Below are positions 1 to 64,000 of a DNA stretch of 64,000 nucleotides, one piece after another. How positions within the stretch are numbered: position 1 is the first letter of the stretch; every line of letters starts with the position of its first letter. The translations under genes and the position numbers were made by a program. This DNA is from an uncultured Pelagibacteraceae bacterium (GTDB lineage Bacteria; Pseudomonadota; Alphaproteobacteria; Pelagibacterales; Pelagibacteraceae): assembly GCA_902533075.1 (NCBI GenBank), contig CACAKN010000001.1, forward strand, positions 62,001 to 126,000, written 5' to 3'. The notes under the pieces were generated by a model. The model made no database searches, was not told where the DNA came from, and saw only the letters and a program-made list of their open reading frames with translations.

Positions 1-2
1 TG

Positions 3-437
3 GGTAAAGAAATCAAAATTGATTTAAACAAGACACCATTCATTAATATTACATGGAAAATTGAAAAAGATTTATCTGGTATAAAAGAAAATACAAAAAA
101 AGGCCATGATTATGCAGCAAGAGTTTTTGTGATAAAAAAGACAGGTGCAACACTGCTTTCAAATAGAGCGATTAATTATGTATTTTCTAGTAACAACGAT
201 GTTGGAGCAAATTTTCCAAGTCCTTACACGAAAAAATCAATAGACAATGTTTTGGCTAGTACGAAAGAAAATTTAAATGAATGGATAACTGTCAAAGCAA
301 ATGTTAAAGAAGATTTTAAGAGATTTCATGACTTAGAGGTTAATGAACTTGATGGATTAGCTATTATGTCAGATACAGACAATTCAAAGATGAAATCTAT
401 CGCTTATTTTCAAAATATTTACTTTTCTTCTCAATAA
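3..437 (+). CDS. DUF3047 domain protein (5' end outside window)
   Basis: Open frame from the window edge: GKEIKIDLNKTPFINITWKIEKDLSG...GHDYAARVFVIKK...YFQNIYFSSQ; DUF3047-like. Confidence 0.7.
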   Translation, partial: GKEIKIDLNKTPFINITWKIEKDLSGIKENTKKGHDYAARVFVIKKTGATLLSNRAINYVFSSNNDVGANFPSPYTKKSIDNVLASTKENLNEWITVKANVKEDFKRFHDLEVNELDGLAIMSDTDNSKMKSIAYFQNIYFSSQ

Positions 438-578
438 TTAAAATTTTAAATACTTTTTTAAAGCTATATTAAACATAGCGAGAATGATCGCTACAATTAC
501 ATCTTCCAAAGGACTAGCTTGCGGATAACCAAAGTTCCATGCAACTACCAATACTAGCCAAATAACAAAAATATTCAT
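438..578 (-). CDS. small membrane protein (46 aa), hypothetical
   Basis: Minus ORF MNIFVIWLVLVVAWNFGYPQASPLEDVIVAIILAMFNIALKKYLKF; hydrophobic, abuts neighbour. Confidence 0.45.
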   Translation of the reverse strand: MNIFVIWLVLVVAWNFGYPQASPLEDVIVAIILAMFNIALKKYLKF

Positions 579-635
579 AATAATACTTCTACCTTAGTTT
601 ATATAAAAGATTAAATTTTTTGATATAATAAAAAT

Positions 636-1058
636 ATGCACGAAAATTTCTTTCATAAATTAAAAGTTTATTACGAAGACACAGACTCTGGCGGTGTGGT
701 ATATTATGCTAATTATTTAAAGTTTTTAGAGCGCGCAAGAACTGAGGCCCTTAATACAATAGGATATAGCAATAAAAAAGTTAAAGATGAATTTAAGTCT
801 TTAATTATTGTGAAAACTTGTAACATTGAGTACAAAAAACCTTCGTATTTAGAGGACGAGCTAAGCGTGAGATCTTTTGTTAAATCTATCTCAAAAACAT
901 CTTTTTTTATGAACCAAATAATTACCAGAGGTGATGATATAATTGTAGAGGCTCAAGTTCATCTCGTTTTTGTAGATAACAAAAGTAAACCTATAAAAAT
1001 ACCTGAACAAATATATACTAAATTTAAACCTTATTTTTGTGATACTATTAAAATTTAG
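636..1058 (+). CDS. ybgC: YbgC/4-hydroxybenzoyl-CoA thioesterase family (hotdog fold)
   Basis: YYEDTDSGGVVYYANYLKFLERARTE motif. Confidence 0.9.
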   Translation: MHENFFHKLKVYYEDTDSGGVVYYANYLKFLERARTEALNTIGYSNKKVKDEFKSLIIVKTCNIEYKKPSYLEDELSVRSFVKSISKTSFFMNQIITRGDDIIVEAQVHLVFVDNKSKPIKIPEQIYTKFKPYFCDTIKI

Positions 1059-1728
1059 CCAAACTTTTAGCTCTTCTAAATAAGTCAACCATCATCTTTT
1101 GAGAAATAAGTTTAGTATTAACATTTCTAGGACTAGGATGATAACTCGATAAAATTATAAGACCATTAGGCAATAATTGAGATTTGCCATGTTTGAAAAT
1201 AAATTTTTGTTTGGTATCAAATTTTTGTTTATATAATTTTACACAATTATCAAAAGCAACTTTACCCAAAGTAACAATTACCTTTAGTCTTTTTAAAGAT
1301 AATATTTCTTTATCAAAAAAATTAGAACAATTAGAAATTTCATTACTTAACGGTTTATCTTCTGGAGGCACACATTTTAGTATATTAGTTATGTAAGTAG
1401 ATTTTAGCTTCAAATTATCATGTAAATTTTTTGAATATGGATAATTTGAAATACCCACTTCATGTAAACATTTAAACAAAAAATCTCCTGATTTATCTCC
1501 TGTAAAAGCTCTCCCAGTTCTTGTGCCACCGTGGGCTGCTGGAGCAAGTCCAATAATTGCCAATTTTGAATTTAAGTCTCCAAAACCAGGGACAGGTTTA
1601 CCCCAATAGATCTCATCTATATTTTGTTTTCTTTTTTGAGTGCTTACTTTGTTAATAAATTTAACTAGCCTTGGACATTTTTTACAATTAACTATTGTTT
1701 TGTTTAAATTATCTAATCTAATATCCAT
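1048..1728 (-). CDS. uracil-DNA glycosylase (family 4/5-like)
   Basis: CKKCPRL..., GLAPAAHGGTRTGRAFTGDKSGDFL, SSYHPSPRNVNT motifs. Confidence 0.85.
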   Translation of the reverse strand: MDIRLDNLNKTIVNCKKCPRLVKFINKVSTQKRKQNIDEIYWGKPVPGFGDLNSKLAIIGLAPAAHGGTRTGRAFTGDKSGDFLFKCLHEVGISNYPYSKNLHDNLKLKSTYITNILKCVPPEDKPLSNEISNCSNFFDKEILSLKRLKVIVTLGKVAFDNCVKLYKQKFDTKQKFIFKHGKSQLLPNGLIILSSYHPSPRNVNTKLISQKMMVDLFRRAKSLAKF

Positions 1729-1730
1729 AA

Positions 1731-2288
1731 ATGAAATTTATAAAATTCTTTATAGTAATATTTATATCTTTAGCTTCATCAGTTAAAGCAGATTTAAATA
1801 AAAATTTAACGAATCAACTTCAAGATGGTAATAAATTAATATTTATAAGACATGCCTACGCACCAGGGAATGGAGATCCAAATAATTTCAATTTAAACGA
1901 TTGTTCTACTCAGAGAAATTTGAGTAAAGAGGGAAGAAAACAGGCTCAAAAAATTGGTGAATTTTTTAAAAAGAATAAATTTAAAATTGAAAAAGTCTTT
2001 TCAAGCGAATGGTGCAGGTGTAAAGAAACTGCTGAGATTGCCTTTAAAGATTATTCAACAAAAAATTTTTTAAATTCTTTTTACAGCTCAAAATATGCAA
2101 AAAATAAAACTAAACAAATTGAACAATTAAATGATTATGTTTCACAAATTAAAAGTAGTACAAATATAGTATTTGTAACCCATTACGTATTAATATCAGA
2201 GGTTTTGAATTATGCTCCATCATCAGGTGAAATAGTTGTATCTGATAAAAATTTTAATATGATAGGAAGTGTTGAAGTAAATTATTAA
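1731..2288 (+). CDS. histidine phosphatase family protein, secreted
   Basis: Signal peptide then LIFIRHAYAPG (RH motif), SSEWCRCKETAEIAF, VFVTHYV. Confidence 0.85.
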   Translation: MKFIKFFIVIFISLASSVKADLNKNLTNQLQDGNKLIFIRHAYAPGNGDPNNFNLNDCSTQRNLSKEGRKQAQKIGEFFKKNKFKIEKVFSSEWCRCKETAEIAFKDYSTKNFLNSFYSSKYAKNKTKQIEQLNDYVSQIKSSTNIVFVTHYVLISEVLNYAPSSGEIVVSDKNFNMIGSVEVNY

Positions 2289-2294
2289 ATTACT

Positions 2295-2420
2295 ATGTCC
2301 TCAAAAAGAGCAATGAAACAAGCACAAAAACAAGCTTACGCTAAACATAGAAGTAATATTACCAACAGTCAGTTTGGAACAAAACGAAGAAATTTCAAAA
2401 AAAAAAAGAAAAAAAATTAA
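2295..2420 (+). CDS. small very basic protein (41 aa)
   Basis: ATG ORF MSSKRAMKQAQKQAYAKHRSNITNSQFGTKRRNFKKKKKKN. Confidence 0.4.
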   Translation: MSSKRAMKQAQKQAYAKHRSNITNSQFGTKRRNFKKKKKKN

Positions 2421-2851
2421 CTTTCTTTTTTAAATTTTTCTATTTTTTTACACGTTGAAATTTTTGAAATACCTTCCTCATCATTAAGCACTGTCTTCAA
2501 AAATATTTCTTGTTTTCCTTTCTCAAAAAAAATTTGAGTATAAAATTGAGGATAGCCATGCTTGTGAGTAAAAATTTTTCCATCTGCTTCATAAATATTT
2601 CTTACGTATGAATTAGATTTTTTAACACTTAAATCTGTTATTCTATATTTTTGATACGTTTTTTCCTTATAAACGTAGTTTCTAGTCATCATTAATTCAT
2701 TAAGATTTAGAATGTACTCATTCTTTAAAAATTCATCCTGTTTGTCATCACAGTCACTCATAATGATTATTTCTGAATTTGAATTCTGAAAAGGCAAAAT
2801 TATAAAAAAAAGAAAAACTAGGTATCTAATTTTTCTCATTTTTTTCAGCAA
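2417..2851 (-). CDS. hypothetical secreted protein
   Basis: ORF with N-terminal signal peptide (YLVFLFFIILPFQNSNSE). Confidence 0.6.
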   Translation of the reverse strand: MLKKMRKIRYLVFLFFIILPFQNSNSEIIIMSDCDDKQDEFLKNEYILNLNELMMTRNYVYKEKTYQKYRITDLSVKKSNSYVRNIYEADGKIFTHKHGYPQFYTQIFFEKGKQEIFLKTVLNDEEGISKISTCKKIEKFKKES

Positions 2852-2999
2852 AAAATATTCCTATCAAAAGAAGAGCTGTCCAACCCAACCCTAAAAGACC
2901 CTTTAAAATACTTGTATCTGCACTCCAGATTTTAAGAACTATAGCTCCAAAAATAAGCCCTATAATGTAGATAATTATTACTATTGAAGTTTTACTCAT
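2826..2999 (-). CDS. small two-TM membrane protein (57 aa)
   Basis: MSKTSIVIIIYIIGLIFGAIVLKIWSADTSILKGLLGLGWTALLLIGIFFAEKNEKN; overlaps flanking minus-strand genes. Confidence 0.55.
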   Translation of the reverse strand: MSKTSIVIIIYIIGLIFGAIVLKIWSADTSILKGLLGLGWTALLLIGIFFAEKNEKN

Positions 3000-3243
3000 T
3001 TTTTAAATTTTTTTTAAATAAAGAAATACCATTTTCAATTTTATATGTATAGGACTCTTCAAAACTTTCTAATTGCCAACCTGTTAATCTCTTTTTAATA
3101 ATTTTAAGGTTTTCTTCTTTCCATTCATCAGTTGTATCTTCAATTTTCCAAATTCTTTTTTCTTCATTGCTTCTGCCACAACCGTAGCAATACCCTGTGC
3201 TAGGATCAGTTTTACAGATACTTATACATGGTGAAATAATCAT
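2992..3243 (-). CDS. DUF1289 family protein
   Basis: SPCISICKTDPSTGYCYGCGRSNEEKRIW motif. Confidence 0.9.
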   Translation of the reverse strand: MIISPCISICKTDPSTGYCYGCGRSNEEKRIWKIEDTTDEWKEENLKIIKKRLTGWQLESFEESYTYKIENGISLFKKNLKNE

Positions 3244-3288
3244 TTTATTATTATAAAGGAAAATTAATATAATTTACAACAATTGTCG

Positions 3289-3317
3289 TTGGACAAATAG
3301 TTTCAATAATATATAAA
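3289..3317 (+). promoter_or_regulatory. sigma70 promoter of host tRNA-Leu (TTGGAC-N17-TATAAA)
   Basis: TTGGAC at 3289-3294, 17-nt spacer, TATAAA at 3312-3317, 14 nt before the tRNA 5' end. Confidence 0.7.
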
Positions 3318-3331
3318 ACCTTTTAATTTGT

Positions 3332-3370
3332 GGGGCGATGGCGGAATTGGTAGACGCGTTGGTCTTAGGA
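3332..3370 (+). pseudogene. 5' half of host tRNA-Leu(TAG), interrupted in the anticodon loop (attL)
   Basis: GGGGCGATGGCGGAATTGGTAGACGCGTTGGTCTTAGGA; joins 40794-40839 to form a complete 85-nt tRNA-Leu. Confidence 0.92.
3362..3370 (+). other. attL core (GTCTTAGGA)
   Basis: 9 bp identical to 40785-40793; 14 bp with one mismatch (CGTTgGTCTTAGGA vs CGTTaGTCTTAGGA). Confidence 0.85.
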
Positions 3371-3447
3371 GATACCGACACTTCTTCTTCATTGCACAAG
3401 TGACGAATTACTATTGTGTTGCTTGTGTTTTTTTAAAAAATCAATCT

Positions 3448-3461
3448 TTGCACTTGTGCGA
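3448..3461. promoter_or_regulatory. dyad TTGCACTTGTGCGA (variants at 3392-3405 and 3498-3511)
   Basis: Related to the perfect TTGCACTTGTGCAA at 6171-6184. Confidence 0.5.
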
Positions 3462-3467
3462 TAGTCT

Positions 3468-3498
3468 TGTATCAAATTGTATCAAAACTACTGTATCC
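3468..3498 (-). other. putative integrase arm-type sites (TTGTATCAAA x2 in tandem, plus CTGTATCC)
   Basis: 3468-3477, 3478-3487, 3491-3498; inverse complements of GATACAA repeats at 40695-40736. Confidence 0.6.
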
Positions 3499-3537
3499 TG
3501 CACTTCTGCAATAAATAAATGGAGAAATGTTCACTAA

Positions 3538-4506
3538 ATGTCCGATATATTAAATCAACAACAACAAGACCTACAATTACAATTACAAGAACTTGTCAAA
3601 GTAGGCGTGGGTGGCAAGTTTAAAGATAATTCAGATTATACAAAACGTATTCAAGAAGAATTAGAATTTGAAGACGCTATGCTACAAGGTGGTATAGACC
3701 GTTTCAGAAAGACCGTAAAAGACGCTATTACTAAAGGTCAAGAAAGTACAACACTTCACGGTCTAGTTTTACAACAAAAATATATAACTAAACTGTCCTT
3801 ATTAATTAATGGTGATATTAAGACTATGGAAGATGGTGGCGCAGGTAATCGAATGACTGCACTAAAACTATTGTGTCAATGTTTACCAAAATCAGCTTTT
3901 GATAAAGGTGTATTTCTTTCTAAAGAACATACAGTTTGGGATACTTGTTCGTTGATAGTTTTGAAGAATACAATTGATGGTATCAGCAACGAAACTACAA
4001 TGAATAAACTAGCTATAAAGATTGGAACTGGCTTGATGATGGAAGCTAGAATAACGATGTTTAAGGATAGAGATAAAGAAAATTATAATAGGATATATAA
4101 AAGACTTGCAGGAAAGAACATACCTCAGAAGGTAAATAGGTATCAATATAAGCATAAAGTTTGGACTTATATGATTAATAAAAACCAACTGGAGTTTGAC
4201 GATTGGGGCAAGGAAGGGAGACTTCATCTTGGAGTTAAGATGATTGGTTTTCTAGAAAAACTGGGTTTAGTAAAACACCAGAATAGAAAGCTAAATAAAT
4301 TCAAGACAGTCACTTATGTTGAAGCTACTAGAAAAATCATAGACGAGATTAGGAATTTCAATATTAAGAATGAAGCACTTCAACCTAAATACCTTCCAAT
4401 GTTAATGCCACCTAGAAAATGGGAATATAATCCTTTTGTCGGTGGATATTATGGAAGAAAACACAATCACGAAAACAAACCAGATGAGGTTAAAAATGCA
4501 CTATAA
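3538..4506 (+). CDS. T7-like RNA polymerase, N-terminal part (split gene)
   Basis: N-terminal T7 RNAP-like sequence ending in PPRKWEYNPFVGGYYGRK (cf. T7 PPKPWTGITGGGYW); stop before the palm domain. Confidence 0.8.
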   Translation: MSDILNQQQQDLQLQLQELVKVGVGGKFKDNSDYTKRIQEELEFEDAMLQGGIDRFRKTVKDAITKGQESTTLHGLVLQQKYITKLSLLINGDIKTMEDGGAGNRMTALKLLCQCLPKSAFDKGVFLSKEHTVWDTCSLIVLKNTIDGISNETTMNKLAIKIGTGLMMEARITMFKDRDKENYNRIYKRLAGKNIPQKVNRYQYKHKVWTYMINKNQLEFDDWGKEGRLHLGVKMIGFLEKLGLVKHQNRKLNKFKTVTYVEATRKIIDEIRNFNIKNEALQPKYLPMLMPPRKWEYNPFVGGYYGRKHNHENKPDEVKNAL

Positions 4507-6166
4507 TTTAGTAAAAGCGTCAAACAGAAGATACTTAGAAGAACTTAAAAATAGAGGTCACGAAATGAAAGACCTTTACGATAGCATAAATATTATGCAG
4601 GAAACTGAATGGGTTATAAATAAACCTGTTTTAGATGTCATAGAAACATTAATTAAAAAAGATGTGACTTTGGGAAAGCTACCAGTAAATCCTCAAAGTA
4701 TGGAACTTCCAGTCAAACCAATAGATATAGCCACTAATAAGGAGAGTTTAGTTAGATGGAAAAGAGAAGCGTCTAATATTTACAAAGAACAAGCTAAATC
4801 AAAATCTAAATATATACAGGTAAGGCAAATTCTTGAAGAAGCTAATTTATTAAAAGATAGGTCTTTCTTCTTTCCTCACCAAATAGACTTTAGGTCAAGA
4901 GGTTATCCAAAACCTGCAATGTTATCTCCACAAGGTGCTGACTATTCTAGAGCATTACTTAAATTTAAGTATGGAAAACAAATGAAAGAGAATAGTAGTT
5001 TTGATAGTTTTGCAATTGCAGGTGCAGGATTATTTGGAGAAGTAGATAAAGAAGACATTCAAACAAGATTAGATTGGGTTAAAGATAATATGCAACAGTT
5101 TATAAATTGTGCAAAGAACCCATTAGAAGATACTTATTGGTCACAAGCTGATAAATCATTTTGTTTTCTTGCTTGGTGTTTTGAACTCAAAGACTTTGCA
5201 GAAACAGACTTTGACGCTAGTTTTATTACTACACTACCAATACAATCAGACTGTAGTAATTCTGGTTTACAACATTATTCAGCTATGATGAGAGACGAAA
5301 TAGGTGGTAAAGCTACTAATCTAATTCCATCAAATAAACCTGAAGATGTTTACAGAACTGTATCTGAAAAAGTGATAGAAAAATTAGAAGTAAATCCTGA
5401 CCCACTAGCTAAGAAGTGGTTAGATTATGGTGTAGACAGAAAGCTATGTAAGAAACCTGTAATGTGTTTACCATATTCTTTAACTCAATATTCCTGTAGG
5501 CAATATCTGCAAGACCACGTTGAAAAAGAATTAAAAGAACGTGGAGTACAACATAACTTCGGTAAAGATTTATTTAAAGCTACTAACTTTCTTCAACCAA
5601 TTGTTTGGTCAAGTATTAATGATGTAATAGTTGGTGCAAAAGAGATTATGGATTTTTTGAAAAAAGTATCTCGATTAGTTGCTTCAGAAAACTTACCAGT
5701 GACTTGGACAACACCTTTAGGATTTCCAGTACAAATGATGTGTTATAAAAAAGAAAGCAAAAGAGTGAAGACTAAGATGGGAGACAGTATAATTAAATTA
5801 TCTATACAATCAGATACTGATGTAATTGATAAAAGAAAAACTGCACAATCTATTTGTCCTAACTTTATACACTCTCTTGACGCTAGTGTTTTACATTTAG
5901 CAGTTGTTAAAGCTAAACAAAAAGGAGTGACTAACTTTAGTTTAATTCACGATAGTTTTGGTTGTGTAGCACCTGATGTAGATATGTTGTCAGAAGCTAT
6001 AAGAGAAGCATTTTGTGAAATATATGAAAATGATGTTCTTGCTAACTGGGCGATGGAAATGAGACAAATGCTTTCTTATAAGAATATGAAGAAATTTCCT
6101 AATATTCCTCAAAGAGGAAACTTGGATTTAGCTTTAGTAAAGCAAAGTGTCTTTTTTTGCGTCTAA
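4451..6166 (+). CDS. T7-like RNA polymerase, C-terminal catalytic part (split gene, +1 frame)
   Basis: FPHQIDFRSRGY, DCSNSGLQHYSAMMRDEIGG, CKKPVMCLPY, LIHDSFG motifs; candidate ATG at 4451 (track starts at TTG 4436). Confidence 0.9.
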   Translation: MEENTITKTNQMRLKMHYNLVKASNRRYLEELKNRGHEMKDLYDSINIMQETEWVINKPVLDVIETLIKKDVTLGKLPVNPQSMELPVKPIDIATNKESLVRWKREASNIYKEQAKSKSKYIQVRQILEEANLLKDRSFFFPHQIDFRSRGYPKPAMLSPQGADYSRALLKFKYGKQMKENSSFDSFAIAGAGLFGEVDKEDIQTRLDWVKDNMQQFINCAKNPLEDTYWSQADKSFCFLAWCFELKDFAETDFDASFITTLPIQSDCSNSGLQHYSAMMRDEIGGKATNLIPSNKPEDVYRTVSEKVIEKLEVNPDPLAKKWLDYGVDRKLCKKPVMCLPYSLTQYSCRQYLQDHVEKELKERGVQHNFGKDLFKATNFLQPIVWSSINDVIVGAKEIMDFLKKVSRLVASENLPVTWTTPLGFPVQMMCYKKESKRVKTKMGDSIIKLSIQSDTDVIDKRKTAQSICPNFIHSLDASVLHLAVVKAKQKGVTNFSLIHDSFGCVAPDVDMLSEAIREAFCEIYENDVLANWAMEMRQMLSYKNMKKFPNIPQRGNLDLALVKQSVFFCV

Positions 6167-6170
6167 ACCT

Positions 6171-6184
6171 TTGCACTTGTGCAA
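6171..6184. promoter_or_regulatory. dyad TTGCACTTGTGCAA
   Basis: 6-bp inverted repeat in RNAP-SSB intergenic region. Confidence 0.55.
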
Positions 6185-6236
6185 ATAAAGTTCCACTTAT
6201 GGCTACATAAACGAAGCCAAATTATAGGAGTATAAT

Positions 6237-6824
6237 ATGCAACCAACAACAAACATAAGTGTTGTCGGAGAAGCTATTTATCCTCACCTAAATAAACCTG
6301 ATGTTCGTTTTAACGAAGCAGGTGAATATAAGGTGACCTTGAAGGTCGCTAAATCAGACGCAACTGAAATGTTGAAGTTATATACTTCAGCTTTAGATGA
6401 CAGTCTTAAATTAGCTGAACAAAACCATAAAGGTAAAGGGATTAAAAAAGCACCGAAACCTTATACAGAAGAAGGCGATTACGTTTTCTTCAAATTCAAA
6501 ATGAAAGCAACTGGGGTAAACCAGAAGACTAAAGAAAAGTTTTCACAAAAACCCCAATTGTTTGACGCAAAGAAAAACCCAATCCCATTGAGTACTATTA
6601 TTTGGGGTGGTTCTAAAATGCGTGTCGCTTATAATTTAGTATCTTACTATACGCCAATGTTAGGCGCAGGTATTACTGCTAGATTAAAAGCAGTACAAGT
6701 TATCGAACTTGTTGAGGGAAAAGATAGCAACCTTTTTGAAAAAGAAGATGGCTATGAAGCAACACCCAAACCAGAAGTTATCTCAAATGAAACGTCAGAA
6801 GTTCAAGAGAGTAAAGACTTCTAG
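6237..6824 (+). CDS. single-stranded DNA-binding protein (T7 gp2.5-like)
   Basis: OB-fold-like sequence, position after RNAP, acidic tail ending ...ESKDF. Confidence 0.8.
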   Translation: MQPTTNISVVGEAIYPHLNKPDVRFNEAGEYKVTLKVAKSDATEMLKLYTSALDDSLKLAEQNHKGKGIKKAPKPYTEEGDYVFFKFKMKATGVNQKTKEKFSQKPQLFDAKKNPIPLSTIIWGGSKMRVAYNLVSYYTPMLGAGITARLKAVQVIELVEGKDSNLFEKEDGYEATPKPEVISNETSEVQESKDF

Positions 6825-7218
6825 TGGTGTTGTCCTAAAATCAGGTTTGGAAGAAGAAGTCTTTAATTATCTAACTAAGCAAAAGATTAATTTTACTTAC
6901 GAAGGAATGAAGATTACTTACTTCCAACCTGAAATTAAGAAAACATATACACCTGATTTCCCAATAAAGAATTTTTTTATTATAGAAACTAAAGGTGCTT
7001 TTAATTCTGCAGATAGAAAAAAGATGAAGACTATTAAATTGCAGAACCCAGAATTAGATATTCGATTTATTTTTTCAAACTCAAAAACTAAAATAGGTAA
7101 GAAGTCCAAAACTACTTATGGCAAGTGGTGTGAATTATTTGGATTTCGCTATCACTGTATTCAATCTACAAAACAAACCTTTCCACAAGATTGGTTAATA
7201 GAAATTAAAGGAAAATAA
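6787..7218 (+). CDS. endonuclease I (T7 gp3-like Holliday junction resolvase)
   Basis: SGLEEEVFNYL..YEGMKITY...YTPDFPI..FFIIETKG; ATG at 6787 overlaps SSB gene. Confidence 0.85.
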   Translation: MKRQKFKRVKTSSGVVLKSGLEEEVFNYLTKQKINFTYEGMKITYFQPEIKKTYTPDFPIKNFFIIETKGAFNSADRKKMKTIKLQNPELDIRFIFSNSKTKIGKKSKTTYGKWCELFGFRYHCIQSTKQTFPQDWLIEIKGK

Positions 7219-7219
7219 A

Positions 7220-7720
7220 ATGGCAAGACCAGAAACTAAATATATAGTTATCCATTGTTCTCAAACGAGACCAAGTCAGGATATAGGTGCTAAAGATATA
7301 GACAGATGGCATAGAGAAAGAGGTTGGCTTAAAATTGGTTATGGAAAAGTAATCAGAAGAAATGGTGAAGTTGAACAAGGAAGGGAAGACAATGCTATTC
7401 AAGCTCACGTCAAAGGATATAATCACTGCAGTTATGGCTTATGTCTTGTTGGTGGTGCTTTAGAAGAAGATTGGAAAAAACCAGAAGATAATTTTACTGC
7501 TGAACAATGGGAAGCATTAAAGAAAACTTTAGAAGAATTATTATTAAAATACCCAGACGCACAAATAGTCGGTCATTATATGTTGGACGAAGCAAAGACT
7601 TGTCCAAACTTTAACGTAAGAGAATATTTACTTAACGAAGACGTAAAGGGTTATAAGTTCCAAGATGGCTTGACTGATGAAGCTGATTTACAGGAGATGG
7701 AACTTGAAGACCAATCCTGA
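7220..7720 (+). CDS. N-acetylmuramoyl-L-alanine amidase (T7 gp3.5-like)
   Basis: KYIVIHCSQTRPSQDIGAKDIDRWHRERGWLKIGY, VGHY..DEAKTCPNFN. Confidence 0.9.
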   Translation: MARPETKYIVIHCSQTRPSQDIGAKDIDRWHRERGWLKIGYGKVIRRNGEVEQGREDNAIQAHVKGYNHCSYGLCLVGGALEEDWKKPEDNFTAEQWEALKKTLEELLLKYPDAQIVGHYMLDEAKTCPNFNVREYLLNEDVKGYKFQDGLTDEADLQEMELEDQS

Positions 7721-9287
7721 AGAAAAGTTTCTTCATCACGCACCTTGTGAAAATTGTGGTAGCCGAGACAATCTCGGAGTTTACGAGAACCATACTTATT
7801 GTTTCGGTTGCCACGATTATCAAAAAACAACTGGTGTTCTACCAGAACAAATTCAAACAAATATTAATACACTTATGATAAATGGAAATTACAATAGATT
7901 AGATAAACGAAATATAGACGAGGAAACTTGTAAAGTATTTGATTATCAGCAAGGCGAATATGATGGAAGACCAGTTCAAATCGCTAATTACTATGACAAG
8001 CATTATAACAAGGTAGCGCAAAAGCTACGATTTCAAGATAAAACTTTTAAGTGGCTTGGTGATACTGATAAAATTACTTTATTCGGTCAGCAAAACTGGC
8101 GTGATGGTGGAAGAACAATAGTTTTAACAGAAGGCGAATTAGATTGTCTTAGTGTATCAAAAGTAAATTCAAATAAATATCCTGTTTGTTCTATACCTTC
8201 AGGAACTGCGTCAGCTAAAAAATATATAAAACAAGAATTAGAATGGTTATCTAAATTTGAAAAGATAATCCTGATGTTTGACACTGATGAAGCAGGAATG
8301 AAAGCTAGTGTTGAATGTGCAAATATTTTACCAGTAAAAAAATGTTTCATTGCTAAACTTCAAGGTAAAGACGCAAGTGAATTATTACAAAAAGGTAAAG
8401 GTAATAAAATTATAGACGCAATCTTTGAAGCTAAACATTACACACCACAAGGTATTATTGAAGGTAATGATACAAAAGATTTATTATTAAAAGATGATTA
8501 TGTTGAAAGTGTTCCATATGTATTCGATGGACTAAACAAAAAACTATCAGGTATCAGACCTAAAGAATTAGTTTTATTATGTGCAGGTTCAGGAACTGGT
8601 AAGTCACAAGTTTGTAGAGAACTAGCTTTTGATTTAATTAATAAAAATAATAAAGTTGGATATATTGCTTTAGAAGAAAGCGTAAAGAGAAGTGTAAGAG
8701 GTTTAGTATCTCTTGCAGTAAACCAACCAATACATATACCAGAAGTTAGAAAAAAGATTTCAGATAAAGATTTAATTTCAGCGTGGGAAAAAATAAAAGA
8801 CAAGGTATGCTTTTATGACCACTTTGGAAGTTCAGACAGTGATGACCTATTAAATAGAATTAGATTTATGGTTCAAGGTCTCAACTGTAAATACATTTTC
8901 TTAGACCATATCTCCATTGTTATATCAGGAATTTCTGAGGGTGATGAGAGACGTAATATCGACAACTTAATGACTAACCTTAGAAAGTTAGTTGAAGAAG
9001 TTAATTGTGGAATGTTTGTTGTTTCACACTTGAAAAGAGTGGACAGTAAAACAGGACACGAAGAAGGTATACAAACGTCACTTTCACACCTCAGGGGTTC
9101 TCATTCACTTGCACAATTATCAGACGCAGTGATTGGTTTTGAAAGAGACCAACAATCGGAAACAGAAAACAATATAATGACTGTAAGAGTTTTAAAAAAT
9201 AGATTTACTGGTGACACTGGTGTTGCTTGTGATTTAATTTGGAACAAAGATACAGGTCGTTTGGTTGAAGGCAACTTCGATGAATGA
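7677..9287 (+). CDS. DNA primase/helicase (T7 gp4-like)
   Basis: Zinc-binding CENCGSRDNLGVYENHTYCFGC, TOPRIM (LTEGELD, FDTDEAG), Walker A GSGTGKS. Confidence 0.95.
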   Translation: MKLIYRRWNLKTNPEEKFLHHAPCENCGSRDNLGVYENHTYCFGCHDYQKTTGVLPEQIQTNINTLMINGNYNRLDKRNIDEETCKVFDYQQGEYDGRPVQIANYYDKHYNKVAQKLRFQDKTFKWLGDTDKITLFGQQNWRDGGRTIVLTEGELDCLSVSKVNSNKYPVCSIPSGTASAKKYIKQELEWLSKFEKIILMFDTDEAGMKASVECANILPVKKCFIAKLQGKDASELLQKGKGNKIIDAIFEAKHYTPQGIIEGNDTKDLLLKDDYVESVPYVFDGLNKKLSGIRPKELVLLCAGSGTGKSQVCRELAFDLINKNNKVGYIALEESVKRSVRGLVSLAVNQPIHIPEVRKKISDKDLISAWEKIKDKVCFYDHFGSSDSDDLLNRIRFMVQGLNCKYIFLDHISIVISGISEGDERRNIDNLMTNLRKLVEEVNCGMFVVSHLKRVDSKTGHEEGIQTSLSHLRGSHSLAQLSDAVIGFERDQQSETENNIMTVRVLKNRFTGDTGVACDLIWNKDTGRLVEGNFDE

Positions 9288-9549
9288 AGCAACCTTAACT
9301 AAATTTATTTTAAGTTATTTAGTAGATAAACCTGATTACGTAGAGTTAGATACTGAACAACAACAATTAATTTTCCAAACTTGTCGTACAATTATGATGG
9401 CTATTTATAACGCTATTAAATACGACAATGTCCACCCAGTAATTATGTGTGGTGACGCTGAAGCAAGAGCAATAATTAAAAAAGCAATTCAAGGCGTTGG
9501 AGAAATATTACCAAGTACAGAAAAAATTACAGTCCACTTAATACATTAA
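9280..9549 (+). CDS. hypothetical phage protein
   Basis: ORF between primase/helicase and DNA polymerase; ATG at 9280. Confidence 0.6.
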   Translation: MNEATLTKFILSYLVDKPDYVELDTEQQQLIFQTCRTIMMAIYNAIKYDNVHPVIMCGDAEARAIIKKAIQGVGEILPSTEKITVHLIH

Positions 9550-11313
9550 ATGAAGCTAATAATTGACCTAGAAACTAATGGGTTTCTAGACAAATTAGAT
9601 GTCATTCACTGCATTGTCTGCAAGGATATAGAAACCAATAAGGTATATTCATATAATCCTGACAATCTGAATGATGGTCTAGAGTTGCTAAAGAAAGCAA
9701 CATTATTAATAGGTCATAATATACAAGGTTTTGATTTACCTGCGCTTGATAAAATATTTGGATTTAAATATTCAGGAGAAATTTTAGATACTCTTTTATG
9801 TTCAAGATTAATTTGGACAAATAGACAGGAATTAGATTTTAAAGTCAAAAACCTACCACCAAAACTAATCGGTAGACACTCACTTGAAAGTTGGGGCTAC
9901 CGATTGGGATTACGTAAAGGTGATTATCAAGAACATTCAACATTTGATGTTTGGTCTCTTGAAATGCAAGACTATTGTGAAAGAGACGTAGAAGTCACAC
10001 ACAAATTATACGACCTTATAATTAAAACAAACTATTCTAAAGAAGCTATCCTCTTAGAACATCAATTCGCACACTGGATTAGGCAACAAGAAATGTTCGG
10101 TGTGTGTTTTGATGAGAGTTCTGCTGAGAACCTTTTATCTATCCTAACAAAACGGAGACTAGAGTTAGCTGACCAGTTGGCTCTAGTATTTCCGTCTTGG
10201 GAAGAAGTACAAGGTTATAAAACTTATAAAAGAGATAATAAGAAAAGAGGTATCAGGGCAGGAGTGCCAGTTAAAATTACAAAAACTATCACGTTCAATC
10301 CTAACTCTAGAGACCATATTGCTTCTAGATTAAAAACTTTAGGGTGGAAACCAAAAGACTTTACTGCAGGTGGTAAACCTGAAGTAAGTGAAAAAATATT
10401 AAAATCATTAAATTATCCTGAAGCGAAACTTATTGCAGAATATTTGATGATACAGAAAAGACTTGGACAACTTTCAGAAGGTGACCAAGCATATTTAAAA
10501 CAAATTAAAAAAGGAAAAATTTATGGACAAGTTATTACGAATGGGGCAGTCACTGGCAGGTGTACTCACCACTCACCAAACCTTGCACAAGTTTGTTCAA
10601 GCGATTTACCATATGGTAAAGAACTTCGTTCCTTATTTACTGCTTCTACCGATATGGTTATGTGTGGTGTCGATTTTAGTGGTTTGGAGTTGCGTGTGCT
10701 TTCTCATTACTTGGGTGTATACGACAATGGATATTTTCAAAAACAATTGCTTACAGATGATATACATTCCCAAAATCAAAAATCTCTCGGATTATCCTCA
10801 CGTTCTAAAGCTAAAACTTTTATATATGCTTACATTTATGGTGGGGGAAATAAAAAACTCAGTGAGATACTTAACGTCTCTTATGACGAAGCCAAAAGAA
10901 TAAGAGATACTTTTGAGAAAAAATTACCTGCACTTAAAACTTTAAAAGACGCAGTTGTTTCTAAATATAGAAGAACTGGTTTTGTTAATGGTTTAGATAA
11001 AAGAAAATTAATGTGTAGAGCCGAACATAGTTCTTTAAATACATTAATACAGTCTGCAGGTAGCTTATTAGTAAAACAAGGAACTATATTATTAAATAAA
11101 GAACTAGAAAAAGCAGGATTTGTGTGGGGTAAAGATTATGCGCAGGTCTTGCATATACACGATGAAATACAGTTTGAAGTACATAAAGATAAACTAGAAA
11201 ACTTCAAAACTATAACAAAATCAATATTCAAAAAAACACAAGAGCATTTTAACTTTAGATGTCCATTAGACGGAGAGATTAAGGTTGGACAGAATTGGAG
11301 TGATACACACTAA
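9550..11313 (+). CDS. DNA polymerase A (T7 gp5-like) with 3'-5' exonuclease domain
   Basis: LIIDLETNG exonuclease motif; VDFSGLELRVLSHY, AKTFIYAYIYGGG, HIHDEIQFE. Confidence 0.96.
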   Translation: MKLIIDLETNGFLDKLDVIHCIVCKDIETNKVYSYNPDNLNDGLELLKKATLLIGHNIQGFDLPALDKIFGFKYSGEILDTLLCSRLIWTNRQELDFKVKNLPPKLIGRHSLESWGYRLGLRKGDYQEHSTFDVWSLEMQDYCERDVEVTHKLYDLIIKTNYSKEAILLEHQFAHWIRQQEMFGVCFDESSAENLLSILTKRRLELADQLALVFPSWEEVQGYKTYKRDNKKRGIRAGVPVKITKTITFNPNSRDHIASRLKTLGWKPKDFTAGGKPEVSEKILKSLNYPEAKLIAEYLMIQKRLGQLSEGDQAYLKQIKKGKIYGQVITNGAVTGRCTHHSPNLAQVCSSDLPYGKELRSLFTASTDMVMCGVDFSGLELRVLSHYLGVYDNGYFQKQLLTDDIHSQNQKSLGLSSRSKAKTFIYAYIYGGGNKKLSEILNVSYDEAKRIRDTFEKKLPALKTLKDAVVSKYRRTGFVNGLDKRKLMCRAEHSSLNTLIQSAGSLLVKQGTILLNKELEKAGFVWGKDYAQVLHIHDEIQFEVHKDKLENFKTITKSIFKKTQEHFNFRCPLDGEIKVGQNWSDTH

Positions 11314-11671
11314 AGCAAGACCTCATTTTGACTTGGATTTAAAATTCGGACAAGAGAAAGAAAACGAACTTCAAGAAATATTTAATAATAAATTAGTAGA
11401 AGTTAAGACAGATAGGGTCTGTCAAAAGACTGGAAATGTCTTTGTTGAAATAGAAGACAACGGAAAACCTTCAGGAATAATGAACACTAAAGCAATCTAT
11501 TTTGCTTTTTGTTTATGGAAAGAGGAACGTAAAGACCAAGTTTGGGTTCTCATTCCAACAAAAATTCTAAAAAAATTAATGAAGAAATTTCCAATTAAAT
11601 CAGGTGGTGATAACTGGGAAAGTAAAGGTCACTGCGTTCCAAAGGAAGCATTACTACAATATGAAATATAA
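11300..11671 (+). CDS. PD-(D/E)XK endonuclease-like protein
   Basis: LVEVKTDR...GNVFVEIEDNGKPSG; start uncertain (GTG 11300 or TTG 11285). Confidence 0.6.
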   Translation: MIHTKARPHFDLDLKFGQEKENELQEIFNNKLVEVKTDRVCQKTGNVFVEIEDNGKPSGIMNTKAIYFAFCLWKEERKDQVWVLIPTKILKKLMKKFPIKSGGDNWESKGHCVPKEALLQYEI

Positions 11672-11921
11672 AAAATATAAAATTGTATTTCTAGACCCAA
11701 CTGCAAATAGTGGTTGGCAATCAGAAAAAGAACTCAAAGAATTTACACCTGAAGAATGTGTAATAGAAGCATACGTTTATTCTAAAGACAAAAAGACAGT
11801 CAAAACTTTTGCTTCGTATTCAATAAACAAGGACGATAAGGAATTTACGTTTGCAGATACTAACGTACTTCCACGTGCCACAATTAAATCAATGAGGAGA
11901 ATATATGAAAAACTTAAATGA
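11661..11921 (+). CDS. hypothetical phage protein
   Basis: ATG at 11661 overlaps upstream stop. Confidence 0.55.
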   Translation: MKYKKYKIVFLDPTANSGWQSEKELKEFTPEECVIEAYVYSKDKKTVKTFASYSINKDDKEFTFADTNVLPRATIKSMRRIYEKLK

Positions 11922-12720
11922 GTTTCACGCTAACAAAAAGAAAACAATGTTAGTTGATGGAGACTTACTTGCTTATAAGATTACTTCTGCTTTAGAAGAA
12001 ACTATTGAGTGGGAAGACGATGTATGGACTTTACATTGTGACTTAGACAAATGTAAGCAATTTTGGAAACAAGCAATTGCTTATTATATGAGACTTACAA
12101 ATTCTGCTATGTGCATTATTGCATTTTCTGATGTTTCTAATTACAGAAAGCAATTAGATTTAGATTATAAGTCTTTTAGAAAAGGTATTAGAAAACCAAT
12201 TACATACAAACCACTAAGACTTTGGATAGAACAAACTCACAAAACATTAAGTTATCCTTTCTTAGAAGGTGATGACACTTTAGGATTACTAGCAACTGGT
12301 GACTACAAAAATAATTGTGTCATTGTTTCTGGTGATAAAGATATGAGAACAATTCCTGCGTGGCATTGTTTTATCATAGACGACAGTATCGAATTTGTAG
12401 ATATGCAAAAAGCTGATTTAAACTTTTGTACTCAGGTTTTGACTGGCGATAAATCAGATGGTTATATTGGGTGTAAAGGTGTCGGTGCAGTCAAGGCAAG
12501 TAGAATACTTGATGGTAAGAAAAATATATCTTTAATGTGGGAAGCAGTACTTCAGGAGTATCAAAGAAATGGATACACAATTGAAGACGCTTATCACCAA
12601 AGTAGACTAGCAAGAATACTTAGAGAAGGTGAATACGATTACAAAAAACAAGAACCTAAATTATGGAGTTATAAATATGAACACTACAGACATTTTGAAG
12701 AAAACCGAGAAGCTAGTTAA
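11905..12720 (+). CDS. 5'-3' exonuclease (T7 gp6-like)
   Basis: LVDGDLLAYKI, EGDDTLG, IVSGDKDM, GDKSDGYIGCKGVG. Confidence 0.92.
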   Translation: MKNLNEFHANKKKTMLVDGDLLAYKITSALEETIEWEDDVWTLHCDLDKCKQFWKQAIAYYMRLTNSAMCIIAFSDVSNYRKQLDLDYKSFRKGIRKPITYKPLRLWIEQTHKTLSYPFLEGDDTLGLLATGDYKNNCVIVSGDKDMRTIPAWHCFIIDDSIEFVDMQKADLNFCTQVLTGDKSDGYIGCKGVGAVKASRILDGKKNISLMWEAVLQEYQRNGYTIEDAYHQSRLARILREGEYDYKKQEPKLWSYKYEHYRHFEENREAS

Positions 12721-13024
12721 TGACAGTCGTGCAAAGACACACGGTGATAAAGTAGCTAATCACGAAAACATTGCTAGATTGTGGTCTTCGTATTTACAGA
12801 ACAAAACAAAACTTATGATAGTTTTGACACCTGAAGACGTTGCTCAACTAATGACTTTGCTAAAAATAGCAAGGACACAAGCAGGTGAACATAACATTGA
12901 TGACTATATAGATGGTTGTGGTTATCAAGCTATTGCAGGACATATAGCAAGTAAAAGGTCTGAAATAAGTTCCACTTTAGGAGTATCTAATGCAAAAAAA
13001 GATAAAAACCCCACTAATAAGTGA
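12677..13024 (+). CDS. DUF6378-like phage protein
   Basis: RAKTHGDKVANHENIARLW...PEDVAQLMTLLKIAR...DDYIDGCGYQAIA. Confidence 0.6.
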   Translation: MNTTDILKKTEKLVNDSRAKTHGDKVANHENIARLWSSYLQNKTKLMIVLTPEDVAQLMTLLKIARTQAGEHNIDDYIDGCGYQAIAGHIASKRSEISSTLGVSNAKKDKNPTNK

Positions 13025-13169
13025 AGAACTTATTAATTATTTAGAACAATTGTTTCCTGACAAATGTGCTGATTTAAAAGATACAGAAAAAGAAGTCTTT
13101 TATAAATCAGGACAAAGGTCAGTCGTAAATCATTTAATCGAACAATTTAAAATACAAGGAGAAAACTAA
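12990..13169 (+). CDS. small hypothetical phage protein (59 aa)
   Basis: ATG ORF MQKKIKTPLISEELINYLEQLFPDKCADLKDTEKEVFYKSGQRSVVNHLIEQFKIQGEN with AGGAG RBS; not in supplied track. Confidence 0.6.
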   Translation: MQKKIKTPLISEELINYLEQLFPDKCADLKDTEKEVFYKSGQRSVVNHLIEQFKIQGEN

Positions 13170-13170
13170 T

Positions 13171-13410
13171 ATGTGTGTAAGTGTAAAAGCCCCTGCGCCA
13201 CCACCAGCACCAGAACCAATTCCTGCTACACCACCAAGTGTATCAAGCGCAACAACTAAACAAGTTGCACCTACTTCTGCAGACGCTGAAGGTAGAGACA
13301 CAACTGTTGCTTCAAGAGTAGCAAGAAGAAGGGTCGGTAGAGGAACTTTGAGAATACCTCTAGCAACTTCTGGTCTTACAAAGAGTGGTCTTAATATACC
13401 AAGTGCATAA
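13171..13410 (+). CDS. small proline/alanine-rich phage protein upstream of portal
   Basis: KAPAPPPAPEPIPATPPS N-terminus; ATAATG junction with portal. Confidence 0.6.
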   Translation: MCVSVKAPAPPPAPEPIPATPPSVSSATTKQVAPTSADAEGRDTTVASRVARRRVGRGTLRIPLATSGLTKSGLNIPSA

Positions 13411-15011
13411 TGGAAAGATATGAGTTTGGATTTTCTACTTCCATAGACAGTAAATCTTCTATCGAAAGTCAGTATCAAAAGATGGAGATAGATAGAGAAA
13501 TTTATTTAGAAAGAGCAAGAGAAAGTGCCGAACTAACTATACCATATTTATATCCACCTGCAGGTAGTAATCAGGCAACAACGTATCCAACACCTTATCA
13601 AGCTATCGGTGCAAGAGGTGTAATGAATTTAGCTAGTAAATTAATGTTAGCTTTATTTCCACCACAAGCACCTTTCTTTAGATTAGATGTTGATGATTTA
13701 GTCTACAGACAAATTCAAGGTGACCCACAACAAAAAGCTACAATTGAGCAAGGTTTAGCAAAAATTGAAAAAGCAGTTATGGATAGCATTGAAAGAAACA
13801 ATGACAGGGTTGCAGTATATGAAGCGTTAAAACATTTAATTGTTTCTGGTAATGCTTTATTAAAATTAACAGATACTGGATTAAGAGTTTATAGATTAGA
13901 TAATTATGTAGTTAAGAGAGACCCACAAGGTAAAATTTTAAAAATAATTATTAAAGAAAGTTTATCACCAAACACTTTACCAAAAAAACTATCACAAATT
14001 ATAGGTAATGTTGTTCAGGAAGAACAAAAAATAATTAATTTATTTACTTGTATTAAAAGAGAAAAAAATAATTTTTCAGTAATGCAGGAAGTAAAAGGTA
14101 AGATTGTTAATTCTGCAAAATACGATTTAGATAAACTTCCATATTTAGCATTAAGATTTAATAGAATAGATGGTGCTAACTACGGTAGAGGTCATACTGA
14201 AATGTATCTTGGTGACCTTAAATCTTTAGAAGGTTTATCAAGAGCAATATTAGAAGGTTCATCAGCTTCAGCAAAAATGCTTCTAATGGTAAATCCATCA
14301 GGAACAACTAGAGCAAGTGCAATTGCTAAAGCACCTAATGGCGCAATCATAGAAGGTAGTGCAGGTGACGTTTCAGTTCTTCAAGCTAATAAGTTTGGAG
14401 ATTTTAGAGTGACGTTTGAAGCAATGAATAGAATTGAACAAAGACTTCAGTTTGCTTTTCTTTTAAATGCAAGTGTTCAACGACAAGCAGAAAGAGTGAC
14501 GGCTACAGAAGTACAATTAGTAGCTAACGAATTACAAGACGCTTTAGGTGGCGTTTACGGAATATTAACAACAGAATTTCAGTTGCCTTACATCAACACT
14601 AAATTAGCGATGTTAAGACAACAGAAACTTTTACCAGAACTTCCAAAAGATATTGTGAAAACAAAAATCATTGTTGGAATGGAAGCTCTTGGTAGAGCAA
14701 GTGACAGGTTGAGATTACTTCAATTTATGTCAGACCTAGCAGGTACGCTTGGTGCTGAAACACTTGCAAGACATATTAATCTTGATGACGCTATTAAGAA
14801 ATTTGCAGTAGCAAACGGTATTGATACTCAGGGATTAATTAAATCAAACGAACAAATCCAACAAGAACAACAACAAGCCCAACAACAACAATTTGCACAA
14901 CAGGCACTAGCTGACCCAAGAGTAGCAATAGAAGCAGGAAAGCAACTCGCTAATTCTAATGTCAGACCTCAAATTGATGGTGAAGGGCAAGTATCATTAC
15001 AAGGAGAATAA
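13410..15011 (+). CDS. head-tail connector / portal (T7 gp8-like)
   Basis: RARESAELTIPYLYPP...GARGVMNLASKLMLALFPP; NASVQRQAERVTATEVQ. Confidence 0.93.
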   Translation: MERYEFGFSTSIDSKSSIESQYQKMEIDREIYLERARESAELTIPYLYPPAGSNQATTYPTPYQAIGARGVMNLASKLMLALFPPQAPFFRLDVDDLVYRQIQGDPQQKATIEQGLAKIEKAVMDSIERNNDRVAVYEALKHLIVSGNALLKLTDTGLRVYRLDNYVVKRDPQGKILKIIIKESLSPNTLPKKLSQIIGNVVQEEQKIINLFTCIKREKNNFSVMQEVKGKIVNSAKYDLDKLPYLALRFNRIDGANYGRGHTEMYLGDLKSLEGLSRAILEGSSASAKMLLMVNPSGTTRASAIAKAPNGAIIEGSAGDVSVLQANKFGDFRVTFEAMNRIEQRLQFAFLLNASVQRQAERVTATEVQLVANELQDALGGVYGILTTEFQLPYINTKLAMLRQQKLLPELPKDIVKTKIIVGMEALGRASDRLRLLQFMSDLAGTLGAETLARHINLDDAIKKFAVANGIDTQGLIKSNEQIQQEQQQAQQQQFAQQALADPRVAIEAGKQLANSNVRPQIDGEGQVSLQGE

Positions 15012-15014
15012 TAA

Positions 15015-15812
15015 ATGACTGATAGAGTTGAAATAAACCCAGACAATACAAATAAACCATTAGAACAATCTCAGGAAGATTTAGCTAAACAAGGTATTAA
15101 TGTTAATGAAAGTCAAGTTAATGCAAACGGTGAAAGCATAAATATTTCTGAACCAGATAATAAAGTTCAATCTTCAGAAGATGAAGCGAGACCTAACTGG
15201 TTGCCTGAGAAGTTTGCTTCTGCAGAAGAATTAGCAAAAGCATATGGTGAACTTGAAAAGAAAATGTCTACACCAAAAGAAGAAGTTCCTGAAAGTACTG
15301 AAGAAGCACCTCAGGAAGTTCAACAACTAGACAAGTATTACGAGGAGTATACTGAAAACAATGAACTCTCAGATAAAAGTTATACTGAATTAGAAGGTAT
15401 GGGTTTATCTAGAGATTTAGTTGATGGATATATTGCAGGTCAAAAAGCATTAGCAGATAATGACGTTGCAACAATTCATAATGTTGTAGGTGGACAAGAT
15501 AACTATGCAAACCTTTTAGATTGGTCTGCAAAGAATTTATCGCAATCTGAAAAAGACGCTTTCAATGACACAATAGATAATGGAAGTACTGAACAAGTTA
15601 AACAAGCAGTGACTGGACTTATGGCTCGTGCAGGTATGTCTGCAGATAATCCACAACAATCTTTGTTTGAAGGTGATACAGAAAATGTTGCAACAGATGT
15701 ATTTAAATCTGTAGCACAAGTCACTGAAGCAATGAATGACCCAAGATACAGTAAAGACCCTGCGTTTAGAAAAGAAGTAGAAGATAAACTAGCAAGAAGT
15801 TCTGTAATCTAA
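15015..15812 (+). CDS. capsid assembly scaffold protein (T7 gp9-like)
   Basis: Acidic protein between portal and capsid. Confidence 0.8.
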   Translation: MTDRVEINPDNTNKPLEQSQEDLAKQGINVNESQVNANGESINISEPDNKVQSSEDEARPNWLPEKFASAEELAKAYGELEKKMSTPKEEVPESTEEAPQEVQQLDKYYEEYTENNELSDKSYTELEGMGLSRDLVDGYIAGQKALADNDVATIHNVVGGQDNYANLLDWSAKNLSQSEKDAFNDTIDNGSTEQVKQAVTGLMARAGMSADNPQQSLFEGDTENVATDVFKSVAQVTEAMNDPRYSKDPAFRKEVEDKLARSSVI

Positions 15813-16036
15813 TGGAAAGAAATTATAAGCGTGAGTACAAAAACTATCACTCAAAACCAGAACAACGTAAAAATAGGTCTAGTAGAAATATTGCAAGACG
15901 TTTAATGGCTAAGAGACTTGGTAAAGCTAAACTTGCAGGTAAAGATGTAGACCACAAAGATAGCAACCCAAGAAATAACTCACCTTCTAATTTAAGAGTA
16001 TCATCAATAAAAAGGAATAGAGCAAGAAATGCTTAA
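15812..16036 (+). CDS. HNH endonuclease-like small protein
   Basis: KDVDHKDSNPRNNSPSNLRVSS. Confidence 0.65.
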   Translation: MERNYKREYKNYHSKPEQRKNRSSRNIARRLMAKRLGKAKLAGKDVDHKDSNPRNNSPSNLRVSSIKRNRARNA

Positions 16037-16394
16037 TTTTATTTTACCAATTTTGAAAAATCCATTGACTAGAATGATTGGTTCTAAAGTCATAGATGGA
16101 ATAAATCATAAAATGGAGAAAGATAAAATTATTAGAGCAAAAGAAATTGAAGCAGTAAAAACAGTTTCAGTTGAACAAGTAAGACAACAAGAACACTCAA
16201 TTAAAGATGAAATATTAACCATTTTAATTAGTGCTATTTTTATTTTTACTTTTCTACCGTTTTCTCAACCTTATATGACAAAAGGTTTTGAAATACTTAA
16301 ATCAGCACCAACTGAATTTTGGTGGGCAGTTCTAATTGTATTCTCAGGAAGTTTTGGAATGTCTACCTTAAAAAACATAAAGGGGAAAAAATAA
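16029..16394 (+). CDS. membrane protein, possible holin
   Basis: Amphipathic N-term then two hydrophobic segments (ILTILISAIFIFTFLPF; WWAVLIVFSGSFGMS). Confidence 0.5.
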   Translation: MLNFILPILKNPLTRMIGSKVIDGINHKMEKDKIIRAKEIEAVKTVSVEQVRQQEHSIKDEILTILISAIFIFTFLPFSQPYMTKGFEILKSAPTEFWWAVLIVFSGSFGMSTLKNIKGKK

Positions 16395-16483
16395 TGTACG
16401 GAAAAAAGAAAAACAAAAAAGGCAAGAGCAAAAAGAAAAATGCTATTGCTATGAATAAAAAGAAAAAACTGAAGATGTATTAA
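16394..16483 (+). CDS. Lys-rich microprotein (29 aa)
   Basis: MYGKKKNKKGKSKKKNAIAMNKKKKLKMY; ATAATG-coupled to upstream stop; not in track. Confidence 0.5.
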   Translation: MYGKKKNKKGKSKKKNAIAMNKKKKLKMY

Positions 16484-16484
16484 T

Positions 16485-16634
16485 ATGGCACTTACAGATA
16501 AACAAAAAGCTACCTTAAAAAAACATAGTGTTCATCATTCGAAAAAGCATATGGCTTTGATGAACTCATTAATGAACAAAGGAAAGTCTTTTAAATTTGC
16601 ACACCGACAGGCACTTAAAATTGCAGGAAAGTAG
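16485..16634 (+). CDS. small basic phage protein (49 aa)
   Basis: MALTDKQKATLKKHSVHHSKKHMALMNSLMNKGKSFKFAHRQALKIAGK; not in track. Confidence 0.65.
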   Translation: MALTDKQKATLKKHSVHHSKKHMALMNSLMNKGKSFKFAHRQALKIAGK

Positions 16635-16790
16635 GTGGCAAAGAAGAAGAATAGTCTTCTTAATAAGATAGAACACGAAACCAGAAGTAAATTTAAAAAA
16701 ACAAGTCAAAGTACAAGAAGACCTAAATTTTCTTCTATGAATAAAAGTAAAAAGAGAACTTTTAAAAAGAGTAATAGAGGTGGCAATTAA
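16635..16790 (+). CDS. small basic phage protein (51 aa, GTG start)
   Basis: VAKKKNSLLNKIEHETRSKFKKTSQSTRRPKFSSMNKSKKRTFKKSNRGGN, directly abutting. Confidence 0.5.
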   Translation: MAKKKNSLLNKIEHETRSKFKKTSQSTRRPKFSSMNKSKKRTFKKSNRGGN

Positions 16791-17046
16791 AGAACCTTTA
16801 AATAAAATTATTAGAGATAATACAGGAAGTAAAAAGTTTAAAGTTTACGTCAAAGACCAATCAACAGGTAATATCAAGACAGTCAGATTTGGTGACCCAA
16901 ATATGAAAATAAAACGAAGTTCAGACAGTAATAGAAAATCTTTTATGGCACGACACGGTGCATTATTAAAAAAAGTAAAAGGTCAAAAAAATCTGTCACC
17001 AGTATATTGGGCTTTGAGGTCTTGGAAACTTGGAACAAAAATATAA
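16780..17046 (+). CDS. basic phage structural/DNA-binding protein
   Basis: GTG-start ORF, KVYVKDQSTGNIKTVRFGDPNMKIKRSSDSNRKSFMARHGA. Confidence 0.6.
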   Translation: MAIKEPLNKIIRDNTGSKKFKVYVKDQSTGNIKTVRFGDPNMKIKRSSDSNRKSFMARHGALLKKVKGQKNLSPVYWALRSWKLGTKI

Positions 17047-17152
17047 AAAGAAATGTAAATGCAAAGAGTGTAAATGCAAAACAAAGAAAAGAAAGAAAAG
17101 ATTAACTGAAGAAGAATTTTGGAAAGTAATGTCCAAAAGATTTAACAAGTGA
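17030..17152 (+). CDS. Cys/Lys-rich microprotein with CKCKECKC motif (40 aa, TTG start)
   Basis: LEQKYKKKCKCKECKCKTKKRKKRLTEEEFWKVMSKRFNK; overlaps preceding gene. Confidence 0.4.
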   Translation: MEQKYKKKCKCKECKCKTKKRKKRLTEEEFWKVMSKRFNK

Positions 17153-17177
17153 ACACCACTTCTCATAAGAGGGGTGT
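17153..17177 (+). terminator. hairpin upstream of major capsid gene
   Basis: ACACCaCTTCT-CATA-AGAGGGGTGT, 10-bp stem with one bulge. Confidence 0.5.
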
Positions 17178-17272
17178 ACTTATTAAAATCTAACTTAGCC
17201 ACTTACGAGTGACAACTTAGCAATGAAAGTAAATGAGTAGATAATAAATAGTTAAAAAGGAGAAAATAAACT

Positions 17273-18226
17273 ATGGCAAACGCTACACCAACAAGACTAG
17301 GTCAAAACCTAGCAACAGGTGACGCTAACGCTCTCTTTCTTCGTATTTTTTCAGGAGAAGTATTATCTGCTTTTGGTAGAGAAAACCAAATGATGAATAT
17401 GACTACTGTAAGAAATATACAGCAAGGTAAAAGCGCAAGTTTTCCAGTCACTGGAAAAATCACTGCTGATTACCACACTGCAGGAAACGAGATAACAGGG
17501 TCAACTGTTAAACAAACCGAGAAGTTAATTAACATAGATGATATGTTGATTTCTTCAACTTTCGTTGCAGAAGTAGACGAACTTAAAAATCATTTTGACG
17601 TGAGAAGTATATTCTCAAACGAAATGGGTCGTGCTTTAGCAAAAAAAGTAGACAAACACTTACTTCAGTTAATTGTAAAAGCTAGTAGAGCAACTGCAAA
17701 TATCAGTGGCGATACTGGTGCAGGAACTGAAATTGTTGACGCTGACGCTGATACAAATATGACTTCATTAATTGAAAGCGTATTTGAAGGTATTCAGAAG
17801 TTAGACGAAAACGATGTTCCTTCAACTGAAAGATATATGGTTGTGACACCAGATATTTATTACAAACTTGCAAATGTCGATAAACTTGTTTCAAGAGATT
17901 TCTCAGCGAACAATGGTGACTTTGGTAAAGGTTCTGTAGTAGCTATCGGTGGAGTACCAGTAATTAAGTCAAATACTGCAGTTGACGCTTATGTCAACTC
18001 AGCTACTGACAGTGCTACTGGACAAAACAACGATTACTTAGTGAACGCTTCAGACGTTGTTGCGACTATCTTCCAAAGAGGTGCAATAGGAACTGTAAAG
18101 AGAAAAGACTTAACTCTTGAAAGTACTTATGACCCAAGAAGAATGGGAACATTAATGACTGCAAGAATGATGGTTGGACATAACATTCTAAGACCAGAAT
18201 GTGCAGTTTCAATCAATAAATCATAA
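17273..18226 (+). CDS. major capsid protein (T7 gp10-like)
   Basis: FLRIFSGEVLSAFGRENQMMNMTTVRNIQQGKSASFPVTGK; IDDMLISSTFVAEVDELKNHFDVRS. Confidence 0.95.
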   Translation: MANATPTRLGQNLATGDANALFLRIFSGEVLSAFGRENQMMNMTTVRNIQQGKSASFPVTGKITADYHTAGNEITGSTVKQTEKLINIDDMLISSTFVAEVDELKNHFDVRSIFSNEMGRALAKKVDKHLLQLIVKASRATANISGDTGAGTEIVDADADTNMTSLIESVFEGIQKLDENDVPSTERYMVVTPDIYYKLANVDKLVSRDFSANNGDFGKGSVVAIGGVPVIKSNTAVDAYVNSATDSATGQNNDYLVNASDVVATIFQRGAIGTVKRKDLTLESTYDPRRMGTLMTARMMVGHNILRPECAVSINKS

Positions 18227-18236
18227 TAATAAATAA

Positions 18237-18264
18237 CTACTGGCGTGGGAGACTACGCCAGTGG
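18237..18264 (+). terminator. hairpin downstream of major capsid gene
   Basis: CTACTGGCGT-GGGAGACT-ACGCCAGTGG, 8 Watson-Crick bp plus GU/GC extension. Confidence 0.65.
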
Positions 18265-18281
18265 TCTTATAGGAGATAATT

Positions 18282-18359
18282 ATGCCGTGTTGGTTTTGTA
18301 AATTTAGAAGATGGATAGGTAAAAAAATTGACGATTGGTTTGATAGTTTTTTACCGTAA
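18282..18359 (+). CDS. 25-aa microprotein
   Basis: MPCWFCKFRRWIGKKIDDWFDSFLP with AGGAG RBS; TAATG overlap with gp11-like gene; not in track. Confidence 0.55.
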   Translation: MPCWFCKFRRWIGKKIDDWFDSFLP

Positions 18360-18964
18360 TGACAACAACAACTCGTGGCACTGAACTTGAAAGTGTCAAT
18401 GTAATTCTTAGTACAATTGGGGAAAGTCCATTAAACAGTTTAAGTGGGTCTTTACCAGTAGACGGAACAGTCGCTAAAAATGTTTTATCAGAAATTTCAA
18501 GAGAAGTTCAATCTGCAGGTTGGCACTTCAACACTCATTATAAAAGTACTCTAACAAGAGATACTAATAACAAAATTCCAGTTGCAACTAATGTAGTTAG
18601 AGTAGACTTAGACCCAAATTTAATTTCTAGACGTGACTATGATTTAGTTCAACGTGATGGCTTTCTTTATAATCTTGCAAAGAATACAGATATATTCGAT
18701 AGAGATTTTGAAGATGTAGTTCAAGTTTATTTATTACCTTTTAATGAAATACCTGAACAAGCTAAAAGATATATTACAATAAGAAGTGCTAGAGTTTTCC
18801 ACGATAGAACTTTAGGCGCAAATACTTTACACAAATTTTCACAAGAAGATGAAAGACAAGCGTTATCTATTTTGAGAAGCGCAGAAGCAAATACTGGTGA
18901 CTATTCGATATTTGATACACCAGAACAAACTTACACAATTTCAAGAAGTAATAGGATTTACTAA
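18359..18964 (+). CDS. tail tubular protein A (T7 gp11-like)
   Basis: ELESVNVILSTIGESPLNSLSG; position after capsid. Confidence 0.9.
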   Translation: MTTTTRGTELESVNVILSTIGESPLNSLSGSLPVDGTVAKNVLSEISREVQSAGWHFNTHYKSTLTRDTNNKIPVATNVVRVDLDPNLISRRDYDLVQRDGFLYNLAKNTDIFDRDFEDVVQVYLLPFNEIPEQAKRYITIRSARVFHDRTLGANTLHKFSQEDERQALSILRSAEANTGDYSIFDTPEQTYTISRSNRIY

Positions 18965-21321
18965 TGCCTTTAGTTTCTAGAACCATACCAAACTTGGTTC
19001 AAGGAGTAAGTCAACAACCAGAAGTATTAAGATTAAGTTCACAAGCTACAACTCAACTTAATGGTTTTTCTAGTGTTGTTGAAGGTCTCAAAAAAAGACC
19101 ACCAACAAATTATATCGCAAAACTATCATCATCAACTTTTGGTAATGCTTTCTTGCATACCATCAATAGAGACGTAGCTGAAAGATATATTGTTGTAATA
19201 AAAAATGGTTCTATCGAAGCATACGAAACAGATGGAACTCAAAAGACTGTAGTAAATCAAACAGGCGCAACTGCATATTTAACTTCTTCAGACCCAAAGA
19301 ATGATTTTGTTTGTGTGACTGTTGCAGATTTTACTTTTGTATTAAATAAAAATATTCAATGCGAAATGGACACAACAACAAGTCCTGCAAAAGTAGAACA
19401 AGCAGTTTATTCGGTATTACAAGGCGTAGATAGCACACCATACTCAATTACAATTGATGGAACTACGACTACGTTTACTTCATCAAATACAGATACCAAA
19501 GCAATTCGAGACGGATTAAAGAGTGCAATCGGAAGTCCTTCAGGAATTACTTTAGCAAACATTGGAGACAGTAGTTTTTCAATAACTAAATCCTCAGGAA
19601 CTTTAGCTATATCAGCTTCTGATGGTTTTGGTGATGACGCTTCACAAGTGGTAAAAGATAAAGTTCAAAACTTTTCTGATTTACCTCAACCTGCAATAAA
19701 CAATATGGTTGTTGAAGTGACAGGAGACGCTTCTAATAACTTTGATAATTATTATGTAAAATATGACGGAGATTTATGGGAAGAAACTGTTGCACCTTCA
19801 ACTGCTACAACAATTAAAAATACTAAGTTTCCTCATTTATTAATTAGGACTGCAGACGGTAATTTTAGATTTACTCAAATAGACGGAAGTTCCTATACTA
19901 TTTCAGCGACTTCTTATGATGTTCCTTCTTTAGGAACAAGAGTTTGTGGTGATTTAAGTTCTGCACCTGACCCAAGTTTTATAGGTAAAAAATTAAATGA
20001 CATTTTCTTTCATAGAAACAGACTAGGTTTGTTAGCTGATGAAAATGTTATTATGAGTAGAAGTGGAGAGTTCTTTGAGTTCTTTCCTGAAACAGTGACT
20101 TCTACTTTAGATACCGACCCAATTGATGTTGCAAGTACTCACACCAAAGTAAGTATATTAAGACACGCAGTATCTTTTGATGAAGAATTATTAATATTTA
20201 GTGACCAGTCTCAATTTATGGTGACTGGTGGTGCAACATTAACTGCAGGAAATATATCAATCAATGTCACGACTGAGTTCGAAGCAGACAGAAAAGTTAA
20301 ACCAGTTGGTTCAGGTTCTAATGTCTTCTTCACTTTTAATAAAGGAAACTTTACAGGGGTTAGAGAGTTTTTCGTTGCGTCTGATACAGATACGAAAAAA
20401 GCTGACGATATTACGGCTAATGTGCCTAAGTTTATTCCTGCTAATGTTTTTAAACTTGCTACTTCTACAACTGAAAATATCTTAATAGCTTTATCAGGTG
20501 ATGAAGACAATGCTTTATATGTATTTCAATATTACGTAGCACAAAACAAAAGACTTCAATCTGCGTGGCATAAATGGACTTATGGTACTTCTACTTCAGA
20601 TAAAATTTTAAATATTGATTTTATTGAGAATACTTTATTTATTGTAAACGAAAGAAGTGATGGAGTTTATTTAGAAACTATAGATGTTTCTCCTGCACTT
20701 ACAGATACAGGTGAAAGTTATCTTACTCATTTAGATAGAAAAATTAACAACACTCAAATTACAGAAAGCTATAACGCAGGAACAAACCAAACAACTATCA
20801 CGTTGCCATATGCAATAAATAATACAATGAAGGTAGTTGGTCGTTCTGGTGCTTCAAACAAAGCAGGACAAGAAATAGCTACAGTATCACAATCAGGAAC
20901 AAGTATTGTAGTAAGTGGAGATATAACTGCACAAAACTTTTTTATTGGTGAGCAATATGAATTTGAATTTCAATTTTCACAACAATTCTTACAGGTAGCA
21001 GATAGCGTAGGAAGTAGAGTTTCAGTTAAAGAAGGAAGATTACAGATTAGAAACTGGTCTGTAAGTTTTAATGATACAGGATTTTTTACAACAGAAGTCA
21101 CACCAGTAGGACGTACTACCTCAAATTCTACATTTACAGGAACGGTAGTCGGTTCAGGACTAACAGGAACTGTAAATCTAGAAGATGGAGATTTTACTTT
21201 TGCAGTCCAATCTGAAAATGACAAATTAACAGTTAAAATAAAAAACAATAGTCACTTACCTAGCAACTTCATTAATGCAAGTTGGCAAGGTTTTTATGTC
21301 ACTGCAAGTCAAAGAATTTAA
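18964..21321 (+). CDS. tail tubular protein B (T7 gp12-like)
   Basis: RTIPNLVQGVSQQPEVLRLSSQ; FFHRNRLGLLADENVIMSRSGEFFEFFPET. Confidence 0.93.
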   Translation: MPLVSRTIPNLVQGVSQQPEVLRLSSQATTQLNGFSSVVEGLKKRPPTNYIAKLSSSTFGNAFLHTINRDVAERYIVVIKNGSIEAYETDGTQKTVVNQTGATAYLTSSDPKNDFVCVTVADFTFVLNKNIQCEMDTTTSPAKVEQAVYSVLQGVDSTPYSITIDGTTTTFTSSNTDTKAIRDGLKSAIGSPSGITLANIGDSSFSITKSSGTLAISASDGFGDDASQVVKDKVQNFSDLPQPAINNMVVEVTGDASNNFDNYYVKYDGDLWEETVAPSTATTIKNTKFPHLLIRTADGNFRFTQIDGSSYTISATSYDVPSLGTRVCGDLSSAPDPSFIGKKLNDIFFHRNRLGLLADENVIMSRSGEFFEFFPETVTSTLDTDPIDVASTHTKVSILRHAVSFDEELLIFSDQSQFMVTGGATLTAGNISINVTTEFEADRKVKPVGSGSNVFFTFNKGNFTGVREFFVASDTDTKKADDITANVPKFIPANVFKLATSTTENILIALSGDEDNALYVFQYYVAQNKRLQSAWHKWTYGTSTSDKILNIDFIENTLFIVNERSDGVYLETIDVSPALTDTGESYLTHLDRKINNTQITESYNAGTNQTTITLPYAINNTMKVVGRSGASNKAGQEIATVSQSGTSIVVSGDITAQNFFIGEQYEFEFQFSQQFLQVADSVGSRVSVKEGRLQIRNWSVSFNDTGFFTTEVTPVGRTTSNSTFTGTVVGSGLTGTVNLEDGDFTFAVQSENDKLTVKIKNNSHLPSNFINASWQGFYVTASQRI

Positions 21322-21778
21322 TGGTTTTCGTTTATCTACTCACGAAGATTGTCATTACTTAAAAGACAAACTTCGATATGCAGATATTCAAGAAATATTA
21401 GCTAATTCAGGTTCAACACCATACAATGTTTTACTAAAAGGGTATGTTGCTTCTGAAGTATGTTTCACAATTGTAGACACTGAAAATATACCAGTAGGTA
21501 TGTTTGGAGTATCTAAAGAAGGTGCTATCTGGTTATTAGCTTCAGACGAAATCTATCGCATAAGATTTAGTTTCTTACGAGAAAGTAGAAAAGTGATAGA
21601 TTTTTTAAATCAAAAGTATCCAACATTATGGAACTACGTAGATTGTAGAAACGAACTACATATACGTTGGCTCAAATGGTGTGGATTTAAATTTTTACGA
21701 AAAATTAACTACGGAGTTTTACAACTACCATTTTATGAGTTTATTAAAATATGTGTGAACCAACAACGGCACTCTTAA
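21299..21778 (+). CDS. internal virion protein A-like (T7 gp13-like, acetyltransferase-fold)
   Basis: Position between gp12- and gp14-like genes; FTIVDTENIPVGMFGVSKEGAIWLLASDEI; start uncertain (track 21275). Confidence 0.65.
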   Translation, partial: SLQVKEFNGFRLSTHEDCHYLKDKLRYADIQEILANSGSTPYNVLLKGYVASEVCFTIVDTENIPVGMFGVSKEGAIWLLASDEIYRIRFSFLRESRKVIDFLNQKYPTLWNYVDCRNELHIRWLKWCGFKFLRKINYGVLQLPFYEFIKICVNQQRHS

Positions 21779-22326
21779 TTGCTAGTGCAGGGTCGTCTTT
21801 CTTACAATACCAACAGGCGAAAGAAGCTCAAAAGGCACGTTTCGTTGCGCAGAAAAGACAGAATGATATTGCTAAAGCAAATGCAATAAGAAGATATGCA
21901 ACAGAACAATTAAAGATAAGACAAGCAGTTGCAAAAAGTTCTGAAAAAGGTTTTCAAGCAGACATTCGTTCTAAAGTAGCTAGAGCAAAATTCATAGCAG
22001 GTTCTGAAGGTTTAGCTTTATCAGGTTCACAAGAAAGATTAATGGGTGATTATTATAGAGTTCAAGGAAACTATAATAGTTCATTACAAAGAAACTTAGG
22101 AATTAATATTGCTCAATTTGAAAGAAACTTAGAAGCCATACAGTTTGGACAAGAAGCACAATCAACTTATTTACAACCACCTAATCCTGCATTGTTATTT
22201 GCTTCGTCTGCATTGAATGTTGCAAACACTTATTACAGTTTAGAATTTCAAAAAGAGAACGCAGGTCTAATGACCAACAAACAGAAGAACGCACAAACTA
22301 ATTCTGTATCAGGAGTTTGGACATAA
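21751..22326 (+). CDS. internal virion protein B (T7 gp14-like)
   Basis: Synteny; alanine/glutamine-rich helical protein. Confidence 0.7.
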   Translation: MCEPTTALLIASAGSSFLQYQQAKEAQKARFVAQKRQNDIAKANAIRRYATEQLKIRQAVAKSSEKGFQADIRSKVARAKFIAGSEGLALSGSQERLMGDYYRVQGNYNSSLQRNLGINIAQFERNLEAIQFGQEAQSTYLQPPNPALLFASSALNVANTYYSLEFQKENAGLMTNKQKNAQTNSVSGVWT

Positions 22327-23987
22327 TGGCTAAGAGAAGAATAAAACCAGAATTAAATCTGCAACCAGAATTACCACAAGTATTATCTGAAGACTTTAAT
22401 TTATTTTATAAACCAGACGCAGAACCTGAAATTGCAGGACTTAAAGAATTTACTGCTTCATTAGATAATTTTATATCTGACGCAGGAACTAAAATAGTTT
22501 TATCTAAAGAACTAAAACAAAAAGAAGTTAATTCTGCACAAGCAGAAAAAGACTTTATAGAAAATAAAAATAAATTTAGAGACGCAGTTAAGAATGGAAC
22601 AATAGATAAAACTGCCAATCCTTACTATATAGAAAAATATAAAGAATTAAGTCTAAATGAATTTGCTGATAATTTTATAGATAAATTAGGTAAAGCATAT
22701 AAAGATAAAAATGTAGCTAAAGACACAAGAGACGGTGCATTTAATCAATTCTATAAATCAGAATTAGATAAATTTATTAAAGAAAATGATTTAGGTTTCT
22801 TTTCACCATTAGAATTAGAAAAAGGTTTTTTCAAAGAAACTACTTCTTATAGAAATATATTAGAAAATACTCATAGAAATTCTCAACTACAAGAATTTGA
22901 AAAAGACTTTAATAATAAGGTAGACAATAGAATTTATGGTATATTTGAGAAATTCAAAGATTTTGACCAATCACCATTAGGAGAGTTTGATGATGGTGTT
23001 GATAAGTATTCATTTTTAGCAAGTAAAATACAAAAAGAAGTCACTGAATTATTAGGAGTTGGTTATGACGCTTCAGATATAACTGACAGAATACTTGAAG
23101 GTATTGAGACATATGTCACTACAACTACAGACTTTGAGTATGCAAAAGAGATTATAGAAAACTTACCAGACTTTATTCAAGGTGGAACTGATACCATTGC
23201 AAACATTGGTAAAGTAAAAAAGAAAAAAGAAGAACTTACAAAATTATTATTAGATAACGAAGAAGCTACTTTAAATAACGAAATTAAAATTAGAGAAGTA
23301 AAAGATAAAAAAGAATTTCTACAAACTTATGACTTCTTATCTAACCAAGATGATGAGTTTAATATTATAGAATATAGAAACGATAGTTCTAGAACGAATA
23401 CAGAAATAAAAGCTATTGATACTTTTATTAATGACCAGAAGTTTGATGGCGGAAATAGTGATAGTTCTATAATTATGGTTGAGATTGGTAAACTCTTAGA
23501 AGAAGGTAAATTTGATGAAGCTGAAGAGTTTGCTAGACAAAATTATTATAAAGGAAATATTAGAAAGTCTACATTCACAACAATAATTACTTCTGACATT
23601 CCTAACTATAGAAACTTTAAAGACAAACCTGTATTTGGAAATATTGAATTTACAGAAACTATAAAAGGTTTAGACGCACTTGTAGCCAGTAGTTCTAACT
23701 ACGGAGATAAACTTCAAGCAGGACAAGCAAAGACTTATATCAATACAAGAATGTTAAGATGGTATAAAGAAAATGTTGCAAAGTATACGGTTGATGGTCA
23801 ATTTCAATCAGAAGCATTTGAAACAGCTTTTATAAATCATTTTAGAAACATAATTGAAGTAATGAAGACTGCTAAGAAACCTGATGGTGACTTTGTATTT
23901 AAAGCATTACAATTTAATGAGACCCAATCTAGTGGTGCAGTATTTAACAATTTAGATGAAACCTTAAAGAAGATGAGTGATAAGTAA
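22326..23987 (+). CDS. internal virion protein C (T7 gp15-like)
   Basis: Synteny; MAKRRIKPELNLQPELPQVL. Confidence 0.7.
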   Translation: MAKRRIKPELNLQPELPQVLSEDFNLFYKPDAEPEIAGLKEFTASLDNFISDAGTKIVLSKELKQKEVNSAQAEKDFIENKNKFRDAVKNGTIDKTANPYYIEKYKELSLNEFADNFIDKLGKAYKDKNVAKDTRDGAFNQFYKSELDKFIKENDLGFFSPLELEKGFFKETTSYRNILENTHRNSQLQEFEKDFNNKVDNRIYGIFEKFKDFDQSPLGEFDDGVDKYSFLASKIQKEVTELLGVGYDASDITDRILEGIETYVTTTTDFEYAKEIIENLPDFIQGGTDTIANIGKVKKKKEELTKLLLDNEEATLNNEIKIREVKDKKEFLQTYDFLSNQDDEFNIIEYRNDSSRTNTEIKAIDTFINDQKFDGGNSDSSIIMVEIGKLLEEGKFDEAEEFARQNYYKGNIRKSTFTTIITSDIPNYRNFKDKPVFGNIEFTETIKGLDALVASSSNYGDKLQAGQAKTYINTRMLRWYKENVAKYTVDGQFQSEAFETAFINHFRNIIEVMKTAKKPDGDFVFKALQFNETQSSGAVFNNLDETLKKMSDK

Positions 23988-26900
23988 TGGCAATAATTAG
24001 AAAAGCACCTAATGGTGAACTTGTTTCATTTCCTGACGGAACTACAGAAGCACAAATTCAAGAAACATTTAATTCAGAACAATACCAATCAGCTAAGACT
24101 ATAGATAAACCTACAGAAGGTGGAGTATTATCTGACTTACCACCTGCATTAAAAAACAACTGGGCGTTTGATACTTTTGCAGTTGCACCTTATGAAGCGT
24201 CAAGAAAAGCAATAAATAGTGCAGTAGGTCTAGTAGAAGATTTAGGTGACACTTTAGGAGACAAGACTACTCTTGGTGGCTTTAGATATGGTAAAGACGC
24301 TAATAATGGATTGATTGAATACATTCCATATAAACAAGCAGTACAAGAAGCAGATAAAGTTCCAACATACGGAATACTTGCACCAATAACAGGCGCTATA
24401 GGTGTCAATGACGCTTTTAATATAAGAGGTTTCTTTTACGACCCAACTAATCCTGACAACGATGACCATACAACAAGTATGTCTGGTAATTTTGTTGAAG
24501 GTATTGGTCAGTTTGTTATCGGATTTAAAGGTGCAGATAAATTATTTAAAATAGCAAAAGCACCAGTAGCTAAATCAACTCTAGGTGCATTTGGTCAAGC
24601 GTCTGCAAAAGGTGCTTTAGCTGACTTTACAGTATTCGATGAAAATTCAGGAAGAATGACAGATTTACTTGCTGAATATGCACCAGAAACAGTTGATAGT
24701 TATTTTGGATATTTAAAGTCTGATGTAAATGACGAATGGTGGGAAGCAAGATTTAAGAACACAATAGAAGGTCTAGGTTTAGGTTCAATAGCAGAAGCAC
24801 TATTTAGAGGTGTTAGATTTGGTAAAGCTATTAGAGATAGAAAAATAGATACTAAAACTGCAAAAGAAGACCAAGCATATTTAGAAAAGACTAATAATGT
24901 TTTTGATGAAGTAGGCGAAAGATTAAATGAAGCGCAGACTATTAGTCAAAAGATGGATATTCTTAATACGGCTTTAGATGAAGCGTTTCCAAAGAAATTC
25001 AAAACAAAACAATTAAATCAGTCTCAAAGAATTAAAATTATAAATGATACTGTTAAATCAGGATTAAAAAATAATTTTGAAAGATGGAATAAAGGTGAAC
25101 TTACTTCAGAAGAAGCATTTAATATTCCTGAAGGATTTATTAATCTAGATACTTTCAAAGCACAAAGAAATCCTAAGACAGGTAAAGTAGAGGGTGGATT
25201 AACAATAGAAGGAGTAAGAACTTTTAAATCTTTCTATGACGCTATTACTGCTACTAATATAAAATTAAGTAAGAGAATGACTGATGAAGCAGTCAAAAGA
25301 AAAGCCATTAATGATTATGGTGGTGATGTAAGCCAAATATTTCAAGATTTTGCTAAGTTTGCAGACAATGTTGATAATACAAACTCATTAATATTTGCAC
25401 ACGAAGTTGCTTATACTTCATTACTAAACGCATTTCCAAAATTCATAAGACAGTACAAAAAAGGAAGCCGTTCTAAAGGTGATATGGAACTTATGATGTT
25501 TATGATTGAGAATATGACAATCAATGCAAAAAGAGTTCGTACTGCAACTGGTAGAAATTTAAGAATATTTAATTTAACTAAAGAAGAATTTTTACAAGCT
25601 AAATATGTAGAAGAAGAATTTATTAACGCAAGAAACGCATACAAAAATTTCGGTGGTGGACAAAAAGGTTTTGATATGTTTCTTGAAAGATTAGGTAGAG
25701 CAGACAATCCAACAGTAGGTAGACAAGTTCTTAACTTTGCTCTTAAAAACAGAATATGGAATGTGGCTAATGAAGTATGGATTAACGCATTGCTATCATC
25801 ACCAAAAACACAATTAGTTAATGCAGTATCTAATGGTGTAATAGGAATGATGAGACCATTAGAAGAAGCTATTGGAAGTAAAATATCAGAATTAATATCA
25901 TTTAATGACCTTGATAAAGCAAAAGCATTTAAATTAAATACAGAAGAAGCAATAGCAAGATATGCAGGTATGACAGAAAGTTTATCTGCTTCTTTAAAAT
26001 ATGCAGGTGTTGCTTTTAGAAATGGTGAATTAGTTTTACAATCAAAAGACGCAGGTGCTTCAAAGTTTGATACTTCTGTCACAAAAGAAGTTCCTGATTA
26101 TTTAGGTGGTGCTATTGTTAGAACACCATCAAGATTTTTAAATGCTACTGATGAATTTTTTAAACAGATTAACTATAGAGGTAAACTTAAAGCACAAGCA
26201 GTTAGAGAAGCTAAAAAATTAGGTTTAACTAAAAAGACAGATATTAAAAAATACGTAGATGAATATATCAAACAAGGATATGACGAAACTGGATTAAGAG
26301 GAGTAAATGAAGAAGCATTAAGATATGCTGAAGAAAATACATTTACTAATGAATTAGTTGGATTTACAGATAAGTTTGCAGATTTAGTAAACTCTCAACC
26401 TTATTTAAAACAATTCTTTCCTTTCGTTAAAACACCTACAAACATTGCAAAAGCAATAGCAGACAGGTCTCCTTTGGCTTTAGCTTATAGAATGGGAGAT
26501 ATACTTGGTAGAAGTGGTGACCCAGTAGCCATTGCAAAAGCAAGAGGTCAATTAGCAGTTGGAAGTATTATTCTAAGTGTAGCTTACATACTTGCACAAC
26601 AAGGCAAACTACAAGGTAGAACTGGTACGGTAGGAGAAAAGAATTTAGATATTTATAAAGACGCTGAAATTATCAGAATGAAAAAATCTGATTTAGGTTT
26701 CAAACCTTATTCATATGTCTTTGATGATGGAAGACAATTACCATTCGGACAACTAGACCCATACGGTGCATTACTAGGAATAATGGTAGACTTCGTCAGT
26801 GTCTATGACCAAATGACTGAAGAAGAAATTGAAAGATTTGGTGCAGATATGCAATTATTGATGTTGCAAAATGGGGGTAAAAATCCATTAGACTTCGGAC

Positions 26901-27745
26901 AGAAAGCACAAATATTTTTAGGTTCAGGTTATGAAGCAGTCAAAAGAAATATTTTTAGCAAAACTTATTTAAGAGGTTTAGCAGATTTAGTTGAAGCATT
27001 TAATACTGAAGATGAAAGAGCAATGCAAAGATACTTTTCTCAAAAGGTAGGAAGTTATGTTCCAAACATTATTTATAAATTTGTTAATGACCCATACTAT
27101 AGAGACGCTACAGGAGTTATTGAACAAGTTAAAAATAGGACAGGAATGGGAACACCTTCTTCTCCTAGATACAATGCACTAGGTGAAGCACACAAAGATA
27201 AAGATAGTGGAATAAAAAGATTTATTAAGAACGCTATTAATCCTTTAGCTACTACACAAAAGCGAAGCGATATTATTGCTGAAGAAATAGTTAGACTAGG
27301 AAAAGGATTACCAGTCTTACCTAAGTTTATGGATTTAGTTGAATATGCTAAATATAAAAAAGGTAAAGTTTCTGCATACGATAGAATGAACCAATTGGTT
27401 TCTACTATTACAATTAATGGAAAGACTTTACGTCAAGCATTAGAAGCAGAAATACAACTTGATAGTTATAAGAATAAATCAGACCCAATAACTATAGGTA
27501 AAGGTATTACTGATAATGGCAGTAAATACGAAAGATTAAGATTTATCCAAAATCAATACATACAAAAAGCAAAAGGTAAATTTGAATTGGAAAAGAAAGA
27601 TTACTTATTTGTAGATAATGAAAAGCTAACTTTGAAAAAAGCTATAGCCAACAATAAAGCAAATAGTGAAACAATCTCTAGAAATAGAGGAAACAATCAA
27701 AATATAAAATTAAAACCGATAATTACTTTCGGACAAAATCAATAG
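23987..27745 (+). CDS. internal virion protein D (T7 gp16-like core protein)
   Basis: 1252 aa, synteny; no lytic transglycosylase motif recognised. Confidence 0.75.
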   Translation: MAIIRKAPNGELVSFPDGTTEAQIQETFNSEQYQSAKTIDKPTEGGVLSDLPPALKNNWAFDTFAVAPYEASRKAINSAVGLVEDLGDTLGDKTTLGGFRYGKDANNGLIEYIPYKQAVQEADKVPTYGILAPITGAIGVNDAFNIRGFFYDPTNPDNDDHTTSMSGNFVEGIGQFVIGFKGADKLFKIAKAPVAKSTLGAFGQASAKGALADFTVFDENSGRMTDLLAEYAPETVDSYFGYLKSDVNDEWWEARFKNTIEGLGLGSIAEALFRGVRFGKAIRDRKIDTKTAKEDQAYLEKTNNVFDEVGERLNEAQTISQKMDILNTALDEAFPKKFKTKQLNQSQRIKIINDTVKSGLKNNFERWNKGELTSEEAFNIPEGFINLDTFKAQRNPKTGKVEGGLTIEGVRTFKSFYDAITATNIKLSKRMTDEAVKRKAINDYGGDVSQIFQDFAKFADNVDNTNSLIFAHEVAYTSLLNAFPKFIRQYKKGSRSKGDMELMMFMIENMTINAKRVRTATGRNLRIFNLTKEEFLQAKYVEEEFINARNAYKNFGGGQKGFDMFLERLGRADNPTVGRQVLNFALKNRIWNVANEVWINALLSSPKTQLVNAVSNGVIGMMRPLEEAIGSKISELISFNDLDKAKAFKLNTEEAIARYAGMTESLSASLKYAGVAFRNGELVLQSKDAGASKFDTSVTKEVPDYLGGAIVRTPSRFLNATDEFFKQINYRGKLKAQAVREAKKLGLTKKTDIKKYVDEYIKQGYDETGLRGVNEEALRYAEENTFTNELVGFTDKFADLVNSQPYLKQFFPFVKTPTNIAKAIADRSPLALAYRMGDILGRSGDPVAIAKARGQLAVGSIILSVAYILAQQGKLQGRTGTVGEKNLDIYKDAEIIRMKKSDLGFKPYSYVFDDGRQLPFGQLDPYGALLGIMVDFVSVYDQMTEEEIERFGADMQLLMLQNGGKNPLDFGQKAQIFLGSGYEAVKRNIFSKTYLRGLADLVEAFNTEDERAMQRYFSQKVGSYVPNIIYKFVNDPYYRDATGVIEQVKNRTGMGTPSSPRYNALGEAHKDKDSGIKRFIKNAINPLATTQKRSDIIAEEIVRLGKGLPVLPKFMDLVEYAKYKKGKVSAYDRMNQLVSTITINGKTLRQALEAEIQLDSYKNKSDPITIGKGITDNGSKYERLRFIQNQYIQKAKGKFELEKKDYLFVDNEKLTLKKAIANNKANSETISRNRGNNQNIKLKPIITFGQNQ

Positions 27746-27754
27746 GAATAATAT

Positions 27755-29515
27755 ATGTCGTTTAATGCTAGAGTTAGCTATACTGCTAACGGTTCAAACG
27801 CTACGTTTGCAATTACGTTTGCTTTCTTAGATAGCACTCACGTAAAAGTATTTTTAGATGGAGTAGCAACAACTGCTTTCTCGGTTTCAGGAAGTAATGT
27901 GATTATGAATAGCAATCCTGCAAATGGGGTTGTTGTATTAATTAAAAGAGAAACACCTACAGACGCAAGATTAGTAGACTTTCAAGATGGCTCAGTATTA
28001 ACAGAAAGTGATTTAGATAAATCTGCAGACCAAAACTTTTTTATTGCACAAGAAATAAATGACGAAAGTCAAAGTGCAATGAAGCTAGATAATAGTGATA
28101 GATTTGACGCTTTAAATAAAAGAATTATTAATGTAGCTGACCCAACTTCAGCACAAGACGCAGTCACTAAGAATTATTTAGAAACAGTTTGGTTATCGCC
28201 AAGTGATAAATCTAATATTAATTTAGTTGCAGGTATTTCAGGAATTTCAACTTTAGCTTCCAACAATGCCAATATTAATTTAGTTGCAACAAATATAGCT
28301 AATGTAAATGCAGTGGGTAATGACATTGCAAAAGTTATTGAGACTGCAAATGATTTACAAGAAGCTACTTCAGAAATTGATACCGTTGCTACGAATATTG
28401 CAAATGTAAATATTGTTGGAACTGACATTGCTAACGTAAATTCTGTTGCTAATAATATTTCAGGAGTAAATAGTTTTGCTGAAAGATATAGAGTTCAAGC
28501 AGGAGTACCAAGTTCAAGCAACGATACAGGAGACCTTGTCTTTGATACGACTGCAGGAAAATTAAAAGTATTTGATGGTTCGTCTTACCAACTTGCAGGT
28601 TCTTCAGTAAATGGAACTTCACAAAGATTTAAGTTTGTAGCAACTGCAAGTCAAACTACGTTTTCAGGCGCAGACGCTAACGGAAACACTTTAACTTATG
28701 ACGTTGCTTCAGGAACTGCTTTTGCAGATATTTATTTAAATGGTGTCAAACTTGATACCTCAGATTTTACGGCAACAAACGGTACGTCAATTGTACTTAG
28801 TTCTGGTGCTTCAGTTAATGATATTTTACAAGTCGTAGCTTACGGTACGTTTTCACTTGCTTCCTTTTCGGCAGGTAATTTAACTTCAGGAACTCTACCA
28901 ATAGCTAGAGGTGGTACTGGATTATCTTCAGTATCAGGACAAGCAGGAAAAGCGTTGATAGTAAATTCAGGTGGAACTGCTTTTGAATTAGCTAATGCGT
29001 CTTCTGCAGAAGTTTATGGATTTATAAAAGGATTTACACCATCAACTGTTAATTACACCGTCACTGTTCAAAGTGTTGGTGGACAAAACAAATACTTTAT
29101 TAATGGTGAACAACAAAAAACATTAGAATTATTAGAAGGTAATACTTATATCTTCGATTGGTCTTCAGCAACTTCACACCCTTTCAGATTTTCAACGACT
29201 TCTGACGGTACTCACGGTGGGGGAACTGAATACACAACAGGAGTGACTGTAGACACTGTAAACTACAAGACTACAATTGTCGTAGCAAGTTCAGCACCAA
29301 CGCTTCACTACTACTGTCAATATCATTCTGGTATGGGTGGACAGGCGAATACGCCAGAACCTGCTAATAATACTTTACAAGTTATCACGACCAATCAAGG
29401 TCAAGATAACATAACAAACACTCAGTACAATTCGTTTACGGATACACTGTTTAGTGCAAGTGGATTTACATTTAGCATTGACGGAACTACTGGGAACTTA
29501 ATCGCAACAATATAA
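27755..29515 (+). CDS. tail fibre (T7 gp17 N-terminal domain) with cupredoxin-like C-terminal domain
   Basis: VSYTANGSNATFAITFAFLDSTHVKVFLDGV N-term; SHPFRF...YYCQYHSGMGGQ near C-term. Confidence 0.9.
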   Translation: MSFNARVSYTANGSNATFAITFAFLDSTHVKVFLDGVATTAFSVSGSNVIMNSNPANGVVVLIKRETPTDARLVDFQDGSVLTESDLDKSADQNFFIAQEINDESQSAMKLDNSDRFDALNKRIINVADPTSAQDAVTKNYLETVWLSPSDKSNINLVAGISGISTLASNNANINLVATNIANVNAVGNDIAKVIETANDLQEATSEIDTVATNIANVNIVGTDIANVNSVANNISGVNSFAERYRVQAGVPSSSNDTGDLVFDTTAGKLKVFDGSSYQLAGSSVNGTSQRFKFVATASQTTFSGADANGNTLTYDVASGTAFADIYLNGVKLDTSDFTATNGTSIVLSSGASVNDILQVVAYGTFSLASFSAGNLTSGTLPIARGGTGLSSVSGQAGKALIVNSGGTAFELANASSAEVYGFIKGFTPSTVNYTVTVQSVGGQNKYFINGEQQKTLELLEGNTYIFDWSSATSHPFRFSTTSDGTHGGGTEYTTGVTVDTVNYKTTIVVASSAPTLHYYCQYHSGMGGQANTPEPANNTLQVITTNQGQDNITNTQYNSFTDTLFSASGFTFSIDGTTGNLIATI

Positions 29516-29529
29516 GGAGAAATATAATT

Positions 29530-30348
29530 ATGGCGACAATAGATATAGGCAAAATAAAACCTGTATTCAAAGGTACTTACGACAATAGTACTGCCTATGT
29601 TTTAGATGACATAGTTTATTACAACGGCAGTTCTTATGTTGCAAAGACTTCAACAACAGGAAATCTTCCAACTGACACTACGAAATGGAACGTACTCGCT
29701 TCTGGTTCTGGTGGAATTTGGGATAGCACACTTTCAATTGGAAGTGCTTCACAAAAATTACGAGTAAATTCTGGGGGTACGGCTTTAGAATTTTTCACAG
29801 AACCTGCAGTCACTTCTGACTTTGTAAAAATAGCAACAGTAGAAACAACATCTGCCGTAGGTTCAGTAGACATACAAGGTTGTTTTTCTACATCTTACGA
29901 CTTTTATACTATTAGATTTGGTATGTTAAATGGTAGTGGAAACTATTGGTTTGAACCTGCTTGGTTAAAATCAGATAATACTGTTGATACTACTAGGTAT
30001 GACCACAAGCGTCTTGAAGTTTATGGGGATACCACAAGTATAAATAATGGGGCTAATAGACAAAATGATACTGATGGTTGGAGAATAATGAACACTTGGT
30101 ATCAAAATGATAATCAATATTGGGCAGGTGGCGAAATAAATGTATATGACCCTCTTTTAACTCATATGCCAAAACATATGTGGTATGACCAAATGACTTG
30201 GGCGTATGGTAATACTTCTCAAATTGGTGAGTCTCGAGGAATGGGTTATCAAGCTAGTACTTCAGCTCATCACGGAATTAGATTTAGATTTAATGGTGGA
30301 ACTATTCAATCTGGATTTAGAGCAACTGTTTATGGAATGAAAAATTAA
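29530..30348 (+). CDS. tail fibre/receptor-binding protein with carbohydrate-binding-module-like N-term
   Basis: FKGTYDNSTAYVLDDIVYYNGSSYVAKTSTTGNLPTDTTKW. Confidence 0.75.
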   Translation: MATIDIGKIKPVFKGTYDNSTAYVLDDIVYYNGSSYVAKTSTTGNLPTDTTKWNVLASGSGGIWDSTLSIGSASQKLRVNSGGTALEFFTEPAVTSDFVKIATVETTSAVGSVDIQGCFSTSYDFYTIRFGMLNGSGNYWFEPAWLKSDNTVDTTRYDHKRLEVYGDTTSINNGANRQNDTDGWRIMNTWYQNDNQYWAGGEINVYDPLLTHMPKHMWYDQMTWAYGNTSQIGESRGMGYQASTSAHHGIRFRFNGGTIQSGFRATVYGMKN

Positions 30349-30358
30349 GGAGAAAAAT

Positions 30359-30646
30359 ATGGCAAAAATAGAAAAACCAATACTTGAAACTGAAGAAGAA
30401 TGTCTTGCAGGATTAGATGAAAGACAAAAACTAATTGTCAATGCACAAACTGGAGAACAAAAATATGTTCCTTTAGATGATGATGATAAAGCGTTTTTTA
30501 CAAAAAGAGCAAAGACAAGAGAAGCTAGTCATAACGCTTTGTTTGATGGTATTAATGCTAGAGAAGATTTAAAAGAAAGTGCAAGAGCAAAATTAGTAGC
30601 AGGTGAAAAACTTACCGAAGAAGAAGCTAAATTAATAGTATTATAA
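30359..30646 (+). CDS. hypothetical phage protein
   Basis: ORF with GGAG RBS in tail gene cluster. Confidence 0.6.
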   Translation: MAKIEKPILETEEECLAGLDERQKLIVNAQTGEQKYVPLDDDDKAFFTKRAKTREASHNALFDGINAREDLKESARAKLVAGEKLTEEEAKLIVL

Positions 30647-30650
30647 TACT

Positions 30651-31271
30651 GTGAATAAGCGTGAGTATAAAACTATCACGTTAGGACAAAAGATTTTAAA
30701 ATTTGATGTTCCTAAAGATATAATAGATACAATCAATAATGTTTACGAAAATAATAATTTATTAGAACATAATAATTATTTAGCAGGTAAAATAGTAAAT
30801 CAACATAAAATTACTGAATATTTACCAGATACAGTTAAAGATTATTTTACAGGTTGTTTTCAATTATATTTATTAGAAAATAGTTTTGTTCAATTACCTT
30901 TTAAAGTTAAATTGTTAGACGCTTGGATTAACGAAATGAAAGAGAATGAATATAATCCAATGCACACTCATAGAGGTCTTAGCCATATTGGATTGTCTTC
31001 TGTATTATGTTTAAAAGTTCCTAGTACTTATGGAAACGAATATTCAACAGAACATAATCCTTGTAATGGCGTATTAGATATTATCGGTAATAACGGTGGT
31101 ATGTTTTCTAACAATCAATTTAGACAAAGATTGTCAGTAGGAGATTTATTTGTATTTCCTTATGACATAAATCACGGAGTTTATCCATTCAATAATACTA
31201 AAGAAACTAGACGCACAATGTCTTTCAATTGTGATTTACCAATAGAATTTAAAAATAAATCAAAGGAGTAA
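30651..31271 (+). CDS. putative 2OG-Fe(II) oxygenase
   Basis: YNPMHTHRGLSHIGLSSVLCL...GDLFVFPYDINHGVYPF...RRTMSFN. Confidence 0.7.
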   Translation: MNKREYKTITLGQKILKFDVPKDIIDTINNVYENNNLLEHNNYLAGKIVNQHKITEYLPDTVKDYFTGCFQLYLLENSFVQLPFKVKLLDAWINEMKENEYNPMHTHRGLSHIGLSSVLCLKVPSTYGNEYSTEHNPCNGVLDIIGNNGGMFSNNQFRQRLSVGDLFVFPYDINHGVYPFNNTKETRRTMSFNCDLPIEFKNKSKE

Positions 31272-31277
31272 TAATAA

Positions 31278-32597
31278 ATGTCAAGAAATAGAAATCTTGC
31301 CGATTTAATAAACGGTATAGACGCAAGTAAAATCACTTCAGGCACTTTTGCAGACGCAAGACTAAGTCAATCAAGTGTTCAACAATATGCTAGTACCTTT
31401 GACGATAATAAAATTGTCAATGATATTTCTACATTGGGGTTGAGAGTTCATACACAAGAAAACCTTAACGCTTCAAATACTAACTCGGCTTCCTTTGATG
31501 TATTTCAAGATAGTTCTGGGATTACAAATTTGACTAATTGTGAAAGAAATCAAGGAGAATTTCTGTCTTCTGTTGTTAGTGCAGGATTTGCTATTGATAA
31601 TGCAGGAACATTATTAACAAACTTACATAATGTTCATAATTTCGATAACAATAAAACAGACGATTATCAAGGTAATATGGTTTTAAGTGACAGTGATGTT
31701 GCACCTACTTTTAGTTCATCAATTAAGAAATTTGGAACACACTCAGTTTATTCTGCACAAGACAATCAAGGTTATTCTATGAATTACAATAGCACTGGTC
31801 ATTCTAACTTTGCTTCAAATGAAAGTACATCAATGTCTTGTTGGATTTATCAAACATCAGATAATGCACAATGGAATATGATTTATGACGGAATTTCATC
31901 AACTGGTAATCACGGATTTATTTTTGCAGGTAGGTATCAAAACCAAGATGATACTGGAATTTATGATAATAATGGTTGGGCAAATGGGGGTGGTACTATT
32001 GTCTTAAATCAATGGCACCATATGGTCTTTATGATTTCTACTTCTAAAAAAGAAATGTATTTTGATGGAGTAAGACAAATAAATGCTAGTGGTTCTTTTT
32101 CCTGGCACGGTAGTGATACATCTCATAGACTTTTTAAAAGATATGACAATGGTTCTAATCTTCATTTTAATGGTTATTGCGACCAACTTTGTTTTTGGAA
32201 AAATAAAATATTAAGCACAACTGAAATTGCAGATTTATATAATAGTGGAAATGGTAATGAATTTACAAGTGGAGTAGAAAATGCAACTGGCTCGTTTGAG
32301 AATAATCCAATAACGGCTTCATCAACAAACAAAATGGGTGCAGTTATAACTTATCAAGACAACGCAGGAACTAACGCATTAAATACAGATATTGTTTTAA
32401 AATTATCAGCAGACAATGGTTCAAACTATTCGACTGCAACTCTTACGGCTTTACCTGATTTTGCTACTGGAATTAAAATGGCAAAAGTCAATGACCTTTC
32501 AGTGACTGCAGGTACACAATTAAAATATAAAATAGAATTTGCTAATCAATCAAATAGTAAAAACGCAAGAATTAGAGGAGTTAGTTTACAATACTAA
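31278..32597 (+). CDS. tail-associated protein with LamG/concanavalin-like domain
   Basis: SMSCWIYQTSDNAQWNMIYDGIS...QWHHMVFMISTSKKEMYFDGVRQ...STTEIADLYNSGNG. Confidence 0.75.
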   Translation: MSRNRNLADLINGIDASKITSGTFADARLSQSSVQQYASTFDDNKIVNDISTLGLRVHTQENLNASNTNSASFDVFQDSSGITNLTNCERNQGEFLSSVVSAGFAIDNAGTLLTNLHNVHNFDNNKTDDYQGNMVLSDSDVAPTFSSSIKKFGTHSVYSAQDNQGYSMNYNSTGHSNFASNESTSMSCWIYQTSDNAQWNMIYDGISSTGNHGFIFAGRYQNQDDTGIYDNNGWANGGGTIVLNQWHHMVFMISTSKKEMYFDGVRQINASGSFSWHGSDTSHRLFKRYDNGSNLHFNGYCDQLCFWKNKILSTTEIADLYNSGNGNEFTSGVENATGSFENNPITASSTNKMGAVITYQDNAGTNALNTDIVLKLSADNGSNYSTATLTALPDFATGIKMAKVNDLSVTAGTQLKYKIEFANQSNSKNARIRGVSLQY

Positions 32598-32836
32598 TGC
32601 CTAGAAAAAAGATTACTGCTAAAAACTTTGTTGAACAAGCAACAGGAGTAAGACTTTCTGCACACGAAAGAATTTGTGCTGAGAGAATGAAAACTTTGAA
32701 TGATAGTATTAATGAATTAAAGAGAGAAGTTAAATCATTAAGACAAGATGTTTCTAAAGGCAAAGGTGCAGTAGCAGTTCTAGTATTTATTGGAACTCTT
32801 GTAGCTTCAATAATCGGATTTTTAAATTTTAAATGA
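32597..32836 (+). CDS. small protein with C-terminal TM helix
   Basis: Coiled-coil then VAVLVFIGTLVASIIGFLNF. Confidence 0.55.
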   Translation: MPRKKITAKNFVEQATGVRLSAHERICAERMKTLNDSINELKREVKSLRQDVSKGKGAVAVLVFIGTLVASIIGFLNFK

Positions 32837-33063
32837 AATATGTACTAATCTTGTACGTATGTAGTTTCATAAATCAGGCAAACCCATTCTGTAATGAAAG
32901 TCATATAGTTCCTTTAGAATTTGAAACTTACGAAGAATGTATACTTCAAGGTTATAAATCTTCTCATAATACATTGAAAAAATTGTATGGAGAAAGAATT
33001 GAAGAAGAAAAACTAGCAATCAAATTTTATTGTCAAAAGGTAAAAGTAGGTGAAAATATCTGA
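32833..33063 (+). CDS. small secreted Cys-containing phage protein
   Basis: Hydrophobic N-term MKYVLILYVCSFINQANPFC; YCQKVKVGE. Confidence 0.5.
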   Translation: MKYVLILYVCSFINQANPFCNESHIVPLEFETYEECILQGYKSSHNTLKKLYGERIEEEKLAIKFYCQKVKVGENI

Positions 33064-33400
33064 TAACACTTCAATAGCAATGCCTATGAGAAATCTCATA
33101 AGTATAGTTGTTGCAGTTGCAGTAGGAGTTTGGGCGTACTTTGGAATAGTAGAAAGAATAAATACTTTAGAAACTTCAAAACAATTGATGGAAGCTGACT
33201 TATTAAAGAAAGCAGAACAAACACCTAAAAATTTAGAAATGCTAATGTTGATTGAAATGAACTCGAAATTATTAGAGAAACATCAAACTCAATTAGACGA
33301 AAATATTCATACTAAGGTTTTATTAACTGAAGCAAATAAGAAGATAGATAAATTACAAGTAGACGTAGAAAAATTAATTAGAAAAAATGGTAATCACTAA
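33050..33400 (+). CDS. N-terminal TM plus coiled-coil protein (possible Rz-like spanin)
   Basis: LISIVVAVAVGVWAYFGIV then long coiled-coil. Confidence 0.5.
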   Translation: MKISDNTSIAMPMRNLISIVVAVAVGVWAYFGIVERINTLETSKQLMEADLLKKAEQTPKNLEMLMLIEMNSKLLEKHQTQLDENIHTKVLLTEANKKIDKLQVDVEKLIRKNGNH

Positions 33401-33600
33401 TGGTAGAAATAATGGCTTTATTAATGTTTGTAGGCACTGAACAAAAACTTACAGAAATGACATATATGCCTTCAGTTCATAAATGTATCGAAAAAAAGCG
33501 TATTGCTACCAGAAATAGTAATGCTCTTTATATATGTTCAAAAGTAAAAGCAGAATTATCAGAAGATATGAAAATTATAAGAATAGAGAGAAATCAATGA
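33400..33600 (+). CDS. small Cys-containing phage protein
   Basis: MVEIMALLMFVGTEQK...YICSKVKAEL. Confidence 0.45.
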   Translation: MVEIMALLMFVGTEQKLTEMTYMPSVHKCIEKKRIATRNSNALYICSKVKAELSEDMKIIRIERNQ

Positions 33601-33818
33601 GTGATAGTAAATTAAAAGAATTACACGGAGTTTTAGCACAAGAACTATTAAAAAGAGTAAAAGACCCAAAAGCAAAATCTGCAGATTTAAATGTAGCTAG
33701 ACAATTTTTAAGAGACAATGGAATAGACGCAGTTCCAACAGAAGATAATCCACTAGGAAAACTATTAGAAGAACTACCATTCGATGAAAAACGAAAAAAT
33801 CCTGTCAAAAATAACTGA
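33597..33818 (+). CDS. terminase small subunit (T7 gp18-like)
   Basis: MSDSKLKELHGVLAQELLKRVKDPKAKSADLNVARQFLRDNGID; ATG 33597. Confidence 0.8.
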   Translation: MSDSKLKELHGVLAQELLKRVKDPKAKSADLNVARQFLRDNGIDAVPTEDNPLGKLLEELPFDEKRKNPVKNN

Positions 33819-35454
33819 CTTTAGGAATTTTCTATACATCACTTGGAAGCATTTAAATTTACCTCAACCTACTAAAGTTCAATACGATATAGCTGACTAT
33901 ATTGCTAATGGAGACAGTAGAATAATTATTAGTGCTTTTAGAGGTGTAGGAAAGAGTTGGATAACTGCAAGTTATGTTTTATGGCGTATCTTACTTAATC
34001 CAAATATTAATATACTTGTTGTATCGGCTTCAAAGAATAGAGCCGATGACTTTAGTACTTTCTGTTTAAGATTACTTCACGAAATGCCATTGCTTCAACA
34101 TCTATATCCTAAAGACGACCAAAGACAGTCAAAGATTAGTTTTGATGTAAATACGGCTTCTGCTTCACAACAACCAACAGTAAAGTCATTAGGTATTACT
34201 TCGCAGATTACAGGTTCACGTGCAGACTTAGTTGTTGCTGATGACGTAGAAACTTCAGGAAATACTCAAACTCAGTTTATGAGAGACAAGTTATCTGAAG
34301 CTATTAAAGAATTTGAAGCAGTAATTAAACCTGACACTTCTAGAATTATATACTTAGGTACACCACAAACAGAACAAAGTATTTATAACAAGTTGCAAGA
34401 GAGAGGTTATAAAATACGTTATTGGACTGCTAGATACCCTAGTGAGAAACAAATAAAGTCTTATGGTTCTAATCTTGCGCCTATAATTAATAATACTTGG
34501 AATATAGATTTAATTGGTAAACCTACAGACCCATCAAGATTTGATGAAAAAGATTTATTAGAAAGAGAAGCTAGTTATGGAAGACTAGGTTTTAATATGC
34601 AGTATCAGCTAGATACTACGTTAAGTGACCTAAACAAGTTTCCATTAAAACTATCAGATTTATCAGTAATGAATTTAAATCCTGAGAACGCACCAGAAAA
34701 AGTTATTTGGGCTAGTTCTCCTGAATTACAACATAACGATTTACCTAACGTAGGACTACAAGGAGACGCTTATTATAGACCTATGGAAGTACAAGGTCAG
34801 TGGTTGCCTTATATATCTACAGTAATGGCAATTGACCCTTCAGGTAAAGGTTCTGATGAAACGGCTTATTGTGTCACTAAATTTTTAAATGGTAATATTT
34901 ATTTAGTAGATATTGGTGGTTTCAATAGTGGTTATTCAGAACATACATTATCTAAATTAGTAGAAGTAGCTAAGAAGAATAAAGTTAATAAGATTTTAAT
35001 AGAAGAAAACTTTGGTCAAGGTATGTTTGAGGCATTATTAAAACCTTATTTAATTAAAGAATATCCTTGTACTACAGAAATGGTTAGACAGACTTCTAAT
35101 AAACATAGAAGGATATTGGATACATTAGAACCTCTAATATCTCAGCATAGAATTATTGTAGATAAAACAGTAATCAAGAAAGACTATGAAGGTACTAATA
35201 TGTTGTATCCTCAGGAAAGCGCATTGAAGTATCAGCTTTTCTACCAAATAAGTAGATTACAAAAAGAAATACATTCATTGCCACACGATGACAGAATTGA
35301 TTGTCTTCAGGTTGCTTGTCATCATTGGGTTCAGCATTTAGCTAAAGACCAAGAACTTTCATATAAACAAAGAAAAGAAGACTTACTTAATGCTGAAATA
35401 GAGAAATATTTTGGAGATAATAAAACAGAAAACAGTTGGATTAAAATAATATGA
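33784..35454 (+). CDS. terminase large subunit (T7 gp19-like)
   Basis: Walker A-like SAFRGVGKSW, ADLVVADDVE, MAIDPSGKGSDETAY. Confidence 0.95.
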   Translation: MKNEKILSKITDFRNFLYITWKHLNLPQPTKVQYDIADYIANGDSRIIISAFRGVGKSWITASYVLWRILLNPNINILVVSASKNRADDFSTFCLRLLHEMPLLQHLYPKDDQRQSKISFDVNTASASQQPTVKSLGITSQITGSRADLVVADDVETSGNTQTQFMRDKLSEAIKEFEAVIKPDTSRIIYLGTPQTEQSIYNKLQERGYKIRYWTARYPSEKQIKSYGSNLAPIINNTWNIDLIGKPTDPSRFDEKDLLEREASYGRLGFNMQYQLDTTLSDLNKFPLKLSDLSVMNLNPENAPEKVIWASSPELQHNDLPNVGLQGDAYYRPMEVQGQWLPYISTVMAIDPSGKGSDETAYCVTKFLNGNIYLVDIGGFNSGYSEHTLSKLVEVAKKNKVNKILIEENFGQGMFEALLKPYLIKEYPCTTEMVRQTSNKHRRILDTLEPLISQHRIIVDKTVIKKDYEGTNMLYPQESALKYQLFYQISRLQKEIHSLPHDDRIDCLQVACHHWVQHLAKDQELSYKQRKEDLLNAEIEKYFGDNKTENSWIKII

Positions 35455-35624
35455 GTACAGTAAATAAATCAGGTAATTATACCAAACCTACTTTGAGAAA
35501 GCGTATATTCAGTAGAATAATGAATAGCAATTCTTATGGTACACCTAGTGGTAAATGGAGTGCTAGAAAAGCACAAGCACTAGCGAAAGCATATAAAAAA
35601 GCAGGTGGTGGATATAAAAGCTAA
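35451..35624 (+). CDS. small phage protein (57 aa)
   Basis: ATGA overlap with terminase; MSTVNKSGNYTKPTLRKRIFSRIMNSNSYGTPSGKWSARKAQALAKAYKKAGGGYKS; not in track. Confidence 0.6.
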   Translation: MSTVNKSGNYTKPTLRKRIFSRIMNSNSYGTPSGKWSARKAQALAKAYKKAGGGYKS

Positions 35625-35860
35625 TGTCACTTAAACAACCTCAAAAAGATTTGAAGAACTGGTCGGCTCAAAAATGGAGAACTAAATCAGGTAAAAAATC
35701 TAGTGTCACTGGTGAAAGGTATTTACCAGAAAGCGTAATAAACAGATTGTCCTCTAAAGAGTACGCAAGGACGACTGCAAAGAAAAGAAAAAACAGAACT
35801 AGAGCAAAGTATAGTAAGAAAATAGCTTCTATGGTTAGAAATGCTCTTAAAGTTGTTTGA
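35624..35860 (+). CDS. small basic phage protein, DUF5872-like
   Basis: LKNWSAQKWRTKSGKKSSVTGERYLPE. Confidence 0.6.
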   Translation: MSLKQPQKDLKNWSAQKWRTKSGKKSSVTGERYLPESVINRLSSKEYARTTAKKRKNRTRAKYSKKIASMVRNALKVV

Positions 35861-35897
35861 TTTTGATTTTTTAATTAAGTGCCACTATTAGGATACT

Positions 35898-35919
35898 ACT
35901 ATAGTTAAACTATAGTTAA
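35898..35919. repeat. two tandem 11-bp repeats ACTATAGTTAA
   Basis: ACTATAGTTAA|ACTATAGTTAA; contains palindrome AACTATAGTT. Confidence 0.7.
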
Positions 35920-35986
35920 TCTTTATCCTTATATAAGTGCAACCAACAACATCTGACTATGAGTATATCTTATAGTAAATAAAGTT

Positions 35987-36250
35987 ATGAACCACAAAGA
36001 ACCAAAGGTAATCTATCTTAAAGCTCTTTTTTCAAAGAATAAAAGTAAAAAGAATGTAGAGAAAATAATAAAAGAATTTGTAGTACAAGCAGAATTTCCA
36101 AGAAAGAAACTTAAAGTTTCACCAGAAGTTAAATCTAAAATGGCTAGAGAGTTTATACTGAAGTACGCTAATGACTTTTTAGGTTATGCCGTAGAGTACT
36201 CAATGTTTGATAAGTTCTTTGATTTAAAAAGTTTTGACGAAAAAATCTGA
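35987..36250 (+). CDS. hypothetical phage protein
   Basis: ORF after AT-rich intergenic region. Confidence 0.55.
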   Translation: MNHKEPKVIYLKALFSKNKSKKNVEKIIKEFVVQAEFPRKKLKVSPEVKSKMAREFILKYANDFLGYAVEYSMFDKFFDLKSFDEKI

Positions 36251-36504
36251 CAAGTTCACGTATATACACAAAATTTTTTTTACCCCCTCGACCCTATAGC
36301 AAAAATAAACAGGGGTACTACCCTGTATTGTATCCAATATACAATTTTTCTGCAGGAAACCGAGTGATAGTTTTGATTTACGTTAGTCTTCTAGACTACC
36401 GATGGACTTTTTTGTAGATTTTTTCTTTCAAAAAATTATTTCATATTATCTCTCTCATTATCTGTTTTGAAACTTCAGAAACTTTGTGATACTTACAGTT
36501 CAGT

Positions 36505-37587
36505 ATGGTTAAGTTATTAAAAAAGAAAACATTAAAACAAAAGACTGAAGATAGACAAAAGGATTTAGAGAGAAGACTAGATATATTTCTTGGTAGACCT
36601 ACAGTTAAAATAGATAGCAGTGTAAAGCTAGAGTACCATACGAAACCATTGTCACTTAAAGAGACACACTGGATTGCTACCACTCAAAAGAGAGACAAGA
36701 TGTTTTACTTTGAAGGTAAACTATTGTCTGCAGAAAATGAACAAAGAGTTATCAATTACAAGAAGTCAAACAAGATATACAAGGCGTGGCTAAAGAAACA
36801 ACAAGACGCACTGGATAAATTAAAGAACGCAATCAAACCAAGAGCAATGTTTGAAATGGAACAAGCATACCAGAAACTTGGAGAGCAAATAAGACAACAG
36901 GGTAATCCATTTAATCTGTCAGGTCAGATGATACAGATGGGTAAAGTAAGTGATGAATTATATCCAATGGGTTTGCTTTCTCCGACACCAAGTAAGACTA
37001 AAGTAAAGCAACAGATAAATAGACTGAAGGCGCATTTACAAGGAGAAGATATATCAGTAGCTAATCACGGACTGAATAGTTTCTGCGACAGACACAAGAT
37101 TAAAGACCCAGTAGATATGGTGGTAAAGATGGCTAAGATGAAGAAGGAAGGAAAGCTATATGAAGACTACTTTACTATATCTTATCAGGACGCAGTAGCT
37201 ATAGCAGAAAGCGTTGGTATGCTTCATCAAGAATTACTGGAAAGTGTGATAGATTATATAGCCAAGAGAGCCAAGCATTATAAGACTAATAATAATATAA
37301 TGGCAGGAATTGCAGGTGAAACACTTGTAAACTTATGGCTTAAAGCAGTCGAAGATAAGAAGCCAATGAAACTACCAATGACAATGTTCTTTAATTCTAA
37401 AGCAAGAAAGCAATGGAGTAAACAATATAACTACGATTGGAAGGACTATAAAAGATTTCACGAGCAATTTAAGAAATGGATAAAAATATTTACTGCTAGA
37501 GCAAGAAAGAAAAGTGAAAATGTAGAAGGTGAGTTTGAAACTTATTTAGAATTTTTATCTCAAACAAATTCCAAAGGTTTAATTTAA
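36505..37587 (+). CDS. hypothetical phage protein (360 aa)
   Basis: Long ORF, no family recognised. Confidence 0.7.
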   Translation: MVKLLKKKTLKQKTEDRQKDLERRLDIFLGRPTVKIDSSVKLEYHTKPLSLKETHWIATTQKRDKMFYFEGKLLSAENEQRVINYKKSNKIYKAWLKKQQDALDKLKNAIKPRAMFEMEQAYQKLGEQIRQQGNPFNLSGQMIQMGKVSDELYPMGLLSPTPSKTKVKQQINRLKAHLQGEDISVANHGLNSFCDRHKIKDPVDMVVKMAKMKKEGKLYEDYFTISYQDAVAIAESVGMLHQELLESVIDYIAKRAKHYKTNNNIMAGIAGETLVNLWLKAVEDKKPMKLPMTMFFNSKARKQWSKQYNYDWKDYKRFHEQFKKWIKIFTARARKKSENVEGEFETYLEFLSQTNSKGLI

Positions 37588-37604
37588 GTTTCACGTAGAA
37601 CAAA

Positions 37605-37653
37605 ATCCGAAGTCAGTTCGGATAAAAAACAACAATCCGATTTGTGTTCGGAT
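37605..37653. promoter_or_regulatory. tandem 19-bp dyads (putative operators)
   Basis: ATCCGAAGTCAGTTCGGAT (37605-37623) and ATCCGATTTGTGTTCGGAT (37635-37653), centres 30 bp apart. Confidence 0.6.
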
Positions 37654-37832
37654 AATGTTTTATAGGTGTTCTATTGAATAATAAAAATTTTATGATTAGT
37701 TCAACTGCAGGAATAAGTTCCACTTATTTCGTTGCAATGACGAACTAAGACTTGTTTACAAGTGAGAACCTTTACTTCTTTCTATTCTTTGGAACTATTC
37801 CTTAACCAGAAAGATTAACTGTTAGGAGTGCG

Positions 37833-38081
37833 ATGAAAGCACAAAAAGAAAAGACGGAAACTTTAAAAATTCCTCAGGACTTATGGCAACGTATGTTTGA
37901 TATAAGTATGGAGATTAGTCCTGATAAGAAAAACTTAATCAAGCCATTACCTATACTTGCAATTGCTATAAACCACCTACACGAAACGGCTCATACGAGA
38001 GGTGTTGCTTTTGTTAATCAAAAAGAATTTGATGAAATAAAAGCTGAAGCAAAAGAGAGTGCTAGTAAGCACCTCAACTAA
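37833..38081 (+). CDS. hypothetical small phage protein
   Basis: ORF with AGGAG RBS downstream of dyad-rich region. Confidence 0.6.
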   Translation: MKAQKEKTETLKIPQDLWQRMFDISMEISPDKKNLIKPLPILAIAINHLHETAHTRGVAFVNQKEFDEIKAEAKESASKHLN

Positions 38082-38089
38082 GGATAGGA

Positions 38090-38260
38090 ATGATTATACA
38101 AGTAGTCAAAGAACTACCTGAGTTCGGTCATATGCTCGACACACAAGGTAAGGATAAGTTAGCGAAAGCATTATCTCAAACTGTAAGTGAGTTGAGCAAG
38201 AGACCTAAGATAGAACACAAGGTAGTCTTGTATCAAACACCAGAAGACGATTTAGAATAA
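38090..38260 (+). CDS. small phage protein (56 aa)
   Basis: MIIQVVKELPEFGHMLDTQGKDKLAKALSQTVSELSKRPKIEHKVVLYQTPEDDLE; not in track. Confidence 0.55.
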   Translation: MIIQVVKELPEFGHMLDTQGKDKLAKALSQTVSELSKRPKIEHKVVLYQTPEDDLE

Positions 38261-38369
38261 TCGCTTTTTGGTTGTGACGAACAATAGGTAGAAAGCCGAG
38301 ATTTCTTTTTATCTATTTTTACGCAGTTTATATTGAGTCTAAATTGCAATTAATCCACAAGTTGAAAGT

Positions 38370-38383
38370 TTGCACTTGTGAAA
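38370..38383. promoter_or_regulatory. dyad-like TTGCACTTGTGAAA
   Basis: Same motif as 6171-6184; CACAAGT (38356-38362) pairs with ACTTGTG (38374-38380). Confidence 0.5.
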
Positions 38384-38414
38384 AGCAAACGAATAACATA
38401 ATAATAGGAGAAGT

Positions 38415-38885
38415 ATGGTTATAAATAAAAAAAGTAAACTTTCGACTAGGTGCGTTATGAATGTAAGTAGCGTAGTCTGCAAAGTGTGGAAGGTCGTAAG
38501 ATGTAAGTTGTGGAGAGATATAGATGATTTTGATTATTATATTTCAGACTTACGTTCCCAATATCCTAACTCTTTAGTTTATACTGAAGCAGTTAGAGAC
38601 CTACCTTACTACTGCAAAACCGTAGAAGTTGATGATGAGTATGAAAGGACTTCATCAATTAAAATAGGTGACGCAGTTATCCAATACACTTTCAATAAAC
38701 TAAGACGACAAGGTCTAATAGAAGACAGTGAAGTAATTCCATTGTTTGAACATTACGACCCATATAAGTCTACGATTGAAAATGTGATAGCGCAGACAAA
38801 ACTCTCTCATAACCGACCTGATAAGTTGAAGGTTATAAAGTTAAATCGAAAGGAGAATAATGTCTTACAGTTGCACAACAAGTAA
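38415..38885 (+). CDS. hypothetical phage protein upstream of regulator
   Basis: ORF with AGGAG RBS. Confidence 0.55.
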   Translation: MVINKKSKLSTRCVMNVSSVVCKVWKVVRCKLWRDIDDFDYYISDLRSQYPNSLVYTEAVRDLPYYCKTVEVDDEYERTSSIKIGDAVIQYTFNKLRRQGLIEDSEVIPLFEHYDPYKSTIENVIAQTKLSHNRPDKLKVIKLNRKENNVLQLHNK

Positions 38886-39288
38886 TATTCACTTTGATAA
38901 AGTGTTTATGCAAGAAGTAGCAAAGTCTAAGGCGAAGACTTTTGGTAATGGTATTCCATTACAATTGGTCTTAACATTTAAGACACTCTCTTGTTTACCT
39001 GATGGTCAAGAATTAAACACTCAGGTTATAAGAGAATGGTATCACAAGTTTTTTGGAGTTGTGATTTCCTTGTCTTCAATATCTCGAAATGTAAGTGATT
39101 TACATACTCTAGGTTTCGTTGAAAGAGTAGTAAATCCATTCGAGAATAGAAGATTAAGTTGGATTAAATTAACACCAACAGGAAGAAGACTTCAAAAACT
39201 CTTTATTGGAACTACGTCAGATTGGAAAGATGTGCCGAAGTTGAAGATAGAGAACCAAGTAAAAACTGCAAGGAGTATAAAAATATGA
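38860..39288 (+). CDS. winged-helix (MarR-like) transcriptional regulator
   Basis: ISLSSISRNVSDLHTLGFVERVVNPFENRRLSWIKLTPTGRRLQKLF. Confidence 0.7.
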   Translation: MSYSCTTSNIHFDKVFMQEVAKSKAKTFGNGIPLQLVLTFKTLSCLPDGQELNTQVIREWYHKFFGVVISLSSISRNVSDLHTLGFVERVVNPFENRRLSWIKLTPTGRRLQKLFIGTTSDWKDVPKLKIENQVKTARSIKI

Positions 39289-40562
39289 GACAAGCAGTAA
39301 AAGCAAAAATCCTTGAAGCATTACCGAAAGGTATAACTTTAAGGCGTGATAATTCTTTATGGGTATCTAAGTATAAAGAGTACCACGTAAACGGTGAGAA
39401 GAAGTCGAAGCGTATGACTGAAACCGTAAAGTTAGATATTGATAATACAATGTCTGACGCTAAACAGTTGGAGAAGTTTGAGGAAGCACTTGGTAAAGCA
39501 ATCAAGGTGAAGTCTCAAATGAAAGACCGTTTAGCAAACAGAAGTTTCCTTCTGACTGATAATGTAAAGATTAAGGGTGAAGCATATATCAATAATCTTT
39601 ATCAAGACCTAGTTAGATTGGATACTTGGAAAGGAAAGCACGGTGAAACTGTTGCTAGTTATGCTAAAGATATATTGGCTTTCTTTAAGGACAGGGAAAA
39701 CTTAAATCCTAAACTTAAAGATTTTCACGATGTATTTACTTTAGCTGACTTCAAGAAATGGGCGATTGTTCATTCAGCACAAAAGAGAATGAATAATTAT
39801 AATTCTTGTAGCACTAATACCGTGAACAAACGATTAGGTTTGTTAAGGCAACTAACTCAATTTGCAATTAAACAAAGACTGTTTAGTCTTGATGATTGTA
39901 TTGACCCAAGTGCAAAAAACTATGGGATACAAGATGAGAGACGTGCTGAGAGTAAACCTAAACCTGCCTTATCAATTGCAGAAGAACAAACATTATTAAA
40001 AACCATTCAGAAGTACGAAGATGGTTATTTTTATGATGTGATAGTTTTTGCACTAGATACAGGTGTACGTCACGATGGAGAACTAAATAGAATAACACCA
40101 GAACAAATTGATTTTGGTAAAAAACATTTAGTCTTCAAAAGACCTAAAACTGGTAAATGGTCTACTATACCTTTGACTGAAAGATGTATGGAGATATTAA
40201 AAAGAAGACGTGAAGTTGCTATGAAGAATGTAGGCAACCGTTTCTTTCCTATATCTAAATCTTCTTTAAGACATAACTGGTATAAGTATATCAAAGTATC
40301 AGGATTAAATAATGAGTATACACCTTACTCAACAAGACACACTTTTATTACTAGGTTAGTAGAAGCTGATGTAAGTCCAAAAGCAGTTCAGCATTTAGCA
40401 GGACATAAGTCTATTGAGACTACACTTCAGTACTACACGCATAGTACAAATGAGGTGCTTGAAACTGCTATAACTAAATTAGAGGAATACAAGAAAGTTA
40501 AAGCTAAAAAAGCTGAAGTATCACCTTTGATTGGTCACAATAGTAGAAAGGTGTTGAAGTAA
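39285..40562 (+). CDS. int: tyrosine recombinase / integrase
   Basis: DTGVRHDGELNRI, TPYSTRHTFITRLVEADVSPKAVQHLAGHKSIETTLQYYTH; ATG 39285. Confidence 0.95.
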   Translation: MRQAVKAKILEALPKGITLRRDNSLWVSKYKEYHVNGEKKSKRMTETVKLDIDNTMSDAKQLEKFEEALGKAIKVKSQMKDRLANRSFLLTDNVKIKGEAYINNLYQDLVRLDTWKGKHGETVASYAKDILAFFKDRENLNPKLKDFHDVFTLADFKKWAIVHSAQKRMNNYNSCSTNTVNKRLGLLRQLTQFAIKQRLFSLDDCIDPSAKNYGIQDERRAESKPKPALSIAEEQTLLKTIQKYEDGYFYDVIVFALDTGVRHDGELNRITPEQIDFGKKHLVFKRPKTGKWSTIPLTERCMEILKRRREVAMKNVGNRFFPISKSSLRHNWYKYIKVSGLNNEYTPYSTRHTFITRLVEADVSPKAVQHLAGHKSIETTLQYYTHSTNEVLETAITKLEEYKKVKAKKAEVSPLIGHNSRKVLK

Positions 40563-40598
40563 AGAGAATGATGAGTATAACTTCCATGTCAATGTTCT

Positions 40599-40682
40599 GG
40601 GCGAGTGGTGGAACGGTAGACACGCCAGTCTTAGGAACTGGTCTCGAAAGAGGTGGAAGTTCGAGTCTTCTCTCGCCTACCA
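40599..40682 (+). tRNA. phage-encoded tRNA-Leu(TAG)
   Basis: 84-nt tRNA, acceptor GGGCGAG/CTCGCCT, anticodon stem-loop CCAGT-CTTAGGA-ACTGG, CCA encoded. Confidence 0.92.
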
Positions 40683-40694
40683 TTGGTCAAAGAA

Positions 40695-40736
40695 TGGATA
40701 CAATGATGGATACAAAACTGTATTCATTGATACAAT
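40695..40736 (+). other. putative integrase arm-type sites (TGGATACAAT, TGGATACAAA, TTGATACAAT)
   Basis: 40695-40704, 40707-40716, 40727-40736; inverse complement of 3468-3498 sites. Confidence 0.6.
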
Positions 40737-40784
40737 GGGTGAAGAAAGGAGTGTTGGTAGTTAAAGATTTTGTAAGATACGTTA

Positions 40785-40793
40785 GTCTTAGGA
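40785..40793 (+). other. attR core (GTCTTAGGA)
   Basis: Identical to 3362-3370. Confidence 0.85.
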
Positions 40794-40839
40794 ACCAATA
40801 TGGCAACATGTGAAGGTTCGAGTCCTTTTCGCCCTACCA
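40794..40839 (+). pseudogene. 3' half of host tRNA-Leu(TAG)
   Basis: ACCAATATGGCAACATGTGAAGGTTCGAGTCCTTTTCGCCCTACCA. Confidence 0.92.
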
Positions 40840-40852
40840 TTTAAAAAAATTT

Positions 40853-42286
40853 ATGAAAGTTACGGTAGAAAACAAAAAAGGTTTAAATAAAGATCTTAAG
40901 ATATTCATAGATAAAAAAACTATGAACTCTTATTTAGATGAAAAATACGAGGAAATTAAAGGTACGGTAAACTTAAAAGGTTTTAGACCAGGAAAAGTTC
41001 CTAGGGAAATATTAAAAAGACAATTTGGGCAAGCAGTATTTAACGAAGTGCTGGATAAAGTTTTAAAAGATACAACTGCAAAAGCTTTAGAAGAAAATAA
41101 AATTAAGCCAGCAGGTCAACCAAAGTTAGATCTTAAAACTTATGGTGAAAATAAAGATTTAGAGTACATAATTTCAGTTACTGAATTACCTAAAGTAGAA
41201 ATTAAATCACTTGAAAATATAAAATTTGATGAATATTTAGTTAAGATAGATGAAAAAGAAACTGAAAAAAGAATTAATGAAATTGCAAAGAATCAACCAA
41301 GTTTTAAAGAGGCACCAGATGATAGCAAAGCAAAAAACGGAGATCTTGTAGTTTTTGATTATACAGCGACAGTAGATGAAAAAAATTTTAAAGGTAGTGA
41401 AGGAAAAAATACTCAATTAACTTTAGGAAAAGATTTATTTTTAAAAGGTTTTGACAAACAATTAATTGATGTAAAAAAAGGTGAGGAAAGAACAGTAGAA
41501 GCGACTTTACCTGATAATTTTCCTGAAAAAGATTTTATAAATAAAAAAGCTAAATTCAAATGTAAAATTATATCAGTTAAAAATCCTGAAACAGTTAAAG
41601 TTAACGATGAATTTGCAAAAAATTTAGGAGCCAAAGATTTAAATAACCTGAAAATTTTAATATCTAAACAAATAAACGATGAGTATAAAAATTCATTAGA
41701 TAGACTTTCTAAAAATCAAATTTTAAAGGAACTTGAAAAAATTAAAATAAATGAAATTCCTGAAAATCTAATTGAAGAAGAAGTGAAAATACTTTCACAA
41801 GGCATGTCTGAAGAAGATGCAAAAAAAAGCCGAAAAAATTTTGAGGAAGTAGCAAAAAAAAGAATAAAAGTAGGTTTAATATTAAATGAATTTGGTGAAC
41901 AAAATAAAATTAAAGTCACAGAACAAGAACTTCAAGCTGAGGTTCAAAAACAATTAAGAATGATGCCAGGACAAGAAAAAATGGTTATGGACTTTTACCA
42001 AAAAAATCAATCTGCGTTAGCTAGTTTAAGAGGAACTGTTTATGAAGAAAAAATTATGAATTTAATAAAGGAAAAAGGTAAATCAAATAAAAAAGAAATA
42101 TCAAAAGAAGAAGCTGAAAAAATATTAAAACAATCACAAAAACAAGAGCTTGATCAAGAACTTAAAGATCAAAGGAAATCTGAAAAAAAGGTTGAAGTAA
42201 AAAAATCTTCAGAGAACAAAACTAAGACAAAACCGACAAAAACTAAATCAGCCGACAAAAAATCAAAAAAAGTTAGCAAAAAGTAA
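40853..42286 (+). CDS. tig: trigger factor
   Basis: [29 protein letters not shown]-like domain. Confidence 0.96.
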
Positions 42287-42318
42287 TCCCAAGTTGTATA
42301 AATAAAACGAATCAACTT

Positions 42319-42930
42319 ATGACAAATAAAATTTCTGAACATATGAGTAACCTGGTTCCAATGGTAGTTGAGCAATCAAGTAAAGGTGAACGTGCTTATG
42401 ATATTTACTCAAGATTATTAAAGGAAAGAATTATTTTTTTAACTGGTCAGATAAACGATAATGTTGCATCATTAGTAACTGCACAACTTTTATTTTTAGA
42501 AGCTGAGGATCCTAAAAAAGAAATTTATCTATATATTAATAGTCCTGGTGGTTTAGTTACAGCAGGTTTAGGAATTTACGATACTATTCAGTATGTTAAA
42601 CCTGATATTTCTACTTTATGTATTGGACAAGCGGCTTCGATGGGATCTTTTTTACTTGCTGCAGGTACTAAAGGCAAAAGATTTTCATTACCAAATTCTA
42701 GAATTATGGTTCATCAACCTTCTGCAGGGTTTCAGGGTCAAGCAACTGATATTGAAATTCATGCAAATGAGGTTTTATCTTTGAAAGAGAGATTAAATGA
42801 AATCTATTCTAAACACACAGGTAAAACTGTTGATGAAATCAAATCAGCATTAGAGAGAGATAATTTTATGACTGCAGAAACAGCAAAGTCATTTGGTTTA
42901 ATAGACGAAGTAGTAGAAAAAAGATCTTAA
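42319..42930 (+). CDS. clpP: ATP-dependent Clp protease proteolytic subunit
   Basis: [42 protein letters not shown]. Confidence 0.98.
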
Positions 42931-43019
42931 AACACAATATATTGAAACGAGTATATTCGAAACTTGATTAGTAGGAGTTATCTATATTAAAGTATTAAAA
43001 TTGATTCGTTATAAAACTT

Positions 43020-44288
43020 ATGAATACAAATAATAAAAATATTCTTTACTGTTCTTTCTGTGGAAAAAGTCAACATGAAGTTAGAAAACTTATAGCTGGT
43101 CCGACAGTGTTTATATGTGATGAGTGTGTAGAACTTTGTATGGATATTATTAAAGAAGAGAGTAAAGATACATTTGTAAAACATCAAGATGGTCTACCCT
43201 CACCAAAAGAAATTTGTTCAGTTTTAGACGATTATGTAATTGGACAAACCCATGCAAAAAAAGTTTTATCTGTTGCGGTTCATAATCATTATAAAAGATT
43301 AAATTACGAAAATAAAACTAGTAAGAATGTTGAACTTGCAAAATCAAACATTTTATTAGTAGGTCCTACAGGTTGTGGTAAAACTTTGTTGGCACAAACT
43401 TTAGCTAGAATTTTGGATGTACCATTTACTATGGCTGATGCTACCACTTTAACTGAAGCTGGCTATGTTGGGGAAGATGTTGAAAATATTATTTTAAAAT
43501 TATTACAATCAGCAGACTACAATGTAGAAAAAGCTCAAAGGGGAATAGTTTATATTGACGAAGTTGATAAGATTAGTAGAAAATCAGAAAATCCATCAAT
43601 TACGCGAGACGTTTCTGGAGAGGGAGTTCAGCAAGCATTGTTAAAAATTATGGAAGGTACAATAGCTAGCGTTCCGCCCCAAGGTGGAAGAAAACATCCT
43701 CAACAAGAATTTTTACAAGTAGATACAACAAATATACTATTTATTTGTGGAGGCGCTTTTGCTGGACTTGATAAAATTATTTCTCAAAGAGACAAGGGAA
43801 CATCAATTGGTTTTGGAGCCGATGTAAAAAATACACAAGATAAAAAAACTGGTGAATGGATGAAAGGCTTGGAACCTGAAGATTTATTGAAATATGGATT
43901 AATTCCAGAATTCATTGGGAGATTGCCAATCATTGCTACATTAGAAGATTTAGATGAAAAATCTTTAATAAAGATTCTTCAAGAACCAAAAAATTCACTT
44001 ACAAAACAATACCAAGAATTATTTAAGTTAGATGGTGCTAAACTTACATTTAAAGAACAAGCTTTGAAGGAAATTGCCTTAAAAGCTATACAGAAAAAAA
44101 CTGGTGCAAGGGGTTTGAGATCAATATTAGAAAATATATTACTTAAAACAATGTATGATCTTCCCAGCAAAGAAAATATTGAAGAAGTAATAGTGGATGC
44201 GTCATCTGTAAAAGGACAGTCACAACCTATCATAGTTCATTCAAAAACTGATAGTAAAGCTAAATCAAACAAGACATCAGCGGCTTAA
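43020..44288 (+). CDS. clpX: Clp protease ATP-binding subunit ClpX
   Basis: Zn finger [24 protein letters not shown]. Confidence 0.98.
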
Positions 44289-44348
44289 TAACCTTAATAA
44301 TTTGCAAAAAGGTATTGCATTATTGAATATAATATCCATATTTAAAGC

Positions 44349-46727
44349 ATGGACGTTAAATTATCATTACCGCTTCTTCCGCTAAGAGACATAGTAGTAT
44401 TTCCAAGTATGGTTATTCCTTTGTTTGTAGGTAGAGATAAATCTATTTTAGCTTTGAATGAAGTAATGAAAAAAGATAAAAAAATTATTTTAGTCACTCA
44501 AAAAAATTCAGAAATCGACGATCCAAAAAAAACAGACATTTTTATGTATGGTTGTGAAGGAAGTATTCTGCAGCTCTTAAAACTTCCTGATGGGACCGTT
44601 AAAGTTTTAGTTGAGGGAATTAAAAGAGTAAAAATACTGGATTTTAAGGATAATGAAAAATTTATTGTATGTGATTTTACTTCCTATAGTGATGTAAATA
44701 GTGACAACGAAGATTTGTATCCATTAGCTGTTACTGCTGTTAGAAGATTAGAAAAACTTACTTCAATAAATAAAAAAATCTCATCAGAAACAATTAACGC
44801 AATTAAACAATTTAAAGACCCTTCCCAAATTGCAGATAATATTGCCTCTCATATCACGGCAACAATTTCAGAAAAACAACAAATATTTGAAACAGTGGAT
44901 GTTAAAAAGAGGTTAAATGCAATAATAAAAATAATGGAAAATGAAACTAGCATTATTGGTGTAGAAAAAAGAATTAGAGGCAGAGTCAAAACTCAAATGG
45001 AAAAAACTCAAAGAGAGTACTATTTAAACGAACAACTTAAAGCTATTCAAAAAGAATTGGGAGAAATTGAGGATGGTAAGGATGAAAGTACTAGTCTTAA
45101 TAAAGCGATTCTTAAATCAAAGATGCCCAAAGAAGTCGAAAAAAAATGTTTACAAGAACTTAAAAAATTAAAAAATATGAGTCCAATGTCAGCAGAAGCA
45201 ACTGTAGTGAGAAATTATTTAGATTGGATGATTGATCTTCCTTGGTACAAAAAAAGTGAAGTAGATATAGATTTAACAAAAGCATTAAATGTGTTAGATA
45301 AAGATCATTTTGGCTTAGAGAAAGTAAAAGAGAGAATTATCGAATTTTTAGCTGTCCAAAAAAGAATGGAAAAAATCAAAGGACCAATTTTATGCTTGGT
45401 TGGACCACCAGGCGTTGGAAAAACATCTTTAGGTAAATCTATTGCAAAAGCAACTAATAGAGAGTTTGTGAGAATGTCAGTTGGTGGAATGCGTGATGAG
45501 GCTGAAATAAGAGGTCACAGAAGAACTTACATTGGATCGTTACCTGGAAAAATAATTCAAATGATGAAAAAAGCTGGAACAAAAAATCCACTTATTTTGT
45601 TAGATGAGATAGATAAAATTGGAAATGACTACAGAGGTGATCCATCATCTGCATTACTTGAGGCTTTAGATCCAGAACAAAACACAAATTTTAATGATCA
45701 TTATTTAGAAGTTGATTATGATTTATCTGATGTAATGTTCGTTACCACAGCAAATACTCTCAATATTTTACCTCCACTTTTAGATAGAATGGAAATAATT
45801 AGATTAGCTGGTTACACAGAAGATGAAAAGATTAATATTGCAAATAAATATTTACTCCCAAAACAGATAAAAGATAACGGTGTAAAAGAAAAAGAAATGA
45901 AATTAGGAGATGATATAATCAGAGAAATAATTAGAAGTTACACCAAAGAGTCAGGGGTACGAAATCTTGAAAGAGAAATTTCTAAAGTTGCAAGAAAAGT
46001 TGTTAAAAAAGTTGTTTCTGGTGAAGAAAAAGAAGTTAATATTAATACCAATAACTTATCTGATTTTCTTGGTGTTCCTAAATTTAAATTTGGAGAATTA
46101 GAAAGTGAAAATAGAGTTGGTATAGTCACAGGTTTAGCTTGGACAGAATATGGAGGTGAAATTTTAAAAATTGAAACAGTCACCATGCCGGGAAAAGGCA
46201 GGATGCAAATAACTGGTAAATTAGGTGATGTGATGCAAGAATCAGTAAAAGCTGCAAAATCATTTGTTAGATCGAAATGTTTAGAATATGGAATAATTCC
46301 TCCTTTATTTGAAAAAAAGGATTTTCATATTCATGTACCAGAAGGTGCTACGCCTAAAGATGGTCCTTCTGCTGGTATAGGAATGGTTACTTCAATTGTT
46401 TCCTCTATAACAAGTATCCCTGTAAGAAGAGATATAGCTATGACAGGTGAGGTAACATTGACAGGTCAAGTTTTGCCAATAGGTGGTTTAAAAGAAAAAT
46501 TACTTGCAGCTCATAGAGCTGGTATTAAAGAAGTCTTAATACCAAAAGAAAATGTTAAAGATTTAGTTGATATGCCAAAAAAAATTATTGATGAAATAAA
46601 AATAACCCCAGTTGAATTTGCAGACGAAGTTTTAAAAATTGCATTAACTAAAGAACTTAAAAAGACAGAATGGGTTGAGGTTGATATATCAAAAAAAGAT
46701 GACAAATCTCAAGCTAGTATTCAATAA
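44349..46727 (+). CDS. lon: ATP-dependent protease Lon
   Basis: LPLLPLRDIVVFPSMVIPLFVGR, GPPGVGKTSLGKSIA, KDGPSAGIGM. Confidence 0.98.
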   Translation: MDVKLSLPLLPLRDIVVFPSMVIPLFVGRDKSILALNEVMKKDKKIILVTQKNSEIDDPKKTDIFMYGCEGSILQLLKLPDGTVKVLVEGIKRVKILDFKDNEKFIVCDFTSYSDVNSDNEDLYPLAVTAVRRLEKLTSINKKISSETINAIKQFKDPSQIADNIASHITATISEKQQIFETVDVKKRLNAIIKIMENETSIIGVEKRIRGRVKTQMEKTQREYYLNEQLKAIQKELGEIEDGKDESTSLNKAILKSKMPKEVEKKCLQELKKLKNMSPMSAEATVVRNYLDWMIDLPWYKKSEVDIDLTKALNVLDKDHFGLEKVKERIIEFLAVQKRMEKIKGPILCLVGPPGVGKTSLGKSIAKATNREFVRMSVGGMRDEAEIRGHRRTYIGSLPGKIIQMMKKAGTKNPLILLDEIDKIGNDYRGDPSSALLEALDPEQNTNFNDHYLEVDYDLSDVMFVTTANTLNILPPLLDRMEIIRLAGYTEDEKINIANKYLLPKQIKDNGVKEKEMKLGDDIIREIIRSYTKESGVRNLEREISKVARKVVKKVVSGEEKEVNINTNNLSDFLGVPKFKFGELESENRVGIVTGLAWTEYGGEILKIETVTMPGKGRMQITGKLGDVMQESVKAAKSFVRSKCLEYGIIPPLFEKKDFHIHVPEGATPKDGPSAGIGMVTSIVSSITSIPVRRDIAMTGEVTLTGQVLPIGGLKEKLLAAHRAGIKEVLIPKENVKDLVDMPKKIIDEIKITPVEFADEVLKIALTKELKKTEWVEVDISKKDDKSQASIQ

Positions 46728-46776
46728 TAATTAATTTACATTATCGAAACGTTGATGTATTAGTAAACATCATTTT

Positions 46777-46852
46777 GGGCGGTTAGCTCAGTTGGTAGAG
46801 CATCTCGTTTACACCGAGGGGGTCAAAGGTTCGAGTCCTTTACTGCCCACCA
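46777..46852 (+). tRNA. tRNA-Val(TAC)
   Basis: GGGCGGT...TCTCG-TTTACAC-CGAGG...ACTGCCCACCA. Confidence 0.95.
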
Positions 46853-46867
46853 AAATGAGTCAAAAGT

Positions 46868-46944
46868 GGGGGTGTAGCTCAGTTGGTTAGAGCGATCGCC
46901 TGTCACGCGATAGGTCGAGGGTTCGAGTCCCTTCACTCCCGCCA
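46868..46944 (+). tRNA. tRNA-Asp(GTC)
   Basis: GGGGGTG...CGCCTGTCACGCG...CACTCCCGCCA. Confidence 0.95.
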
Positions 46945-46976
46945 CTTTTAAAGTTTATCAATAAATTATTACGTTT

Positions 46977-46995
46977 AGTAATGATAATCGTTATC
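46977..46995. promoter_or_regulatory. Fur-box-like dyad upstream of nuoA
   Basis: AGTAATGATAATCGTTATC matches GATAATGATAATCATTATC at 16/19; core TGATAA-TCG-TTATCA. Confidence 0.5.
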
Positions 46996-47070
46996 AATTA
47001 TAGTGTATATTTTGAATAATGTGACCTATCTACACTTCATCAACCTTTAAAAAATGATATATATTCGATC

Positions 47071-47439
47071 ATGACTGCGGAATTTTTAAAAGATTATTTG
47101 CCTATAATTTTGTTCCTAATAATAGCTTTAGGATTAAGTTGTGCATTTATTGCAATTAATTTTATTCTTTCTCCAAAACATCCAGATCCAGAGAAACTTT
47201 CTGCTTATGAATGTGGATTTGAACCATTTCAAGATTCAAGAATGGAATTTGATGTTAGATTTTATTTAGTTGCAATTTTATTTATAATTTTTGATTTAGA
47301 GATAGCGTTTTTATTCCCTTGGGCAATATCATTGGGAAATATTGGAATTCTTGGTTTTACATCAATGATGATTTTTTTATTCATACTCACAATCGGATTT
47401 ATATATGAATGGAAAAAAGGTGCTTTAGACTGGGAATAG
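47071..47439 (+). CDS. nuoA: NADH-quinone oxidoreductase subunit A
   Basis: [44 protein letters not shown]. Confidence 0.97.
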
Positions 47440-47451
47440 TAATTAATTTAA

Positions 47452-47967
47452 ATGAATAATAAGTTAGATCAAATACCTAATGAGTTTAAACAGTTAGCCG
47501 AGGACTTCGGTAAAAACGGTTTTATTACAACTTCTTTAGATAATTTAGTTAATTGGTCAAGATCTGGCTCCTTACATTGGATGACTTTTGGTCTTGCATG
47601 TTGTGCTGTTGAAATGATGCAAACTGCAATGCCCAGGTATGATTTAGAAAGATTTGGTGCTGCACCAAGAGGATCACCTAGACAATCTGATGTAATGATA
47701 GTTGCTGGAACTTTAACTAATAAAATGGCTCCAGCTTTAAGAAAAGTATACGACCAAATGCCAGAACCTAGATACGTTATATCAATGGGTAGTTGTGCCA
47801 ATGGAGGAGGATACTACCACTATTCTTATTCTGTTGTGAGAGGATGCGATCGCATAGTTCCTGTAGATATATATGTTCCTGGATGTCCTCCTTCTGCGGA
47901 AGCATTGCTATATGGAATAATGCAACTTCAAAAAAAAATTAGAAATAAAGGTTCATTGAACAGATAA
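47452..47967 (+). CDS. nuoB: NADH-quinone oxidoreductase subunit B
   Basis: [50 protein letters not shown]. Confidence 0.98.
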
Positions 47968-47968
47968 A

Positions 47969-48574
47969 ATGATAAATTTATTAGATTTAGAAAAAAAAAT
48001 TAATTCAGAACTAAACACCAAAATAAAAAAAACTGAAATTAAACACAATCAATTATACATGGAAATTGATAAAGATGATTTAATTGACGTTACGTTATTC
48101 ATTAAAACAAATAAAAACACAAAATTTAGGCAACTCATAGATATTACAGTTGTAGATTATCCAGAACAAACTCAGAGATTTAAAATGGTATATTTATTTT
48201 TAAGTCATGAATTTAATCAAAGAATTATTCTAAATTATTTTATAAATGAAAATGAAGTTATCTCTTCTTTAACTTCGATTTTTCCATCGGCAAATTGGAT
48301 GGAGAGAGAAGTTTTTGATATGTATGGTGTTAATTTCAAAGACCACCCTGATTTAAGAAGAATTCTTACAGATTATGGTTTTGAGGGACATCCTTTAAGA
48401 AAAGATTTTCCTTTGACTGGCAATTTAGAAGTTAGATATAGCGAAGAGCAGAAGAAAGTTATTAGTGAACCTGTAAAATTAGAGCAAAATTATAGAAATT
48501 TTGATTACGAAAGTCCTTGGGAGGGCACAAAATACATTAAAGAACAATCAGACAACAATGACAAAAAAAATTAA
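47969..48574 (+). CDS. nuoC: NADH-quinone oxidoreductase subunit C
   Basis: [41 protein letters not shown]. Confidence 0.97.
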
Positions 48575-49733
48575 AAATTTAAACTTAAACTTTGGTCCGC
48601 AACATCCAGCAGCACATGGTGTGTTAAGATTAATTTTAGAACTAGATGGAGAAGTAGTTGAAAAAGCTGATCCACATATAGGTTTGTTGCATAGAGGAAC
48701 AGAAAAGTTAATAGAGAATAAAACATACATGCAAGCAGTTCCATATTTTGATCGTCTTGATTATGTTGCACCCATGAATCAAGAACATGCTTTTGCTTTA
48801 GCAATTGAAAAAGTATTGAACATAGAAGTTCCAATTAGAGCACAATTTATTAGAGTAATGTTTTGTGAGATTGGAAGGATTCTCAGCCATATTTTAAATG
48901 TAACAACTCAAGCATTAGACGTTGGAGCTTTAACTCCTTCATTATGGGGATTTGAAGAAAGAGAAACATTAATGACTTTTTACGAAAGGGCATCAGGCTC
49001 AAGATTACATGCAAATTATTTTAGGACGGGTGGTGTTCATCAAGATTTACCAGCAGATTTAGAAAAAGATATCTTAAAATTTTGTGAAACATTTCCAAAA
49101 ATTTTAGATGATTTAGAAAATTTATTGACAGATAACAGAATATTTAAACAAAGAAATGTAGATATTGGAATTGTAACTAAAGAAGATGCTCTAAATTATT
49201 CTTTTAGTGGTGTAATGTTAAGAGGTTCTGGTGTTGCCTGGGATTTAAGAAAATCACAACCTTATGATTGTTATGAGCAATTAGAATTTAAGGTACCAAT
49301 AGGTAAAAATGGTGATTGTTATGATCGATACTTGTGTAGAATTGAAGAAATGAAAGAAAGTGTCTTAATAATTAAACAATGTTTGGCTAAAATGGAAAAA
49401 GGTCCAATCAAATCATTTGATGGTAAAATTTCTCCGCCGTCTAAAAAAGAGATAAAACAATCAATGGAAGCTTTAATTCATCACTTTAAATTATTCACTG
49501 AAGGCTACAGGGTTCCTAAAGATGAAATATACACTGCAGTAGAAGCACCTAAAGGAGAGTTTGGAGTTTATTTGATTTCGGATGGTTCAAGCAAACCATA
49601 CAAATGTAAAATTAGAGCCCCGGGTTTTTCTCACTTACAGTCTATGGATTATTTAATAAAAGGTCATATGTTAGCAGATGTTCCTGCTGTTCTAGGGTCT
49701 CTCGATATTGTTTTCGGTGAGGTAGATAGATGA
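48558..49733 (+). CDS. nuoD: NADH-quinone oxidoreductase subunit D
   Basis: [26 protein letters not shown] 48558. Confidence 0.97.
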
Positions 49734-50338
49734 GTTTAAGAAGACCAGCAAAAGATCAACCGGAGACCTTTGAATTTAGTTCCTCTTCACTAGAGGCAGC
49801 AAATTCTATTATTTCTAAATATCCCAATGGTAAACAACAAAGTGCAGTTATGGCATTATTATATATTGCTCAAAGACAAAATAATAATTGGATACCATTG
49901 GCTGCCATGAAGTACATCGCTAAATTTTTAGATATGCCATATATAAAAGTTTACGAAGTAGCAACTTTTTATTCTATGTACAATTTATCACCAGTAGGAA
50001 AATATTTTATTCAAGTTTGTACCACTACTCCATGCATGATTAGAGGTGCCAATAAATTAGTTGAAGCATGTAAAGAAAAAATATCAGAAAAAGAAACTGA
50101 ATTATCAAGTGATAAAAATTGCTCTTGGATGGAAGTAGAATGTTTAGGTGCCTGTGTAAATGCTCCTATGATGCAAATAAATGATGATTATTATGAAGAT
50201 CTAAATAAAGAAAAAACCCTAGAAATTTTAGATAAAATTTTAAAAGGTGAAACACCTAAGCCTGGTTCATATAGAGGAAGGGTTAATAATGAACCTGAAA
50301 ACAATAGAAAAACACTTATGGATTTAAAAAATGCTTAA
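49730..50338 (+). CDS. nuoE: NADH-quinone oxidoreductase subunit E
   Basis: [47 protein letters not shown]. Confidence 0.97.
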
Positions 50339-51659
50339 AGATAAAGATAGAATTTTTCAAAACTTATATAATGATTTAGGATCAGACATTTCTTCATCTC
50401 AAAGAAGGGGTGACTGGGTTAATACTAAAGAAATAATGGATAAAGGTAGAGATTGGATAATAAATGAAATAAAAGAATCTCAACTAAGAGGTAGAGGTGG
50501 TGCTGGTTTTCCTACAGGATTAAAATGGTCCTTTGCACCAAAAGAAGTTGGAGCAAGACCCCATTATTTAGTTATAAATGGTGACGAGTCAGAGCCAGGC
50601 ACTTGTAAGGATCGAGATATATTAAGATTTGAACCCCATAAATTAATAGAAGGATGTTTATTAGCTTCTTATGCTGTTCAAGCTCATGTTTGTTATATTT
50701 ATATCAGAGGTGAGTATTTTATTGATGGAGAAAAACTTCAAAAAGCAATTGATGAAGCTTATGAAAAAAATTTGATTGGTAAAAATGCAGCTGGTACTGG
50801 ATGGGATTTAGATATTTATATTCATTATGGTGCTGGAGCATATATTTGTGGTGAAGAGACAGCTTTACTTGAAAGTATAGAAGGCAAAAAAGGACAACCA
50901 AGACTGAAGCCACCATTTCCTGCGTTAATTGGGCTTTATGGATGTCCTACAATAATTAACAATGTTGAAACTATAGCTGTGGTTCCAACTATTCTAAAAA
51001 GAGGTGGAAAATGGTTTGCCTCTTTAGGAAGAGATAAAAATACAGGTACTAAAATTTTCTGTATATCAGGAAACGTAAACACCCCATGTAATGTCGAAGA
51101 AGAAATGAATATACCTTTAAAAGAATTAATCGAAGTTCATGCAGGTGGAGTAATAGGAGGTTGGGGAAATTTACAAGCTGTAATACCTGGTGGATCATCA
51201 ATGCCATTAATTCCTAAAGAAAAATGTGAGACATTGACAATGGACTTTGACTCTTTAGTAGCAGAAAAAAGTGGATTAGGAACAGCTGGAGTGGTCGTAA
51301 TAAATAAAGACCAAGATATAATTAAATGTATGGCAAGAATTGCAAGATTTTATAAACACGAAAGCTGTGGACAATGCACACCGTGTAGAGAAGGTTCAGG
51401 TTGGATGTGGAGAATGCTTGAAAGAATGGCTAGAGGAGAAGCATCAAAAGATGAAGTTGACATGTTGGGTGATGTAACCAAACAAATTGAAGGTCATACT
51501 ATCTGTGCTTTTGGTGAAGGATCTTCTTGGCCAGTTCAAGGTTTATTAAGACATTTTAAGGATGAAATAAAAAAAAGAAATAAATTTGATCCAATTGTAA
51601 AAGAAAATAAAAATATTCCTTACTTAGTAGATCAACACTTATTGGATAAAAATGCTTAA
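50331..51659 (+). CDS. nuoF: NADH-quinone oxidoreductase subunit F
   Basis: [29 protein letters not shown]. Confidence 0.98.
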
Positions 51660-53685
51660 ATTAAGAGTAAATGATACAGAGGTTGAAGTCGAAGAAGGTC
51701 TAACAGTTCTTCAAGCTTGTGAAAAAGCTGGAGTTGAAATCCCAAGATTTTGTTATCATGAAAAATTATCTATAGCTGGAAATTGTAGAATGTGCTTAGT
51801 GGAAATGGAAAAATCTCCCAAACCTATTGCTTCATGTGCGATGCCTGCAGCTGAAGGCATGGTAATAAAAACAAATACTTCAAAAATTGAAAAATCAAGA
51901 AAAGGTGTAATGGAATTTTTACTAGCAAATCATCCTTTAGACTGCCCAGTCTGTGACCAAGGAGGAGAATGTGATCTCCAAGATCAGTCAATGTTTTATG
52001 GAATTGATAAGTCTAGATTTAAAGAAAACAAAAGAGCTGTACCAGATAAATATATGGGACCTTTAATTAAAACCCAAATGACAAGATGTATACATTGTAC
52101 AAGATGTGTGAGATTTGCAACAGAGATAGCAGGTGTGCCTGAATTAGGTGCTATAGGAAGAGGTGAAGACATGCAAATTACAACTTACTTAGAACAATCA
52201 ATACAGTCTGAGCTGTCAGGAAATGTAATTGATCTTTGTCCTGTAGGAGCCCTTACTTCTAAACCTTATGTTTTTGAAGCGAGACCATGGGAATTAAAAA
52301 AAACAGAAACTATAGATATAATGGATGCTGTTGGTTCAAATATTAGAGTAGATACTTACGACTGGGAAGTAAAAAGAGTTTTACCAATAATAAACGAAGA
52401 CATAAATGAAGAGTGGATTTCTGATAAAACTAGATATGCTTGCGACGGTCTATTAAGTCAAAGATTAGATACACCTTATATAAAATATAATAATAAATTT
52501 GAAAAAGCTTCATGGGATGAAGTTTTTAAAATTATAAAATCAAAAATACAAAATACTGATAAAGATAAAATAGCCGGATTTGTTGGTGATCTGATAAATA
52601 TGGAAGCTAGCTATATATTTAAGGAATTTTTAGAAAGAACTATAGATACAAAAAATTATGAGTCTAGATCATCTGATATGTTTATTGATAGCTCTAAAAG
52701 AGAAAACTATTTATTTAATTCAACAATTAATGGTATTGAGGAGTCAGATTTAATTCTCTTAATTGGAACTAATCCAAGATTTGAAGCCACTATGCTAAAT
52801 GCAAGAATTCGAAAGGCTTATTTAAAAAATAAAGTCAAAATTGTTTCTTTAAATGATATAGGTGATTTAACCTATCCTTATAAAAGCCTTGATGGAAAAA
52901 CTCAAACAATCAAAGATATTTTTGAAAATAAAAATGAACTTACAAAAGAAATTATTGAAGCTCAAAAACCAATGATCATATTTGGAGAGTCATTTCTAAA
53001 ATCTAAGTCAGCTAAATTTTTATTTAGTTCTTTTAAAAAGTTTTTGTTGAGTAACAATAAATTTACTGATGATTGGAGTCCTCTAAATTTTTTACCTTCC
53101 GATGCAGCTTCAGTTGGAAGTTTAGATCTTGATATAATTGATAAAAAAGATGAATTAATAAAGAAACTGAATGAAAATAAATTTGATTTAGTTTTTTTAA
53201 TGGGTCAGGATAATTTTAAATTTAATAAAAAAAATGAGTTTATAATATATGTAGGAAGTCATGGTGATAATGGTGCAGAACTAGCAGATATTATTTTACC
53301 AGGAGCAGCTTACACAGAGCAATCAGGTCATTATACTAATTTAGAAGGTAAAGTACAAAAAGCTTATAAAGCATCATATCCACCAGGAGATGCTAAAGAA
53401 GATTGGGAAATTATAAATAATCTTGCTGAATTTATGAATAATAGAAAACTTTTTAATGATAGAGATGAATTAGAGAGCAGTATGTTCAACTATATAAATT
53501 TAAAAAAAGAAAAACAAGAAAGCCCCTCTAACACTAAAATAGACTTAAGTGATTTTGAGGACGAAACCCTTAAAATAACATACAAGGATTATTATTTTTC
53601 AAATGTAATTGCACGATCATCAAAAACGATGTTGAATTGTAATAATTCTAAATTAGAAGTTAAACGAACTGGCACCGAAGGGTAA
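51652..53685 (+). CDS. nuoG: NADH-quinone oxidoreductase subunit G
   Basis: [36 protein letters not shown]. Confidence 0.97.
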
Positions 53686-53688
53686 ATA

Positions 53689-54687
53689 ATGGAATACGTA
53701 AATTTAGTTTTTGAAGAAGTCTACAAAATCCTTTTTCTTCTTGTCCCAGTTTTAGTTTCTGTTGCCATGATTGTTTGGTTAGATAGAAGAGTTTGGGCTT
53801 TTGTTCAAAAAAGACAGGGCCCTAATGTTGTTGGCCCCTTTGGTTTATTACAATCATTAGCTGATGCATTAAAATATATTTTTAAAGAAATTATAATTCC
53901 AGCAAGCTCTAATAAGATTATTTTTATTTTGGCTCCTATTATTACAATGACTTTAGCTTTAATAGCATGGGCAGTTATACCCTTCGGAGAAGATCAGGTT
54001 TTAGCCAATATAAATGTTGGGATTCTTTATATTTTTGCTGTCTCATCTCTTGGAGTTTATGGAATTATAATGGGAGGCTGGGCGTCAAATTCCAAATACC
54101 CTTTTTTAGGTGCAATAAGATCTGCTGCTCAAATGGTTTCTTACGAGGTTTCAATTGGTATAATCATTATTAATGTTCTTTTGTGTGTAGGATCATTAAA
54201 TTTAAGTGATATCGTTTTAGCTCAACAAAACATCTGGTTCATAATTCCGTTATTTCCAATGTTTGTAATATTTTTTATATCCGCATTAGCAGAAACAAAT
54301 CGACCACCTTTTGATTTACCTGAAGCAGAAGCAGAATTAGTTGCTGGGTATCAAACTGAATATTCTGGCATGATGTACGCAATGTTTTGGTTAGGAGAGT
54401 ACGCAAATATTTTATTAATGTGTGCTTTAGGATCGATTTTATTCTTAGGAGGCTGGCTTTCACCTATTAATTTATATCCATTTAATTTGATTCCAGGAGC
54501 TATTTGGTTAATTTTAAAGATATTACTTTTATTTGTTTTATTTGCATTAGTTAAAGCAGTTGTACCAAGATATAGATATGATCAATTAATGAGACTAGGT
54601 TGGAAAATATTTCTTCCCTTGTCTCTTACTTATGTCGTTTTGACTGCAAGTTATTTATTTTATTTTAATCTTTTACCCACACATTAG
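53689..54687 (+). CDS. nuoH: NADH-quinone oxidoreductase subunit H
   Basis: [50 protein letters not shown]. Confidence 0.98.
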
Positions 54688-55173
54688 ATGAAAATTACAA
54701 GATTTTTAAAAACAATATTTATGGTTGATTTTATAACTGGGTTATTAATTGCCTTAAGAGAAATGTTTAAAACAAAAAAAACAATAAATTATCCTTTTGA
54801 GAAAGGAAAAATTAGCCCAAGATTTAGAGGAGAGCATGCACTTAGAAGATATCCAAATGGTGAAGAACGATGTATCGCATGTAAACTATGTGAAGCTGTA
54901 TGTCCTGCACAAGCAATTACAATCGAGTCAGCCGAAAGATCTGATGGGAGTAGAAAAACTACTCGTTACGATATTGATATGATGAAATGTATTTATTGTG
55001 GTCTATGTGAGGAGTCATGCCCTGTAGATGCAATAGTGCAAGGTCCTAATTTTGAGTTTTCGACGGAAACGAGAGAAGAACTTTATTACACTAAAGAAAA
55101 ATTATTAGACAATGGTGATAGATGGGAAAATGTTTTAGCGGCAAATATAAAATCAGATAATCCTTATAGATAA
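54688..55173 (+). CDS. nuoI: NADH-quinone oxidoreductase subunit I
   Basis: [32 protein letters not shown]. Confidence 0.98.
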
Positions 55174-55177
55174 ATTT

Positions 55178-55810
55178 ATGATAGCTCATGCAATATTTTT
55201 TTATGTATTTTCAATTATTGCAGTCATTTCAGCGATCATGGTCACTGTTTCAAAAAATACCGTACACTCAGTTTTTTTTTTAATATTAGATTTTATTAGT
55301 ATTTCATGTCTTTTTATAATGATTGGGGCAGAGTTTTTAGGGATGATAATGTTAATAGTATATGTTGGTGCTGTAGCTGTTTTATTCTTATTTGTTGTAA
55401 TGATGTTGAATGTTGCTCAACAAAAAAATCAATGGTTCTATTCTGAAGCAACTTCTAGTCATATTCCAATCGGTTTAATTATAAGCGCAATTATTTTTCT
55501 TGAATTAATTATTGTTGTAGGTGGTTGGAAATATAAACCTGAATTGTTAAATCCAAATACTACAAAAATTTCTAATGAAATAAGTAATACACACTCATTA
55601 GGTCAAATCCTGTATACAGATTATATACATGTTTTTCAAATAAGTGGAATGATTTTATTAATTGCGATGATAGGTGCAATCGTTCTTACTTTTAGACAAA
55701 GAGAAGGTGTTAAAACACAAAGTTATTTGAAACAAATTTCTAGAGAGAGATCTGAAGGTGTTAATGTTTTAGAGGTTCCATCAAATAAAGGAGTTAAGAT
55801 AGATGACTGA
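55178..55810 (+). CDS. nuoJ: NADH-quinone oxidoreductase subunit J
   Basis: [28 protein letters not shown]. Confidence 0.96.
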
Positions 55811-56114
55811 AATAGGTTTAGGACATTATCTTACTTTAGGAGCGGTTATTTTTAGTATTGGCGTTATTGGAATCTTTTTAAATCGAAAAAATATTATTGT
55901 GATTTTGATGAGTATTGAACTGATATTGTTAGCTGTAAACATTAATTTAGTATCTTTTTCTATTTATCTTGATGATTTGACTGGTCAAGTTTTTACATTA
56001 TTTATCTTAACCGTTGCTGCTGCTGAGGCCGCAATTGGTCTAGCAATAATAGTAGTCTATTACCGAAACGCAGGAACTATACGGGTTGAAGAAATAGATA
56101 AATTAAAGGGATAA
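55803..56114 (+). CDS. nuoK: NADH-quinone oxidoreductase subunit K
   Basis: [37 protein letters not shown]. Confidence 0.97.
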
Positions 56115-56115
56115 A

Positions 56116-58029
56116 ATGGAAATTTCAATTTTAGCATTACCATTAATTGCTTCAATAATATCAGGATTTTTTGGTAAATTTATAGGCGATAGAAATTCTG
56201 AGATAGTTACAAGTTTATTAGTATCTATATCAGCTGTTCTTTCAGCAATTGTATTTTACGAAGTAATTTTTAATCAATACGAGGAAAATATTAAAATTGC
56301 TACATGGATTAATTCTGGATCCCTAGAGGTAAACTGGTCAATGAAAATTGATGCATTGTCATCAGTAATGTTAGTAGTCGTAACTTTTATTTCTGCGTTG
56401 GTACATATCTACTCAATTGGATACATGTCCCATGATCCTCATAAATCAAGATTTATGGCCTACTTATCGCTATTTACATTTGCTATGTTAATGTTGGTAA
56501 CAGCCGACAATTTTATTCAATTATTTTTTGGTTGGGAGGGGGTAGGTCTTTGCTCGTACTTTTTAATTGGTTTTTGGTTTAAAAAGGAATCTGCGAATAA
56601 AGCAGCAATCAAAGCATTTGTTGTAAACAGAGTAGGAGATTTTGGCTTTGCTCTAGGTATATTTTTAATTTTTTATTTGTTTGGTACAGTAAACTACACA
56701 GAAGTTTTTGACCAAATCTCAACAGTTGTAGATGAAAAACTTAATTTTTTAGGTATTCAAATTTATGCTATAGATTTAATTTGTATACTATTATTCATTG
56801 GTGCTATGGGTAAATCGGCTCAAATCTTTTTACATACCTGGTTACCAGATGCAATGGAGGGTCCAACACCTGTTTCAGCTTTGATCCATGCAGCCACTAT
56901 GGTTACCGCTGGAGTTTTTTTAGTCGTTAGATGTTCACCGATATATGAATATTCAGAGTTGGCTTTAAACATCGTTACAATAATCGGTATGAGCACTGCT
57001 TTTTTTGCAGCAAGTGTAGCTTTAGTTCAAACAGATATAAAAAAAATCATTGCTTATTCAACATGTAGCCAATTAGGTTATATGTTTTTTGCAGCTGGCG
57101 TAGGTGCATATAATGTTGCAATGTTTCATTTATTCACTCATGCATTTTTTAAAGCATTATTATTTCTAGGTTCAGGGTCTGTTATTCATGCTTTTAAAGA
57201 TGAACAAAATATAAATAATATGGGAGGAGTATGTAGAAAATTACCTTACACTTACGCTTTAATGATTATAGGAACTTTAGCATTAACAGGCTTTCCTTTG
57301 CTATCAGGTTTTTATTCTAAGGATGCAATCATTGAATTTGCATACTTAAGTGGTACTACTACTGGCTACTATGCAGCTGGAATAGGTATATTTACAGCCT
57401 TATTAACCTCAATCTATTCTTGGAGACTGATATTTAAAACTTTTCACGGACAATATAACAACAAAGAAATTAAAATTGAGGAGACACATGAGTCACCATT
57501 AATTATGTTAATACCTTTGATAATATTATCTATAGGAGCGATATTTGCTGGATTTATTTTTAAAGATTTATTTTTAGGTTATAAAGGAATTAATAATTTT
57601 TGGAATGAGTCGATTTTCTTCTTAGAACCTCTAAGCACTGATCATCCACCATTATGGTTCTTAATTTTAACTCCAACGTTAGTTACTATATCAATACCAT
57701 TAGCTTATTATTTATTTGTAAAAAATAAAAATTTTGCAACTCAACTAGTAAATATAAATAAACCATTATATGAATTTTTGTTTAATAAATGGTATTTCGA
57801 TGAAATTTACGACATCTTGTTTGTTAAATCTTCGAAAAGATTTGGGTTATTTTTGTGGAAATTTTTTGATATTAAAGTTATCGATGGCTTTGGACCTGAT
57901 GGAATTTCAGAGTTAATTAAAAAATTTTCTATCAAAGCTAATAAATTTCAAAGTGGTTATATTTATCAATATGCATTTGTAATGCTACTTGGTTTTTCCG
58001 CTTTTTTAACCTTCTTAATTGTTAAATAA
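56116..58029 (+). CDS. nuoL: NADH-quinone oxidoreductase subunit L
   Basis: FFGWEGVGLCSYFLIGFW; LPDAMEGPTPVSALIHAATMVTAG. Confidence 0.98.
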   Translation: MEISILALPLIASIISGFFGKFIGDRNSEIVTSLLVSISAVLSAIVFYEVIFNQYEENIKIATWINSGSLEVNWSMKIDALSSVMLVVVTFISALVHIYSIGYMSHDPHKSRFMAYLSLFTFAMLMLVTADNFIQLFFGWEGVGLCSYFLIGFWFKKESANKAAIKAFVVNRVGDFGFALGIFLIFYLFGTVNYTEVFDQISTVVDEKLNFLGIQIYAIDLICILLFIGAMGKSAQIFLHTWLPDAMEGPTPVSALIHAATMVTAGVFLVVRCSPIYEYSELALNIVTIIGMSTAFFAASVALVQTDIKKIIAYSTCSQLGYMFFAAGVGAYNVAMFHLFTHAFFKALLFLGSGSVIHAFKDEQNINNMGGVCRKLPYTYALMIIGTLALTGFPLLSGFYSKDAIIEFAYLSGTTTGYYAAGIGIFTALLTSIYSWRLIFKTFHGQYNNKEIKIEETHESPLIMLIPLIILSIGAIFAGFIFKDLFLGYKGINNFWNESIFFLEPLSTDHPPLWFLILTPTLVTISIPLAYYLFVKNKNFATQLVNINKPLYEFLFNKWYFDEIYDILFVKSSKRFGLFLWKFFDIKVIDGFGPDGISELIKKFSIKANKFQSGYIYQYAFVMLLGFSAFLTFLIVK

Positions 58030-59510
58030 TGAACTTTCCTATTCTTTCTTCATTAATACTTTTGCCTTCCATTGGAGCACTCTTTTTATTTTTCACAAGA
58101 AGTAAAAGTGAAAATAAAATTACTGTAAAATATGTTGCATTATTTACGACACTAGTAAACTTTTTTTTGTCTATCTATTTGTGGTTTTTATTTGATCAAA
58201 CAACATCAGCATTTCAATTTGTTGAAGATAGAATTTGGATTGAAGGTTTAATTAATTATAAAGTAGGTGTTGATGGAATATCAATACTTTTTATAATTCT
58301 TACAACATTTATTACACCTCTATGCATAATATCAGTTAATAATTCAGTTACAGAAAGATTAAATGAATTTTTAATAGCCATTCTTGTTATGGAAACTTTC
58401 ATGATAGGAGTTTTTTGTTCTCTAGATCTTGTAGTTTTTTACTTATTTTTTGAGGCCGGATTAATCCCAATGTTTTTAATTATTGGAATATGGGGTGGGG
58501 CTAGAAGAGTTTATTCTGCTTTTAAGTTTTTTTTATTCACTCTTTTAGGTTCAGTTCTAATGTTAGTGGCGATAATTTCAATTTATTGGATCACAGGCAC
58601 TACAGATATTGTTCAACTTTATGAATTAGGTATAGACACTAAATATCAAAATTTATTGTGGCTAGCTTTTTTTAGTTCATTTGCTGTAAAAACTCCAATG
58701 TGGCCAGTTCATACTTGGCTTCCAGATGCACACGTTGAAGCTCCAACGGCAGGATCAGTTTTGCTAGCAGCAATTCTACTTAAAATGGCAGGATATGGAT
58801 TTATAAGATTTTCTCTCGGACTTTTCCCATCTGCCTCAGAGTTGTTTACTCCTTTAATTTATGCATTAAGTGTTATAGCAATTATTTTCACCTCATTAAT
58901 TGCTTTAATGCAAGAGGATATGAAAAAATTAATCGCATACTCCTCAGTAGCTCATATGGGATTTGTTACTTTAGGAATTTTTACAATTCAACAACAAGGA
59001 ATTGAAGGAAGTATAATTCAGATGATTAGCCATGGTCTAGTTTCTGCTGCCTTATTTTTATGTGTTGGTGTTGTTTATGATCGAATGCATTCAAGATTGA
59101 TCAATACTTACGGAGGTATCGTAACTATCATACCTAAATATGCAGTTTTATTCATGGTATTTACTTTAGCTGCCTTAGGATTACCTGGTACAAGTGGTTT
59201 TGTTGGTGAGTTTTTAATTCTTATGGCCGCATTTAAAGATAATTTTTTAGTAGCAGTATTAGCTAGTTTAGGAGTAATTATTGGAGCAGCATATATGCTT
59301 TGGTTATATAAAAGAGTTATCTTTGGAAAGTTAATTAACTCAGAATTAAAAAAGATGATTGATTTAAATAAATCAGAAACATTCACTCTTACTTGTTTAG
59401 CTATTCCAACTTTATACTTTGGTTTTTATCCAGAGCCATTAATAAACACTATTGAAGTTTCAATAAGTGATTTAATCAACACATATAACTATAGTGTAGC
59501 AAGTAAATGA
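58029..59510 (+). CDS. nuoM: NADH-quinone oxidoreductase subunit M
   Basis: FFEAGLIPMFLIIGIWGG; VHTWLPDAHVEAPTAGSVLLA. Confidence 0.98.
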   Translation: MNFPILSSLILLPSIGALFLFFTRSKSENKITVKYVALFTTLVNFFLSIYLWFLFDQTTSAFQFVEDRIWIEGLINYKVGVDGISILFIILTTFITPLCIISVNNSVTERLNEFLIAILVMETFMIGVFCSLDLVVFYLFFEAGLIPMFLIIGIWGGARRVYSAFKFFLFTLLGSVLMLVAIISIYWITGTTDIVQLYELGIDTKYQNLLWLAFFSSFAVKTPMWPVHTWLPDAHVEAPTAGSVLLAAILLKMAGYGFIRFSLGLFPSASELFTPLIYALSVIAIIFTSLIALMQEDMKKLIAYSSVAHMGFVTLGIFTIQQQGIEGSIIQMISHGLVSAALFLCVGVVYDRMHSRLINTYGGIVTIIPKYAVLFMVFTLAALGLPGTSGFVGEFLILMAAFKDNFLVAVLASLGVIIGAAYMLWLYKRVIFGKLINSELKKMIDLNKSETFTLTCLAIPTLYFGFYPEPLINTIEVSISDLINTYNYSVASK

Positions 59511-60928
59511 TGAATAATATTGAATTAATATTTCCAGAAATTTTTATTTCATTATCTATAATGTTTTTACTAATTTTAGGAGTTTTCAAAAAAAATAGTT
59601 CAAAAATAATTCATAATATTTCATTGTTAGTTTTATTGATTACTGCAGTAATTACTTTCAATGAAACAATCAGTATAAATAGATCAACTCTTTTTAATAA
59701 AAGTATTGTTGTAGATTATTTGTCATCATTTATGAAAATTATTACTTTATTAGCTGCATTTGTAGTTTTATTGATTTCATCAAATTATTTAAGAACTTTT
59801 AAAATTTTTAAAATTGAATATCCAATTTTGATACTAAGCTCTGTATTAGGTATGATGATTATGATCAGCTCAAATGATTTAATAGTTTTCTATATGGGTT
59901 TAGAGCTACAGTCATTAGCTTTATACGTTTTGGCAACATTTAATCGAGATCAATTAAAATCATCAGAAGCAGGATTAAAATATTTTGTTTTAAGTGCATT
60001 ATCTTCAGGTTTGTTATTATACGGTTGTTCTTTAATCTATGGTTTTACAGGCTCAACAAATTTTAATGTTATTGCAACTCAATTCAATACAAATGAATAT
60101 GCCCTTACTTTTGGAATAGTGTTTATTTTAGTAGGTCTAGCTTTCAAAATTTCTGCTGTACCCTTTCATATGTGGGCTCCAGATGTATATGAAGGTTCAC
60201 CAACATCTGTAACATTATTTTTTACAATGGTTCCTAAAATCGCAGCATTAACTGTGTTTATAAGATTTTTGTATGTTCCTTTTTTAAATTTAATTGATCA
60301 GTGGCAAATGATTTTAGTTTTTCTATCAATCGCATCTATGCTTTTTGGTGCGATAGCGGCGATAGGTCAAAAAAATCTTAAGCGGCTAATAGCTTATAGC
60401 TCGATAAGTCATATTGGATATGCTTTAGCCGGTTTGGCAACAGGTTCAAATGATGGGATACAAAGTTCAGTAATTTATATTACTATTTATATTATTATGA
60501 ACTTAGGTTTTTTTTCATGCCTATTAATGATGAAAAGAAACAATATTTATTATGAGCAAATAGATGATTTATCAGGATTATCAAAAAATCATCCATTACT
60601 TTCAATTTCACTATTGATAATTTTATTTTCTCTAGCTGGAATTCCGCCACTTGCAGGTTTTTTTGCAAAATTTTATATTTTTAAATCTGTTATTGAACAG
60701 TCAATGTATTTTCTAGCTATTGTTGGACTATTATCAACAGTTGTAGCAGCGTTTTATTATTTGCGAATTATTAAGATAATGTATTTCGATAAGGAAAAAG
60801 ATAGTTACGATAAAGATCATAGCCTTTGGTTGAAGTTATCTTTAACAGTCTCTACAGTGCTGATTTTAATGTATTTTATTTTCCCAAGTGAATTGATCGA
60901 TGCAGTTTCAAAAATCAATATAATTTAA
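59507..60928 (+). CDS. nuoN: NADH-quinone oxidoreductase subunit N
   Basis: GLELQSLALYVLATF; VPFHMWAPDVYEGSPTSVT. Confidence 0.97.
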   Translation: MMNNIELIFPEIFISLSIMFLLILGVFKKNSSKIIHNISLLVLLITAVITFNETISINRSTLFNKSIVVDYLSSFMKIITLLAAFVVLLISSNYLRTFKIFKIEYPILILSSVLGMMIMISSNDLIVFYMGLELQSLALYVLATFNRDQLKSSEAGLKYFVLSALSSGLLLYGCSLIYGFTGSTNFNVIATQFNTNEYALTFGIVFILVGLAFKISAVPFHMWAPDVYEGSPTSVTLFFTMVPKIAALTVFIRFLYVPFLNLIDQWQMILVFLSIASMLFGAIAAIGQKNLKRLIAYSSISHIGYALAGLATGSNDGIQSSVIYITIYIIMNLGFFSCLLMMKRNNIYYEQIDDLSGLSKNHPLLSISLLIILFSLAGIPPLAGFFAKFYIFKSVIEQSMYFLAIVGLLSTVVAAFYYLRIIKIMYFDKEKDSYDKDHSLWLKLSLTVSTVLILMYFIFPSELIDAVSKINII

Positions 60929-61467
60929 TGAAGTTTAAAATATTTAGATTTAATAAAGTAAAAAGCACTAATAAAACTGCCATAAGAATAATCAAAAACT
61001 ACAATTATGATTTTGGTATGATCTTATCTGATTTGCAAGTCAATGGTAGAGGACAATATGGAAAAAAATGGGTTTCCTATAAAGGAAATTTATTCGTTAG
61101 TTTTTTTTATAATCTAAAAAACTTTAAAATATCTTTAAACAAATTAACTAAAATTAATTGTTTAATGGTTAAAAAATGTATTTCACAATATTATAAAAAA
61201 AAAATTTATTTCAAAAAACCTAATGATCTTTTAATCCAAAAAAAAAAGATATGTGGAATTTTGCAAGAAAAAGTAAATAAATTTAATCATACTTATTTGA
61301 TTGTTGGTATTGGTGTAAATTTAATAAAAAGTCCCTTTATAAAAAATTGCCCTACCACCCATCTTAGGGAGCTTGTAAATAAAGATATTTCAAAAAAAAA
61401 ATTTGAATTAAAACTAAAGAAGATATTTGAAAATAATTTAAAGAGATTAATGAAAAAAAGAGTATAA
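60928..61467 (+). CDS. birA: biotin--protein ligase-like (BirA family)
   Basis: VKSTNKTA..., LQVNGRGQYGKKWVSYKGNLFVSF, KKICGILQE, GIGVNL. Confidence 0.85.
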   Translation: MKFKIFRFNKVKSTNKTAIRIIKNYNYDFGMILSDLQVNGRGQYGKKWVSYKGNLFVSFFYNLKNFKISLNKLTKINCLMVKKCISQYYKKKIYFKKPNDLLIQKKKICGILQEKVNKFNHTYLIVGIGVNLIKSPFIKNCPTTHLRELVNKDISKKKFELKLKKIFENNLKRLMKKRV

Positions 61468-61475
61468 ATATAGAT

Positions 61476-62222
61476 ATGTTAATTTTAGGAGATATTGGAA
61501 ATTCGGTAACTAAATTATTTTTAGTAAACTCTAAAGATAAGATTTTAAAAAAAATAAGTTTACCATCAAAATTAATAACTTACTCAATTCTTAATAGAAA
61601 ATTTAGAATTTTAACAAAAGATTTTAAAAATATTGAAAAGATATTATTTTGTAGTGTTGTCCCAAAAACTTTTAGTTCTATTAAAAGATTTATATCAAAA
61701 AAAACTAATGTTAAGTGTTATGAAATAAAAGATCTCAATTTAAAATCTATTTTGAATATAAAAGCAAATTTTAAACAAGTTGGTTCTGATAGACTAGCAA
61801 ATGCAATAAGTTTAATTACTCCCAAGAAAAATTTTATTATTTTAGATTTTGGCACAGCTACAACGTTCGATGTATTAGCAAACAATACTTACAGAGGAGG
61901 TGTTATTGCTCCTGGTGTAAGTATTTCATTAAATACTTTAACTGATAAGGCTTCTTTGATACCAAAAATTAATCTTAAAAAAATTAAAAAGGTAGTCGGT
62001 ATTGATACAAATTCAGCTGTTAGATCAGGATTCTTCTGGGGCTATGCAGGCTTAATTGACAATATTATTAATTTGATTAAGAAAGAAACAAGAAAATCTT
62101 ATAAGGTTATTATTACTGGTGGCTTTTCTGATTTATTCAAAAATTCAATAAAAACAAAAGTTATTGAAAATAAAAATATCACTGTTAAGGGTCTTATAAA
62201 AATTTCAAAATTAATTAAATAA
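61476..62222 (+). CDS. coaX: type III pantothenate kinase
   Basis: LILGDIGNSVTKL, VGSDRLANAISL, LDFGTATTFDV, GGVIAPGV. Confidence 0.92.
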   Translation: MLILGDIGNSVTKLFLVNSKDKILKKISLPSKLITYSILNRKFRILTKDFKNIEKILFCSVVPKTFSSIKRFISKKTNVKCYEIKDLNLKSILNIKANFKQVGSDRLANAISLITPKKNFIILDFGTATTFDVLANNTYRGGVIAPGVSISLNTLTDKASLIPKINLKKIKKVVGIDTNSAVRSGFFWGYAGLIDNIINLIKKETRKSYKVIITGGFSDLFKNSIKTKVIENKNITVKGLIKISKLIK

Positions 62223-63881
62223 ATGAGAGAAGAATTATTATTTTGTCCACTAGGTGGATCTGGTGAAATTGGGATGAACATGAATTTGTTTGGCTATGGT
62301 TTACCAGGGGACCACAAATGGATTATGGTTGATATTGGTGTTACTTTTGCAGATGATACAGTTCCAGGAATTGATTTAATTTATCCGGATCCAGGTTTTA
62401 TTGTGGAAAAGAAAGATAATTTATTAGGTATAGTTCTCACTCATGCTCATGAAGATCACATTGGTGCTATTGCTCATTTATGGCCAAAACTTCAATGCAA
62501 GATATACGCAACGCCTTTTACCGCTGTTTTAATAAAGGAAAAATTTAAAGAAAAGCATATTGATATTACTAAAGATCTTAAAATTGTTGAATTAAATGGA
62601 AATATTTCATTAGAAAAATTTGAGATCGAATACATCACTTTGACTCACTCAATACTAGAACCAAATGGTTTGAGAATTAAAACCCCAGCTGGAGTAATTT
62701 TACATACGGGAGATTGGAAAGTTGATCCAAATCCATTAATTGGTGACGAAATTAATTCTAAAAGATTAAAAGAAATAGGTGATGAAGGTGTTTTAGCCAT
62801 GATTTGTGACTCTACAAATGTTTTTAGTGCTGGAAGATCAGGATCAGAATTAGATGTTAGGAAAAATTTACTAAATATAGTTAATCGATTAAAAAAAAGA
62901 GTCATCATTTCTTCTTTCGCATCTAATGTTGCAAGAATGGAAACAGCTTTTTACTGTGCTGAAAAATCTGGAAGACAGATATCTTTAGTTGGAAGATCAA
63001 TGCATAGAATTTATAAGGCTGCGAGACAATGTGGTTATTTAAAAAATACTATTGAACCTATTGATCCTAGAGATGCAAAAAATTTCTCTAGAGAAAAAAT
63101 TCTTTATTTATGTACAGGTAGCCAAGGTGAACCAATGGGAGCAATGATGAGAATTGCGAATTATACTCATCCAGATGTATTTATTGAAAAAGATGACACT
63201 GTTATTTTTTCATCAAAAATCATCCCAGGTAATGAAAAAAAACTTTATAAACTTCATAATCAACTAGTAAAAGATGGTATTGAGGTGATCTCTGAAGAAA
63301 CAGAGTTTATTCATGTATCAGGGCATCCAAATCGAGAAGATCTAAAAGACATGTATCAATGGGTAAAACCACAATGTGTTATCCCAGTTCATGGAGAACA
63401 TAGACATATGATAGAACATATCAATTTTGCAAAAGAAATGCAGGTTCCTCACCCTGTTCAAGTTGAAAATGGAGATATTGTAAAATTATCTCCTGGAGAT
63501 AAACCAGAAGTTTATGATAAAGCACCAAGTGGGAGATTGTATTTGGATGGGAATGTTAGTGTTGAAGAGGACTCTCAGTCTATAAAAGATAGAAGAAATT
63601 TGAGTAGTAATGGTTATTTGGAAATAACAATTTTAATTACTCCAAAGGGAAATATCCACAATAGTCCTATAATCACCTTCAGAGGATTGCCCGTTTACGA
63701 AAAAGAGGAGTTTTTGTATGGATTAGAAGATGAAATTGAAAAAACAACAAGAACATTTAAACTTGGCAATAAACAGCAAGAACAGAATTTAATAGATGCA
63801 CTTAAAATTGCGTGCCGTAAATTTACAAAAGAAAAAACTGGAAAAAAACCTTTTGCAAATATTAACTTGGTAAAGATTTAA
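62223..63881 (+). CDS. rnj: ribonuclease J (metallo-beta-lactamase)
   Basis: LGGSGEIGMNMNL, LTHAHEDHIGAIAHLW, HVSGHPNREDL. Confidence 0.95.
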   Translation: MREELLFCPLGGSGEIGMNMNLFGYGLPGDHKWIMVDIGVTFADDTVPGIDLIYPDPGFIVEKKDNLLGIVLTHAHEDHIGAIAHLWPKLQCKIYATPFTAVLIKEKFKEKHIDITKDLKIVELNGNISLEKFEIEYITLTHSILEPNGLRIKTPAGVILHTGDWKVDPNPLIGDEINSKRLKEIGDEGVLAMICDSTNVFSAGRSGSELDVRKNLLNIVNRLKKRVIISSFASNVARMETAFYCAEKSGRQISLVGRSMHRIYKAARQCGYLKNTIEPIDPRDAKNFSREKILYLCTGSQGEPMGAMMRIANYTHPDVFIEKDDTVIFSSKIIPGNEKKLYKLHNQLVKDGIEVISEETEFIHVSGHPNREDLKDMYQWVKPQCVIPVHGEHRHMIEHINFAKEMQVPHPVQVENGDIVKLSPGDKPEVYDKAPSGRLYLDGNVSVEEDSQSIKDRRNLSSNGYLEITILITPKGNIHNSPIITFRGLPVYEKEEFLYGLEDEIEKTTRTFKLGNKQQEQNLIDALKIACRKFTKEKTGKKPFANINLVKI

Positions 63882-64000
63882 TGAGCCCTACAGGATTAGC
63901 AATAATCTATATAATCATTTGGTGGATAATTTTTTTTGCAATTTTACCGATCGATGTAGAAAGAAAAAAATCAGTAAAAATAGAAGGTGAGGATCCTGGA
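63881..64000 (+). CDS. DUF1467 family protein (3' end outside window)
   Basis: MSPTGLAIIYIIIWWIIFFAILPIDVERKKSVKIEGEDPG. Confidence 0.75.
   Translation, partial: MSPTGLAIIYIIIWWIIFFAILPIDVERKKSVKIEGEDPG

Follow-up and report, generated by a model that had tools for sequence, protein, structure and literature searches.

The prophage and the host gene that it splits

We focused on one window, i.e., the whole stretch of 64,000 nucleotides analyzed here, which lies on contig C1 of a genome assembly of 970 kb (37 contigs, 75% complete). It contains a prophage (Table 1) with PHROGs hits for an RNA polymerase, a DNA polymerase, a head-tail adaptor, a major head protein, a terminase large subunit, and an integrase. 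Its relatives include the phages HTVC011P, HTVC025P, and HTVC041P and the environmental phage S30-C28, and related lysogens from GTDB are assemblies of uncultured Pelagibacteraceae (SAR11). The integrase is 86 to 88% identical to those of the closest prophages and 31 to 52% identical to those of HTVC011P, HTVC025P, HTVC041P, Gjalp, and genome G161. The T7-like RNA polymerase is encoded in the window by two overlapping open reading frames (ORFs) (3538-4506 and 4436-6166), which match positions 3 to 260 and 258 to 814 of phrog_414, respectively.

Table 1. Features of the prophage and its integration site (window coordinates)
Feature	Coordinates	Strand	Basis or remark
attL: 5' part of the host tRNA-Leu(UAG) gene, ending in the 9-bp core GTCTTAGGA (3362-3370)	3332-3370	+	100% match to positions 1-39 of the 85-nt intact gene
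Prophage, ∼37.4 kb, T7-like (Autographiviridae) pelagiphage	3371-40793		PHROGs hits and relatives
Tyrosine integrase, 425 aa from ATG	39285-40562	+	phrog_1 integrase, E = 2.2e-44
Phage tRNA-Leu(UAG), CCA end encoded, discriminator A	40599-40682	+	ARAGORN; RF00005, 53.5 bits
attR: core GTCTTAGGA (40785-40793) and 3' part of the host tRNA-Leu(UAG) gene	40785-40839	+	98% match to positions 26-85 of the intact gene
Host gene directly 3' of attR, putative trigger factor (tig)	40853-42286	+	ORF; read from translation and position

The two ends of the prophage carry the two parts of a host tRNA-Leu(UAG) gene. When these halves are joined over the 9 bp that they share, the result is an 85-nt tRNA-Leu(UAG) gene, which three relatives (G017, G078, and G088) have in intact form with 100% identity. 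In the window's own genome, a search with the rejoined gene recovered it only in two pieces, 3332-3370 (query positions 1-39, 100% identity) and 40780-40839 (query positions 26-85, 98% identity), together with weaker matches to the phage tRNA and to another Leu tRNA. The shared core comprises the whole 7-nt anticodon loop and two bases of the anticodon stem. The unsplit attP site, ACGTTAGTCTTAGGAGATACCGACACT (ACGTTAGTCTTAGGAGATACC...), can be read directly in free viral contigs, where its left side equals the attR side and its right side the attL side of the window. Taken together with the intact gene of the relatives, this establishes by sequence the insertion, its target, and the crossover region.

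ARAGORN called no tRNA at the attL or attR junction of the window. At attR of one other lysogen, G209, the program reported a hybrid tRNA (contig L034, 2970-3058), and the remaining lysogens gave no such call. Since this sole hybrid reaches only 24.6 bits with Infernal, below the 29-bit cutoff of RF00005, and has an overlong 5' half, we rejected the idea that attR rebuilds a tRNA. A further observation concerns lysogen G044, whose two junctions (L036 and L059) both read CTTAGAA, the loop sequence of the host genus, while the free relatives of its phage carry CTTAGGA; either attP varied or a mismatch within the core was settled in favor of the host's base.

The second tRNA-Leu of the locus starts 36 bp after the integrase stop codon. 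A preliminary description of this DNA had proposed a complete tRNA-Leu(TAG) between the integrase gene and attR, and ARAGORN and RF00005 placed it at exactly the coordinates given in Table 1. Being 75% identical to the rejoined host tRNA, it was not copied during this insertion, in line with the earlier claim that it is no duplication. That claim had been based on differences in the acceptor, D arm, variable arm, and T arm, a list that we would narrow: the divergence is strongest in the anticodon stem, the variable arm, and the outer T stem, but the D and T arms are partly shared with the host tRNA. Just upstream of the phage tRNA, a consensus scan, which is weak for SAR11, found no convincing promoter and nothing above chance.

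Copy number of tRNA-Leu(UAG) and use of CUA and CUG

To count tRNAs, we used RF00005 and then ARAGORN on the resulting loci. The Leu tRNAs of the assembly have the anticodons TAA, CAA, and GAG, plus the phage-borne TAG. A second, intact host tRNA-Leu(TAG) had been named as an observation that would speak against a replacement, and none was found in the 75% complete assembly, the missing 25% being a formal gap. The complete genome of G017, a relative with an intact gene, has 32 tRNA matches, with one TAG among those read with ARAGORN, and a search of it with the intact gene gave one full match. In lysogen G044, whose assembly is 94% complete, the phage copy is the only TAG. Across 297 genomes of the family, the intact anticodon-arm site is present once (≤3 mismatches) in 88 and twice in none, and it is absent from the window's own genome.

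All 12 host genes counted use CTA or CTG (60 codons altogether). Under standard decoding rules, Leu tRNAs with the anticodons UAA, CAA, and GAG are not expected to read CUA or CUG. On this basis, loss of tRNA-Leu(UAG) should be lethal. We infer that this tRNA is essential and that the lysogen depends on the prophage for it.

Linkage of the phage tRNA to the att core among relatives

Integrase relatives in 397 genomes of the family correspond to 7 prophages, all of which have a tRNA-Leu(TAG) just after the integrase gene. The same holds for 8 of 8 Pelagibacteraceae loci retrieved from GTDB, several of which are from the same genomes as the 7 prophages. HTVC011P, HTVC025P, HTVC041P, and S30-C28 each have a TAG tRNA after the integrase gene as well, although among these four it is annotated only in S30-C28. 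In IMG/VR, two alignment searches yielded 50 contigs with enough sequence; as single-sequence queries, the window integrase and the integrase of contig L138 each returned one viral contig. The core was scored as each phage's own anticodon loop; the pattern CTTAG[GA]A by itself misses L138. Each of the 50 contigs has, ≤450 bp downstream, a second copy of the anticodon loop of its own phage tRNA, compared with ∼1.6 expected from mononucleotide shuffles. The contigs represent 33 distinct tRNA/att pairs and thus not 50 independent events. The preliminary description had suggested a survey of related prophages for co-occurrence of the anticodon-loop site and the cognate tRNA, and this co-occurrence was found throughout: among the 50 viral contigs with a downstream core, no phage had this att core without the tRNA. 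Five near-identical contigs have no tRNA, and in these the core downstream of the integrase gene is likewise absent.

Several loci merit separate mention. Contigs L139, L140, L141, L142, and L147 encode an integrase that is 38 to 40% related, followed directly by an RNA polymerase-like gene, with neither a tRNA nor an att core between the two genes. Gjalp, for which no tRNA was called, was considered as a counterexample and dropped, since its record consists of N from the middle of an apparent tRNA-Leu start with CTTAGGA. Contigs L153, L162, L172, and L173 contain two core-like copies (CTTAGGA and CTTAGAA) ∼21 bp apart, 3' of the phage tRNA, of which one alone may be real. HTVC200P and HTVC119P have an opposite-strand tRNA-Leu(TAA) right beside the integrase gene (L031, 2787-2872, and L032, 2947-3032, respectively), possibly another replacement tRNA or att site.

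Contig L138 encodes a tRNA-Leu(TAA) (4091-4177), with an att core, GACTTAAAA, ∼125 bp further downstream. The SAR11 tRNA-Leu(UAA) gene has this very sequence as its anticodon loop. As read from this one contig, the tRNA and its predicted target have changed together, from Leu(UAG) to Leu(UAA); our searches found no lysogen of an L138-type phage.

To gain an idea about the origin of the phage tRNA, we compared it with host genes. Lysogens G044 and G310 have a phage tRNA with 87% identity to the host tRNA of the window's genus and no difference from it between the T arm and the 3' end. G044 itself belongs to another genus than the window's host, and the tRNA of that genus is 80% identical. This suggests that the phage tRNA may have been captured earlier from SAR11-like hosts. 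Hosts from two genera (G000/G302 and G209) harbor phages whose integrase and tRNA are essentially the same, indicating that the replacement tRNA travels with the phage. We lean, by a small margin of belief, toward the notion that the integrase gene, the replacement tRNA, and attP form a movable pelagiphage cassette, in which tRNA and core change together and match at the anticodon loop (with G or A at position 37 in some lineages), including one joint switch from Leu(UAG) to Leu(UAA). As near-identical phages with the same tRNA lysogenize different genera whose own tRNAs differ, the replacement tRNA may be what allows the phage to use a very short att core that is widely shared among hosts.

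Probable dependence of lysogeny on a phage-borne tRNA

The arrangement is very probably a case of tRNA-dependent lysogeny, in which the prophage breaks the host tRNA-Leu(UAG) gene and would supply its own replacement. The sequences show the split gene and an intact phage copy, which is unique in the assembly and linked to the att core in the relatives as well. The integrase would recombine the attP core with the identical 9 bp at the anticodon loop of an apparently single host tRNA-Leu(UAG) gene. Owing to the shortness of the shared sequence, the insertion does not restore this gene and leaves it as two stubs, the 5' one (on the promoter side) at attL and the 3' one at attR. The complete phage tRNA-Leu(UAG), located between the integrase gene and attP, would then read CUA and CUG instead; it is presumably transcribed in the lysogen and charged by the host leucyl-tRNA synthetase (LeuRS). 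We propose that the lysogen is viable because the phage brings this complete tRNA, as the preliminary description had suggested, and at the sequence level the proposal is supported by the lack of a second host copy in the assembly and by the match of tRNA and core in 50 of 50 contigs.

Phage tRNAs often aid translation or resist tRNA-cutting defense. Such roles, discussed in PMC10865867, raise the question of whether the tRNA could be cargo for the lytic phase, with its match to the broken gene being incidental. CTA is indeed somewhat more common in the phage genes (77/7470 codons, versus 49/5671 in host genes), and Leu tRNAs also occur in unrelated large phages. However, a role as cargo would not predict any link between tRNA and att site, whereas every relative has the tRNA between the integrase gene and attP, all 50 contigs show its match to the att core, and in L138 its isotype has switched along with the core; moreover, integration destroys the host gene, of which the assembly showed no other copy. 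We thus regard cargo as an unlikely sole explanation, while the cargo and replacement roles could coexist.

It is even less likely that we are looking at ordinary integration into a tRNA gene, with a junction that rebuilds a working host tRNA and a phage copy that is redundant. That is the usual arrangement at tRNA att sites (PMC10865867), and the hybrid called at attR of G209 fits it, but the subthreshold score of this hybrid, its overlong 5' half, and its absence from the other lysogens do not, and a core of only 9 bp with no tRNA called at either junction means that the window sequence itself contradicts a rebuilt gene. Least credible of all, and close to negligible, is an assembly artifact that misjoined two sequences. 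The fragmentation and incompleteness of the source would allow for one, yet independent genomes whose host flanks differ (G209, G302, G310, and G044) show the identical junction structure at this gene, which contradicts a misjoin, and attP is seen unsplit in viral contigs.

Chen et al. reportedly built on earlier work by Zhao et al. (Environ Microbiol 21:1989-2001). In their own study (Chen et al. 2019, mSystems; PMC6811365), the SAR11 podophages uv-Fonsiphage-EPL, HTVC011P, and HTVC025P belong to HTVC019Pvirus group III, which targets tRNA-Leu(TAG), next to trigger factor, through an identical core of 11 bp. The authors state that the phage's own tRNA-Leu replaces the lost host function; as far as we could see, they report no experimental test of the phage tRNA. 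The window prophage shares with group III the tRNA-Leu(TAG) target beside a (putative) trigger factor gene and a tRNA-Leu of its own, as well as the RNA polymerase gene split in two, a feature of all group III members but HTVC011P. It differs in representing a separate lineage with a diverged integrase, 31 to 34% identical to those of HTVC011P and HTVC025P, and in its shorter core of 9 bp.

The term tRNA-dependent lysogeny was defined by Guerrero-Bustamante and Hatfull (2024, mBio; PMC10865867) for the mycobacteriophages Fionnbharth, Gaia, and others, for which deletion proves that the phage tRNA is needed for lysogeny. These phages have a tyrosine integrase, a core of 8 to 17 bp in a host tRNA gene, no rebuilt tRNA, and a phage tRNA of the same isotype, and the window prophage agrees with them in its tyrosine integrase, its attB in a host tRNA gene, its short core, the lack of a rebuilt junction tRNA, and its own tRNA of the same isotype. 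The mycobacteriophage systems belong to another host phylum and another phage family and mostly involve tRNA-Lys, and the text of that article mentions neither pelagiphages nor SAR11. As far as it is described there, Lactobacillus johnsonii prophage Lj965 also rebuilds no tRNA and encodes the cognate one; this phage and its host are unrelated to those of the window. In Pelagibacter phage Eyrgjafa EXVC018P, whose integrase is 39% related, the phage tRNA-Leu resembles the host tRNA-Leu over the first 34 bases, which Buchholz et al. (2021; PMC8163748) read as a putative integration site and not as a replacement tRNA.

The swap as such is thus already described, for SAR11 phages at this very gene (PMC6811365) and, with proof of the mechanism, in mycobacteriophages (PMC10865867), and the window adds one more lysogen to the described pattern. 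What we did not find stated in the articles consulted is the breadth of the match between tRNA and core and the joint isotype switch in L138. The latter is a natural test that the tRNA serves to repair integration damage. T7-like pelagiphages thus commonly have, and closely conserve, the arrangement for which mycobacteriophages provide the proof, and lysogens among the highly abundant SAR11 bacteria of the ocean probably depend on a virus for the decoding of CUA and CUG.
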